DNA of 49,647 nt from Nitrospirales bacterium (GTDB lineage: Bacteria > Nitrospirota > Nitrospiria > Nitrospirales > UBA8639), in assembly GCA_009377845.1 (NCBI GenBank), contig WHTE01000009.1, forward strand, positions 1-49,647, written 5' to 3'. Position 1 is the stretch's first letter; every line of letters starts with the position of its first letter. Shown here in pieces: positions 1-49,647 of this stretch. The notes under the pieces are model-generated. The model saw only the letters and a program-made list of their open reading frames with translations, was not told the origin of the DNA and ran no database searches. Made by a program: the position numbers and the translations under genes.

Positions 1-198
1 GCGGTTGGCCGACGGTGCGTTGCCAAAAATATTATTTCCTTGCCAATACCCCGTGAGAAATCCGTATTCGAGGGTGCCCCTGGTTACACGATTTCGGGCA
101 TCAAGATCCGCACCCCAAGCCGTTCCCATCATAAGGAGGATGAACATCACCCCATTCATACATATGAAACAGTGCCCCATTTTCAATTCCTTGAACAT
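1..198 (-). CDS. Secreted protein of unknown function, N-terminal part only
   Basis: Reading the minus strand from an ATG at 198, the frame stays open for 66 codons and leaves the left edge, so the gene is partial. A purine-rich AAGGGG lies about 8 bases before the start. Residues 15-30 form a Met/Leu/Ile-rich hydrophobic stretch ending in an Ala-Trp-Gly-Ala site, which looks like a signal peptide. The mature part begins with an LEYGFLTGYWQG-like stretch. Outer-membrane barrel proteins such as PagL-type lipid A deacylases begin in a comparable way, but too little is present to name the family. The export signal is seen; the function is not known. Confidence 0.55.
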   Translation of the reverse strand, partial: MFKELKMGHCFICMNGVMFILLMMGTAWGADLDARNRVTRGTLEYGFLTGYWQGNNIFGNAPSANR

Positions 199-411
199 CA
201 GTTTTCCCCTTGTTTACACAGAATGTAATTCACATGAGCCAGCCCGATAATTTACAAGTTGGCCATCATTCAGGCTTAAGTTTCGCCATCTCCCTGTAAT
301 TGCATTTCGTGAATTTCCAACAACGAGCAGGAATTTTCCATAATTGAAATCAACAATTCAATGAACTTTTTATTCTAAATGGGTACAATCCATTAAACTA
401 TCGAGGTCATC

Positions 412-612
412 ATGATAAAATCTTCCCCTCTATCTCTAAACGAGCCATCCAAGAAAGTCGGGCAAGACCCCTTCCACCGACTGTCCTTGGCCGTCCACGA
501 GTTGGATAAACTCATCAACCGCGCTAACCAATTGGGCCATTTTTCAGAACAATCTTTCCCCCCGGACCAGCCAACCCAGCCTGACCAGACCACATCGCCT
601 CAAAAGCCCTGA
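412..612 (+). CDS. Small hypothetical protein (66 aa)
   Basis: A short open frame with a GAGGT ribosome-binding site five bases before its ATG. The product is hydrophilic, with no signal peptide or membrane segment. It has a central stretch compatible with a helix (LAVHELDKLINRANQLGHF) and a Pro/Gln-rich tail. I do not recognise the family. Two things favour a real gene over chance: the well-placed ribosome-binding site, and a perfect seven-pair hairpin directly at the stop codon. The opposite-strand frame over the same bases has no such signals. Confidence 0.5.
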   Translation: MIKSSPLSLNEPSKKVGQDPFHRLSLAVHELDKLINRANQLGHFSEQSFPPDQPTQPDQTTSPQKP

Positions 613-621
613 CTGGGCTTT
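603..621 (+). terminator. Hairpin enclosing the stop codon of the small gene
   Basis: AAAGCCC at 603-609 pairs perfectly with GGGCTTT at 615-621 around a five-base loop that contains the TGA of the preceding gene. The downstream T-tract is short (ATCTAAA), so termination would be weak. It could also act as an mRNA 3'-end stabiliser. Confidence 0.45.
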
Positions 622-1007
622 ATCTAAACCCGAATTCCGCAGTTGGATTTTTTACAAATTTTAAGAGATGCTCAAAGGTATGGGAATTCAATGAGTTTTT
701 TGACATTCAATTGCGCCGCAGTTGAAATTGCTCAACATGCGGGCAGAAGGTCACTCTGACAGCCATGACATAATCTTGCTCCAAGGGATTTTCCCAACTA
801 CGTAATTCGGGTTAATCTTAAGCAGGAATTTCCGCGTCCTCACAAACTCTTGTTCTACCGTCAACCAGAATGAATCCTCAGTTTGTGAAAGATGAGCAGT
901 GGGTGATTTACCCAAACAAAAAACAGCAGTATGATTGGAAATTCTTCCATTGAAACCTGCCTAGTTATCCCGGCAAAAATGCCCTACTCACGAAAGAGAG
1001 GTCATTT
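622..1007. other. Intergenic stretch without a recognisable gene
   Basis: No open frame with a usable start was found. A TTGACA hexamer at 699-704 is not followed by a good -10 sequence at the right distance. An upstream region for the small secreted protein at 1008 is the likely role. Confidence 0.3.
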
Positions 1008-1301
1008 ATGACAAACAACCTGGGGAAGGTAACGGGTCTATGTATTCTGTTTATCGTCTTGTTTTCCGGCTCTCCGATCTTTTCTCAGACAACAGAGCCG
1101 GAATCCTCACGCAAGGATTCTTCAGCGCAAAGCCATGTTGATGTCAAGGTCGACGATTTACCTCAACCCATCCCCAAAGTGATGGATGCCTTACAACGAA
1201 TAGGCAATGAGGTTGGAGAGGAGATCTCTAAAACCACCAGCAAGGCCGCCGATGTCGTAAACAAAGCGGTCCGAGCGGACAAATCTTCCGGCAACAAGTA
1301 G
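1008..1301 (+). CDS. Small secreted hypothetical protein (97 aa)
   Basis: ATG preceded by an AGAGAGG ribosome-binding site at good spacing. Residues 1-26 form a signal peptide: an Asn/Lys start, the hydrophobic core GLCILFIVLFSG, and an Ile-Phe-Ser cleavage region. The rest, about 70 residues, is hydrophilic and rich in Ser, Lys, Asp and Val. It is predicted to form a helical segment (MDALQRIGNEVGEEISK) with an Ala/Lys/Val-rich tail. Export to the periplasm is likely. No family is recognised, and it has no operon partner: the neighbouring DNA is non-coding upstream and a decayed transposase downstream. Confidence 0.6.
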   Translation: MTNNLGKVTGLCILFIVLFSGSPIFSQTTEPESSRKDSSAQSHVDVKVDDLPQPIPKVMDALQRIGNEVGEEISKTTSKAADVVNKAVRADKSSGNK

Positions 1302-1529
1302 GGGGGCAGAGTTCCAACACTCTTGAATGTTTTGGAACGAAGAAGTCTCCTCGTGTAGGGTGTGCTACCATGTGTCGTCAAGAAGGCGCTGAGCATACGA
1401 CACGCCATTGCCATCACCATCACGGCGTCCCAGAGGAGCGAAAAACCTTGCAACGCTGAGATCGGATGCGCTGGACTCAGGGCCGCCTGGTACTTAGGCC
1501 TGTCCATTTTACAGTGTAACTGATTTTCT

Positions 1530-2255
1530 GGGTATGCTACGGGGACAGAATTTCCCAACAATAGGGCAAACTGATTCAGGGCCCGTTTCCGCTCCGGAAT
1601 CGGGGCGGTCCATTTCTCGGAAATCCCCTTGCATCCCTAGTACAACACCTTGACCATCCCTTCGTCAGTCGGAAACGCCCCACGAGTTTTGAGCATTTTG
1701 GGTTACGAATCATTCAGGGATTCAATGGCATTGGTCGTAGAAATGACGTTCCGAATTGTCGGGGAATAGGCAAAGAAAACAGTCAGCCGCTCCCAATCCG
1801 GGCACCCACTCGTACGGATGCCATCCCGGATCACTGCAACCTTATCGAACGCATGCTCCGCCTCTTGCTGGATAGCCGCGCCATAGATGGCCCGCCTTTC
1901 TTTCCAGGTGATAGCCCGCAAGAAGTGTGTCGCACCTTATGTACAATGTCCAGTTGCACCTTCGTCTGGGGAAACACCGGCTCTAGAACTTTCGGTAACC
2001 TCCTCAGGCCATTCACACAGGCAATGCAACAATTTTGCACGCCCTGCTAATGCAACTGGGTGACCAGGGACAACCAGAATTTGTCTACCTTGGTCTTGGC
2101 CCAGCAGGCCCTTCTCGCCTTCCAGGGTGAGGCCCATGGCTCACTACACCACTTTGCTCTTGACCACCCCATCGTGCCGAGATTTTAGGAAACAGCCATC
2201 CAAAGACAGGATGGAAGAGGCCGCCTCCAAGAGGCGACTCGCTCAGGCTCTGACC
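1530..2255 (-). pseudogene. Decayed IS256-family (mutator-type) transposase
   Basis: Minus-strand translation in shifting frames recovers the conserved order of an IS256-type DDE transposase. It runs as follows: a strand with Leu-Asp-Gly (SLDGCFLKI) near 2200; a G-L-TLEGEKGLLG block near 2110-2137; KFWLSLVTQL and CVNGLRRLPKVLEPVFPQTKVQ near 1945-2065; the YGAA...EAEHAFDK region; the hallmark IRNVISTTNAIESLN near 1710-1750; and RGAFPTDEGMVKVLY then ERKRALNQFAL near 1565-1690. Several frameshifts and in-frame stops break it, and the N-terminal third is missing. It cannot make an active transposase. Ends and inverted repeats could not be fixed. Confidence 0.85.
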
Positions 2256-2738
2256 TCCCCAAGGGATGCTTGACCACAATCATGATGTTGTCTCCTCTCC
2301 TCCCTCTTCTCTCATTGAATTGCGGGGAGGTGTCTCATGATTATTGGCACAGAGGGGAAGTCCCACGATCACAGGGCCAGCCCGACAGACTCCTAGTCTC
2401 AAACAGGTTCCTCTATTATTTATATAATAATAGTTTTGACCTATGACCTGAGTTATGCGATCTGGCGACAGAGACAAGAGCTCAAATAACCTATGCATGA
2501 AGATTCACGTGATTATATTTTCACACTTGTAGACCAGGTTATTGTAAGGGATAGAAATTCACCCCTTGTCAAGAAATGACATTGATGGGGTGAAAACTAC
2601 GGGTAGGCTCTCGAGTCCGGCCACCCTCAATGTTGGTGATACGTACTATGAAAACTGAGGGGAAATCCTTCAAAGTTTTTTCACTACTGCTAAAAGTAAA
2701 GCAAATGAAATTTCAGGGGTTTTGTGTAGGATAGGAGC
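2256..2738. other. Intergenic stretch beside the transposase relic
   Basis: No credible gene. Part of it is probably the rest of the decayed insertion sequence. An A+T-rich stretch (TATTTATATAATAATAG) lies near 2415-2432. The far end is the downstream region of tldE; no clear terminator hairpin with a T-tract is seen there. Confidence 0.3.
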
Positions 2739-4082
2739 TTAAAAAGTCGAAACGCTGGAGAAATAAAAGTCTGGAATTCGCAGCGCTGGCACAAGCATTT
2801 TCCCACTTTCGGCTGATGTCGCTTCTTGTGGTTCAGTATAGCCTTTGATGGTTTGAAAGGCACGAATAGGACTGTCATGAAAACGGAAATTCCGCAGGGG
2901 TGCTGTTACCTTCCCGTTTTCGATGAGAAATGTTCCATCGCGAGTCATCCCCGTCAAGGTTAAATCCATCCGGTTGACCGCGCGAATATACCAAAAGTTG
3001 GTGACCAAAATCCCTCGTTCCGTCCCTTCTATGAGTTGCTCTAAGGTACACTGGTCCCGTACCTCGCCTTCCAGACAAGGGGATTCCAACATCGGTATCA
3101 GTGCGATCCCCTTTTGGTAGGCTGTATATCGATCATAGGCCAACTGTCGCAGGAGTCCATTCTCAATCCATGTCACCCGGTTGACTGGGAGCCCCTCTCT
3201 CGTGAAGCCGCAACTCAACATATCCGGATGGTCTGGGCGATTGTGGAGACTGAAGCGGGTATCAATGATCGGCTGATGTAATTTTCCACTGAAAGGACTG
3301 GTCTGTGTTTCATAGGATTTGACATCTAATGCACCAAGCATCCCATTGAGCAACCCCACAACCGCTGGCGGTTGTAAAACCACGGTATATCGACCTGCAG
3401 AGATTTCCCTCGATCCTTTCCCTCTTTTGCAGTTGCCAATAGCCAGCAGACTTCGGTTCACCACATCTAACTTGTCAATAGAACGATGGACCGCCGCAGT
3501 CCAACCCGATGCATCATTAATTTGGGCCGTGAGGCTAAATCGAGCTTCAGTACGGGGTTCATAGGCGAATAAGCCAGAGTTGGCTGCCACGCCAACAGTC
3601 GTCATCGTAGAGGTCAGGATGCCCGCACCTTGGACCTGTTCTGCTTGGCACTGTTCAATGGCATCTCGGGCTAACTGTAATCGGCCAAGAACATTCGCTT
3701 CTAAGGTTTCTGGCCGGAAGGTTGGCCATGATTCATAGTGTTGCCGGCCAGGAGGCGGAAGAAATTCCGGATCTTCCGGAGTAACTCGCGCGAGAGATTC
3801 TGCACGCTGGACAGTTTCCCGAACCGCTCCGGCGGTGAGGTTCGTAGTACTAGCCGTTCCATGTTTTTTTCCGAATCCGATCGTTACCAGGAACCTCATT
3901 TTGCGAGTATCGACATGTTGAATGACTTGATTATTCGCAAAACGGACCGTTCCTGAATGGTGATCATGAAGGGTGACACAGGCATGCTCGCCTGTTGAAT
4001 GCCTCAACACGAGATCGGTGAGAAATTCAAATTCTTCTCGACTGGTCAACACCGGCCAGTTATTGAGGATCTTGGCACTCAC
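2739..4082 (-). CDS. tldE: TldD/PmbA-family protein, TldE (PmbA) subunit
   Basis: TldE is the partner of TldD in a cytosolic metalloprotease complex known to trim peptides (microcin precursors, the CcdA antitoxin). TldE itself lacks the catalytic zinc motif and is thought to help form the tunnel. The product shows the PmbA pattern: N-terminal domain with LTDLVLRHSTG; central SLARVTPEDPEFLPPP, the usual SxAxxxxPDPxxxLP site; and C-terminal GLPVNRVTWIENGLL plus NRMDLTLTGMTRDGTFLIENGKV. I place the start at GTG 4082, which overlaps the tldD stop (GTGA) and implies coupled translation. An upstream ATG at 4151 in the same frame would lie inside tldD and add residues without family resemblance. The pair forms an operon in the order tldD-tldE. 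Confidence 0.9.
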   Translation of the reverse strand: MSAKILNNWPVLTSREEFEFLTDLVLRHSTGEHACVTLHDHHSGTVRFANNQVIQHVDTRKMRFLVTIGFGKKHGTASTTNLTAGAVRETVQRAESLARVTPEDPEFLPPPGRQHYESWPTFRPETLEANVLGRLQLARDAIEQCQAEQVQGAGILTSTMTTVGVAANSGLFAYEPRTEARFSLTAQINDASGWTAAVHRSIDKLDVVNRSLLAIGNCKRGKGSREISAGRYTVVLQPPAVVGLLNGMLGALDVKSYETQTSPFSGKLHQPIIDTRFSLHNRPDHPDMLSCGFTREGLPVNRVTWIENGLLRQLAYDRYTAYQKGIALIPMLESPCLEGEVRDQCTLEQLIEGTERGILVTNFWYIRAVNRMDLTLTGMTRDGTFLIENGKVTAPLRNFRFHDSPIRAFQTIKGYTEPQEATSAESGKMLVPALRIPDFYFSSVSTF

Positions 4083-5557
4083 GGCATTGCTTGTCCCTGA
4101 ATGACTTGGATAGTCCGAAACCTCGCATGAGAAGCCGGATGGGTCATCCACCCGGCCTGACCCGGTTGCCCCTTCCCGCAGGTAATAAATCCGAAACGGC
4201 CTCGGTGGTTGGCATCGGCCACCCCGTCACATCGATGCCAAAATTCCGGGGTGATGCCATGATAGATCACATCTCGCAGCATGTGGGTTCGCTTGCCGTT
4301 CTCAATTAGCCAAAAGGCATCACCGCCGAATTGAAAGTTATACCGGCGCTGGTCAATGCTGTATGACCCATGTCCTTCAATATAAATGCCCCGTTTGACC
4401 TCACTCAATAGTTGGTCGAGGGTCGCCTCTCCCGGCGCTAACCCGATATTGGCAATTCGAACCATCGGGATACTCGCCCAACTCTCCGCACGATTTGAGC
4501 CTCGCGAACGAATGTCGCCGATTGTGGTGGCCACTTCCCGATTGGTGCAATATCCCACAAATAGGCCTTCCCGAACGATCTCCCACCGCTGGCACGGAAC
4601 CCCGTCATCGTCAAATCCTGTAGCAGCCAAGGTTTCGGGCTCCGTATTATCGGCAATCAGATTCACCTGTGAAGAACCATATCGAAAATGTCCAAGGTTT
4701 TCCGGAGTCAAAAAACTTGTCCCGGCATAATTGGCTTCATACCCTAACGCCCGATCAAGCTCGCTCGGATGTCCGCAAGATTCATGAATAGTCAGAGCAA
4801 GATGTTCAGGATCGAGGACCAGGTCATAGGCCCCAGGGTGAACGGAAGGGGCGTTGGCTTTTTCCCGCGCTTGGGCGGCCACTCGTGACACTTCTTGAAG
4901 AAAGTTGGCCCGCGCCAGCAGTTCATAGCCGGTCCGGAGATGGGGCGTATTGAATCCACGGGATGCGAATCGACCATTTAAAAGGGCCGTGGCTTCGAAC
5001 CTTCCTTGAACAGCCATTAAATCGAAAGAGAGGTGGGCACCGTCCATGGACACGAAAAGCTTACGGTCTCGGCATGCCCACATGCTGGCCTGACTTCGAA
5101 CAATACCAGGATGTTGGTGGAGCAGCCCCATCACGGACAATAATAAGGCCGTTTTATCTTCCAGCGGAACGTCAAAGGGATTCAATTTCCATGGAGTCTT
5201 GACCGTGCCTTGGTATATGGGCTCAGCGGTCAACTGAATTCGGGTTTGGTTTATCGAAGCCGAGCCCTTGGCAATCTGAACGGCTAACTCCGCTACACGA
5301 GGAATTTCTTCAATTGAAAAAATCGAACTTGCCGCAAAACCCCAGGCCCCGTCATATAACACTCGAACTCCAAAACCCAAGTCCTGGATATTCTGAATGT
5401 TGGCTATGCGCTGGTCTTCTCCGCTGATAATTTGCGTGTCGATGTGTTGAATACGGATGTCTCCATACTCGGCTCCAGAATGCCGAACGTGATTCAGAGC
5501 GAGCTCAGCCAACTCATCCCAGCATGGCCCCTTCAATGGAGTCATCCGTTCACTCAA
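4079..5557 (-). CDS. tldD: TldD/PmbA-family zinc metalloprotease, TldD subunit
   Basis: TldD carries the zinc-binding HExxxH motif, visible here as HESCGHPSELD, and cuts peptides threaded into the TldD/E barrel. Further family landmarks are GFGVRVLYDGAWGFAA near the N-terminus, GFDDDGVPCQRWEIVREG in the middle and GIYIEGHGSYSID near the C-terminus. Its 492 residues are close to the usual length of about 480. The 5557 start is a TTG directly behind AAGGA; an ATG four codons further in is the alternative but has no ribosome-binding site of its own. It overlaps tldE by four bases. Known substrates elsewhere are unstructured peptides; none is encoded next door. Confidence 0.93.
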   Translation of the reverse strand: MSERMTPLKGPCWDELAELALNHVRHSGAEYGDIRIQHIDTQIISGEDQRIANIQNIQDLGFGVRVLYDGAWGFAASSIFSIEEIPRVAELAVQIAKGSASINQTRIQLTAEPIYQGTVKTPWKLNPFDVPLEDKTALLLSVMGLLHQHPGIVRSQASMWACRDRKLFVSMDGAHLSFDLMAVQGRFEATALLNGRFASRGFNTPHLRTGYELLARANFLQEVSRVAAQAREKANAPSVHPGAYDLVLDPEHLALTIHESCGHPSELDRALGYEANYAGTSFLTPENLGHFRYGSSQVNLIADNTEPETLAATGFDDDGVPCQRWEIVREGLFVGYCTNREVATTIGDIRSRGSNRAESWASIPMVRIANIGLAPGEATLDQLLSEVKRGIYIEGHGSYSIDQRRYNFQFGGDAFWLIENGKRTHMLRDVIYHGITPEFWHRCDGVADANHRGRFGFITCGKGQPGQAGWMTHPASHARFRTIQVIQGQAMP

Positions 5558-5662
5558 AATTCCTTATGGTGAAGGGCAGGAGCACAATCTTTCTTTTCCT
5601 CCGAAATCTCCGTAGTCTTTGCAAGCATTCCTGGTCACTCTGATCGTACAGCGCGCCAACGA

Positions 5663-5941
5663 ATGTTAGAGCTGCTGGAAGGACGGGAACTCTCCGCCCG
5701 CAGCCTTGCGGAGCGACTCAGCATTCCAGTTCGAGAAGTTGAGGATCATTTGACCCATTTGGTAAAAACGGTGAGACGCCATTCTGATAAACAATTTCTC
5801 CTGATTCCTTCACAATGCCAAAACTGTGGATTTGTGTTTGGACAGAGAACACGCCTCACTCCACCAAGTCGATGCCCTCAGTGCCGTAGCGAATTCATTT
5901 CCCCGCCTCGCTATCGAATCCTTGAAAAAAATTTACCGTAG
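5663..5941 (+). CDS. Small HTH / zinc-ribbon protein, putative regulator
   Basis: Divergent from tldD. The N-terminal half (RQRMLELLEGRELSARSLAERLSIPVREVEDHL, counting codons before the ATG) has the layout of a winged helix-turn-helix. The C-terminal half has two Cys pairs, CQNC and CPQC, about 24 residues apart, forming a zinc ribbon with GFVFGQRTR between them. This matches the arrangement of predicted HTH-plus-Zn-ribbon regulators known mainly from archaea and deep-branching bacteria. The annotated ATG has no ribosome-binding site and the HTH seems to begin a few codons earlier. The frame stays open back to 5573 without another ATG, GTG or TTG, so a rare start such as ATT at 5627 is possible. 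DNA binding is inferred. Confidence 0.7.
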   Translation: MLELLEGRELSARSLAERLSIPVREVEDHLTHLVKTVRRHSDKQFLLIPSQCQNCGFVFGQRTRLTPPSRCPQCRSEFISPPRYRILEKNLP

Positions 5942-6282
5942 CTTCGCATCCGTCTTTCTCAAACCATGATGAGGGATGACACGACCACCACAATTGAGGG
6001 AAGCTACTCACGATCAAGAATCCCTGCCTAAAAGAATTTTTAATACAAGGAGGATAGCGTCGGCAAGTGGAGAATGAAGTTTGTCCAGGTTAGACGAAAG
6101 GGAAAAATGATGATGGTGTGTTTATTCAGAAATTGGTTAACAATCATGATAGTCCGACCTACTACCACAGATTAGAATTTAGGGTATCTCCGATAGAGGA
6201 GGCACTGCCAGGGTCAATAATAAAACACTCCTGACAGCCCGACAATAAGGAGATGGCGGTGGGTAGGGCATTCGGTTCGACG
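5942..6282. other. Intergenic stretch, convergent gene ends
   Basis: No gene is seen. The two flanking genes point into it. No strong hairpin with a T-tract was found on either strand. Confidence 0.3.
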
Positions 6283-7071
6283 TTACGGGCGCAGGGTCAG
6301 AAGCATTTCTTGTTGCACATGCTCCGGCACCGGCTGAATGTTCATCGGGGAATAGGCGGTCGGAGGAATGATTTCCATCGCACGGGCACTCCCTCCCGGG
6401 GTTATCCGCATATCCTTCCGATTGGCGGGCAAGACCGGCATGGAAGTCCCGGGTGCAGGAGGACGAATCTCCATGGGAACTGCCATGGAGGTAAACACCT
6501 TCCCACTTGCCCTTGCTCTTTCCCTCGTTGGCCAGCTAGGCAAAGGGGCTTTCTTGGTTAACTGTTCCTCACGCCGCACACCTAATTCATGGTCCGCCCG
6601 TCCGTGTCGTTGGAGTTCGCTGACCTTTTGCGTGTGAGATTCCGGTCCCCCGCTTTTAGTCATCGTATCGGCTAACGATGCCTCCGGCGACACTTTGGCC
6701 ATCACATAGAGAGTTTTAATTTGTCCGGCTGCATCCAGCGTAAACGCATAGTCCCACGGTGCCAGAATCTTCGATAATGCCCTGGACAACGTTTCCTTCT
6801 GCAAAGTCACCGAAATCACTTTCCCCAGCTCTGCATCGGGTGCCACATAGTCAATTCCTAACTGGTCATGCAACTGACCAAGCACCGCGCGCAGAGTCAC
6901 CCGAGTTAACTGGGCGGTCAGCCGTCCGGAGTCGACATGTAACCGCACCACCGGGTCTGAGGCCAGCACCCACCCTGTCAGTCCAAGCATGCTTACACTC
7001 AGCAGGACCCCGCCACACACGACAAGGAGAGTACGCACCTTCACCAATCTCCATTGAGTCTGACCCCTCAT
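6283..7071 (-). CDS. Signal-anchored protein with STN/secretin-N-like domain
   Basis: A good ribosome-binding site (GAGGGGGTG) precedes the ATG. Residues 10-38 are a hydrophobic anchor or signal peptide. Residues about 40-125 look like a short secretin/TonB N-terminal (STN-type) fold: VRLHVDSGRLTAQLTRVTL, then AVLGQLHDQLGIDYV and VISVTLQKETLSRALSKIL, then a YAFTLDAAGQIKTLYVM strand pair. The remaining 135 residues are low-complexity, rich in Pro, Arg, Ser and Met, and probably unfolded. Such proteins act in the periplasm, often with outer-membrane secretion machinery. It follows the FN3/VCBS gene by 87 bases in the same direction without a clear terminator, so shared control by the upstream c-di-GMP riboswitch is possible. 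The domain assignment is inferred from pattern only. Confidence 0.65.
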   Translation of the reverse strand: MRGQTQWRLVKVRTLLVVCGGVLLSVSMLGLTGWVLASDPVVRLHVDSGRLTAQLTRVTLRAVLGQLHDQLGIDYVAPDAELGKVISVTLQKETLSRALSKILAPWDYAFTLDAAGQIKTLYVMAKVSPEASLADTMTKSGGPESHTQKVSELQRHGRADHELGVRREEQLTKKAPLPSWPTRERARASGKVFTSMAVPMEIRPPAPGTSMPVLPANRKDMRITPGGSARAMEIIPPTAYSPMNIQPVPEHVQQEMLLTLRP

Positions 7072-7158
7072 CGTTCACCCCCTCTGCGTCTGACCTTTTA
7101 CCCGGACCAATCACTTTTTGACTTCTAAGCGGATTTTTGGCTTTTTTGTCGGCTCCCC

Positions 7159-8484
7159 TTAATGTTGAATTTTCCAGTTCGTGGGGGTACGGCCCGGAAA
7201 CCCGACCGAATTGATGCTCAAGCCATTCATCAGCCACACCGCTACCATGCCACTCGTCCGATGTTGCATGACGACGTCCGCCTTCCCATCCCCATTCATA
7301 TCACTCACCTGCTTAATTTCCCAATCGAAGGGCACGCCCCCCAGAAATCCGTACGAGGCCATCGACGTCCCGTTCATCAGCCACACCGCTACCATGCCAC
7401 TACTCGTATTGCGCCAGAGCACATCAACCTTGCCATCCCCATTCACATCCCCCAACGACTGAACCTTCCAATCCGTGGAAGTACTCGCGGGGAACCCGAC
7501 CGATGTGATGGTCAGCCCATTCATCAACCACACGGCCACCGTACCGCTCGTCTGATTCTGCCAAACCAGGTCGGCCTTCCCATCACCATTCACATCACCC
7601 ACTTGCTCAATCTCCCACACCGTGGGAGTGCTCCCAAGGAACCCGACTGACGTGATGGTCAGCCCATTCATGAGCCATACAGCCACCATCCCACTACTCG
7701 AATTGCGCCAGATCACATCGGCTTTGCCATCGCCATTCACATCACCGATTCCATTAATCACCCATTCAGCGGGAACACCTCCGAGAAAGCCCGATGAGGC
7801 TATCGATCCCTCCTTCATGAGCCAAATGGCCACAACCCCGCTGATCGTGTTCCGCCACAGGACATCCCCCTCGCTATCACCATTCATATCCCCCACCTGC
7901 TCGATTTTCCAATCCGTGGAAGTGCTCCCGGGAAACCCGACCGACGTGATGGTCAGCCCATTCATACGCCACACAGCCACTTCACCACTACTCGTATTGC
8001 GCCAAAGCACATTGGTAGCTGGTGTTGGGTTGCTATATGCCGTATGGGTACTAGGTTCCATCTGGCTATTCGATGTCGTTGATGTACTGGGTTTCGTCTG
8101 GCTATTCGATGTCGTTGATGTACTAGGAGCCGTCTGGCTATTGGATGCCGCGATGGTTTTGGTTACTTCGGGGGATGGAAGACTCTCATTTCCCGACGCA
8201 TCGTAAGCGGTGAGGGTAAAGTAATGGGTTTTGTTGGATTCTAAATTTGCATATTGATAGGTCGTCGTCTTCCCGACAGTCTGAGGAACTCCGTATATCC
8301 CTGGAGCGGTTCCATGATAGATCCGATACCCAGCCAAGTCAGGTTCTAGATTGGCGGCCCATTGGAGGGTTGCCGCATCGCTTGTCGCCGATTGCACACC
8401 ATTGGGGAGGAAGAAAAGAGAACCACCGAGAACACACCCCGCAAGAATATTTTTGATAAGGATAGTCGCGCGAACGTCGAGCAT
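7159..8484 (-). CDS. Secreted FN3 + VCBS/FG-GAP repeat protein under a c-di-GMP riboswitch
   Basis: Residues 1-32 are a signal peptide (IKNILAGCVLGGSLFFLP, cleavage after VQSA). Residues about 35-110 form a fibronectin type III domain (LQWAANLEPDLAGYRIYHGT, HYFTLTAYDASGNES). A Ser/Thr linker of three 12-residue repeats follows. Then come six repeats of 49 residues, five of which end in the calcium-binding loop D-x-N-G-D-x-x-x-D (DVNGDGKAD and variants). Repeats carry LWRN-SSGMVAVWLMNG-like cores and resemble VCBS/FG-GAP beta-propeller blades. The protein is probably exported and may be adhesive or part of the extracellular matrix. AAGGAGGT lies 5 bases before the ATG, and a GEMM c-di-GMP riboswitch lies 48 bases upstream. 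The function is inferred from domains. Confidence 0.88.
   Translation of the reverse strand: MLDVRATILIKNILAGCVLGGSLFFLPNGVQSATSDAATLQWAANLEPDLAGYRIYHGTAPGIYGVPQTVGKTTTYQYANLESNKTHYFTLTAYDASGNESLPSPEVTKTIAASNSQTAPSTSTTSNSQTKPSTSTTSNSQMEPSTHTAYSNPTPATNVLWRNTSSGEVAVWRMNGLTITSVGFPGSTSTDWKIEQVGDMNGDSEGDVLWRNTISGVVAIWLMKEGSIASSGFLGGVPAEWVINGIGDVNGDGKADVIWRNSSSGMVAVWLMNGLTITSVGFLGSTPTVWEIEQVGDVNGDGKADLVWQNQTSGTVAVWLMNGLTITSVGFPASTSTDWKVQSLGDVNGDGKVDVLWRNTSSGMVAVWLMNGTSMASYGFLGGVPFDWEIKQVSDMNGDGKADVVMQHRTSGMVAVWLMNGLSINSVGFPGRTPTNWKIQH
7162..8013 (-). repeat. Six tandem 147-bp units (49-aa VCBS repeats)
   Basis: The same DNA phrase (GTCAGCCCATTCAT on the plus strand) recurs at 7511, 7658 and 7952, exact multiples of 147 bases apart. 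The high DNA identity of units suggests recent expansion, and copy number may vary between strains. Confidence 0.85.
8062..8148 (-). repeat. 36-bp tandem repeat encoding the Ser/Thr linker
   Basis: CTGGCTATT recurs at 8062, 8098 and 8134 with 36-base spacing. It encodes three copies of a 12-residue Thr-Ser-Asn-Ser-Gln-rich linker between the FN3 domain and the VCBS repeats. Confidence 0.8.
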
Positions 8485-8604
8485 GGGATACCTCCTTCAA
8501 CAAACAAGGGACCCCATTCCCGCTTTTCTTTCTTCGGTAACCCGGCTATCAGAAGATTCTGACCCGTGGCTTTGCGTCCCCACTTCACAGTAGGTTTGCC
8601 TTTA
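8165..8604 (-). repeat. Direct repeat copy 1: riboswitch, leader and FN3 start
   Basis: This segment matches 9953-10391 at nearly every position. I see a few substitutions (for example G/A at 8172 and C/T in the ribosome-binding site region) and a one-base deletion in the other copy. The unit spans the GEMM aptamer, the leader, the signal peptide and the FN3 domain. It ends just at the 5' edge of the aptamer, so the DNA upstream of each copy differs. Confidence 0.92.
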
Positions 8605-8606
8605 TC
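8532..8606 (-). promoter_or_regulatory. c-di-GMP-I (GEMM) riboswitch, copy 1
   Basis: Minus-strand reading gives the diagnostic GEMM blocks in order. They are AAAGGCAAACCT, then GGGGACGCAAAGCCACGGG (conserved core with the GNRA-like tetraloop receptor region), a variable stem, then AGCCGGGTTACCGAAG. This is the class I cyclic di-GMP aptamer. It lies 48 bases before the start of the FN3/VCBS gene. No long T-tract terminator lies between, so control of translation start is more likely than of transcription; whether it is an ON or OFF switch cannot be read here. Confidence 0.9.
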
Positions 8607-8772
8607 GGAAAGAGGCCACCATTTTACGAACTTTTCTGCCAATCTTTATTCGAGTTTTTTGAATCTCCCTGATGAATTCCAGTGCTGACTCGACCTTTTT
8701 TCTCACCTGCCTTTATCGGTCGATCCAACAGAGGCTTTAGCTCTCAAGCAGCCATGCGGTTTCCGAGATTTC

Positions 8773-9177
8773 TCATTGTTGCGGCAAGGCCCGGAAGCCT
8801 TCCAGGGTCGCGACCGCCCTTAAATCGACCACCAGACTATGTGGAGGGGGCGGAGTGCTCCCCACGGACCAGGGGGTATGCCATATCGTGGAGGTATTCC
8901 CATCTTTGACATTCGCGCCCCGGCCCTTCTCTCTGGCTGTTTCCTCACTATTGACCCAGACAACCCACCCGCTGCAAGCGGGGGGGGCCGGCGGGCCAGA
9001 GGCGTTGGGTACCATCACTTGGACGGTGGCGGGAGTGGGATCGGCCAGCCCCAACGCATCGGTGACGATATAGGTGACGGCCCCAGGATCCTCCGCTGTG
9101 GCCACGAGAATGCCGAAGCCAGTGCTAAAGGTCCACCGATGGGTGAGTGGCAGATTCGGTTCCGGATCCGGGCCCAT
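8773..9177 (-). pseudogene. Remnant: PKD domain + F5/8 type C (discoidin) domain
   Basis: The frame starts inside a PKD domain (DPEPNLPLTHRWTF, TDALGLADPTPATVQV) closely similar to the one at 9650-9860, but with an internal deletion of about a dozen residues. It then runs into a discoidin-like stretch: W-V-N-SEE, KDGNTSTIWHTPWS, PPPPHSLVVDL, LEGFRALPQQ, the usual start of a carbohydrate-binding F5/8 type C domain. It stops early, so the discoidin domain is cut short. There is no start signal. The fragment is in frame with the end of the upstream pseudogene across two stop codons, so both may once have been one long gene. Confidence 0.7.
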
Positions 9178-9201
9178 TTACGGAGGTGGAACACCCCCGT
9201 C

Positions 9202-10272
9202 CTAGGGTTGGACGATGACGGAATACATGCTGAAGCCCCTACCGCTGACATTGCCACCGAGGGTAATGGTCCCGCCGGGGAAGGACCGAACATACAGGTG
9301 GAGGGTTGCATCCGACGTCACAAGATCCGTGTCGGTATCGGTAAAGGGGGTCAACCAGGAGGGTTTCGGGGTGATACGAACGTCACATGGGCAACCTGCA
9401 CGGTCACGGGTTGATTGACATCAAAGCTGAGGAAGGCTGCATGGGTGCAGCCTTATCATTGTTGGCGGTTTGGATATACGCGGCTCCCTGCACGCTGGTG
9501 GGGACGGTGGTAAACGTAAAGGCACGGTCGATATACACCGTGCCCCCGACTTGAAGGCCTGAGGCGAGCACGACATACGGTTGCCCACTGGCAACCGTCA
9601 GGTTCGAAATGGTTAATGGCGAGCCAGAGGCGCCGGTCACCGTCACTTGGACAGTGGCAGGGGTGGGATCAGCCAATCCCAAGGCATCGGTGACAGTACA
9701 GGTGACGGTGAACACTCCGGCGGTCGTAAACGTCACGGCCCCGGGATCCTCCACTGTGGCATTGGGAATACCGGAGCCAGTGCCAAATGTCCACAAATGG
9801 GTGAGCGGCAGGTTCGGTTCCGGATCCGTGGCGGTAAAGGTGAGGGACTGACCCACCAAGATGGTCTGGTTCCCACTCGGCGTGTCGATGACGCCATTGG
9901 GGGCCTGGTTGACCGGTCCGCGCCGCCAGAGGAATCTGCGATGTATTTACTCACTTCGGAGGATGGAAGACTCTCATTTCCCGACGCATCGTAAGCGGTG
10001 AGGGTAAAGTAATGGGTTTTGTTGGATTCTAAATTTGCATATTGATAGGTCGTCGTCTTCCCGACAGTCTGAGGAACTCCGTATATCCCTGGAGCGGTTC
10101 CATGATAGATCCGATACCCAGCCAAGTCAGGTTCTAGATTGGCGGCCCATTGGAGGGTTGCCGCATCGCTTGTCGCCGATTGCACACCATTGGGGAGGAA
10201 GAAAAGAGAACCACCGAGAACACACCCCGCAAGAATATTTTTGATAAGGATAGTCGCGCGAACGTCGAGCAT
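9202..10272 (-). pseudogene. Frameshifted FN3 + PKD secreted protein, paralogue of the gene at 7159
   Basis: The first 110 residues (signal peptide and FN3) are almost identical to the paralogue at 7159-8484. After SSGG the frame is lost near 9910-9925. A second frame then continues with PVNQAPNGVIDTP and a complete PKD domain (LTFTATDPEPNLPLTH, VFTVTCTVTDALG). Another shift near 9440 leads to FLSFDVNQPVTV. A further shift near 9370 leads to RITPKPSWLTPFTDTDTD, then GGTITLGGN and SMYSVIVQP, and the stop at 9202. At least three frameshifts make a full product impossible as read. The leader still holds a GEMM riboswitch, but the AAGGAGGT site seen in the other copy is AAAGAGGT here. Sequencing error is a possible alternative. 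Confidence 0.85.
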
Positions 10273-10391
10273 GGGATACCTCTTTCAACAAACAAGGGCC
10301 CCATTCCCGCTTTTCTTTCTTCGGTAACCCGGCTATCAGAAGATTCTGACCCGTGGCTTTGCGTCCCCACTTCACAGTAGGTTTGCCTTTA
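9953..10391 (-). repeat. Direct repeat copy 2: riboswitch, leader and FN3 start
   Basis: Second copy of the 440-base unit at 8165-8604, offset 1788 bases (1787 after a one-base deletion at about 10298). Near identity points to a recent duplication or gene conversion. Confidence 0.92.
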
Positions 10392-10393
10392 AG
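10319..10393 (-). promoter_or_regulatory. c-di-GMP-I (GEMM) riboswitch, copy 2
   Basis: Same core blocks as the first copy (AAAGGCAAACC, GGGGACGCAAAGCCACGGG, AGCCGGGTTACCGAAG), with no change seen in the aptamer. It leads into the frameshifted FN3/PKD gene. Confidence 0.9.
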
Positions 10394-10615
10394 GGACAAG
10401 CTTCATCTCATGGAGTCCCCAGTGCCTCACCCGCTCTGATACCTCCTACCGCTTCGTTTCCTATCATCACAGGCAGGTCACCCTCCAAAATGAGAACACG
10501 TTCATTTCTACCATGTAACGCCTGAACAGTAGGAACGTTGGTCATCAGATTTGTCAACTCATGGCTAGATCGACAACTACCGACTCACCCTTCCTCTGAA
10601 TGCACAAAGCCAGCA

Positions 10616-12619
10616 TCATGCTTCTAAAATTTTGGTATCCACAAGCAGGGCGATGGCCTTACGGATTTGATCCCGCGCCCCAAGAAGAACCAGGACATCC
10701 CCAGATTCCAAAACAATATCGTGAGAAGGATTGGATTGCGTCACCCCATTCCGAGTTAACGCAATCACGGAAGCACCCGTCCGTCCATGGATGTGTAACC
10801 GTGACAATGATTTTCCCAACACGTGGGAATCGTCTTCCACCCGGCAGGTATCGACTTGCACATCCGCCAATGTTCCGGCACGAAGATGGTGGGCCAACTC
10901 GGGTAACTCTCCCCTTCGAAGCAGGAGATAGCCCTCCCGACGCACTTGTTCAACTTTGTCTTGAATCATGGCTTTGGGTGTCTGATAGGTGCGAAGAACT
11001 AATGCAAATATCTCAATTGATGTTTCGAATTCTTCCGGCACGACATCATTGGCTCCTAACTCAAGGAGATCCTGCAATTCCCTCAAATACCGGGTTCGTA
11101 CCACGATATGAAGGGTAGAATTCAGTTGTCGAGCTTGCTGGACAATCCGTCGGGCTCCAAACGGGTCAGAGGTGGCGACCACAAGCACCCGCGCGAACAT
11201 GATGCGGGCTTGAGTCAACACTCTGGGATTCGTCGCGTCCCCATAGATCATGGACCACCTGTCTTTTCCAGAGGCTTTGACCGCATCAGGGTTGACGTCC
11301 AGCACCACATAAGGAATTTCCATATCGCCTAAGACTCGCGCGAGATTGCGACCATTTAACCCATAGCCCACGATGATCACATGATCTTTCATTTTGATCG
11401 GGATGCCCTGAGCAGCATTGGAGGTGCGTCGTGACAACCAATGATTCAACCGGTCAAGAGCCTCGGTTCGTCTAGCCAGGCGAGGAGCCCATTGAATCAA
11501 AAATGGTGTAATCGTCATAGACAGCACCGACACGGCAAGAAAAATATTATAGGCCTGCGAATCTAATAACCCTTCCCGCTGACCCACCCGCGCGAGGATA
11601 AAGGCAAACTCTCCCACTTGGGCTAAGGCCACACCCGTTAGCAATGCAGAAGAAACCGGGGCTCCCGCAAGGAACACCGCACCGGCTCCCGTTACGAACT
11701 TGCCCAAAACCACGAGGAGCAACAACCCCACCACAAGAATGGGAAATTCGAGGATCACCGAGGGATTCATCAACATCCCCACCGAGACAAAAAATAAACT
11801 ATTGAAACTATCGCGAAAGGGGATCACTTCGGCCAACGCTTGATGGCTATATTCCGACTCAGAAATTACCAGGCCTGCGATAAACGCTCCAAGGGCCAAT
11901 GACAATCCTGCGAGCGACGTCAACCAGGCCGTTCCCAACCCCAAGACAATGACAGACAGAAGAAATAACTCTCTGCTTCGAGTCCCCACAATAAGATGAA
12001 GGACATGAGGAACAAGCACTCGTGTGGCCAGCACAATCAATCCCACGACCATGACGGATTTCATCAGGGTTTCGACAATTGCACGTGTCTCACCCTGAGA
12101 ACCCGTTCCCAACACTGGCGTCATTAAAATCATGGCCACCACCGCTAAATCTTGGAAAATGAGAATAGCCATGGTGGCTTGCCCATGCAGAGCATCAATT
12201 TCACCTCGGTCTCCCAGAATCTTGAGGACAATGGCCGTGCTGCTCAACGACAACAACAAGCCCCAAAAGACCGATTCTTCCCATGATCGATGCAGGAGCC
12301 ATCCTCCTATCACCACGACACTGAGCATGCTCATAATTTGCAGGGGACCTCCAACCCACAAGAGACGACTGGAAGCACGCAATCGAGTGAGAGAGGTTTC
12401 CAGGCCAATGGTGAACAACAACAAGACCACACCAATTTCGGCGAGAGTTTCGACTTGATGCAGATCAGAAATGAGGTTCAGTCCATGAGGACCCACTACG
12501 GTTCCGGCGACTAAAAAACCCGCAACCGCTGGTAGCCGGAGTTTTTGAAAAGCAAAAACAACCAGAACGGAGATAGAAAAAATAATGAGGACATCTCGTA
12601 GGACGTGGACTTCACTCAT
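10616..12619 (-). CDS. CPA2 monovalent cation:proton antiporter with TrkA-N and TrkA-C domains (Kef/YbaL type)
   Basis: The first 380 residues are a multi-span membrane domain with the CPA2 signatures GTVVGPHGL, LLFTIGLE and LILIFQDLAVV-like IFQDLAVVAM, plus AFIAGLVISESEY and ALAQVGEFAFIL. Residues about 410-530 are a nucleotide-binding RCK/TrkA-N domain (IIVGYGLNGRNLARVL, then a YGDATNP acidic site). A TrkA-C domain closes the protein (VQVDTCRVEDDSHVLGKSL, VLVLLGARDQI). It should exchange K+ or Na+ for protons at the inner membrane, gated by a nucleotide. I start at ATG 12619 (667 aa). A TTG at 12643 in frame is possible; neither has a clear ribosome-binding site. It appears to be a single-gene unit. 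Confidence 0.9.
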   Translation of the reverse strand: MSEVHVLRDVLIIFSISVLVVFAFQKLRLPAVAGFLVAGTVVGPHGLNLISDLHQVETLAEIGVVLLLFTIGLETSLTRLRASSRLLWVGGPLQIMSMLSVVVIGGWLLHRSWEESVFWGLLLSLSSTAIVLKILGDRGEIDALHGQATMAILIFQDLAVVAMILMTPVLGTGSQGETRAIVETLMKSVMVVGLIVLATRVLVPHVLHLIVGTRSRELFLLSVIVLGLGTAWLTSLAGLSLALGAFIAGLVISESEYSHQALAEVIPFRDSFNSLFFVSVGMLMNPSVILEFPILVVGLLLLVVLGKFVTGAGAVFLAGAPVSSALLTGVALAQVGEFAFILARVGQREGLLDSQAYNIFLAVSVLSMTITPFLIQWAPRLARRTEALDRLNHWLSRRTSNAAQGIPIKMKDHVIIVGYGLNGRNLARVLGDMEIPYVVLDVNPDAVKASGKDRWSMIYGDATNPRVLTQARIMFARVLVVATSDPFGARRIVQQARQLNSTLHIVVRTRYLRELQDLLELGANDVVPEEFETSIEIFALVLRTYQTPKAMIQDKVEQVRREGYLLLRRGELPELAHHLRAGTLADVQVDTCRVEDDSHVLGKSLSRLHIHGRTGASVIALTRNGVTQSNPSHDIVLESGDVLVLLGARDQIRKAIALLVDTKILEA

Positions 12620-12862
12620 GAGTCGCGTTGGAGACGATGACAAGAGTTCAGAGTATCACAAACCCACACATTACCCGGAACAACGAAGATAGGGTTCGGG
12701 CTGTTCCGAGGAATCATCATCCCTCGGAATCGGTGAAATGTCTACCACTCTCCTTGTCCATGTCGACTGGCACTGGCCAAAGGTATTCAGAGTGGAGCAG
12801 GGAAGAAGAATCGAGAGGGTGTCATTCCAGCACAATCCCGATCAATCTTGAAGATCAGGCTT

Positions 12863-13498
12863 TTACGGGTGCGCTGAGGAAGAAAGATCCTGAAATAGCC
12901 AGGGAGCCTCCTGAGTCCGGCGCATTTCATAGGCGGTAATGGCAGACCCGTGTTGAAGGGTAAGGCCAATCCCATCTAACCCCCTCAACAAACCATCCTT
13001 GCGAAAAGGATCCAGGGTGAACGAATACCGCTCCCCTTCGGGAAGAGCGACGACTTGCTGAGCCAAATCGACGGTAACGTGATACTGGTGTGTAAGGGCC
13101 ACCCGGTCGAACAATGTTTGGATTTCCTCTACCGATAACACGACGGGTAGGATCCCATTCTGAAAACAATTATTGTAGAAAATATCGGCAAAACTCGGAG
13201 CCAGAATACAACGAATGCCATAATCCAACAAGGCCCAGGGAGCATGTTCCCTGGAGGATCCACATCCGAAATTTTCCCGTGTTAAAAGAATGGTGGCCCC
13301 TTGATAGCGCAGTTGGTTGACAAAAAATTCCGGATCCTGAGACCCATCCGCACGACGGCGCCAATCAGCAAACAACCCCTCCTTCAGCCCCGTGCGATGG
13401 ATCGTTTTCAAATATTGCTTAGGGATGATTTGATCCGTATCGACATTGCCACGATTTAATGGAGCGACCGTGCCGGTCAAGGTGGTAAACGCTTGCAT
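12863..13498 (-). CDS. leuD: 3-isopropylmalate dehydratase small subunit
   Basis: LeuD, with LeuC, isomerises 2-isopropylmalate to 3-isopropylmalate in leucine synthesis. Landmarks are GNVDTDQIIPKQYLK at the start, NFGCGSSREHAPWAL, the substrate-specificity loop, and SFADIFYNNCFQNGILPV. The length of 211 residues is typical of the proteobacterial-type subunit. A GGGAGA site precedes the ATG. It lies 74 bases after leuC on the same strand, so the two are probably one transcript. No other leu gene is in the window. Confidence 0.96.
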   Translation of the reverse strand: MQAFTTLTGTVAPLNRGNVDTDQIIPKQYLKTIHRTGLKEGLFADWRRRADGSQDPEFFVNQLRYQGATILLTRENFGCGSSREHAPWALLDYGIRCILAPSFADIFYNNCFQNGILPVVLSVEEIQTLFDRVALTHQYHVTVDLAQQVVALPEGERYSFTLDPFRKDGLLRGLDGIGLTLQHGSAITAYEMRRTQEAPWLFQDLSSSAHP

Positions 13499-13572
13499 AT
13501 CTTTCTCCCGTTTAAAGCAAGAGGAAGAGATCTTCCTCTCGAATTCCGAAGAATTCCGTTACTTACCTATTC

Positions 13573-14979
13573 TCACGTATTCCAGGCTCGAATATCGACA
13601 AAATGCCCCGCAACAGCCGCCGCGGCAGCCATGGCAGGGGAAACCAAGTGAGTCCGTCCGCCCTTGCCCTGACGCCCCTCGAAGTTTCGATTACTGGTGG
13701 AGGCGCATCGTTCTCCCGGGGTCAGCACATCGGCATTCATCGCGAGACACATACTACATCCTGGTTCTCGCCATTCAAAACCCGCTTCACGGAAAATCCG
13801 ATCCAGCCCCTCTTCTTCAGCTTGGTGCTTCACCAATCCTGAACCCGGTACCACCATGGCCTTGACGCTTCGGGCGACACGCTTCCCTTTGACGTACCGC
13901 GCCGCCACTCGCAAATCCTCAATACGTGAGTTCGTGCAGGACCCGATAAAGACTCGATCGATCTGAATCTCGCAAATAGAGATTCCCGCTGGTAACCCCA
14001 TATAGGCTAAGGCTCGTTCGGTCGCCATCCGGAGTTTTTCATCCTCAATGGATGCGGGATCAGGAATGTGCCCATTGACATCGGTCACCATTCCCGGATT
14101 GGTCCCCCAAGTGACCTGGGGTGAAATATCCTCTCCTCGCAGTTCAACCACGTGATCAAACCGAGCGCCCGTGTCGGTCCCCAATTTCAGCCAATCCTGC
14201 TTCGCCTGTTCAAATAATGCCCCTTTCGGACTGAGGGGTCGGTCCTTCAAATACGTCACCGTCAATTCATCCGGGCTCACTAGGCCGGCACGGGCTCCCG
14301 CCTCAATAGACATATTACAAAGAGTCATCCGGCCTTCCATCGAGAATGATCGGATCACCGCCCCTGTATATTCCACGACATACCCGTTGCCACCACTGAT
14401 ACCAATCTGCCCGATAATCGCCAGGATCACATCTTTGGAGGAGCAATAGTCAGGGAGTGTTCCACCCACCCGAATTTCCATGGTTTTTGGCCTTTTCTGG
14501 ACCAAGCATTGGGTCGCCAGCACATGTTCCACTTCTGAAGTCCCAATGCCAAACGCTAAGGCTCCAAACGCCCCATGGGTGGAGGTATGAGAATCTCCAC
14601 ATACAATAGTCATTCCGGGTAAAGTCAATCCTTGTTCAGGTCCGATCACATGGACGATTCCTTGGCGGATGTCGTCCATACCGTAATACGTGATTCCAAA
14701 TTCCCCACAGTTGCGTTCCAAGGTTGAAACCTGCAACGCGCTCATGGGATCGGCAATCCCCTGCGCACGGTCGGTCGTCGGAACGTTGTGATCGGGAACG
14801 GCGAGCACCGCAGCTGGGCGCCTAGGCTTTCGCCCGGCTAACCGGAGTCCTTCAAATGCTTGAGGGGAGGTCACTTCATGGACCAAATGCCGGTCAATAT
14901 AGAGTAAGGTGGTCCCATCCGGTTCTTCACGAACCACATGCTGATCCCAAATTTTCTCAAATAACGTTTTGTTTCCCAT
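13573..14979 (-). CDS. leuC: 3-isopropylmalate dehydratase large subunit
   Basis: Aconitase-family catalytic subunit. It binds a 4Fe-4S cluster through Cys348 (IGSCTNSR) and Cys408 and Cys411 (GCSMCLAMN), all present. Other conserved blocks are the N-terminal [11 protein letters not shown], the PDHNVPT site, [26 protein letters not shown], and [22 protein letters not shown] at the C-terminus. The length of 468 is standard. AGAGGA lies eight bases before the ATG. It is first of a leuC-leuD unit; the promoter should lie in the gap before mreB, which is transcribed the other way. Confidence 0.97.
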
Positions 14980-15410
14980 GGGATGTATCCTCTTTTCTCT
15001 TGAAAAATTTCGGATCTCTATTATCTACATTAGTTCCCGTCTGGCAAGAGCCATGAAGATCTTTTTAAAAGGTTTGGGTCCAGACCGAGCTTTTCTTTGT
15101 GGTCTTTTGAGACTTCTGATATACTTTTCCCTAAATTGGAAAAGAGCCAACCCCTTGTTTTCCTCCTCAAGACACCTAGGGAAAACAAAAGGGTGCATGC
15201 GATGACTCATCATCCAGCCCCGAACCAGTCCACGGTTTTCCGGCCAGGTGTGAAAAAACAACTCAACGCAGGCAGGGCCACGTTGACCCAGAAATTTCTT
15301 AAAATAACATGAACATTTATTCTCCCTTTACCATCGAAAGACTCTAACGATCAAATCCTTCTCCGATCTTTACCACCTACCCTCTGAATTGATAGGCCTC
15401 TAAACATCGC
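14980..15410. other. Divergent intergenic region between leuC and mreB
   Basis: It must carry the promoters of both the leuC-leuD unit and the mreB cluster. I see no convincing -35/-10 pair, T-box, or leucine-codon leader peptide, and no gene. Confidence 0.35.
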
Positions 15411-16454
15411 ATGGGCATTTTCAATCATATCATCAGCTATTTTTCCCAGGATATGGCTATCGACCTGGGAACATCCTCTACCTTAATTTATATCAAAGGG
15501 AAAGGTATTGTCTTGAATGAACCCTCAGTGGTCACGATTGAGACTCATTCTAAAAAAATTCTGGCAGTTGGCGAAGAAGCGAAACGGATGGTAGGACGAA
15601 CCCCGGGCAACCTCACGGCCATTCGTCCTATGCGAGAGGGAGTCATTGCTGATTTTGACATGACGGAACGCATGTTGCGGTATTTTATCCAAAAAGTTCA
15701 TCGGGGGAGGGGCTTCGTCAGGCCACGAATTATTATTGGAGTGCCATCCAGGATCACTCAAGTTGAACAACGTGCCGTCAAGGAATCCGCCGAGTTGGCT
15801 GGCGCACGAGAAGTGTATCTCATTGAGGAGCCGATTGCCGCTGCCATCGGAGCCGGATTGCCTATTACGGAGCCCTTCGGCAACATGGTGGTCGATATCG
15901 GAGGAGGCACAACCGACATCGCCGTCATATCATTGGGAGGCATCGTCTATTCTGAATCTGTCCGGGTCGCGGGCGACCAAATAGATGGAGCCATTACCAG
16001 CCATCTCAAGCGGGAATACAGCCTGTTAATCGGCGAACATATGGCAGAACGTATCAAGATGGAAATCGGCTCTGCCTACCCTCTGCCCGAAAAAAAACAA
16101 ATCGCCGTCAAAGGTCGGGATTTAGTGTCTGGAATCCCCAGAACGATACTCATTGATGACAGTGAGATACGAGAAGCCTTACAGGATTGTCTCACCACCA
16201 TCGTCCGAGCGATTCGTCTGGCCCTGGAGAACACACCGCCGGAATTGGCGGGAGACATTATTGATCGGGGGATCGTGCTGACCGGAGGAGGATCATTGCT
16301 TCAAGGCCTGGATGATCGACTTCGTGAGGAAACGGCTTTACCCATTGTCACAGTCGAAGATCCCTTAACCTCGGTCGTGTTAGGAGTGGGAAAAACTCTC
16401 GAGGAATTCAGTCTCCTTCGGAAAATTTCTTCGCATTCCAGCCTGTATCCCTGA
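15411..16454 (+). CDS. mreB: Rod-shape-determining actin homologue MreB
   Basis: MreB forms filaments under the inner membrane that guide the elongation synthase RodA-PBP2. The actin-fold ATP sites are visible: [24 protein letters not shown] (phosphate 1), [18 protein letters not shown] (phosphate 2) and the adenosine motif [18 protein letters not shown]. The length of 347 is normal. The N-terminus [17 protein letters not shown] suggests a membrane-binding amphipathic helix. It is first gene of the mreB-mreC-mreD-mrdA-rodA cluster, all on the plus strand with gaps under 35 bases. The ribosome-binding site is weak. Confidence 0.97.
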
Positions 16455-16470
16455 GTTCCGATCTATCTGC

Positions 16471-17352
16471 ATGCCTCGATCAGCGCCTACCTTTCCTATG
16501 TCCGCGGGTGCCCGACGAATTCTGGGGATCATCTTCATTCTGTTCCTCGCACTCCTGCTGTTTTTGCCAAGACAATCCCAGGAATGGCTCAGTCACGTGG
16601 GAGGCCCCATAGCAAGGATACTTGAAATCCCCCTTCACTTTGTGGCCTCGATGCAGGATTCGATAAGTGAAATTTGGACCCACTATATTGCCTTGCAGAA
16701 TGTGTGGGAAGAAAATCGACATCTCAGGCAGGAGATTCAACGCTTGCAGGGGGAACAGAATCTTCTTCGAGAAAAGACCATTATTGGCACCCAATTCCAG
16801 CAATTGCTGGCCTATCAGGAAACCGCACCCATGACGACCCTTCCGGCCCGGATCATCGGCCGAAATGTGTCCAATTGGTATCGGGCCATAATTATCAACA
16901 AAGGGGACCGGGACGGCATTCACCCGGAAATGGGAGTGATCACCGAGGCAGGGGTGGTAGGACGAGTGGTACGGGTCAACCCCACGACGGCTATTGTCCT
17001 GCTTCTCTCAGACCCCAACGTGGCGATCACCGGTATGGTTCAAAACAGCCGGGATGAGGGTATTATTCAAGGGACACCCCAAGGAATCATTCACATGAAA
17101 TACCTTCCCCCTCTTTCTCCCGTCCAACCCGGTGATCCCGTGGTGACCTCCGGATTAACAGGTGATTTCCCCCGAGGACTCCAAATTGGCAGGATTCAAC
17201 AGATCACCAAGGCCGACACCGACTTATTTCAATTGGGGGAAATTAGTCCAATTGTCGATTTTTCCAAGCTTGAGGGGGTCTTGGTGATCACCTCGTTTCA
17301 GACTTCTCGTCCCGAATCATCACCGGAATCGGCAATTGCTCCTTCTCCATAA
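16471..17352 (+). CDS. mreC: Rod-shape-determining protein MreC
   Basis: A single N-terminal membrane segment (ILGIIFILFLALLLFLP, residues about 17-33) is followed by a coiled coil (residues about 70-110, LQNVWEENRHLRQEIQRLQGEQNLL). A periplasmic beta-rich domain follows, with the family motifs ARIIGRNVSNWYRAIIINKGDRDGI and GMGVI-like PEMGVITEAGVVGRVV, then VTSGLTGDFPRGLQIGRI. MreC links MreB filaments to PBP2 and activates it. The 293-residue length fits the family. It starts 16 bases after mreB. Confidence 0.95.
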   Translation: MPRSAPTFPMSAGARRILGIIFILFLALLLFLPRQSQEWLSHVGGPIARILEIPLHFVASMQDSISEIWTHYIALQNVWEENRHLRQEIQRLQGEQNLLREKTIIGTQFQQLLAYQETAPMTTLPARIIGRNVSNWYRAIIINKGDRDGIHPEMGVITEAGVVGRVVRVNPTTAIVLLLSDPNVAITGMVQNSRDEGIIQGTPQGIIHMKYLPPLSPVQPGDPVVTSGLTGDFPRGLQIGRIQQITKADTDLFQLGEISPIVDFSKLEGVLVITSFQTSRPESSPESAIAPSP

Positions 17353-17362
17353 GTGCAATCTC

Positions 17363-17869
17363 GTGACCATTTTTCTAGACATCCTTCTTTGCCTCGGAGT
17401 GGTTCTCACTCAAGCCACCTTCAGCACATGGCTATCCGCCAAGGGGATTCAACCTGACTTGTGTTTCGTGCTGGCTTGCGTGATCGGATTTATTTCAGGT
17501 GAATACAAGGGACTCATGGTAGGACTCACGGTGGGGTTATTTCAGGATCTGCTCGCTCCGGGCGGCATTGGACTCAATATGATTTTAAAGGGCCTCGCAG
17601 GAGCTTTGGCCGGCATCACGACCCACACGATTTCTACCATCACTGGTCCCGCAGTCCTGCTGGTCACCTTGGCATTATCCTTAGGGACCGGATTGGCCTC
17701 TCTCATGGTGGCATATCCAGTGGTGGATGCCCTGGTCTTATTCTATGGGCTTTCATCAGTGCTCCTGCCGCAGGGATTATATAACAGCATCCTGACTTTG
17801 GGGATCTTTTGGCTCACCAACAAAATTGGCCTTTCGATGGGCATGGGACACTTAGTGCGAGGACGATAA
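17363..17869 (+). CDS. mreD: Rod-shape-determining membrane protein MreD
   Basis: A hydrophobic protein with five to six predicted membrane spans, containing the MreD signature PDLCFVLACVIGFISGEYKGLMVGLTVGLFQDLLAPGG (cited here in part: GLFQDLLAPG). I place the start at GTG 17363 (MTIFLDILLCLGVV), ten bases after the mreC stop. A TTG at 17336 in frame would overlap mreC. No strong ribosome-binding site supports either, so translation coupling to mreC is likely. MreD works with MreC in the elongasome. Confidence 0.85.
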   Translation: MTIFLDILLCLGVVLTQATFSTWLSAKGIQPDLCFVLACVIGFISGEYKGLMVGLTVGLFQDLLAPGGIGLNMILKGLAGALAGITTHTISTITGPAVLLVTLALSLGTGLASLMVAYPVVDALVLFYGLSSVLLPQGLYNSILTLGIFWLTNKIGLSMGMGHLVRGR

Positions 17870-17879
17870 GACTCAGGCG

Positions 17880-19715
17880 ATGCTAGACACTTCCCGCCAA
17901 GCCAATGAACTTGCCGACATTCAAAACCGGTTGATTTTTGTCAAGGTCGGCTTTCTTATGCTCCTGGTATTGTTGGGGTTAAGGCTCTGGCAACTGCAAA
18001 TTCGAGACGGGTTGTTCTATCAAGACCTCGCCCGTGACAATCGCACTCGATCCATTGTCTTAGAACCGGCTCGAGGGCTTCTGTATGATCGGAATGGTGA
18101 ACTCCTCGCCAATAATATCCCAAGCTTCCAACTCTACATTTCTTTGGAAGACGTACAAGACCGTGAAGGCCTCATCGCTCGGTTACCCCAATACGTGGAT
18201 ATCGACGGGCAGGATATTTCCGACAAACTTTCCAAAAAAAGCCGAAGGGGTCGGGTCAAAATCAAAGCCGGCATCACCCTCAAAGAGGCGGCCCTCATTG
18301 AATCTCACCGAATAGAACTCCCCGGTGTGGTTATTCAGCCTGAATATCAGCGTCATTACCCGCTCAAAACCTATGCCGCGCATGTTCTTGGCTACGTCGG
18401 TGAAATTTCCGAATCTCAGCTAAAGGACCCCGAATTTTCCAATCTTCAGCAAGGACGCATCATCGGACAATATGGGGTGGAACGGACGTTTGATAAGTAT
18501 CTTCTTGGAGAAACCGGAGAGGAAGTGATTGAAGTCGATGCTCTCGGGTACCCGAAACGGTCACTATCGGTTCAACGTCCCTTGGCGGGCGATGATCTGT
18601 ATTTGACCCTCGACATCAGACTTCAGCGACTTGCTGAGGATCTGCTGGGAGAAGAAGCTGGGGCCATCGTCGCCTTGGATCCCTGGAATGGAGATGTCCT
18701 GGCTCTGGCGAGTAAACCTGGGTTTAACCCCAATGATGTCTCAGGAGGGATTAGTGCCAAAGACTGGCAACAGTTTCTCCAGGATACCCGCCATCCCCTC
18801 ACCAATCGAGCCATTCAAGGCCAATATCCTCCAGGATCGGTATTTAAAATCATCATGGCCGCAGCTCTTTTGGAAACTCAAACTCTCAGCGCACAAGAAT
18901 CGATACCCTGCCATGGAACATTTCCCTTTGGGAAACGAGTGTTTCGTGACTGGAAGGCCGGAGGCCATGGGCAAGTCGACTTAACCAAAGCCATTGCGGA
19001 ATCGTGCGATGTCTACTTTTACAAAGCCGGCAATCAATTGGGTATCGAACCCATTGCCACGTATGCCCGACAGTTCGGATTAGGGGGAAAAACTGGAATT
19101 GCTCTCCCCTCCGAACGGTCGGGTCTCGTCCCTTCGTCGGAATGGAAAAGAAAAGTGAAGAGGGAACCGTGGTATCCTGGAGAAACGATTTCCATTTCCA
19201 TTGGACAAGGATTTTTAACGGTGACCCCGATTCAGATGGCCAAAGTGGCCTCCATCGTGGCGACCAATGGGCGAGTGGTTCAACCCCGATTGTTCAAAGC
19301 CTCTCGACTTCGGCGAACCGGCAATCTCAAAGAAGAGCCTGAGCCACCCATTCAACAATTAGCCATGTCTCCTAAAACTTTCGCACACATCAAGGAAGGG
19401 TTAGCTGCGGTCGTCACGAAGGGAACAGCCCAACGGGCCAAATCGGATATGGTCAGCATTGCAGGAAAGACGGGAACGGCCCAAGTCGTGGCCCTGAAGC
19501 CGGACGGAGACAAAGACAAGAACAAGGAGCTTCAAAAAGAATTCCGAGACCATGCATGGTTTGTGGCCTTTGCCCCCGTGGAACACCCGAAAATCGCCGT
19601 GGTGGTGTTAGTGGAGCACATGGGGCATGGGGGCTCAGCATCCGCTCCCTTGGCGAAAACGTTGATTGAAGCCTATATGAGCTTTCAGACCACCCCTCAA
19701 GAACCTTCTCTGTAA
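17880..19715 (+). CDS. mrdA: Penicillin-binding protein 2 (peptidoglycan transpeptidase)
   Basis: Class B penicillin-binding protein that cross-links peptidoglycan during cell elongation. It has one N-terminal membrane helix (residues about 20-38), a dimerisation or pedestal domain with ARGLLYDRNGELLANN, and a transpeptidase domain. The active-site Ser320 and Lys323 (PPGSVFKI), Ser-Cys-Asp at 375-377 (second motif, SxD as in E. coli PBP2), and Lys-Thr-Gly at 530-532 are all present. The length is 611 residues. It follows mreD by ten bases and precedes its partner rodA, the standard arrangement. Confidence 0.96.
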   Translation: MLDTSRQANELADIQNRLIFVKVGFLMLLVLLGLRLWQLQIRDGLFYQDLARDNRTRSIVLEPARGLLYDRNGELLANNIPSFQLYISLEDVQDREGLIARLPQYVDIDGQDISDKLSKKSRRGRVKIKAGITLKEAALIESHRIELPGVVIQPEYQRHYPLKTYAAHVLGYVGEISESQLKDPEFSNLQQGRIIGQYGVERTFDKYLLGETGEEVIEVDALGYPKRSLSVQRPLAGDDLYLTLDIRLQRLAEDLLGEEAGAIVALDPWNGDVLALASKPGFNPNDVSGGISAKDWQQFLQDTRHPLTNRAIQGQYPPGSVFKIIMAAALLETQTLSAQESIPCHGTFPFGKRVFRDWKAGGHGQVDLTKAIAESCDVYFYKAGNQLGIEPIATYARQFGLGGKTGIALPSERSGLVPSSEWKRKVKREPWYPGETISISIGQGFLTVTPIQMAKVASIVATNGRVVQPRLFKASRLRRTGNLKEEPEPPIQQLAMSPKTFAHIKEGLAAVVTKGTAQRAKSDMVSIAGKTGTAQVVALKPDGDKDKNKELQKEFRDHAWFVAFAPVEHPKIAVVVLVEHMGHGGSASAPLAKTLIEAYMSFQTTPQEPSL

Positions 19716-19745
19716 TCGGGCACATAACCACCGTATGTTTAGGGA

Positions 19746-20882
19746 ATGGCTTATCTGATGTCACTGATGAACGACAATGTGAATCGCCGCGGGTTGGACA
19801 CATTTGATTGGTGTTTCCTGGGTGTCATCATGGCTATCCTTTCCGCCGGAATCCTTTCCATTTATAGCGTCACCAATTCCCATTCAACGACCGGATTCCC
19901 AATTTATCTTAAACAGGCCACATGGATGGTCGTCGGCTTATTAGCCTTTCTGGTCGCGGCAGGCATCGACTATCACAAACTTGCTCGTTTTTCGTATCTG
20001 CTGTATGGGATCGGGCTGATCTTACTCATTATCGTGTTGGTCGGAGGAAAAGCCAGTCGAGGCGCACAACGATGGATTCCTCTTGGCCCCTTCGTGGTCC
20101 AGCCCTCGGAATTCATTAAGGTTCCCTTAATTCTCACGTTAGCCGCCTACTATGGGGCCACCAGCCGTGAAGGCTGGGTGCGTCGCTTGATCGTGCCCGG
20201 ACTGATTGTTCTTCCCGGATTTTTATTAATTCTTAAACAACCTGACTTAGGAAGCAGCTTGGGCTTCCTGGCCATCTTTCTTGTTGTGGTCCTCACTGTG
20301 GGCATGAAATCCAAAGCCTTTGGCTTTGTGATATTAGCCGCGCTCATGTTATTCCCGTTCGCCTGGGGCGGGGTCTGGGGGTCTCTTCACGGTTATCAAC
20401 AGGACCGGATTCTGAGCTTTGTTGATCCCAACTCGGATCCCGGCGGGAAAGGGTATCATGGGCTTCAATCGCGGATCGCCATCGGTTCCGGGCAATTACT
20501 GGGAAAGGGATTACATGGAGGAACCCAAACCCAGTTTAGGTTCCTTCCCGAAGGCCATACCGATTTTGTCTTCGCGGTCTTTGCCGAAGAATCGGGTTTT
20601 ATTGGATCGATCGTCTTACTATCGTTATATATCATCTTATTTTTGATGGGATTGGAAATCGCCTTGAAAGCCAAAGATGTGGTCGGAGCACTCCTGGCTG
20701 TCGGCGTGGTGGCAATGATTGCGTTTGGGGTTGTCGTCAACATTGCGATGACATCCGGTCTGGCCCCCGTGGTAGGCATTCCTCTCCCCCTCATGAGCTA
20801 CGGAGGCAGCGCAATGGTCGTGAACCTCACTGCTCTGGGACTGTTGCTCAACGTCAAACGGAGACGGCTTTCACTCCTTTAG
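19746..20882 (+). CDS. rodA: SEDS-family peptidoglycan glycosyltransferase RodA
   Basis: Polytopic membrane protein with about ten spans that polymerises lipid II together with PBP2. Typical blocks are GGKASRGAQRWIPLGPFVVQPSE, the catalytic-Asp region ILKQPDLGSSLGF, the glycine-rich GLQSRIAIGSGQLLGKGLHGGTQTQ (part), LPEGHTDFVFAVFAEE, and GLAPVVGIPLPLMSYGGSAM near the end. The length of 378 fits. The ATG at 19746 is kept; in-frame Met codons at residues 6 and 9 are alternatives. It is the last gene of the cluster. Confidence 0.96.
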   Translation: MAYLMSLMNDNVNRRGLDTFDWCFLGVIMAILSAGILSIYSVTNSHSTTGFPIYLKQATWMVVGLLAFLVAAGIDYHKLARFSYLLYGIGLILLIIVLVGGKASRGAQRWIPLGPFVVQPSEFIKVPLILTLAAYYGATSREGWVRRLIVPGLIVLPGFLLILKQPDLGSSLGFLAIFLVVVLTVGMKSKAFGFVILAALMLFPFAWGGVWGSLHGYQQDRILSFVDPNSDPGGKGYHGLQSRIAIGSGQLLGKGLHGGTQTQFRFLPEGHTDFVFAVFAEESGFIGSIVLLSLYIILFLMGLEIALKAKDVVGALLAVGVVAMIAFGVVVNIAMTSGLAPVVGIPLPLMSYGGSAMVVNLTALGLLLNVKRRRLSLL

Positions 20883-21204
20883 CTATAATGCAACCCGCGG
20901 GTTGATTTTCGAACAGATGTTCGCATGAATGCGGGAACAATGGAATATGCAATTCGGGAGAGTTCCAGAGCTGATAAACCATTTCACAGGCTTTTGAGAC
21001 AAAGGAAGTTGACACACACAGAACCATAGTCATGTGGTTCAAGTCATTATTCAAATATTTGTACAGAATGGGCAATCGATCCATCCCAAACCCTGGAAGC
21101 CAGATCCGACAGGCTGGCTCTGGTGAAAAGGCCAAAGTCTCTTCTACCAGGAGATTCGACGGGGATTGGCTTGTTGTCCATTCTGCGAACGTGAGGAGAC
21201 AACA
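20883..21204. other. Gap between rodA and the RNase gene
   Basis: It holds a short palindrome just after rodA, listed separately, and the upstream region of the RNase G gene. A long minus-strand frame crosses the gap but has no signals and no recognisable content. Confidence 0.35.
20891..20904 (+). terminator. Perfect 14-bp palindrome after rodA
   Basis: CAACCCGCGGGTTG begins nine bases past the rodA stop and is followed by ATTTTC. The stem is G+C-rich but short and the T-run is interrupted, so this is only a possible weak terminator. Confidence 0.35.
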
Positions 21205-22758
21205 ATGGGAGTTGAAATCGCCATCAGTGTCACCCGGGAAGAAACCCGGGTCGCCGTGCTGGACAATCGGGTCGTGACAGAATTGTACGTCGACCGGCCG
21301 AGGAAGAAAGATTTTGTTGGAGATATTTATAAGGGAAAAGTCATCAAAGTCCTGCCGGGCATGCAAGCGGCCTTTGTCGATATCGGACTGGATCGGGCCG
21401 CGTTTATCCATGTGTCTGATCTCTCAGTCGGAACGGAACCCGGGGATACGCTCGTGGACAGTGAAGATGATGAACGCAGTCAAGACATGCCACGCCCTCA
21501 ACGCCAAACAGCTCGTCCCATCGAAAATCTCTTGGCGGAAGGACAAGAACTTCTCGTGCAAATTTCCAAAGGACCCATCGGGACAAAGGGACCTCGGATT
21601 ACTACATACGTTTCCCTTCCCGGTCGGTTTTTGGTGCTCATGCCCAATGTCGACCACATCGGCGTATCCCGAAGAATCACGAATGAGGAAGAGCGCCATC
21701 GCCTCAAGGACCTCATGCGACGGTTCCGGAAACCCGAGTTTGGATACATTGTCCGGACCGTGTGTGAGGGTGTGCCTGAAGAAGATCTCCAAACAGACGT
21801 GAGATTCCTCACGGCGTTGTGGGAGGACACCCTCAAAGCCGCCAACAGCCAATCAGCCCCGTCCCTCCTGCATACCGATCTTTCCCTCCCACTCCGGGTG
21901 GTGCGGGACTTGTTCACCAAAAAAGTCGATCGGTTATTGGTTGACTCAAAAGCAGATTTTGAGGAAGTCAAAGATTTTGTCCGGCGCTACCTTCCAGAAC
22001 AAACGTCCCGTGTCCATTTCTATGACAAAAAGCAGGAAGGGTTATTCGATCACTTGGGGATCGAATTGGAAATTACCCGAGCCTTGAGCCGGAAAGTCTG
22101 GCTTAAGTCCGGGGGCCACATTGTGATTGATCACACAGAAGCCATGACGGTGGTGGACGTGAATACGGGGCGGTTTGTGGGGAAACGCGACCAGGAAGAA
22201 ACGATTTTAAAAAACAATCTGGAAGCCGCAAAAGAAATTGGCTATCAGATTAAATTACGAGGGATTGGCGGCATTATCATTATTGATTTTATTGACATGG
22301 AACGGGAACGGAACCGTGAAAAAGTGTATCAGGCCACACTGGACGCACTGGCTGGCGATAAGGCCCAGACACGTATCTCACGCATTTCCGATCTCGGACT
22401 TATCGAAATTTCCCGTGAACGGGTTCGCGAAGATCTTTTACGGACGTTGTCGGAAATTTGTGGGGACTGTGAGGGGAGAGGGTACACCAAATCCACCATG
22501 ACGGTCGCCTATGAAATTTTTCGGGATATCCGGCGCATTGGGAACACGCGAGGACAATCCCAACAAATTGTGGTCGGTGCCAACCCCAAAGTTATCGAGC
22601 TGCTCTTCGAGACCGAACACAGCAGCATTGAGCAACTCGAACAAGAATTCCAACAACATATTTTATTTAAGGCCGATCCATTGTTACACCTTGAACAATA
22701 TGACATCGTGATGGTGGGAAAAGTGATACCCCGCGCCGAGTCCCGGAACGCGTCTTAG
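21205..22758 (+). CDS. rng: Ribonuclease E/G family endoribonuclease
   Basis: RNA-processing endonuclease of the RNase G type. It has an S1 RNA-binding domain at residues about 38-125 (VGDIYKGKVIKVLPGMQAAFVDIG, here cited as blocks GDIYKGKV and AAFVDIGLDRAAF), then the 5'-sensor and DNase I-like catalytic region. The metal-binding Asp residues appear in AMTVVDVNTGRFVGK and IIIIDFIDM. A Zn-link like CGDCEGRGYTKS follows. There is no long C-terminal degradosome scaffold, so at 517 residues it is nearer RNase G than RNase E. The start is ATG 21205 with GAGGAG upstream; an extension to 21166 is not supported. rRNA processing and mRNA decay are the known roles. Confidence 0.93.
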   Translation: MGVEIAISVTREETRVAVLDNRVVTELYVDRPRKKDFVGDIYKGKVIKVLPGMQAAFVDIGLDRAAFIHVSDLSVGTEPGDTLVDSEDDERSQDMPRPQRQTARPIENLLAEGQELLVQISKGPIGTKGPRITTYVSLPGRFLVLMPNVDHIGVSRRITNEEERHRLKDLMRRFRKPEFGYIVRTVCEGVPEEDLQTDVRFLTALWEDTLKAANSQSAPSLLHTDLSLPLRVVRDLFTKKVDRLLVDSKADFEEVKDFVRRYLPEQTSRVHFYDKKQEGLFDHLGIELEITRALSRKVWLKSGGHIVIDHTEAMTVVDVNTGRFVGKRDQEETILKNNLEAAKEIGYQIKLRGIGGIIIIDFIDMERERNREKVYQATLDALAGDKAQTRISRISDLGLIEISRERVREDLLRTLSEICGDCEGRGYTKSTMTVAYEIFRDIRRIGNTRGQSQQIVVGANPKVIELLFETEHSSIEQLEQEFQQHILFKADPLLHLEQYDIVMVGKVIPRAESRNAS

Positions 22759-22830
22759 ACACACAAGAACTGTTGAATAATGCGCAATGCTCTTCGCCAC
22801 CATCTTTCGTCAAAGGGGCTTGTCCAAAAA

Positions 22831-22920
22831 ATCGTGAGGAGTAAGGAATAACATGACACGAGTCAACACGTTCAGAGTGTCCTTCTGCAACCTCCTCACT
22901 GTTCACTTCTCACTTTTCAC
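22831..22920. repeat. Dispersed degenerate repeat, copy A
   Basis: It begins ATCGTGAGGAGTAAGG and ends CTTCTCACTTTTCAC, an imperfect inverted pair with a variable middle. Related copies lie at 30278-30370 and 31739-31820, always between genes. Confidence 0.6.
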
Positions 22921-22998
22921 CGGTTCGGAGCACGCCGCTGTCGGACTCTTTGACCGGGGTCAGGGCGTGTTTTTTCAACATTCCCATACAGGACGGGA

Positions 22999-24135
22999 AT
23001 GACCTCCTCCTTGCAAGGATGGTTGGAACTTCTGGCGGTCAAAGGACTGGGCCCTGTTACCTATACCCGGCTCATCAACCGGTTAGGCTCACCGGAAACT
23101 ATTCGTTCCTTGGACGCCCACACTCTCGTAGAAAAAGGGGAAATTTCGCCCTCATTGGCCAGGGCCCTTCATCAACCAATATCTGCTGAGGCACAAGACC
23201 ACATTGCCAAAGAATTACAGGCGGTTCAGGATGGCCGATTCTCCATCCTAACACTAGCGGATGCTCACTATCCGCCTCGATTAAAAACCATTACAGATCC
23301 TCCTCCTGTTCTCTGGTGCACAGGCCAGCTCCAGGACCGCGACCAGCATGCCCTCGCCGTGGTCGGGTCAAGAAAAGGCTCTCATATCGGGCGGACATTC
23401 ACCCGACAACTAAGCGGCGATTTAGCCGCACTGGGCTTTACCATTGTCAGTGGCCTGGCCAGGGGAATTGACGCCGCAGCCCACGAAGGGGCGCTGGTCT
23501 CCTCCGGGAGAACGCTGGCCGTCCTCGGATGCGGAATTGATCGATTGTATCCACCTGAGCACGGTCCGCTGCGACAGCGAATTGAACAACAGGGAGCCGT
23601 TCTTTCAGAGTTTCCCATGGGAACCCTTCCGCATTCCTACCATTTTCCTCAACGCAATCGGGTCATCAGTGGACTCTCACTCGGTGTGATTGTGACCGAA
23701 GCGACCTCGCGAAGCGGCTCCCTCATTACAGCTCGTATGGCCTTAGAGCAAAATCGTGAGATTTTTGCCGTACCGGGAAATGTGACAAATACGTTGACTC
23801 GTGGCCCTCACCGCCTTATTAAAGAGGGTGCGAAATTGGTCGAAAACCCCTTAGATATTGTGGAAGAAATTCTTCCTATGTTAGAACCCTCATTCCGTGA
23901 TCATCTCGAGAAGCAGCAACTTGCGCTTAAATCCCAACCTTCCACGCCTTCATTAGGGCCAGAGGAACAACTTCTGTTTGATTGCATTTCACTTGATCCC
24001 GTTTCCCTTGACGATTTAATCTCTCAGGGTTCATATGCCCCATCCGAGGTGATGAGCATTCTCTTGTCTTTGGAGATCAAAGGGCTTATAAAGCAGATAC
24101 CGGGGCTACAGTATATCCGGGTGGGTATCCAATAA
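22999..24135 (+). CDS. dprA: DNA processing protein DprA (Smf)
   Basis: DprA protects incoming single-stranded DNA and loads RecA during natural transformation. An N-terminal helix-hairpin-helix-like part (LLAVKGLGPVTYTRLI) comes first. The Rossmann-like DNA-binding core follows, with FTIVSGLARGIDAAAHEGAL, AVLGCGIDRLYPPEH, GTLPHSYHFPQRNRVISGLS and VTEATSRSGSLITARMALEQ, all diagnostic. A C-terminal winged-helix (DML1-like) domain occupies residues about 310-378. The length of 378 is normal. The gene sits before topA, a common bacterial order. Other competence genes are not in the window. Confidence 0.96.
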   Translation: MTSSLQGWLELLAVKGLGPVTYTRLINRLGSPETIRSLDAHTLVEKGEISPSLARALHQPISAEAQDHIAKELQAVQDGRFSILTLADAHYPPRLKTITDPPPVLWCTGQLQDRDQHALAVVGSRKGSHIGRTFTRQLSGDLAALGFTIVSGLARGIDAAAHEGALVSSGRTLAVLGCGIDRLYPPEHGPLRQRIEQQGAVLSEFPMGTLPHSYHFPQRNRVISGLSLGVIVTEATSRSGSLITARMALEQNREIFAVPGNVTNTLTRGPHRLIKEGAKLVENPLDIVEEILPMLEPSFRDHLEKQQLALKSQPSTPSLGPEEQLLFDCISLDPVSLDDLISQGSYAPSEVMSILLSLEIKGLIKQIPGLQYIRVGIQ

Positions 24136-24205
24136 AGCTCCATCAAAATTTCCTCCCATGGGATACTTTGATATCGTTAATCATACCTGATATTCATAAC
24201 AGTCT

Positions 24206-26524
24206 ATGGCTAAATCACTCGTCATCGTCGAATCACCCACCAAAGCTAAAACCCTGTCCAAGTATTTAGGGCGAAATTACCAAGTGATTGCCTCCGTCGG
24301 CCATCTTAAGGATCTGCCAAAGAGCAAACTCGGCATTGATCTTGAGCATGATTTTGAACCTCAGTACATCGTCATTCGCGGAAAAAGTAAAATTTTAAAA
24401 GAAATTAAGGATAGTGCCAAAAAAGCCAAGGAAATTTTTCTGGCTGCCGACCCCGACCGTGAAGGAGAAGCTATTGCCTGGCATATTGCGGAGGAGCTCA
24501 ACGGAAATGGCCAACACGTCCATCGGGTTCTTCTGAATGAGATCACCGAAACCGCTGTGAAACGCGCACTTAAATCACCCGGCGCCATTGATATGAAAAA
24601 GGTGAATGCCCAACAAGCCCGCCGGGTGTTGGACCGCCTCGTCGGATATCTCCTCAGTCCTCTCTTATGGAAAAAAGTTCGGCGCGGCCTCAGCGCCGGC
24701 CGCGTGCAATCTGTGGCCGTGCGTGTCATCTGTGAACGGGAAGCGGAACGGGAAGCCTTTCAATCCGAAGAATATTGGACGATTACCGCAACCCTTGTCG
24801 GTCAGCATCCGCCGCCTTTCCAAGCCAGACTACATGAGATTCAGGGTGAACGAGTCACCATCCGGACCGAAGCGGAAACTCAACGAATTCTGCAGGATCT
24901 AGAGGGTGCCTCGTTTGCAGTTTCACACATTGATCAAAAAGAAAAACGCCGAAGTCCATCAGCTCCATTCATCACCAGCCGGCTCCAGCAGGACAGCGCC
25001 AGAAAACTGCGGTTTCCGGCAAAAAAAACCATGATGTTGGCACAACGCCTTTACGAAGGCATCGAGATTGGCGCAGAGGGTCAAGTCGGACTGATTACCT
25101 ATATGCGGACCGACTCCCCCCGGATTGCCCCCGAGGCCTTGGAAGGCGTCCGCGGATACATACAAGATTCCTTCGGACAACCCTATCTTCCTCCTCAACC
25201 GAATGTGTACAAAACGCAAAAAGCCGCTCAGGAAGCTCACGAAGCCATACGCCCCACATCGGTGAAACGAGATCCGGAAAGCCTGCGAGGCCACTTGGAG
25301 CCAGACCTGTACAAACTTTATAAATTGATTTGGAACCGGTTTGTCGCTTCTCAAATGACGCAAGGACTCGATTTGGTCACCCAAGTCGACGTCAAAGCGA
25401 AAAATTATATGTTCCGGGCAAGTGGGACCGTAGAAAAATTCGACGGCTATCGCCGAGTCTATCGGGAGGAAATCGAACAACCCGCAGAAGGCACGTCCTC
25501 TGAAGATGACAACGGATCGACGACCAGCCTCTCATTGCCTGATCTGTCAGTCGGAGAATCAGTCACTCTCCTGGGAAACGCAGAAGAGGGGATCGTATCC
25601 AAACAACATTTCACCCAGCCTTCACCACGGTATAACGAAGCCTTACTTATTCGGGAGATGGAAGAAAAAGGGATTGGCCGTCCTTCGACTTACGCCACCA
25701 TTATTTCTACCATTCAAGACCGGCATTATGTTGAAAAAGAGGAAGCGCGACTTCGGCCCACCGAATTAGGGAGAATGGTCAATGACCGGCTCGTGCGCCA
25801 CTTTCCGGATGTCTTTGACGTGGAATTCACTGCGAGAATGGAAAGTGAACTGGATGGCATCGAAGAAGGTGAAAAAGATTGGGTCACTGCGGTGAGAGAT
25901 TTTTATGTGCCCTTCATGAAAGACCTGGAGTCCGCGGAAGTGAATATGGAGGATCTCAAGGGCAAGGAAGAGCCCACGGATATTCCCTGTGACAAATGCG
26001 GCCGGCAGATGGTGATCAAATGGGGTCGCCATGGTCATTTCCTTGCCTGTCCGGGCTATCCGGAGTGCAAAAATACAAAAGAATTTACCAAGGATGAGGC
26101 CGGAAGCATCCAAGTTGTGGAGGCCCAGGTCGAAGCGACTGATGAAATCTGCGAGAAGTGTGGCAGCGCCATGGTGCTTAAACGCGGCCGATTTGGAAAC
26201 TTCCTGGCCTGTTCACAATACCCTGAATGTAAAACCACCAAACCGTTGAAATTAGGCGTCAAATGCCCCGCCAAGGACTGCGGGGGAGATTTGGTGCAAA
26301 AGCGAACACGAAAAGGCAAAACGTTTTATTCCTGCAGCAATTATCCTACCTGCACGTTTGCGATCTGGGATCGGCCCATCAATCGCCCCTGTCCACAATG
26401 CCATGCCCCTTTTCTTATCGAAAAGATCCGAAAGCAAACGGGGAGGAAAATACTGTGCCACAACCAGGAATGCGGCTATGAGGAAACGGAGGAAAGTCAG
26501 GAAAAGAAAACAGAACAGGGTTAA
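24206..26524 (+). CDS. topA: DNA topoisomerase I
   Basis: Type IA topoisomerase that relaxes negative supercoils. The Toprim domain shows Glu9 ([10 protein letters not shown]) and Asp82-Pro-Asp84-Arg-Glu86 ([11 protein letters not shown]). The active-site Tyr299 lies in [10 protein letters not shown]. Residues about 590-772 carry four Cys4 zinc ribbons (CDKC...CPGYPEC, CEKC...CSQYPEC, CPAKDC...CSNYPTC, CPQC...CHNQEC), which aid single-strand binding and RNA polymerase contact. The length of 772 is typical. Its TAA overlaps the stop of convergent clpX by two bases, leaving no space for a terminator between the genes. Confidence 0.98.
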
Positions 26525-27780
26525 GATCCAACAGCAGGCTTGATGCCTTTCTGATGTTCAAAGACTTTGATGGGCTCGCCTTGGCCTTGAATGACCTCCT
26601 CAGTCACCAAGACCTCTTTCACGTCGGTTTGTGAAGGGATATCATACATCAGATCTAACATGATCGATTCCAAGACCGCGCGAAGCCCGCGAGCCCCTGT
26701 TTTTTGTTGATACGCTTTTTTTGCAATCGCCAATAATGCCCCTTCGGCAAACTTTAATTTCACTTTATCAAACGCCAATAACTTCTGATATTGTTTGATC
26801 AGCGCATTTTGGGGTTCAGTTAAAATACGAACCAATGCCGGTTCATCCAATTGATCAAGAGCCGCCAGAATCGGCAGACGCCCGATAATTTCAGGAATCA
26901 ATCCATACTGAAGCAGGTCTTCCGGTTCCACTTTGGAGAATAAGTCACCAATTTGATGTTTGCCACGAACCTGCACATCGGCGCCAAAGCCCATCCGTTT
27001 TTGGTTCAACCTCCGCTCAATGATGGAATCCAATCCCACAAACGCTCCACCACAAATAAACAAAATATTGGTTGTATTGACTTGAATAAACTCCTGATGG
27101 GGATGCTTCCGCCCCCCTTGAGGCGGCACATTGGCCACTGTGCCTTCAATCAGCTTTAACAAGGCCTGCTGGACACCCTCGCCAGAGACATCACGGGTAA
27201 TCGACGGACTATCGGCCTTGCGGGTAATTTTGTCAATTTCATCAATGTACACAATGCCCCGCTCTGCGCGCTCGACTTCATAGTCCGCGGCCTGCAGCAG
27301 CTTTAAAATAATATTTTCTACATCTTCTCCGACATATCCCGCTTCAGTCAGAGTCGTCGCATCGGCAATCGTAAAAGGCACATCCAGGTATTGGGCCAGC
27401 GTCTGCGCGAATAAGGTTTTGCCTGTTCCGGTCGGTCCGATAAGCAGAATATTGCCTTTTTGGAGTTCAACATCCCCGATTGCATTTGCCGAAATTCGCT
27501 TATAGTGGTTATAGACCGCCACAGATAGCACCTTTTTAGCCCGATCCTGCCCGATAATGTAATGATTGAGATGTTGATGAATATCCGCCGGTTTGCAGAG
27601 TTTTGCTGCAATCTCCTGGCGAGACTCCTGCCAATCCTCGGAGATAATCTCATTACACAAACCGACACACTCATCACAAATATAGACCGTCGGACCCGCA
27701 ATAAGCTTTCGAACCTGATCGCGGTTTTTTCCACAGAAGGAGCAACGAAGATTGGCTTCGGCCTTAGTCTGTCTCGCCAT
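26521..27780 (-). CDS. clpX: ATP-dependent Clp protease ATP-binding subunit ClpX
   Basis: AAA+ unfoldase that feeds proteins into ClpP. The N-terminal zinc-binding domain has Cys13, Cys16, Cys35 and Cys38. Walker A is GPTGTGKT (115-122) and Walker B is VYIDE (177-181). The pore loop GYVGEDVE and the sensor region are also present. The length of 419 is standard. AAGGAG lies nine bases before the ATG. It is last gene of tig-clpP-clpX, 26 bases after clpP. A ClpP-docking loop Ile-Gly-Phe is not obvious; the corresponding region reads QKRMGFG. Confidence 0.98.
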
Positions 27781-27806
27781 AAGAAGAGTCTCCTTCGCCC
27801 TTAATC

Positions 27807-28436
27807 TTAATCCTTACTTTTGGAACCTGACTTGGTTTCGTCTTTGTGGCCCTTTTCCTGACTTCGGACAATGACCTCATCAATCAATCCGTACGCTTTG
27901 GCTTCTTCCCCAGACAAAAAATAATCCCGTTCCGTGTCTTGAGCAACTTTAGCCAGCGGCTGTCCGGTGTGAAACGCCATAATCTCATTCAATCGTTCAC
28001 GGATTTTTAAAATCTCCCGGGCATGAATGTCAATCTCCGTGGCCTGGCCCTGAAATCCGCCCATGGGTTGATGAATCATCACGCGTGCATTCGGAAGGGC
28101 AAAACGCTTCCCTTTGGTCCCTGCCGTTAATAACAACGCGCCCATGCTCGCCGCTTGTCCTAAACAGATGGTGTTGATCGGCGATCTCACATACTGCATC
28201 GTATCATAGATTCCCATTCCGGCAGTCACACTTCCGCCAGGGGAATTGACATATAGATGAATGTCTTTTTCCGGATCTTCCGCTTCCAAAAACAGCAGCT
28301 GGGCTATCACCACATTCGCGAACACATCATCAATAGGGGCCCCTATAAAGATGATCCGGTCTTTCAATAGACGGGAATAAATATCGTAAGCCCGTTCACC
28401 TCGATTCGTTTGTTCAATAACCATCGGAATGAGCAT
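27807..28436 (-). CDS. clpP: ATP-dependent Clp protease proteolytic subunit ClpP
   Basis: Serine protease that forms a double heptamer. The catalytic triad is complete at the classical positions: Ser97 (GQAASMGA), His122 (MIHQPMGG) and Asp171. [18 protein letters not shown] is also conserved. The 209-residue product ends in a Lys/Ser-rich tail. AGGAGG stands nine bases before the ATG. It lies between tig and clpX on one transcript, the usual bacterial operon. Confidence 0.98.
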
Positions 28437-28516
28437 TCCCTGGGACCTCCTCGTTTTTAAAATATGTATCGGTTACAGGATCGGAAAACGTTTTTTCGGG
28501 ATGGGTAAATGACTCC

Positions 28517-29842
28517 TTATCCCTGAATCACAGCATTTTGATACACGAACTGCAAGGCTTTTTCCGCTTTCATCCGTTCGCGGAACTCCTCCTGAGCCCC
28601 CTGACCTCCTGCTTCCACCATGCGTTGAATTTCTGCAACCGGAAGTTTCAAGGAGGTCGCCAGTTTTTTAATTTCGGCCTTGACCTCATCCTCAGTGACA
28701 TGGAGATCTTCCTTTTGGGCAATCGCATCAAGAATCAAGCTCAGCTTCACACGCCGCTTGGCTTCCGGGTGCAGCTCTTGTTGAAGCCGTTTGGCCTCTT
28801 CTTGTAAACGAATGGGCTCCTCCAGATCATCTTCCCGATGAGCATGGCGATGTTCCTTGAGCATTTTTTGCCGGACGAGCGTTTGTAGCTCCCGTTCAAT
28901 CAAAACCTCGGGAATTTCGAAGTGATGCATCTGCACCAGACGCTCGATGACTTGATCTTTGTATCCTTCTTCGATGTCCTGTTTCAGAAAATTATCCAAT
29001 TGGGTTTTGATCGTGGTTTTTAAGTGTTCCAGTGAATCGTATTCGCCGCAATCCTTGGCGAATTCATCATCCAAGTCGGGTAATTTCTGTTCTTTGACGG
29101 CGTCGACTGTCACCCTGAGAACCATCGTTCTCCCCGCGAGGTGGGTATCAGGGTGATTGGCGGGGTAGGGCTGCGGGACCTCAATTGTGTCCCCGGCTTT
29201 TTTCCCGATCAAATACTCATCTAACTCCACGCCCAGAATCGGAGACTTGGATCCGACTTGATGGAGATGCCCTTTTTTCTGAGTCCCTTCCAACGGCCGG
29301 TCATCCACAAACCCCTCGATGGACAACACCGCATGCAATTCTTCCCGAAGAGGAGTTCCTTCAGGAACCGCGTCGAGTTGGGCATGTTGCCCACGCAGGG
29401 TCTGCAGAGCCTTTTCTACCTGATCATCCGTGATGGTGCGGGCATCCCGTTTCAATGAAATAGGATTCGGTGGTCGATAGTCCCTCAATTGAATCATGGG
29501 CTTTATTTCCACGGTAGCCGTGAAGGTAAACGCCGTATTGGGCTTGACTGTCATCCGTTCCAAGGGTGGAATCTCAACCAAAATCGGGACCACTCCGGCT
29601 TCTTTCACAGCCCGTTGGTAATAATCCGGCACCAACCGTTGGACCACGTCTTGCTCCACAAGTTGCGCATACCGTTTTTCTAATAATTCCACCGGGGCTT
29701 TGCCCGGTCGAAATCCAGGAATTTTAGCTTGACGCCTCAGCTGGGCATAAACCTTTTGAAACTCACTTTTGACGGCTTCTTCGGGAACTTCAATTTTTAA
29801 AGACCGTTTGACCGGCCCGAGTTCTGTCACTTCTAACTTCAT
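28517..29842 (-). CDS. tig: Trigger factor, ribosome-bound chaperone and prolyl isomerase
   Basis: Binds nascent chains at the ribosome exit. The N-terminal ribosome-binding domain carries the signature region PGFRPGKAP (close to the G-F-R-x-G-K-x-P loop). The FKBP-type isomerase domain covers residues about 150-240 (AVLSIEGFVDDRPLEGT, LGVELDEYLIGKKAGD), followed by a helical C-terminal chaperone domain. I start at ATG 29842 (MKLEVTELGPVKRSLKIEVP), eleven bases after AAGGA; the ATG at 29854 lies inside that site. It leads the tig-clpP-clpX operon, 59 bases after the tRNA-Leu gene. Confidence 0.95.
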   Translation of the reverse strand: MKLEVTELGPVKRSLKIEVPEEAVKSEFQKVYAQLRRQAKIPGFRPGKAPVELLEKRYAQLVEQDVVQRLVPDYYQRAVKEAGVVPILVEIPPLERMTVKPNTAFTFTATVEIKPMIQLRDYRPPNPISLKRDARTITDDQVEKALQTLRGQHAQLDAVPEGTPLREELHAVLSIEGFVDDRPLEGTQKKGHLHQVGSKSPILGVELDEYLIGKKAGDTIEVPQPYPANHPDTHLAGRTMVLRVTVDAVKEQKLPDLDDEFAKDCGEYDSLEHLKTTIKTQLDNFLKQDIEEGYKDQVIERLVQMHHFEIPEVLIERELQTLVRQKMLKEHRHAHREDDLEEPIRLQEEAKRLQQELHPEAKRRVKLSLILDAIAQKEDLHVTEDEVKAEIKKLATSLKLPVAEIQRMVEAGGQGAQEEFRERMKAEKALQFVYQNAVIQG

Positions 29843-29897
29843 AAGACGATTCATCCTTGTAAAAACGCCCGATTAAGACTGATAATGTTGAAAAAAA

Positions 29898-29980
29898 TGG
29901 TGCGAGAGGGGGGACTTGAACCCCCACGGTTACCCACGAGATCCTAAGTCTCGCGCGTCTGCCAGTTCCGCCACTCTCGC
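29898..29980 (-). tRNA. tRNA-Leu (anticodon UAG)
   Basis: Class II tRNA. The acceptor stem GCGAGAG pairs with CTCTCGC. The anticodon stem-loop is CGAGA-CTTAGGA-TCTCG, giving anticodon TAG. A long variable arm and the T-loop GGTTCAAGTCC are present, and the 3' CCA is encoded (29898-29900). It reads CUN leucine codons. It lies directly upstream of tig on the same strand. Confidence 0.97.
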
Positions 29981-30465
29981 TCGTAACCGCTTTCGCCTCA
30001 CTCAATAAGGTCGAGAGGACTTTCCCAATCTAGACATCAAGGTGGAGGAGAAGACCGCCTGTACCGAATTCTATTATAAAACGTCCATCTCCTTCAGGCC
30101 ATCCTAAAATGCAGTCAATGAAAATTCTCCTCTTGGGAGGCCCGTGGCAGGCAAAAAAAAACTTGAAAGGGACTGGTCAATGCTTGTCCCGAGGATCGAC
30201 GAGGGAAGGCCCGCCTTCTGACCCGACCAGCTCCGGCACGCCAAGACATGCCTATTCCCGTGGCAAAGCCGCACGGAATCGTGAGGAGTAAAGGAGAAAA
30301 GATGTATTCGGCAGTTTAAAACCATGCATCTTTTGAGTCCTACTTCTTACCCCTCACGCCTCACTTTTCACTTTTTACGGGCCTTGGAACACCGCTGGCA
30401 GGATCTGTTAACACTAGAGTATTTCCTCTTGCTAGACTTGAGAGAGTCGGGTAAGGTAGGGCCCT
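29981..30465. other. Intergenic stretch with repeat copy B
   Basis: No gene seen. It holds the tRNA-Leu upstream region, a small hairpin (GAAGGCCCGCCTTC near 30203-30217) and the second copy of the dispersed repeat. The end is the leader of the small gene at 30466. Confidence 0.35.
30278..30370. repeat. Dispersed degenerate repeat, copy B
   Basis: ATCGTGAGGAGTAAAGG at the left and CTTCTTACCCCTCACGCCTC then ACTTTTCAC at the right make imperfect inverted arms. It is followed by a GGAACACCGCTGGCAGGA phrase that echoes the one after copy A (GGAGCACGCCGCTGTCGGA). Confidence 0.6.
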
Positions 30466-30711
30466 ATGACATTGAAGCAGCTCTATCAAGATATTTACCA
30501 GAAATTTCTGGAAAAAAAAGATCGGTATCAGGGGTACGATTTTCAAGAATCGCCCGTGGGATCCGCGACTCCCCCCTCCCCAACTTTTGCGGAAAAATTA
30601 AAACCGTGGACCTTGAACCGTCCCAGCCGGCTAAAAAAGATCAGGCAGGCACGTGATCAGCGTCAACAGGACATCATCAATATAAAATCCCCACCTCCGG
30701 CAAATCGGTAA
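30466..30711 (+). CDS. Small basic hypothetical protein (81 aa)
   Basis: A short, hydrophilic, strongly basic product with no membrane segment. Residues 1-25 are predicted helical (LKQLYQDIYQKFLEKKDRY); the rest is rich in Lys, Arg, Pro and Gln. An AAGG lies about nine bases before the ATG. It ends 25 bases before the membrane-protein gene at 30737 and is probably co-transcribed with it. No family recognised; it could still be chance. Confidence 0.45.
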   Translation: MTLKQLYQDIYQKFLEKKDRYQGYDFQESPVGSATPPSPTFAEKLKPWTLNRPSRLKKIRQARDQRQQDIINIKSPPPANR

Positions 30712-30736
30712 GAACTGCGGAGCAGCCTCTCCCCTC

Positions 30737-31543
30737 ATGCAGGGTTTCTTTCAGGCAACAGTTCGATTATACCGACAAGCCCTGCTCGCCTCGATCCAAT
30801 CTTTTGCACGGGCTTGGATCCTTATCCCCGTCCTTATGGGCTTTGCCCTGGGCCTGGTAATCGTCACCTCCCTCATCGCTCCCCTTGGAATGATCGGAGG
30901 ATTCATCCTGGGCGCGCTCAATGCCCTCGTCATTGGGGCCACTCTCAGTCTTACCGAGCAGGCTGTCCTTGGCGCCCGGCGCGTGACTTGGCAGGATATC
31001 CCACACAGTATAGGCCAATACTTCTGGGACGTCATTTCCGTTGGTTTTATGGTGTGGTTCCCCTTGTTATTCCTCGAAATTGGACTCCAGGCCAATCCGT
31101 ATCAACCGCTGATTGTCGCAGCGATTTTTTTCTTAATTTTTGTGCTGTTCAATCCAGTGCCCGAAGTGATCTACCAGAGCCGGACCGGATCCGCCCTCGA
31201 AGTCGTTCGGGAAAGTTATGAATTTGTCGTTGAAAATTGGATCGAATGGTTCCTGCCAGCGGCCATCGCCTTCGCCCCATTTGGGCTCACCTTTTTCTTC
31301 CAGATGTCCAGCCAGGCGGGAAGGCGTGGAGGGTTAGACTTCTGGCATCTCATCACTTTGCCCTTTACCGTTTTATCCGAATGGCTCTCTTTTTTAGGAA
31401 TATCTTCCGACGTGAGTTTTCTCATCGTCCTGGTGCTCACCCCCATTGTGACCGTGTTCATGCTGCTCTTTCGGGGCCATTTGTTTGCAGCCCTGCATCG
31501 AACTTCCCGTCGCCAACGGATGTTCCAATCCCGAACATCCTGA
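30737..31543 (+). CDS. Multi-span membrane protein of unknown function
   Basis: The 268-residue product has about five to six hydrophobic segments: residues 25-45, 48-72, 100-120, 122-142, 170-192 and 222-250. Between them lie a TEQAVLGARRVTWQDI loop and a VPEVIYQSRTGSALEVVRESYEFVVENWIEWFLP stretch (cited in part: EVIYQSRTGS). This layout resembles uncharacterised integral membrane proteins with long helices near the membrane surface. There are no transporter or enzyme motifs. It lies at the inner membrane by prediction. Function unknown. Confidence 0.8.
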   Translation: MQGFFQATVRLYRQALLASIQSFARAWILIPVLMGFALGLVIVTSLIAPLGMIGGFILGALNALVIGATLSLTEQAVLGARRVTWQDIPHSIGQYFWDVISVGFMVWFPLLFLEIGLQANPYQPLIVAAIFFLIFVLFNPVPEVIYQSRTGSALEVVRESYEFVVENWIEWFLPAAIAFAPFGLTFFFQMSSQAGRRGGLDFWHLITLPFTVLSEWLSFLGISSDVSFLIVLVLTPIVTVFMLLFRGHLFAALHRTSRRQRMFQSRTS

Positions 31544-32037
31544 TTCTCTCACCTGTTGGGCAAGAGCAACTTGCTCAACTCTCTCTTAGGGATTGTTCAA
31601 ACATTCAACCATTCTTTCAAGCGCGATTGTATCTAAGGGATTTCTCACATCACCGAAAGACAAGGAATGGTCAAAAAGCCTGTTCACCTACGAGCAGGGG
31701 CAACGGCGAACCAGGTTCAGAAAAAAATCCCGCACGGAATCGTAAGAAGTAAGGGGTGAGACGTCAGGGTGGGATTGGGAAAAAACACGCGCCACATTCT
31801 TTCTCCTCACGGTTCATTTTGTACCAACCATGAAACCGCCGCTGGGGGATATTTTCAACATCCCCGACCGGTTGCTTGTCGCCCCCAGACCCCCATGGTA
31901 ATATGGGACCCTTTCACCAAACAGACCACAGCCACAAGTGAGAGAACAATTGATGTGGGATTTATAAATATCCCCTCCAAAAAGGATTTGGCTTCATAAT
32001 AAAGGTTCATTCGCCGGAATACCGGGTAACCAATCGC
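31544..32037. other. Intergenic stretch with repeat copy C, before tRNA-Ser
   Basis: No gene seen. It includes the third copy of the dispersed repeat and a TTTTCAACATCCCC phrase related to one found after copy A. A promoter for the tRNA should lie near the right end, but I could not pick a clear one. Confidence 0.35.
31739..31820. repeat. Dispersed degenerate repeat, copy C
   Basis: Starts ATCGTAAGAAGTAAGGGG, preceded by CGCACGGA as in copy B, and ends TTCTTTCTCCTCACGGTTCA. It is the most diverged of the three copies. Confidence 0.55.
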
Positions 32038-32131
32038 GGAGAGGTGCGAGAGCGGCCGAATCGGCGTGACTGGAAATCACGTGTGCCAGCAATGGTACCG
32101 ACCGTGGGTTCGAACCCCACCCTCTCCGCCA
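32038..32131 (+). tRNA. tRNA-Ser (anticodon GGA)
   Basis: Class II tRNA. The acceptor stem GGAGAGG pairs with CCTCTCC. The anticodon stem-loop is CGTGA-CTGGAAA-TCACG, anticodon GGA. A long variable arm, the T-loop GGTTCGAACCC, G73 and an encoded CCA (32129-32131) are present. It decodes UCC/UCU. Confidence 0.97.
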
Positions 32132-32222
32132 TACTTGGTCCGCCATCGCCATGAGGGTGCCGATTTCCTGAGTCGGTTTCCTCCCCGGTCCATGATGCGA
32201 TGGATCATCGAGACTGCACTTA

Positions 32223-32323
32223 GGGGCTGGGCCCTGTGCAACAGAATCCTGCGAACCCCGCCAGGTCCGGAAGGAAGCAACGGTAAGTGGGCGAGTCTGT
32301 GTGCCGCAGGATCACCTGGCCCC
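32223..32323 (+). ncRNA. ffs: Signal recognition particle RNA (bacterial small type)
   Basis: The apical loop region CCAGGTCCGGAAGGAAGCAACGGTAAGTG is the hallmark Ffh-binding hairpin (cited in part: GTCCGGAAGGAAGCA). GGGGCTGG at the 5' end pairs with CCTGGCCCC at the 3' end, giving a rod of about 100 bases. It forms SRP with Ffh for co-translational targeting. It lies between tRNA-Ser and dnaX, a widespread arrangement. Confidence 0.95.
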
Positions 32324-32415
32324 GACTAACTTTGAGGAGTGCATCCGTGCCTTTTAACCGGTAGTCAGCCCTCAAAGATGATGAACGAAGTCCCATTTCC
32401 TGCATAACCCTGATT

Positions 32416-34245
32416 ATGGAATTCCAAGTTTCAGCTCGAAAATACCGCCCAACCAGCTTCAACGAAGTCCTGGGGCAGGCTCATGTCGTGCAAACGCTTA
32501 TCAATACGATCGACCGCAAGCGGGTGGCCCATGCCTATGTCTTCTCCGGCATGCGGGGAGTCGGAAAAACCACCGTCGCCCGCATATTGGCTAAATCCCT
32601 CAACTGTGAACAGGGCCCTACCAGCCGCCCCTGTGGAACCTGCCCAAGTTGCGTGGAAATAACTCGTGGCAATTCCGTCGATGTGATTGAGATTGACGGG
32701 GCTTCGAATACCGGCGTGGACGATGTTCGGGAACTTCGGGAAAATGTCAAATTTGCACCGTTTCATGGCACCTACCGGGTCTACATCATTGACGAAGTCC
32801 ACATGCTTTCCAACTCAGCCTTCAATGCCCTGCTCAAAACGTTGGAAGAACCGCCGAGTCATTCCGTCTTTATTTTTGCGACGACCGAAGTTCATAAAAT
32901 TCCCGCCACCATTCTTTCCCGCTGTCAGCACTTTACCTTTCGACGAATTTCCCGTTTTGAAATCATCAAACAACTGCGCCACGTCGCGACACAAACCGGC
33001 GTGACCGTGGAAGATCGAAGCCTATCGGCCCTGGCTCGAGCCAGTGAAGGAAGCATGCGAGACGCGTTGAGCCTTCTGGATCAGGCCGTATCCTTCGGCG
33101 GAGAGCACATACAGCATGAAGATTTAGAAGTGCTGATCGGGTCCGTGCCCGATGAACTCGTCCGGCTCATGATTGAAGCCATTCTCGGTCACCAGGCCTC
33201 CCAAACCATGTCTCTCGTGGGACAGTTGATCGATCAAGGGTTTGATGTCCGAGTGTATTGCCGGGAAATATTGGAGCGATTTCGAAATCTGCTGGTGGCA
33301 TGCGTGGTCTCGTCACGCCCACAGGTACAAAGCCTCCTTGAATTAGGAGACGAAGAAGTCGATCTGGCCATTGCGCAAGCCCGGCAACTCTCCGAGCCCT
33401 ATTTGCAAGCCCTTTTTGCCATTTTCTCGCGAACAGAGGACGGTCTCCGGGGAAGTTCGCACCCACGATTCCTCATAGAAGCCGCAGTGGTGCGAGCAGC
33501 CCTTCTCGATCCCGTCACCGTGACTTCCATCGGAATCGAACAGAAAGCCAGCGCACCGCCTCAATCCGCTCCACAAACAAAAGCTTCGCCACCTGTTGCA
33601 TCGGCTCCTGCTCCCGCAAGACCTGCCAAGATCCAGGCGCCCACGGAAAAACCGGTGGCTACTCCAAACCAGCCACGTCCCAAGCCCAGTGGTGGAGCAA
33701 CGAATATGTTTCCCTCCCCAACACCCCCAGGTGAGGGAAAACCGGTGGCGCCAAAAATTGCGTCCGCCAAGGGAGAACCCTCCAGGCCATCACCCCAAAC
33801 AGTCGCTCAGCCCTCGTCGGCCCCCCCGGTGACGTTAAACTGGGAACAGGTGGTCGAACGGGTGATCGACGACCATCCGAATATCGGGAGTTTCCTGGAG
33901 AAGGGGAGTGTCGTGACCATGACCGCAGACCAAGTCGTCTTGGGATATACCAAAAGAGATTCGATCGCTCGCTGGCGAACCGACAAACCTGAAAATCGCA
34001 TTCTTATTGGTCAAATATGCGAGGAATACACCGGCCGCCCCATGAAAATCCAAGTCATTGAATTTCAAGACGGCCAAGACCACCCGCCTTCGATCGGTGA
34101 ATTACGAGCAAAAAAAAAACTCGAACACGACCAGGATCTGATTGAAAACGTGAAAGCCCACCCCCTGGTAAAACAGGCATTAGAATTGTTTGGTGGGCAA
34201 GTAGTATCGGCCCAAAGAATCCCGCAAAAAGAGGAGGCAAGCTAA
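32416..34245 (+). CDS. dnaX: DNA polymerase III subunit tau/gamma
   Basis: Clamp-loader ATPase. Walker A GMRGVGKTT ends at Lys51-Thr52. A zinc module has Cys64, Cys73, Cys76 and Cys79. Walker B is DEVH (126-129), and the sensor motif follows (TILSRCQHF). Domain III is helical. A Pro/Ala-rich linker (residues about 375-470) leads to a C-terminal domain that would bind the polymerase and helicase. The length of 609 is normal for tau. A run of ten A lies at 34110-34119 near the 3' end, too late to give a usual gamma form. No clear ribosome-binding site precedes the ATG. It leads dnaX-ybaB-recR. Confidence 0.96.
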   Translation: MEFQVSARKYRPTSFNEVLGQAHVVQTLINTIDRKRVAHAYVFSGMRGVGKTTVARILAKSLNCEQGPTSRPCGTCPSCVEITRGNSVDVIEIDGASNTGVDDVRELRENVKFAPFHGTYRVYIIDEVHMLSNSAFNALLKTLEEPPSHSVFIFATTEVHKIPATILSRCQHFTFRRISRFEIIKQLRHVATQTGVTVEDRSLSALARASEGSMRDALSLLDQAVSFGGEHIQHEDLEVLIGSVPDELVRLMIEAILGHQASQTMSLVGQLIDQGFDVRVYCREILERFRNLLVACVVSSRPQVQSLLELGDEEVDLAIAQARQLSEPYLQALFAIFSRTEDGLRGSSHPRFLIEAAVVRAALLDPVTVTSIGIEQKASAPPQSAPQTKASPPVASAPAPARPAKIQAPTEKPVATPNQPRPKPSGGATNMFPSPTPPGEGKPVAPKIASAKGEPSRPSPQTVAQPSSAPPVTLNWEQVVERVIDDHPNIGSFLEKGSVVTMTADQVVLGYTKRDSIARWRTDKPENRILIGQICEEYTGRPMKIQVIEFQDGQDHPPSIGELRAKKKLEHDQDLIENVKAHPLVKQALELFGGQVVSAQRIPQKEEAS

Positions 34246-34571
34246 TGTCAAAAAATCCATTCTCCAATATGGGCAATTTATTGAAACAAGCCCAGGCCAT
34301 GCAGGAAAAAATGGGAAAAATTCAAGAGGAGGCCGCCACGAAAACCGTCGAGGCCTCAGCAGGAGGCGGCATGGTGACCGTGCAAGCCAACGGGGCCATG
34401 CAAATTACCAAGTTGACCATCGATCCGGAAGTGTTGAAATCCGGTGACCATGACATGCTGCAAGATTTAATCGTGGCCGCGTCCAACGAGGCATTGCGAA
34501 AGGCCAAAGAGCTGATGGCCGAAGAAATGAAATCCCTCACCGGAGGGATGGGCATTCCCGGTATGTTTTAA
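34245..34571 (+). CDS. ybaB: YbaB/EbfC-family nucleoid-associated protein
   Basis: Small DNA-binding dimer. It has the family pattern: N-terminal helix LLKQAQAMQEKMGKIQEE, strands VEASAGGGMVTVQANGAMQITKLTIDP, and a final helix LIVAASNEALRKAKELMAEEM. The start ATG overlaps the dnaX stop (TAATG), with GAGGAGG just upstream, so translation is coupled. It lies between dnaX and recR as in most bacteria. Length 108. Confidence 0.96.
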   Translation: MSKNPFSNMGNLLKQAQAMQEKMGKIQEEAATKTVEASAGGGMVTVQANGAMQITKLTIDPEVLKSGDHDMLQDLIVAASNEALRKAKELMAEEMKSLTGGMGIPGMF

Positions 34572-34590
34572 CTAGCAAGTGAGGTTCATC

Positions 34591-35229
34591 GTGCTGGAAA
34601 CCACTACGACAAAAAACACCAGAGTCAATGGCCAGTCTCAAGGTCTTGTTGCTCGTCTCAGCCGGGAACTCGTGCGGTTGCCGGGCATTGGACAAAAAAC
34701 TGCCCAACGCTTGGCCTTTCATCTCATGAAAACGGACAAGGAAGAGGCGCTTCGACTGGCGGATGCCATTCGTGATGTAAAGGAACGGGTCTCCTTCTGT
34801 ACCCAATGCCGAAATATCGCCGAAGGCCCGCTCTGCGAGATTTGCCTGGACCCGAAACGGGACACCACCACCATTCTCGTGGTGGAAGAACCCAGTACTT
34901 TGCATGCCATCGAACAAAGCCGCGCCTTTCGAGGCCTGTATCACGTGCTCTATGGAGCACTCTCTCCTCTGGACGGAATCGGGCCGGCAGATATCCGCAC
35001 ACATGATCTGGAAAACCGTGTCCAGAATGGAGAATTCAAGGAAGTCATCGTAGCCACCAATCCCACCATTGAGGGAGAGGCCACCGCGATTTACCTGACC
35101 AAGCGGTTGAAACCGCTGGGTGTGAAGGTCTCCCGTATAGCCTATGGCATTCCAGTGGGCATGGACATCGAATATGCCGATGAAGTCACCCTTCTGAAAT
35201 CCATCGAAGGCCGACGCGATCTCGGGTAG
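34591..35229 (+). CDS. recR: Recombination mediator protein RecR
   Basis: Works with RecF and RecO to load RecA at gaps. A helix-hairpin-helix (LVRLPGIGQKTAQRLAFHLM) comes first. A Cys4 zinc finger (CTQCRNIAEGPLCEIC) and a Toprim domain (ILVVEEPSTLHAIE, LYHVLYGALSPLDGIGP, EVIVATNPTIEGEATA) follow, ending with a Walker-like SRIAYGIPVGMDIEYAD block. I choose GTG 34591 over GTG 34579 because AGTGAGGT sits five bases before it. The product is about 212 residues, close to the family's 200. Confidence 0.96.
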   Translation: MLETTTTKNTRVNGQSQGLVARLSRELVRLPGIGQKTAQRLAFHLMKTDKEEALRLADAIRDVKERVSFCTQCRNIAEGPLCEICLDPKRDTTTILVVEEPSTLHAIEQSRAFRGLYHVLYGALSPLDGIGPADIRTHDLENRVQNGEFKEVIVATNPTIEGEATAIYLTKRLKPLGVKVSRIAYGIPVGMDIEYADEVTLLKSIEGRRDLG

Positions 35230-35241
35230 CGAAAAGGAAGG

Positions 35242-35976
35242 TCACCGTTTCGCCAAGACCTTCTGTTCGATTTGTTCGAATTGTTGGGGAAAGAAGCCTA
35301 ACCACATCCCGACCTGCCGGATCTCATCCCGCCATTTCCTCTCATAGGCTCCTTCAGCCAACGCAAACGTGATGAAGTCCGTAAGGGTCTGACTGACTTT
35401 TTGCTCTCCCACGCCATCCGCAAACAATTTGGGGATCGTGAACCCTTGCGACAAGCGAAGGAGATTATCTTTTTCTTGAGAGGGAAGATCCAAATGGCGA
35501 AGAACTGCACGAAGCCGCTTGAAGTCAGGATCAAACGCCCGTTCAATCGCACAGGCAAAAAGGCCACCAAGATTATAGCGCTCAGTGGGGGAAAGCGGTT
35601 CCGCTTGCGTCTTCGGCTTGCCTGATCGAAGCGAGGTTGAAACTGGACGACTTGGATTCCTGGTGGCCACCTTCTTTGTGTTGGCCGACCCTTCCTTCTT
35701 TTTAGAAACCGAACTCTTTTTCTTTGTGACAACAGATTTTTGAGCAGACGTTTTTTTGGAGACTGCTTTTTTCGAGGAACCGGTTGGTTTCTTTAAGGAA
35801 GCCTTTCCCTTCCCTTTGGGTTTTGACGCGGCTTTTACAGCCTTTCCTTTCTTCGCAGTCCCCGAACTCTTGGAAGAAGAGGCCGGTTTGGCTTTGTTGG
35901 CTACAGATTTTTTCTTCGAGACCTTTTTCGTGGAAACTTTAGGAGATGCCTTGCGAACGGGTTTCTTCTTGGCCAT
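35242..35976 (-). CDS. Lysine-rich (histone H1-like) protein with a TerB-like C-terminal domain
   Basis: Residues 1-125 are almost only Lys, Ser, Ala, Thr and Pro (KKPVRKASPKVSTKKVSKKK and similar), like histone H1-type tails that bind nucleic acid. Residues about 130-244 form a helical domain: NLGGLFACAIERAFDPDFKR, LSQGFTIPKLFADGVGE, FITFALAEGAYERKWRDEIRQVGMWLGFFP. It resembles TerB/DjlA-N acid-rich helical folds, though the usual acidic metal motif is not clear. It is convergent with recR and ends 12 bases from it. A role at the nucleoid or with RNA is a guess. Confidence 0.72.
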   Translation of the reverse strand: MAKKKPVRKASPKVSTKKVSKKKSVANKAKPASSSKSSGTAKKGKAVKAASKPKGKGKASLKKPTGSSKKAVSKKTSAQKSVVTKKKSSVSKKKEGSANTKKVATRNPSRPVSTSLRSGKPKTQAEPLSPTERYNLGGLFACAIERAFDPDFKRLRAVLRHLDLPSQEKDNLLRLSQGFTIPKLFADGVGEQKVSQTLTDFITFALAEGAYERKWRDEIRQVGMWLGFFPQQFEQIEQKVLAKR

Positions 35977-36109
35977 GCAAAGTCCTTTCTATGGAGAAGT
36001 AAAAAAACCAACCAAACGACGGGTCAGAAGAAAAATGATAGCCTTTCCCGCAAGCTCCAGCAATATGTTAGGAATGAAGGAGCCCAATCGAACAACATCC
36101 CTGGAATGA

Positions 36110-36382
<273 letters not shown>

Positions 36383-36401
36383 AAACCAACAACCGAGGAA
36401 C

Positions 36402-36519
36402 AGGATGGTCAAAATGAACCTTCAGCGCGACCGTAGCGAGCGAAGGGACGAAACGTACTCGTGTACGTTGAGTTCCTAAACGAAGCGGGAACAACGCTGA
36501 GGACCATTTTCACCATCCT
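36402..36519. repeat. Palindromic intergenic element (118 bp)
   Basis: The left arm 36402-36427 and right arm 36495-36519 are imperfect inverted copies: AGGATGGTCAAAATGAACC against GGACCATTTTCACCATCCT. Between them lies a nested hairpin centred on GTACTCGTGTAC with a CGTAGCGAGCGAAGGGACGA flank. The right arm touches the aldolase stop codon. The pattern recalls abundant intergenic palindromes I associate with Nitrospira genomes. Confidence 0.75.
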
Positions 36520-36520
36520 A

Positions 36521-37117
36521 TTAAGGAGAGACGCCGCTTTTCAGGACAATTTCGCAGATATGATCCAGCCGTTCGATATGCTCGTAGGCAGACCAGGGGT
36601 CGTGTGCTATGGAGCAGACTCCGTGGTTGGCCTGACCGACAATATCGTAGTCCCCCGCAGGATTCGCTGCCGTCACTCCCAGAGCCTTGGCTGTGGCCTC
36701 GCCGAGTTCCTTGCTGATAGCCGGAAGGGCAGGGACAGCCGGACCAATACGGGTATAACGGTAAATCTCGGGAAAATCTTTGCAGATTTTCTGCAGGTCG
36801 AATCCTCGATACATGGCCGCGACCACGTGGGTTGGATGCACATGCACCACCGCACGGGTCCGAGTCATCCCTCTGGTCAACAGGTAATGCATGTGCAGTT
36901 CCCCAGACGGGTTCGTGCCGGGCGGGATCTGCAAATGGCCGTTGGCCAATTTTATTTTGACCATGTGTTCCGGGTGGACGATCGTCTTCCGCCAGCCTGA
37001 AGGAGTGACATACAGATACACACTCCTCGCACGCCGGAGGCTACAGTTGCCATCCCGTGAAGTAATCCAGCCTCGTTCGTAACAACGTCGTAGGACATCT
37101 CCAATTGCGGTAATCAT
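36521..37117 (-). CDS. Class II aldolase/adducin-family protein
   Basis: Zinc-dependent aldolase fold. The residues expected are seen: the catalytic Glu and His in SGELHMHY, the zinc-binding His pair in VVHVHPTHV, and a third His in ANHGVC. DGNCSLR replaces the usual GNxS phosphate-binding loop. A KTIVHPEHMVKI block follows it. The substrate could be a sugar phosphate (fuculose, rhamnulose, methylthioribulose), but the sequence does not say which. I start at ATG 37117, which has AGGAG nine bases ahead, rather than at 37186. The product is 198 residues. It stands alone. Confidence 0.85.
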   Translation of the reverse strand: MITAIGDVLRRCYERGWITSRDGNCSLRRARSVYLYVTPSGWRKTIVHPEHMVKIKLANGHLQIPPGTNPSGELHMHYLLTRGMTRTRAVVHVHPTHVVAAMYRGFDLQKICKDFPEIYRYTRIGPAVPALPAISKELGEATAKALGVTAANPAGDYDIVGQANHGVCSIAHDPWSAYEHIERLDHICEIVLKSGVSP

Positions 37118-37488
37118 CTCGTTTCTCCTTTCGCCCGGGTCATCGTCTGTCCATCGTGAGGTGTAACCGGAAACGTTCGTCTCCAAACCGGGGAGTAGAA
37201 GGTTCCCCTTTCTGGCCCAACCTCTTATTAACAGGAGAGTATAATTGATACATCTCGCTGTTTGAAGGTTTAGCTACGTGACAACAATTTTCAAGAGGTA
37301 TTTTTATCATCATTCAGATCATTTCATTCGCCGTCCGCCTATGAGAGCTCTCCTGTGAGGATTTTTCATTCCAGGACGATAGTTGGCTATTCCGGGCGTG
37401 GTCTCGGCGGGTTCAGCCAAGAGAAAAGAGGCGGGGAAGGAAATGTGCTTGGTCTTGATGATATTGTTGGGCACGCATGCATCCCTCG
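37118..37488. other. Intergenic stretch between aldolase and TraB-family genes
   Basis: No gene found. It contains the upstream region of the aldolase gene and the downstream end of the TraB-family gene. No clear terminator. Confidence 0.3.
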
Positions 37489-38397
37489 CTACAGTTGTTC
37501 GACCGCATAGCCCTTTTCTTTAAGAACCGTCACGAGGCCTTCCTTCCCCAGCAGGTGCAGCGTCCCTACAACAATGAAGACCGGTTTTTGTTGTTGCAAG
37601 GCTTGCTCAATGTGAGGCAGCCAGTTCTGATTGCGGCTGACAACAAGGGCCTGATACAGCTCGGGATACTCTCGCATCCCTTCTAGTAACCGTTCCAAAT
37701 CCTTAATATTGCCTTGAGTCCAGGCATCGACCATCACCTTGATTCGGGCTTCGATGCTTTTGAGGTCTTCCAATGACTGCAGAAGAAATAATTCCTGAAT
37801 CGGCGTCGACAGGTTATCAAACAACCCGAGTTGAAATTCGACGCTCTCTAAGCCCTTGATGTCTTTTCCTGCCTCTTGTGCTTTTTAAAAAAATGCCGGT
37901 CCACACCAAAGGCCGCTTTCGAACCCGAGTTTCCGAAGTTCCAACGCGGTGACGGCCGTGGCCGCCATCCAGGGTTTCATGCGGTGGAAATTCTCAATAT
38001 TGAAACCAAGCTCCGCGAAATGGGCCTTAGCCGCTTCATAACTGTCTGTCGACAACACCTGTTGTAAATTCTGTCCATTGAGATACAGGCCCTTTTTCAG
38101 GACTTGCATTTGGGAAAGAGGAGAAGACAATCCATCGAGATCTACCTCAAACATGACTGTGGAAGCCTGGTTGAATGCCTCATACAGATGGTGATCCAAT
38201 GGGTAGTGCTTCTCTTGGAGCACATGGATGGAACCCAGTAAATAAATGGTGTTGTGAGACGATTGGACCTTCCACAGAATGTGGTGGTTCCGGGAAACAG
38301 CAACTTCTTGGGGGTCCGCCAGAACCGGTGCCCCTCCACCCCACAACACACTGACAAACAACAGCACGATACACGTCCTAATCCAGGGTGTGCTCAT
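37489..38397 (-). pseudogene. TraB/GumN-family protein with internal stop and two compensating frameshifts
   Basis: A signal peptide (CIVLLFVSVLWGGGAPVLA) is followed by the TraB/GumN fold: ILWKVQSSHNTIYLLGSIHVLQ (in part) with GSIH, FEVDLDG, the central LKSIEARIKVMVDAW, and a C-terminal VFIVVGTLHLLGKEGLVTVLKEKGY. Just after the residues GFESGL the reading becomes WCGPAFF and a TAA. Dropping one T at CTTTGG gives the expected GVDRHFF; adding one A at the A5 run restores KAQEAGKDIKGLESVEFQLG. Two single-base indels thus span about ten codons, both at homopolymers. Either the gene is freshly broken or the assembly has errors. Members are proposed proteases of the periplasm or membrane. Confidence 0.82.
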
Positions 38398-38704
38398 TCC
38401 GGAAGCCTTTCCGTAAAAGGTCAATGTGAATCTTCGCGAAGGAAGGAGGAGCATTTCCGAGGAAGCCGTCGCCTCCTTCAGTCCTGCTTCGGGCAATGAT
38501 GAAAAGGGCTTGAGAATGGCTTTTCGGAATAATACACAAACATCGTTGATTGAAACACAAGAGAGAGGAAGATCCAGAGAAATCCCCCAACCCCATGCCT
38601 GAAAATACGCTTATTCGGGGGAGAGATATGGAAAACCTACAGGTCTGGCCAGAGGAAAACGCAACCACCACCATTGAGGAGGAATGCGTTGATGAGTGGC
38701 ATGG
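38398..38704. other. Gap between TraB-family and nitroreductase genes
   Basis: No gene, hairpin terminator or strong promoter seen. It holds the upstream region of the TraB-family gene. Confidence 0.3.
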
Positions 38705-39304
38705 CTACAAAAACTCTGGATAGTGGCCCCAGCTCCCGGAGAACACAAACTCCCTTAAAGATTTACGGGACCGTGGCGCCAATTCCCGTTCACTGAGCGA
38801 ATCCGGCAGGTTTTTGGAGTCTCCCTGGTACCCAATGGCGATCCCAGTCACAGCTTCATATCCAGCGGGAAGTGAATAGCACTCGCGAATGTTGTCGGGA
38901 AGAATGCCGGCCATTTGATGTATCGCCAGGTCCATGGCAGTGGCCTGCACGACCAGATTTCCCACCGCCAATCCGACATCATGGTAGGCATGACGGTTCA
39001 CCTGGCCATTATGATCAAAATGTATTTTGGCAACCGTGAGCATAAGCAGGGGAGCCTTTCGAGCCCAGATTTGGTTCCCCTCTCTCAAACAACTGAGAAG
39101 CTTTTGGTGTTCCGCAGGATGATCGGTTGTCGCCATAATGAAGGCCCAGGGCTGTTCGTTGAAAGAGGAGGATGCCCATCGAGCCGCTTCCAGCAAGCTT
39201 TGGATTTTTTCTCGTTCTACCGGTTGATCCGCAAAGGCCCTTGGACTCCATCTCCGGCTTAACAGCTCATGAATATGAAACTGGATGTCCGCTGGTTTTT
39301 CCAT
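38705..39304 (-). CDS. Nitroreductase-family FMN oxidoreductase
   Basis: It has the nitroreductase pattern: RRWSPRAFADQPVEREKIQSLLEAARWASSSFNEQPWAFI (in part: SPRAFADQPV and ASSSFNEQPW bind FMN), HAYHDVGLAVGNLVVQATAMDL, and IAIGYQGDSKNLPDSL near the end. FMN-dependent reduction of nitro compounds, quinones or flavins by NAD(P)H is the family role; the true substrate is unknown. I use ATG 39304 (199 aa) instead of TTG 39325. It lies 44 bases after the orphan gene at 39349 on the same strand. Confidence 0.9.
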   Translation of the reverse strand: MEKPADIQFHIHELLSRRWSPRAFADQPVEREKIQSLLEAARWASSSFNEQPWAFIMATTDHPAEHQKLLSCLREGNQIWARKAPLLMLTVAKIHFDHNGQVNRHAYHDVGLAVGNLVVQATAMDLAIHQMAGILPDNIRECYSLPAGYEAVTGIAIGYQGDSKNLPDSLSERELAPRSRKSLREFVFSGSWGHYPEFL

Positions 39305-39348
39305 GGGTTCTGGCGAAAGCCTCAACTCCGCCTATTGATGACCCTGTC

Positions 39349-39927
39349 TCAAGGAAGACGCCACTGGCCGCATTCTTGTGGTTCCGGAATGCACCAGGCG
39401 GTCTCCTTCACCAGGGTCAATTGGAGTCTGTGCGGATGCGGACGTAATCCATAGGAGAGATCGAGATCTGATGTGTCCGTGTTTCCCCCACATGAACAGT
39501 CATCGGGGTCAGCCGCATTGGCATACAGCAATTCCATGAATTCATGGTCCCAAAAATAACGATCGGTCATCGTTTCAAAATCCACCAGCCCAAAACGATA
39601 TCCCCCCAACATAATGAAAGGCACCAATCCGTCGTTGACTTGATCGTTATGCCACACACAATAATTCTTGAGGCATTCATACACCAGAAGCCAATGATAG
39701 TCGGTGAGTCGATAGACCGTTGATGCCTCATTGGCCACAAGCAATTCCTCGAGCGTGATGAGTGCGCTATAGGGGGTAAACATCGTCCCCAGCACCGGAT
39801 ACCCCACCAGCCAGGCGTCATCATCATTCGCCGAAGAAATGCGCCGGACTCCTTGAAGCTCCCAGTGGAGAGCATGCTTCACAAACGCGATAAACACAGA
39901 ATCAGGTTGAGTCCGGAAATACAGCAT
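39349..39927 (-). CDS. Hypothetical protein with a Cys cluster (192 aa)
   Basis: A soluble, aromatic-rich protein with no signal peptide. Visible parts are a Trp-rich N-terminus (HALHWELQGVRRIS), a central LTDYHWLLVYECLKNYCVWHNDQVNDG stretch (in part: YHWLLVYECLKNYC), a YRFGLVDFETMTDRYFWD block and a DPDDCSCGG cluster near the end. The Cys pair might bind metal. I recognise no family. A GGAG lies about ten bases before the ATG. It is placed between a nitroreductase and a response regulator gene, all on one strand, 29 bases after the latter, so it may share a transcript. Confidence 0.7.
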   Translation of the reverse strand: MLYFRTQPDSVFIAFVKHALHWELQGVRRISSANDDDAWLVGYPVLGTMFTPYSALITLEELLVANEASTVYRLTDYHWLLVYECLKNYCVWHNDQVNDGLVPFIMLGGYRFGLVDFETMTDRYFWDHEFMELLYANAADPDDCSCGGNTDTSDLDLSYGLRPHPHRLQLTLVKETAWCIPEPQECGQWRLP

Positions 39928-39956
39928 CGGTCGGCTCTCCAGCAGATGAACTTGCG

Positions 39957-40328
39957 CTAATCTTCTTGAAGCGCTTTTTTAACCAGATCCGTGATGGTTT
40001 GCAACTGGAAAGGCTTATTGAGGGTGTATTGTGCCCCTAAACGGCGCGCGAGGTCCAACAAATTCAGTTTTGCCCGTTCACTTCCGCCTGACATCGCAAT
40101 GATTTTGACCTTCGGGAATTCGCGTCGCAAATCCAGAATGGTCTCAAGCCCCTCTTTCTCGGGCATAAGGATATCTAAAATAATCAAGTCGGCGGGATGG
40201 CTGCGATACCCCCTGATACCTTCGATTCCATTCAATGCACTTTCAACGGTATATCCCTCTTCTTCCAGAACCTGTTTCAACAGGGCGCAAACCTGCCGAT
40301 CATCATCAACAACAAGAATGGTCGCCAT
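39957..40328 (-). CDS. Single-domain response regulator
   Basis: A CheY-like receiver with nothing else. The acidic pair is in VVDDDR (Asp8-10), the phosphoacceptor Asp52 in LIILDILMP, the Ser/Thr site in IAMSGG and Lys105 in LNKPF. I start at ATG 40328 (123 aa), nine bases after AAGGAG; the longer frame to 40385 adds an acidic stretch without family match. It lies downstream of the hybrid kinase on the same strand, separated by 302 bases, so phosphotransfer from that kinase is plausible but unproven. Confidence 0.92.
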   Translation of the reverse strand: MATILVVDDDRQVCALLKQVLEEEGYTVESALNGIEGIRGYRSHPADLIILDILMPEKEGLETILDLRREFPKVKIIAMSGGSERAKLNLLDLARRLGAQYTLNKPFQLQTITDLVKKALQED

Positions 40329-40630
40329 CGCTTTGACTCCTTCTCCGCCCCAATCCACATCGTCTTCTTCTTCATGAAATCTCAAGGAAAAGACCCTCTG
40401 CGGAACGTGCGATCAACTTTGGCATCTCCATGAAAAATAGTTTTGTCCAAACTCAAAAATATCCGGATTTTATCTCAAACGTGATCCTCCCCAATGAATA
40501 ATTCTTTTCTTTTTTACCGTATTGTTGAATGGCCATCTGCGAACCGCCTGCGCCTGCATTTCGTTTAAAATTTCATGGCACACAGTCGCCTAACAGATCC
40601 CTTTCTTTTCCGTTCACCTCCTACTGAGAC

Positions 40631-42619
40631 TCAAGGTCCGGCCAACGGGGAGGATGTTTTGTCGAGCACATGGCGAATAATGGGAACCAGGTCCCGAATG
40701 GCCAATGGTTTCATCAAATAGGCCTGAATACCCAATGCCTTCGCTTTTTCCGCAGACATGACATGACTGAATCCCGTACACAGAATGATGGGCAGGTCAG
40801 GGCGAATTCGCAAGAGTTCTCGGGACAAGGCCTCCCCGGTCAAAGCCGGCATAGTTTGATCGGTAATCACAAGATCAAAGCGGTGAGGGTCTTGCCGGAA
40901 CACATTCAGCGCTTCTACGGAACTCGTGTACACTTCCACTGTATACCCCAGTTGGGTGAGAAGTTCCTTCCCAAGATGCACAATCGTCTCTTCATCATCC
41001 ACGAATAAAATCGTTTCTTTCCCAATCGGAATGGGGCCTTGCTCAACAACACGTTCCCAGACCGGTGTGGGAACAGTTGGGAGATACACTTCAATCTTTG
41101 TCCCCTTGTTCACGACACTATCAATCACAATGGCCCCTCCATGACCAGTGACAATTCCATGGGCCACGGCCATCCCCATTCCTGACCCCTCTCCAATAGG
41201 TTTAGTGGTAAAGAAGGGATCAAAGATCCGTTCAAGAATCTCAGGAGTTATGCCCGAGCCGGTATCTTTCACCGTCAACCGAACATGCGGGCCAACCTGT
41301 AATCCCGAAATCATTCTTGCCAGATCCTCCGTGACCTCCACATCTTCCAATGCGATCTTCAGAATCCCGCCGGTTTCTCTCATAGCATATTCGGCATTGG
41401 TGCATACATTGATGATGACCTGATGCATTTGAGTCGGATCCGCCAGAATAGTGGCCTCTGTTTTCAGAGATTGACGGATCTCAATCGTAGAGGGAATGCT
41501 GGCTCGTAATAGTTTGAGGGCTTCCCGCACAACCATGTGAATGGGCGTGGGCTTCTTTCCCTGACCGGCTTGACGACTAAATGTCAAAATTTGAAGAACC
41601 AAGTGCTTGGCCCGGTGTCCAGCCGTCAGCACTTCCTGAAGATTCCGTTGAGTACGACTTCCCTTTGGCACTGTAGCCAACGCCAGTTCGGTGTAGCCCA
41701 TAATCGCCGTTAAAATATTATTAAAATCATGGGCGATGCCACCCGCCAGCGTCCCAATGGCTTCCATGCGGCTTGATTGGCGAAATTGCCGCTCGGTTTT
41801 CGTGAGGGCTTCTTCAACGCGCTTCTGCTCTGTAATGTCCTCCGCCACTCCCGCAAGGCGGAGAATTTCCCCATATTGGTTTCGAATAGGGAACGTTCGT
41901 GTCCGCACCCACCGTACTGAGTTATCCGGCTTCACAATCCGGTATTCCCCCTGAAAGCCAGCCACATCCGCCTCAGGTTGGAGCGTCAGGAGTCGCTCCC
42001 GGTCTTGAGGATGAACGGCATCCCACAGACTTCGGGGATTTTCGAGAAGACTGGCACAACTCCGACCCCAAACAGTTTCATAGAGAGGACTGACATAAAA
42101 AACCTTAGACTGGTCAGGGGCAGAGACCCAGAAGACCTCCTTGATATGTTCCGCAAGTTGCCGAAACCGCTCTTCCCGCTCTTCCAATGCCGCAGTCCGC
42201 TCTACCAGGGCCCTCTCCAGTTCTATAGTATATTGGGTGATCTGATCCCGGAACGCTCGACGAATATGACCAAGCAACTCGGATGGCGATACCGCCTTTT
42301 CGAGGTAGATGGAGGCGCCCCCATTCACGGCTTTTTGGGCTGAATCCAAGCTGGCAAAAGCGGGATTCATGATCACCCGGATCCGTCCATTCATCGACTT
42401 CAAGAGATGAACCAATTGGATTCCCGAGGCATCTGGCAACTGCAGATCGACCACAGCTACGGAAAATTTTTCACATTTCGCACATTCCAAAGCCTCCGCT
42501 ACCGTAGCGGCACCCACCACATGGTAGCCTTCCTCACCTAACAATTCGACGAGCGTTTCCAACTGACCAGGGTGATCTTTCACAATGAGGATACGTAACC
42601 ATTCACTCCGATTCGTCAT
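40631..42619 (-). CDS. Hybrid sensor histidine kinase (REC-PAS-HisKA-HATPase-REC)
   Basis: A soluble kinase with five parts. The N-terminal receiver (residues 8-125) has phosphoacceptor Asp58 and Lys108, but its first acidic pair reads VKDH, so one Asp is replaced. A helical linker leads to a PAS domain (about 150-265; GRSCASLLENPRSLWDAVHP, ending GVAEDITEQKRVEEAL). The dimerisation domain holds His297 in GGIAHDFNNIL. The ATPase domain has Asn408, DTGSGI (452), FDPFFTTK and GMGMAVAHG. The C-terminal receiver has Asp587 in LVITDQTMP. This order is common in Nitrospira- and Deltaproteobacteria-like kinases. No membrane segment, so it senses a cytosolic signal. Confidence 0.93.
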   Translation of the reverse strand: MTNRSEWLRILIVKDHPGQLETLVELLGEEGYHVVGAATVAEALECAKCEKFSVAVVDLQLPDASGIQLVHLLKSMNGRIRVIMNPAFASLDSAQKAVNGGASIYLEKAVSPSELLGHIRRAFRDQITQYTIELERALVERTAALEEREERFRQLAEHIKEVFWVSAPDQSKVFYVSPLYETVWGRSCASLLENPRSLWDAVHPQDRERLLTLQPEADVAGFQGEYRIVKPDNSVRWVRTRTFPIRNQYGEILRLAGVAEDITEQKRVEEALTKTERQFRQSSRMEAIGTLAGGIAHDFNNILTAIMGYTELALATVPKGSRTQRNLQEVLTAGHRAKHLVLQILTFSRQAGQGKKPTPIHMVVREALKLLRASIPSTIEIRQSLKTEATILADPTQMHQVIINVCTNAEYAMRETGGILKIALEDVEVTEDLARMISGLQVGPHVRLTVKDTGSGITPEILERIFDPFFTTKPIGEGSGMGMAVAHGIVTGHGGAIVIDSVVNKGTKIEVYLPTVPTPVWERVVEQGPIPIGKETILFVDDEETIVHLGKELLTQLGYTVEVYTSSVEALNVFRQDPHRFDLVITDQTMPALTGEALSRELLRIRPDLPIILCTGFSHVMSAEKAKALGIQAYLMKPLAIRDLVPIIRHVLDKTSSPLAGP

Positions 42620-42708
42620 ACGTCCCTCCCTTTTGCATACTGTCCAGAATCGTTTACGTTAACGCTCAGGATCTGTTCAAAGGCTTGATCATGACTTCCC
42701 CTCGAAGC

Positions 42709-43894
42709 TTATGACCCGGAAGTGCGCTGAACCACTCCCAACAACGCATGAAAATTCATGGGCTTTTACCCCACCGTACAGGCGGATGGCCTCACAGCCT
42801 TTTTGGCAATACACATGCACCCGTCTTCCTCCACCCGCTTACGAGGGCGAAGAGACTTTAATCAGCACGATTTCACTGTAGATTTTTTACCCCCCAAGCT
42901 TCCATACCACATGGGAAGAAGGAGCCACAGTGCCCCGATAGCTTTGCAGCCAAAGCCTATCCTGAATACGGCCGGCTTCAGCTGCATATTGTTTTCATCG
43001 TCGACGATTAAGAAATTCTTTTTCCCCCCTTGCTGGGATTGAATTGGAAATTCCGGGGCATTCCGAAGAACAGTCACTAATAATTTTCCCCCTAATCCGA
43101 GCCCATCATACCAATCCGCGCATGAATGGTCACGCCCTTGCCCATCAACAGGATAGCGCGGGAGTCGAATAACGAAGGTCATATTCAGGTGAGTCCAGCC
43201 AGCCAAGTCAATAGTCCCTTCTTGCCTTTTTGCCATTTGCCGGCAAATGGTGAGTCCCAATCCGATCCCCAGAAGCTTCCCGGTAAACACGAGATCAAAA
43301 AGCTGAACCCGATCTTTAACAGATATCCCTTTTCCTAAATCTTGAATATACCCTTCATCGTTCCTATCGTTGTGCCGAACAATGATTTTCATGATACCTT
43401 CACCGGGTGTGTTCCTCTGGCCATGCTGAGCAGATTGGCACTGTTCCCCTCACTATGGGTAATTTCTTTTTCCGCCATTTGAATATGGTGGCATCCTTTC
43501 ACATCCTTGTTCCCCACACGGAAAGTTCCCGATTGTTCCACAATCGCCAGACTCAAGAATTGAGAATGACTTTTTTGAATGGTCTCTAAGAATGCACGCT
43601 GATGCTCGGCATCTGCTGACGCAATAGGGGAAATTGGTAGTGCAAATGGACATCACGATACCGCTCATCTAAGGCAGAAGATATCTTGTCGGCGATATCT
43701 GTCGCGGCCAAGGCTTGGCCTTGGCCGCCATTTTTCACCAACTCAATCTCAATGACAGACAGCGTGATCCCCGCAAAGGAGAGGACCACATCTATCGTCA
43801 AGGGTAAAAAGGAGGGTGGAACGAACGGCGTGCAGGCGGAAGGGAGGCTAAAATATTGTATTCCCCTTCCAGATTGAGGTGAGAAAAAACGCAA
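42709..43894 (-). pseudogene. Degenerate membrane-bound hybrid histidine kinase
   Basis: Pieces in different frames still follow the order of a sensor kinase. A membrane helix (VVLSFAGITLSVIEIELV) leads into GQGQALAATDIADKISSALDERYRD, the usual start of a dCache-like sensor. After a shift near 43610 comes HQRAFLETIQKSHSQFLSLAIVEQSG. A large gap replaces the rest of the sensor and the His domain. An ATPase end then remains (DLGKGISVKDRVQLFD, GIGLGLTICRQMAKRQEGTIDLA), followed by a receiver start (FLIVDDENN) and, after another shift, its end (PMNFHALLGVVQRT), stopping at 42709. It cannot be functional. It lies just upstream of the intact hybrid kinase. Confidence 0.8.
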
Positions 43895-43947
43895 GTGATT
43901 GAATGAATATCACTGTTGATCGCTAAAGCCTCGTGTCGTGTTGCCTT

Positions 43948-44724
43948 CTATCCCTCCCCACCCATTGACTTCTCCTTTGAGGAACCGGCCTTCAACGCTG
44001 ACGCAATCTCATCTTGAATCCCTTGAGCGGCATTCCGCCGGCTGGCAGCATCGCGAATGGGCCGCCCAACCACTAAATAATCCGCCCCGGCTTGAATGGC
44101 GTCAAAGGGAGTCAAGGAACGTTGATGTTCATGGGTGTTCTGACCGGCTGGTCGCACGCCTGGGGAAACAATGAGTGCTTGCTCGCCAAACCGTTCTCGC
44201 AGGATTCTGACATATTTTCCAGAGGCGATGAGACCATCGCACCCTTGGGCCATCGCCATATCGGCCCGCCACAAAACATAGTCGTCCAAAGAGTGAAAAC
44301 GTGCGGGATCTTCTGCATGAGCACTCAACAAACCGATGTCTTGAAGATCTTTCCCCCCCCAACTTGAAAGGAGAGGGACGGTCAAAATTTTCATTGGCCG
44401 GTCGCCTCGCCCAAGCACTGCGGCTTTAGCTGTCGCATGATTCCCCAAAATAGTGAGAAAATCGACACCAAGGTCACCCGCCAAATTCACCGCTCGACGC
44501 ACGGTTTCATCGATATCGTTCATCTTAAGATCTAAAAAGATACGGCAATTCCGTGCGCGTAATTCCTCAATGAAATCGACATTAACAGCCAAAAACAATT
44601 CCAAGCCGATTTTATAAAACCAGACAACACCATCCAAATCCTGCACATACTGGCGAGCCTCCTCTAGAGAGGGAACATCAAGCGCCACAATTAACCGTTC
44701 CTGGATGGGGATTAAGGTCTTCAT
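43948..44724 (-). CDS. pyrF: Orotidine 5'-phosphate decarboxylase
   Basis: Makes UMP from OMP, the last step of de novo pyrimidine synthesis. The catalytic charge network is seen as Asp65-Leu-Lys67-Met-Asn-Asp70 (FLDLKMNDIDETV). Conserved LIVALDVPS at the start and SPGVRPAGQNTHEHQRSLTPFDAI (in part), then DYLVVGRPI near the end define the family. I choose ATG 44724 (258 aa): it begins right before the first strand, while the frame up to 44859 adds residues of no family value. The ribosome-binding site is weak. The C-terminal tail is Lys/Ser-rich. Confidence 0.95.
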   Translation of the reverse strand: MKTLIPIQERLIVALDVPSLEEARQYVQDLDGVVWFYKIGLELFLAVNVDFIEELRARNCRIFLDLKMNDIDETVRRAVNLAGDLGVDFLTILGNHATAKAAVLGRGDRPMKILTVPLLSSWGGKDLQDIGLLSAHAEDPARFHSLDDYVLWRADMAMAQGCDGLIASGKYVRILRERFGEQALIVSPGVRPAGQNTHEHQRSLTPFDAIQAGADYLVVGRPIRDAASRRNAAQGIQDEIASALKAGSSKEKSMGGEG

Positions 44725-44883
44725 TCTCGATTCACCAAGAGCACTCCAGCATTTATCCAACCTTTCATGCCAGGGCCTGTTGAGTCTGTTCACAGCCCAA
44801 TAAGAAGGTAGCCGGAGAAACCATTGACGCAGCTTCGCTTTGGTTGCAGACCGCACCACTCACCCATGGCATTACGATTAAGG

Positions 44884-45077
44884 GAGTGTTGAAAAATGCC
44901 GCCGTGCCTTCGCCGGAGCGGCTTCGCGTCTACGCGCTGAAGCGCTTCGACGCGCAAGCGTGCAGGTCGCCCCTTGGCCGTGCTCACGTACTCTTTCGTA
45001 TGCTCCGCCCGTCCAAGGGCTGCGGCCTTCCCTTCGAGGGCCTCAGGACAGGTCTGGAAGGACATTTTTGAACACTC
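44884..45077. repeat. Palindromic intergenic element (194 bp)
   Basis: The left end GAGTGTTGAAAAATGCC and right end GACATTTTTGAACACTC are inverted with two mismatches in 17. The interior holds nested stems such as CGCGTCTACGCGCTGAAGCG and CTTCGACGCGCAAGCG, and a G+C-rich core. This is the general plan of the intergenic palindromes at 36402-36519. Confidence 0.75.
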
Positions 45078-45393
45078 TCGTATTTTTTCGTATGGTTCTC
45101 GGGTACCCACAGGTGAATCAACAGGTAAAATATTGCAATTATTCAACACCCCCATTAGACAAAAATTTTTCACAAAAAAAACTCCGGCAGAGTGCCATAA
45201 CCAACGTTTAAACTCAAGGGAGACCGAACCTTTGTCATTCTTTCCATTAATGATTGAGGTGAACCATTTCCATAAAGCCCGCCGGACCTGCCTGGAAACT
45301 CTTTAGCTCGTCCATCGCACGCTTCCCTCCGTTCCAGACATCAACCTAGGATTTTCTACTCTCACTCCTTTCGTGCCAAATCGAAGACACCAT

Positions 45394-45562
45394 CTAGGAG
45401 CCTGTCGGACTTAGGAAGAATCGGCTGCAAAAGTGTCTAAGCGGTCCATATTTCGCCGCTTTCTTGGACCATAATCCCACTATTGGCCGGCGAAATCGTC
45501 AAAATCTGGCCTCGCTCAGCCGCTTTTTCGCTCTCGATTCCCCAAGTGCGACAGGCTCCTAG
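45394..45562. repeat. MITE-like element with 21-bp terminal inverted repeats (169 bp)
   Basis: Ends CTAGGAGCCTGTCGGACTTAG and CCAAGTGCGACAGGCTCCTAG match as inverted repeats at 19 of 21 positions. No coding capacity. Several short inverted pieces lie inside (AGCGGTCC and GGACC; GGCCGGCGAAAT). CTAG bounds both ends. It may have been mobilised by a transposase encoded elsewhere. Confidence 0.8.
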
Positions 45563-45831
45563 CAATGGTTCTGTATCTATTTGGATAAATGGGTGTATCC
45601 AAACAGATATCGAACAATCATTTTCTCATCTCTAAATTTCTTTCACCCATAGACCGTTTACCGCGAACTTTTTCCGAAATCCCGAATTCGTCCAAAGACT
45701 TATCTCATGACAGTACAAACCAATACCGTTGATGGTACATAGGTTGCTTGTTCCCTCTTCATTAGCCCATTCTCACGATCATCCGTCTCACAAATGAGGG
45801 AACACCGGTTCCCCCGACATGAGGGTATGCT

Positions 45832-46647
45832 TTGCCGAATACCTCTTCCCTCTCATCCTCTTCCCCTATTCTCCTCGTCGATGATGAACCGGATATTGTC
45901 CTGGCGTTACGAGATCTTCTCGAGGCCGACGGACATCAGATCGACGTTGCCTCAACAGGCATCACCGCATTGGAATGTGTGAAAAATCATTCGCATGGCG
46001 TGGTGATACTGGACGTCAAACTCCCTGACATGGATGGCTTGCTCGTTCTGGAAATGATGACGAAAGCCGTGCCCGGTCTTCCCGTCATTATTTTGTCGAG
46101 TTATACCACCCTCGATTCTGTGACCGGACCCCTTGAAGAACAAGGCGCTTTTGCCTATCTGCATAAACCCATTAATCGATCCGAAATTAGGACCACCGTT
46201 CGTCAAGCACTGAAAGCTCATATCCTGGCAAAAAAAATGGAACGGGCCCATCACGCCTTAATGGAAAGCGAAATCCGCTTTCAAGCCGTCTTTCAGACGG
46301 CCACCGATGCCATTGTGTTAGCTGATCACACCGGCCGCATCATGTCGTGGAATAAGTCTGCTGAATCGATGTTCGGCTATACCGCCGAGGAAATGTTTGG
46401 AAAACCGCTGACGCTGATCATGCCCGCCCGGTATCGGGAGGCTCATACCGAAGGCATGAAGCGATTACAGGCGACAGGTGAAGCTCGAGTCATCGGAAAA
46501 ACTATCGCACTCCATGGCTTGAGGAAAAGTGGTCAGGAATTCCCCATTGAACTCTCTCTCAATTCCTGGACCACGGGGGCGCAGCCTTCCTATGCCGGAT
46601 TTATCCGAGACATCTCGTCTCGAGAACCCAAAGAGGAAAATGCTTAG
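45832..46647 (+). CDS. Receiver-PAS signalling protein without output domain
   Basis: Residues 11-125 form a receiver (LLVDDEPDI, Asp61 in VILDVKLPD, Ser in ILSSY, Lys112 in LHKPI). A short coiled linker (KMERAHHALMESEIRF) leads to a PAS domain (residues 145-265: FQTATDAIVLADHTGRIMSWNKSAESMFGYTAEEMFGKPLT in part, ending AGFIRDISSRE). The protein stops where a histidine kinase or GGDEF domain would normally follow, so it may act by protein contacts or be a truncated kinase. The start is a TTG with GAGGGT upstream; a stop shortly before rules out a longer form. It stands alone on the plus strand. Confidence 0.85.
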   Translation: MPNTSSLSSSSPILLVDDEPDIVLALRDLLEADGHQIDVASTGITALECVKNHSHGVVILDVKLPDMDGLLVLEMMTKAVPGLPVIILSSYTTLDSVTGPLEEQGAFAYLHKPINRSEIRTTVRQALKAHILAKKMERAHHALMESEIRFQAVFQTATDAIVLADHTGRIMSWNKSAESMFGYTAEEMFGKPLTLIMPARYREAHTEGMKRLQATGEARVIGKTIALHGLRKSGQEFPIELSLNSWTTGAQPSYAGFIRDISSREPKEENA

Positions 46648-47073
46648 CAGCTCAAGCAGGCTGAGGCAATTAGGCGTGGAGCTTTGCCCCCTGAGCAGTG
46701 CAGGAACAAAAATGGTCGCGCAAACCTGAACCAAGAAAGAAAATCCAAAAAGGAGGTTTGACCCTAAAAGCAGATAATTCCTGACGGAAAATCCCCTGAA
46801 CGTGATTTTGAGGGCCCCCCATGGGGCGAATCCACACAAATCGATTCCCAGTTTTCATCAAGGTTTAGATCTGATAGGGCTGTGCCTAGGTCAGTAATTG
46901 GTGGATTCTTCATCAGTGATCCTCTTTCAGGCTGGCCAAAAGAAGTCCTGAAGCTAAATCGCTGACCATTCAACCGAACCCTTGAGTTGCACTTATAAGT
47001 TGAATTCATCAAGATTCAAAATGAAACCACCCAAGATACGAAACGCGATCAGCAGTATGAGCCTTGAAGATGA

Positions 47074-47232
47074 ACTGCGTTGCTGGTCGACGCTATTCAA
47101 ATTCGCTATGACTTTTTCGGAGACTTGCGGCGGCTTGGGCTTGAGTATCGGGTTGAGCATGAAAAAGAGGAATTGGCCGAGGCTATTACTGACGCCTGGC
47201 AACGGTTGAGCGCGGTCTCTCTGGATGCCTAG
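47074..47232 (+). pseudogene. Open remnant of an unrecognised gene
   Basis: A frame of about 50 codons ends at TAG 47230 and reads like ordinary protein (DAIQIRYDFFGDLRRLGLEY, then EHEKEELAEAITDAWQRLSA), rich in Glu, Leu and Arg. It has only a TTG as a possible start, no ribosome-binding site, and stops just upstream in the same frame. It may be the 3' end of a lost gene; I cannot name it. Confidence 0.3.
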
Positions 47233-47456
47233 ACCCCGACCCCATCACATCCAACGCCTTGGGCGCTCGATACGTTGGCCCTCCAGAATGAAAGGAACTT
47301 CACCCATGATAGAGACCCCCCCTGTGTGGCCCATCAGTGAGGATTGGCCTTCTCTGTGCTCAATGCGGATACATTGAGCCTTAGTTTTCCGTCCCGGTTC
47401 CCGCTGCATATCTTCATGGTTGAGCTATAATTATACTTCTACCCCTATACTTACAA

Positions 47457-47491
47457 TGTCTAACACATATAATATTATGTAGCACTAGACA
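47457..47491. promoter_or_regulatory. A+T-rich inverted repeat over a TATAAT box
   Basis: TGTCTA at 47457-47462 mirrors TAGACA at 47486-47491, with CATA/TATG inside. A perfect TATAAT lies at 47468-47473. No good -35 box stands 17 bases before it. It could be the operator/promoter of the cassette starting at 47636, about 145 bases downstream. Confidence 0.3.
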
Positions 47492-47635
47492 CATGGTACT
47501 ATGAGTGTTTTTCGCATAGCATTCTGCCGTGGAAGTTTTTTAGAGTTTTCTGCACTCTTCCCTCAAGGATGGTAACGAACGATTTAATCCTTGATGTAAA
47601 TCATGTGAAGTTTTTTCACTCCAGGCAAAAAAATT

Positions 47636-48460
47636 ATGGTTAAGAAGGAAAGAACTCTTCCTCTTTTTGATGAACCTCCTGTTGTCGAAACAGTTCTTGG
47701 GGTCCAGTTTGTTCCTTTAAAAGGATTTTCGTTCCAACATTTCGGTTTATTTTGGTCTCGAATACGCCAAAAATATCCAAAATTTATTCCCAAACCCCCT
47801 CTTGTTCCTGTGGTTGAAGATTTCGAAGGAAAACTTTTTCAAAAGCCAAAATTTTCTATTTCCCTTTCAGAAAATCCAAATGATATCCGAGGATGGTATT
47901 TAAACGCCCCAGAAACCAGACTGATTCAACTACAGAATGACCGCTTTCTCTACAACTGGAAAAAAGTGAAAGGAGATGAACTCTACCCACAATTTGATAC
48001 CATTCAACCCGAATTTAAAGCAGAATGGGAAAATTTTTGTAGGTTTTTAACCGAGGAGAATTTTAACCACCCTGAACTCACCCAGTGCGAAGTTACATAT
48101 GTAAACCACATTGAAATCGAAAAAGGTTGGAAGTCATTTGGTGATTTTGACAAAGTATTTGCGCCATGGTCTGGGCAATTTTCTGGAAGTTTCTTGCCCA
48201 CTCCAGAAAAAATTACATTTAATATTGCCTTTACAATTCCCCAAAAAAAGGGGAGGCTTCATATTTCTGCTCAACCAGCTATTAGAAGGCAGGATGGTAA
48301 AGAGATTGTTAAGGTTGAACTTACTGCACGGGGTCGACCTAGTCATTCCAGCCTTAGTGCGATCCTAGAATGGTTTGATATTGGACACGAATGGATTGTC
48401 CGAGGATTTACCGATTTAACCACTGTTCATATGCACAAAATATGGAGGAGACAAAAATGA
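47636..48460 (+). CDS. TIGR04255-family protein
   Basis: The 274-residue product has the family layout. It starts with EPPVVETVLGVQFVPLKGFS, followed by HFGLFWSRIRQKYPKFIPKPPL. The middle has a strand/loop region with RLIQLQNDRFLYNWKK. The end has the LEWFDIGHEWIVRGFTDLTTVHMHKIW block. The family occurs sporadically, often in variable regions, and has no established function. Base composition is visibly more A+T-rich than in the genes to the left. It is the first gene of a three-gene set; its stop overlaps the next start (ATGA). Confidence 0.85.
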   Translation: MVKKERTLPLFDEPPVVETVLGVQFVPLKGFSFQHFGLFWSRIRQKYPKFIPKPPLVPVVEDFEGKLFQKPKFSISLSENPNDIRGWYLNAPETRLIQLQNDRFLYNWKKVKGDELYPQFDTIQPEFKAEWENFCRFLTEENFNHPELTQCEVTYVNHIEIEKGWKSFGDFDKVFAPWSGQFSGSFLPTPEKITFNIAFTIPQKKGRLHISAQPAIRRQDGKEIVKVELTARGRPSHSSLSAILEWFDIGHEWIVRGFTDLTTVHMHKIWRRQK

Positions 48461-48918
48461 TCGTTGATGCCCCATATCTTCCAGTGGTTCCTACTCTCGA
48501 AGATAGCGAAAATTACCTTCTTTCTACTTCCCGATATACCTGGACTGATGAGGTTAGTACATATGGGTTGTCTTCATGGCAAATTCAAACAATAAACAGA
48601 ATAATACATCTTAGGAACTTACATGAGGATTGGGATTCATATGGAAGCCACGCTCCATCAACGTCAATAATTAACAAGTCTATTGAATTAATCCAGGCCT
48701 TACCTTCCGAAGATTTTCCAGTTCCAGAGGTAATACCGACATCGGGCGAAGGCATTCAGTTTGAATGGAGGGATGAAAATAAAGAACTTGAGATTGAAGT
48801 AAATAAGTATGGTGAGATTGTATACTTGAAATGTGAAAACGAGGAGCCGGTGCAGGAAGGATCGATTGAAGGCTCAGATCAATTGTCTAATCTTGTTTTT
48901 TGGGTTACTTCAGTATGA
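48457..48918 (+). CDS. Hypothetical protein with an EDWDSYG motif (cassette gene 2)
   Basis: 153 residues, acidic, soluble. I start at ATG 48457 because it overlaps the stop of the TIGR04255 gene by four bases (ATGA), the mark of coupled translation; the longer frame from 48391 lies inside that gene. A central LRNLHEDWDSYGSHAPSTSIINKSIELIQAL segment (in part: HEDWDSYGSHAPS) and a following FEWRDENKELEIEVNKYGEIVYL strand pair recur, as I recall, in small uncharacterised proteins of accessory DNA. Low GC like its neighbours. Function unknown. Confidence 0.8.
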   Translation: MIVDAPYLPVVPTLEDSENYLLSTSRYTWTDEVSTYGLSSWQIQTINRIIHLRNLHEDWDSYGSHAPSTSIINKSIELIQALPSEDFPVPEVIPTSGEGIQFEWRDENKELEIEVNKYGEIVYLKCENEEPVQEGSIEGSDQLSNLVFWVTSV

Positions 48919-48939
48919 TCGAAATTTTTCTACCCAGTT

Positions 48940-49329
48940 ATGGACCCATTAATTGATGATCCTGAGATATCTAATGAAGAAATTTTGTATAGGCGGATTT
49001 CTCCACAATGGATGATATATGAAAATAATCAATGGCGTCCGTCATCGGCAGCTTTTAAAACAACTCAAATGTCAGTTCATCTCGCTTCTCTGATTTCTCC
49101 AGAAATGACCTTAGCCTCTTATCCAGAGCACAGCCTAGTCTCTATTACCGCAGGAAAGGTACGTGAATTAGAATGTATCATCGCTAGGGAAAAGAATGAT
49201 CCCGATCCTTCGCATGCACTTGTATGTCCCCAAAAAAATTTTAACGTATCCCTTTCCGGGGGCACCGCCAAAAGATTAGCTAAAAGTGCTATCTGGGTTA
49301 AACTGAATCCCCCAACCACCCCATCCTAA
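48940..49329 (+). CDS. Hypothetical protein with a WRPSSAAF motif (cassette gene 3)
   Basis: 129 residues, starting 21 bases after gene 2. It opens with LYRRISPQWMIYENNQWRPSSAAF, then SVHLASLISPEMTLASYPEHS, SITAGKVRELECII and DPSHALVCPQKN, and ends basic (GGTAKRLAKSAIWVKL). I recall this pattern in small proteins from genomic islands without a known function. There is no membrane segment. No strong ribosome-binding site is seen before the ATG, so it may depend on read-through from gene 2. Confidence 0.75.
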   Translation: MDPLIDDPEISNEEILYRRISPQWMIYENNQWRPSSAAFKTTQMSVHLASLISPEMTLASYPEHSLVSITAGKVRELECIIAREKNDPDPSHALVCPQKNFNVSLSGGTAKRLAKSAIWVKLNPPTTPS

Positions 49330-49560
49330 AAGACCTTCTCACTCCCCCAATCGAAACAATTTCCTTTCAATTTTTTCTCTTCGGCCACTCGCATGAAGCA
49401 TACGAGCTATTTTGAGGTCCCCCTAAAAATTCGACATGATTTCTTTTCAATCAATTTCGGGAAACAGTTATTCACAGATGGAAATTGAATGGTGGGCCAA
49501 TTATCTGTTGGTTTGGATTTGATGATGGTCCTCCTAAGGCACTGTAAATAAATAAAGGTA

Positions 49561-49647
49561 TCAACCTGTCTTTACGTTTGGCTTGATGAGGTAGTTCCAC
49601 TCGCCATGAAACTTGTGGGGTTCCAGGTTCACGCGCTGCATCTCTTC
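49561..49647 (-). mobile_element. C-terminal end of an IS transposase (ISAzo13-like), cut by the window edge
   Basis: Minus-strand frame of 28 codons running to a TGA at 49561: it contains VNLEPHKFHGEWNYLIKP, like the HGxWNYxIxP ending of ISAzo13-type transposases. The rest lies beyond the right edge. The insertion-sequence end probably lies near 49535-49560 (AAGGCACTGTAAATAAATAA), but its inverted repeat cannot be confirmed. Confidence 0.65.

What the first reader, a model, noticed from the sequence alone, without database searches (positions are those of the whole stretch)
47457..49329. A+T-rich three-gene cassette led by a TIGR04255 gene: candidate undescribed system
Three genes (274, 153 and 129 aa) lie tightly spaced, the first two overlapping by ATGA. 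Their base composition is visibly different from the rest of the window. They lie between gene debris on the left and an IS end on the right. None has a known function, but each has a strong conserved core (EPPVVETVLGVQF, EDWDSYG, WRPSSAAF). Small mobile modules of this kind are often defence, toxin-antitoxin or stress systems. A possible operator palindrome lies upstream.
Basis: partly seen in the sequence, partly recalled or inferred. Interest (0 to 1): 0.72.

Follow-up and report, generated by a model that had tools for sequence, protein, structure and literature searches.

The report
Conserved three-gene mobile toxin-like operon
Three small genes of unknown function at the end of this bacterial contig are a real, widely shared unit that travels on phages, plasmids and insertion sequences; the third protein is predicted to fold like NAD-using toxin enzymes, so the set is probably an uncharacterised self-controlled toxin or anti-phage system.

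Summary
Three tightly packed genes (274, 153 and 129 aa) sit in 39% G+C DNA inside a 51% G+C contig that ends in a multi-copy repeat. Of 82 loci related to gene 1, from about ten phyla, 70 carry gene 2 immediately downstream. Of the 63 with an intact gene 3, 62 carry gene 2. In a reverse search from gene 2 in Acidobacteriota, 5 or 6 of 8 hits have a TIGR04255 gene upstream. The same genome holds a second diverged copy.

Genes 2 and 3 are homologues of the C-terminal part of PDC-M32A and of PDC-M32B, an untested PADLOC candidate defence system. There the N-terminal half is a different domain; here TIGR04255 takes its place. Gene 3 is predicted with high confidence (pLDDT 95). Its best PDB fold matches are ADP-ribosyltransferase-fold proteins (KptA/Tpt1, AvrPphF ORF2), with an R-S-H signature conserved in at least 93% of 66 diverged proteins. 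Copies lie beside phage integrase, terminase and relaxase genes. In one related locus a HEPN gene fills the gene-3 slot.

Best reading: a three-part toxin/partner/sensor conflict module. Function is inferred. Defence-gene neighbours were not enriched, and the operator palindrome is not significant.

The parts
47636..48460 (+). gene 1, TIGR04255 family protein, 274 aa; slowest-evolving member; proposed sensor/control subunit
   Evidence: NCBIfam TIGR04255 8.2e-17, over cut-off; 82 related loci; AF2 model pLDDT 94 with no confident PDB fold match
48457..48918 (+). gene 2, 153 aa W-D-x-Y-G protein; homologous to the C-terminal domain of PDC-M32A; proposed partner/antitoxin
   Evidence: PADLOC PDLC04576 2.3e-11, profile 263-350 of 375; 58-59 of 60 relatives match PDC-M32A; downstream of gene 1 in 70 of 82 loci
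48940..49329 (+). gene 3, 129 aa; homologous to PDC-M32B; predicted ADP-ribosyltransferase-like fold with R18-S45-H92; proposed effector
   Evidence: PADLOC PDLC04579 7.8e-5; AF2 pLDDT 95.3; Foldseek KptA/Tpt1 and AvrPphF ORF2; conservation
48443..48448 (+). Shine-Dalgarno GGAGGA ahead of gene 2
   Evidence: read directly from the sequence
49533..49647 (.). multi-copy repeat (probable IS end) at which the contig stops
   Evidence: 99-100% identical to the ends of contigs C40 and C55

Best explanation
A mobile, self-contained three-gene conflict module. Gene 3 is a small effector with an ADP-ribosyltransferase-like fold that would modify a host or phage target (or consume NAD+). Gene 2 is its obligate partner and keeps it in check, like an antitoxin or adaptor. 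Gene 1 (TIGR04255) is the control or sensor subunit that releases the effector on a trigger such as phage infection. Shown here: the conserved operon, inheritance as a unit, mobility, homology of genes 2 and 3 to PDC-M32, and the predicted fold of gene 3. Inferred: enzymatic activity, which gene is toxin and which is antitoxin, the sensing step, and the phage-defence outcome.
For: Conserved order and presence across about ten phyla, with correlated divergence. Gene 3 is almost never found without gene 2 (62 of 63 loci), while gene 2 survives alone or after loss of gene 3 (L162, L163). Gene 3 fold matches: KptA/Tpt1 at probability 0.96/0.91 and AvrPphF ORF2; a viral tRNA 2'-phosphotransferase is also among the BFVD matches. 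R18, S45 and H92 are conserved at 93%, 100% and 98% over 66 diverged proteins. Gene-3 slot exchange: in L107 a HEPN-like protein takes it; the N-terminal domain of PDC-M32A pairs with a VapC20-like PIN toxin in L035. Carriage: directly 3' of a phage integrase in L126, beside terminase genes in L127 and in the own-genome copy, and after mobF on a Mycobacterium plasmid. Sporadic: gene 2 in 7 of 247 Acidobacteriota genomes. PDC candidates were nominated because they are embedded in defence systems (PMC12988326).
Against: Foldseek E-values for gene 3 are weak (0.07-0.13, TM about 0.38-0.48), and profile comparison gives no sequence homology to KptA or RES. The third catalytic position is H, not E. 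Immediate neighbours are not enriched for defence genes against control regions. Two of the loci with a broken gene 1 keep gene 3 intact, although these are MAGs. No toxicity or phage data exist.
Confidence: 0.45

Rival explanations
1. Nucleic-acid repair or stress response: gene 3 works like KptA/Tpt1 on phosphorylated RNA or DNA ends, and genes 1 and 2 recruit or regulate it, so the operon protects the cell rather than arresting it.
For: The closest solved folds are KptA/Tpt1, which belong to the ART clade lacking the catalytic acid (PMC9503650).
Against: No sequence homology to KptA, no recurring ligase, 2H or macro gene among the listed adjacent families, and sporadic distribution on mobile elements.
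Confidence: 0.15
2. Plain selfish addiction or plasmid/prophage maintenance module (toxin-antitoxin) without any role in defence.
For: Small, self-contained, on plasmids, prophages and IS-flanked DNA; no enrichment of defence genes next to it.
Against: Gene 1 is large and strongly conserved (37% median identity against 21% for gene 2), more than simple TA pairs need; the sister candidate PDC-M32 was nominated through embedding in defence systems.
Confidence: 0.2
3. Gene 3 is a non-catalytic ART-like binding protein, and the operon is a sensing or regulatory complex with an unrelated output (for example metabolite response).
For: The third ART position is H; fold scores are marginal; gene 1 is weakly similar to TBP-like and START-like ligand or nucleic-acid-binding folds.
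Against: Near-absolute conservation of R, S and H at 20-40% overall identity; HEPN replaces gene 3 in L107.
Confidence: 0.2

Closest known systems
PADLOC candidate system PDC-M32 (PDC-M32A + PDC-M32B)
   Same: Gene 2 is homologous to the C-terminal third of M32A and gene 3 to M32B, in the same order.
   Different: M32A is one ~375 aa protein whose N-terminal ~250 aa domain does not match TIGR04255. Here that domain is missing and a separate TIGR04255 gene takes its place. TIGR04255 is not in PADLOC.
NCBIfam TIGR04255 (sporadically distributed family)
   Same: Gene 1 is a member over the curated cut-off.
   Different: The family is annotated as a single protein of unknown function; this work shows that a large branch of it is the first gene of a three-gene operon, with exchangeable partners elsewhere.
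CmdTAC toxin-antitoxin-chaperone system (PMC11618068)
   Same: Three genes, an ADP-ribosyltransferase-fold effector, mobile distribution.
   Different: No SecB-like fold among the listed matches of gene 1; different gene order; gene 3 is small and lacks a conserved catalytic acid.
KptA/Tpt1 RNA 2'-phosphotransferase and RES toxins (ART superfamily)
   Same: Predicted fold topology and a conserved Arg in strand 1.
   Different: No detectable sequence homology; different conserved residues (R-S-H).

Membership tests
TIGR04255 | profile score over curated cut-off (30 bits) | tested here: met
   61.8 bits, residues 11-271
PDC-M32 | M32A with its own N-terminal domain fused to the WDxYG domain | tested here: not met
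   gene 2 matches only profile 263-350 of 375; gene 1 has no PADLOC match
PDC-M32 | M32B downstream | tested here: met
   gene 3 vs PDLC04579 7.8e-5; true M32B proteins found by the gene 3 profile (L128, L158, L159, L166)
ADP-ribosyltransferase superfamily | split beta-sheet ART fold | tested here: inconclusive
   top PDB hits are ART-fold proteins but E 0.07-0.13, TM 0.38-0.48
ADP-ribosyltransferase superfamily | R-S-E, H-Y-E or H-H-h active-site signature | tested here: not met
   conserved residues are R18, S45, H92
ADP-ribosyltransferase superfamily | NAD+-dependent activity | not testable with these tools
   needs protein
Toxin-antitoxin(-chaperone) systems | toxicity of one gene neutralised by another | not testable with these tools
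   only indirect: gene 3 seldom without gene 2
Toxin-antitoxin-chaperone (TAC) | SecB-like chaperone gene | tested here: not met
   no SecB among the 50 listed fold matches of gene 1
Anti-phage defence system | lies in defence islands | tested here: not met
   PADLOC models hit in 124 adjacent genes: 17; in 120 control genes: 93; small, crude test
Anti-phage defence system | protects against phage | not testable with these tools
   needs experiment

The most novel reading that the evidence does not exclude
TIGR04255 proteins are the common sensor of a large, undescribed class of three-part phage-defence systems whose effector slot is exchangeable (ART-like gene 3, HEPN, and an uncharacterised QGD...QACDL protein). 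The gene 3/PDC-M32B family is a new minimal clade of ADP-ribosyltransferase-fold effectors with an R-S-H active site.
Probability: 0.3. Interest if true: 0.82.

Novelty: new variant of a known kind. Interest (0 to 1): 0.6.

Why it matters
It turns three 'hypothetical protein' families, present in many phyla, into one defined and testable system. It joins NCBI's TIGR04255 to the untested PDC-M32 candidate and names specific residues (R18, S45, H92 of gene 3) and an exchangeable effector slot to test. If correct, PADLOC-type surveys miss the TIGR04255-led version of this module.

Tried and rejected
Pfam and NCBIfam gave nothing for genes 2 and 3. Profile searches of PDB sequences gave only chance hits. 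hhalign of the gene 3 superfamily to KptA (3 sequences) and RES gave p = 0.04 and 0.63, no support. The operator palindrome was rejected as not above shuffles. The defence-island hypothesis was tested with neighbour and control genes and not supported. A fourth conserved gene was looked for: 120 different Pfam families among 124 adjacent genes, none recurring in more than three, so the module stops at three genes. No related phage record was found by tblastn of gene 1 in the annotated phage collection. Pattern searches of viral contigs with genes 2 and 3 were impossible because no stretch is conserved enough.

Full report
OBSERVATION. The three ORFs are as described: 47636-48460 (274 aa), 48457-48918 (153 aa, ATGA overlap, strong Shine-Dalgarno), 48940-49329 (129 aa). 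The cassette has 39.2% G+C, against 51.1 +/- 1.7% for windows of the same length elsewhere in the contig. Gene 1 is a TIGR04255 protein. The contig stops 318 bp after gene 3, in a sequence shared with two other contig ends, so an insertion sequence or other repeat on the right is plausible. A palindromic operator is not supported.

REAL UNIT OR ACCIDENT. The same genome has a second, diverged copy of all three genes in the same order (49% identity in gene 1, 29% in gene 2). A scan of 84,980 species genomes plus a viral collection gave 82 loci related to gene 1 in about ten phyla. With profiles built here for genes 2 and 3, gene 2 lies directly downstream in 70 of 82, and an intact gene 3 in 63, of which 62 also have gene 2. 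Several loci counted as lacking gene 2 or 3 hold strongly diverged versions in the same slots (L054, L063, L102, L119, L122, L125). In the reverse direction, a gene-2 profile searched in 247 Acidobacteriota genomes found 8 places in 7 genomes. Five have a TIGR04255 gene immediately upstream (one of them broken), one more has an unassigned upstream gene at a contig end, one is a PDC-M32-type fusion, and one is a solitary gene 2 next to an AbiEi-like gene. Distance matrices of the three proteins correlate at r = 0.71-0.77 with no permutation close, although a shared operon history alone would also give this.

MOBILITY. The own-genome second copy lies between a terminase-small-subunit-like gene and an IS6-like transposase (assignments read from the sequence). 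The closest plasmid hit puts the trio directly behind a MobF relaxase. Viral contig L126 has it directly 3' of a tyrosine integrase, and L127 lies next to a large-terminase-like gene (assignments read from the sequence). The gene 1 tree needs 22 phylum changes where 9 is the minimum (shuffled mean 37), so it is partly phylum-structured with repeated apparent transfers; MAG contamination cannot be excluded. Presence is sporadic (7 of 247 genomes). No further gene is conserved beside the trio.

WHAT THE PROTEINS ARE. Pfam has no model for any of them. PADLOC's candidate PDC-M32 is the nearest described thing: gene 2 and 58-59 of 60 relatives match the last third of PDC-M32A, and gene 3 matches PDC-M32B. 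True PDC-M32 pairs found here (L128, L158, L159, L166) are a 366-401 aa fusion followed by a 126-140 aa gene 3 homologue. The N-terminal domain of that fusion occurs upstream of a VapC20-like PIN toxin in L035. PDCs were nominated by 'guilt by embedding' and are mostly untested (PMC12988326). PDC-M32 itself is reported only as a prediction in Sinorhizobium prophages (PMC12429752).

GENE 3 FOLD. AlphaFold2 with the 57-sequence alignment gives pLDDT 95. Foldseek against PDB returns AvrPphF ORF2 and then a long list of KptA/Tpt1 structures, all of the ADP-ribosyltransferase fold, with probabilities up to 0.96 but E-values of 0.07 and above. Against viral models, a tRNA 2'-phosphotransferase is again among the matches. 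Across 66 diverged homologues R18 (93%), S45 (100%) and H92 (98%) stand out. Sequence profiles do not link the family to KptA or RES, and the usual catalytic Glu is replaced by His. I therefore call it 'ART-like' and leave activity open.

GENE 1 FOLD. The model is confident (pLDDT 94), but no PDB match is convincing (best E 2e-3, TM about 0.25: TBP-like, START-like). Strictly conserved Q98, Q100, N107, W108, Y117, F258 and W270 suggest a binding site.

EXCHANGEABLE PARTNERS. In L107 the slot of gene 3 holds a HEPN-like protein (phmmer E 0.0099 to a solved HEPN protein). In L056, L092 and L097 (and L010) it holds a 195-213 aa protein with a QGDI...QACDL-type motif and no PDB relative. Loci L007, L027 and L030, with more distant TIGR04255 genes, still carry genes 2 and 3. 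A constant first gene with a changing last gene is typical of sensor/effector conflict systems (general knowledge).

MECHANISM. Most likely gene 3 is the effector, gene 2 its obligate partner/antitoxin (fastest evolving, 21% median identity), and gene 1 the control or sensor subunit. The analogy is to CmdTAC, in which a phage-sensing subunit releases an ADP-ribosyltransferase (PMC11618068). It is not a CmdTAC member: no SecB-like fold was seen. Confidence is 0.45. Rivals are a pure addiction module, a nucleic-acid end-repair system, and a non-catalytic regulatory complex.

LIMITS. A crude neighbour test gave fewer PADLOC hits beside the trio than in control regions of the same contigs (17 models in 124 genes against 93 models in 120 genes, the latter inflated by one Gabija-like locus), so the defence-island argument must not be used for this module. 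Many loci are MAG contigs, and frameshifts there may be assembly errors.

Noticed in passing
L191:5172-6909 (own genome, contig C3): Second diverged copy of the trio, between a phage terminase-small-subunit-like gene and an IS6-like transposase.
   Followed up: partly
L056, L092, L097, L010: TIGR04255 genes followed by an unrelated small gene and a 195-213 aa protein with a conserved QGDI...VxxxQxCDL motif: an unknown alternative partner family.
   Followed up: partly
L107:1686-2063: A HEPN-like gene takes the third position behind a TIGR04255 gene.
   Followed up: partly
L035:1498-2840: A homologue of the N-terminal domain of PDC-M32A directly upstream of a VapC20-like PIN gene: that domain may be an antitoxin-type module.
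   Followed up: partly
L163 (G399): Solitary gene 2 homologue next to an AbiEi-like antitoxin gene, without genes 1 and 3.
   Followed up: partly
L008, L013, L014, L016-L020, L022, L023, L025, L026, L028: A different TIGR04255 subfamily, usually one copy per genome in the window's own genus, without genes 2 and 3: possibly a domesticated core gene.
   Followed up: no
window 46650-47456: Stretch without a clear gene between the response-regulator/PAS ORF and the cassette; possible gene remnants, single-copy in this genome.
   Followed up: no
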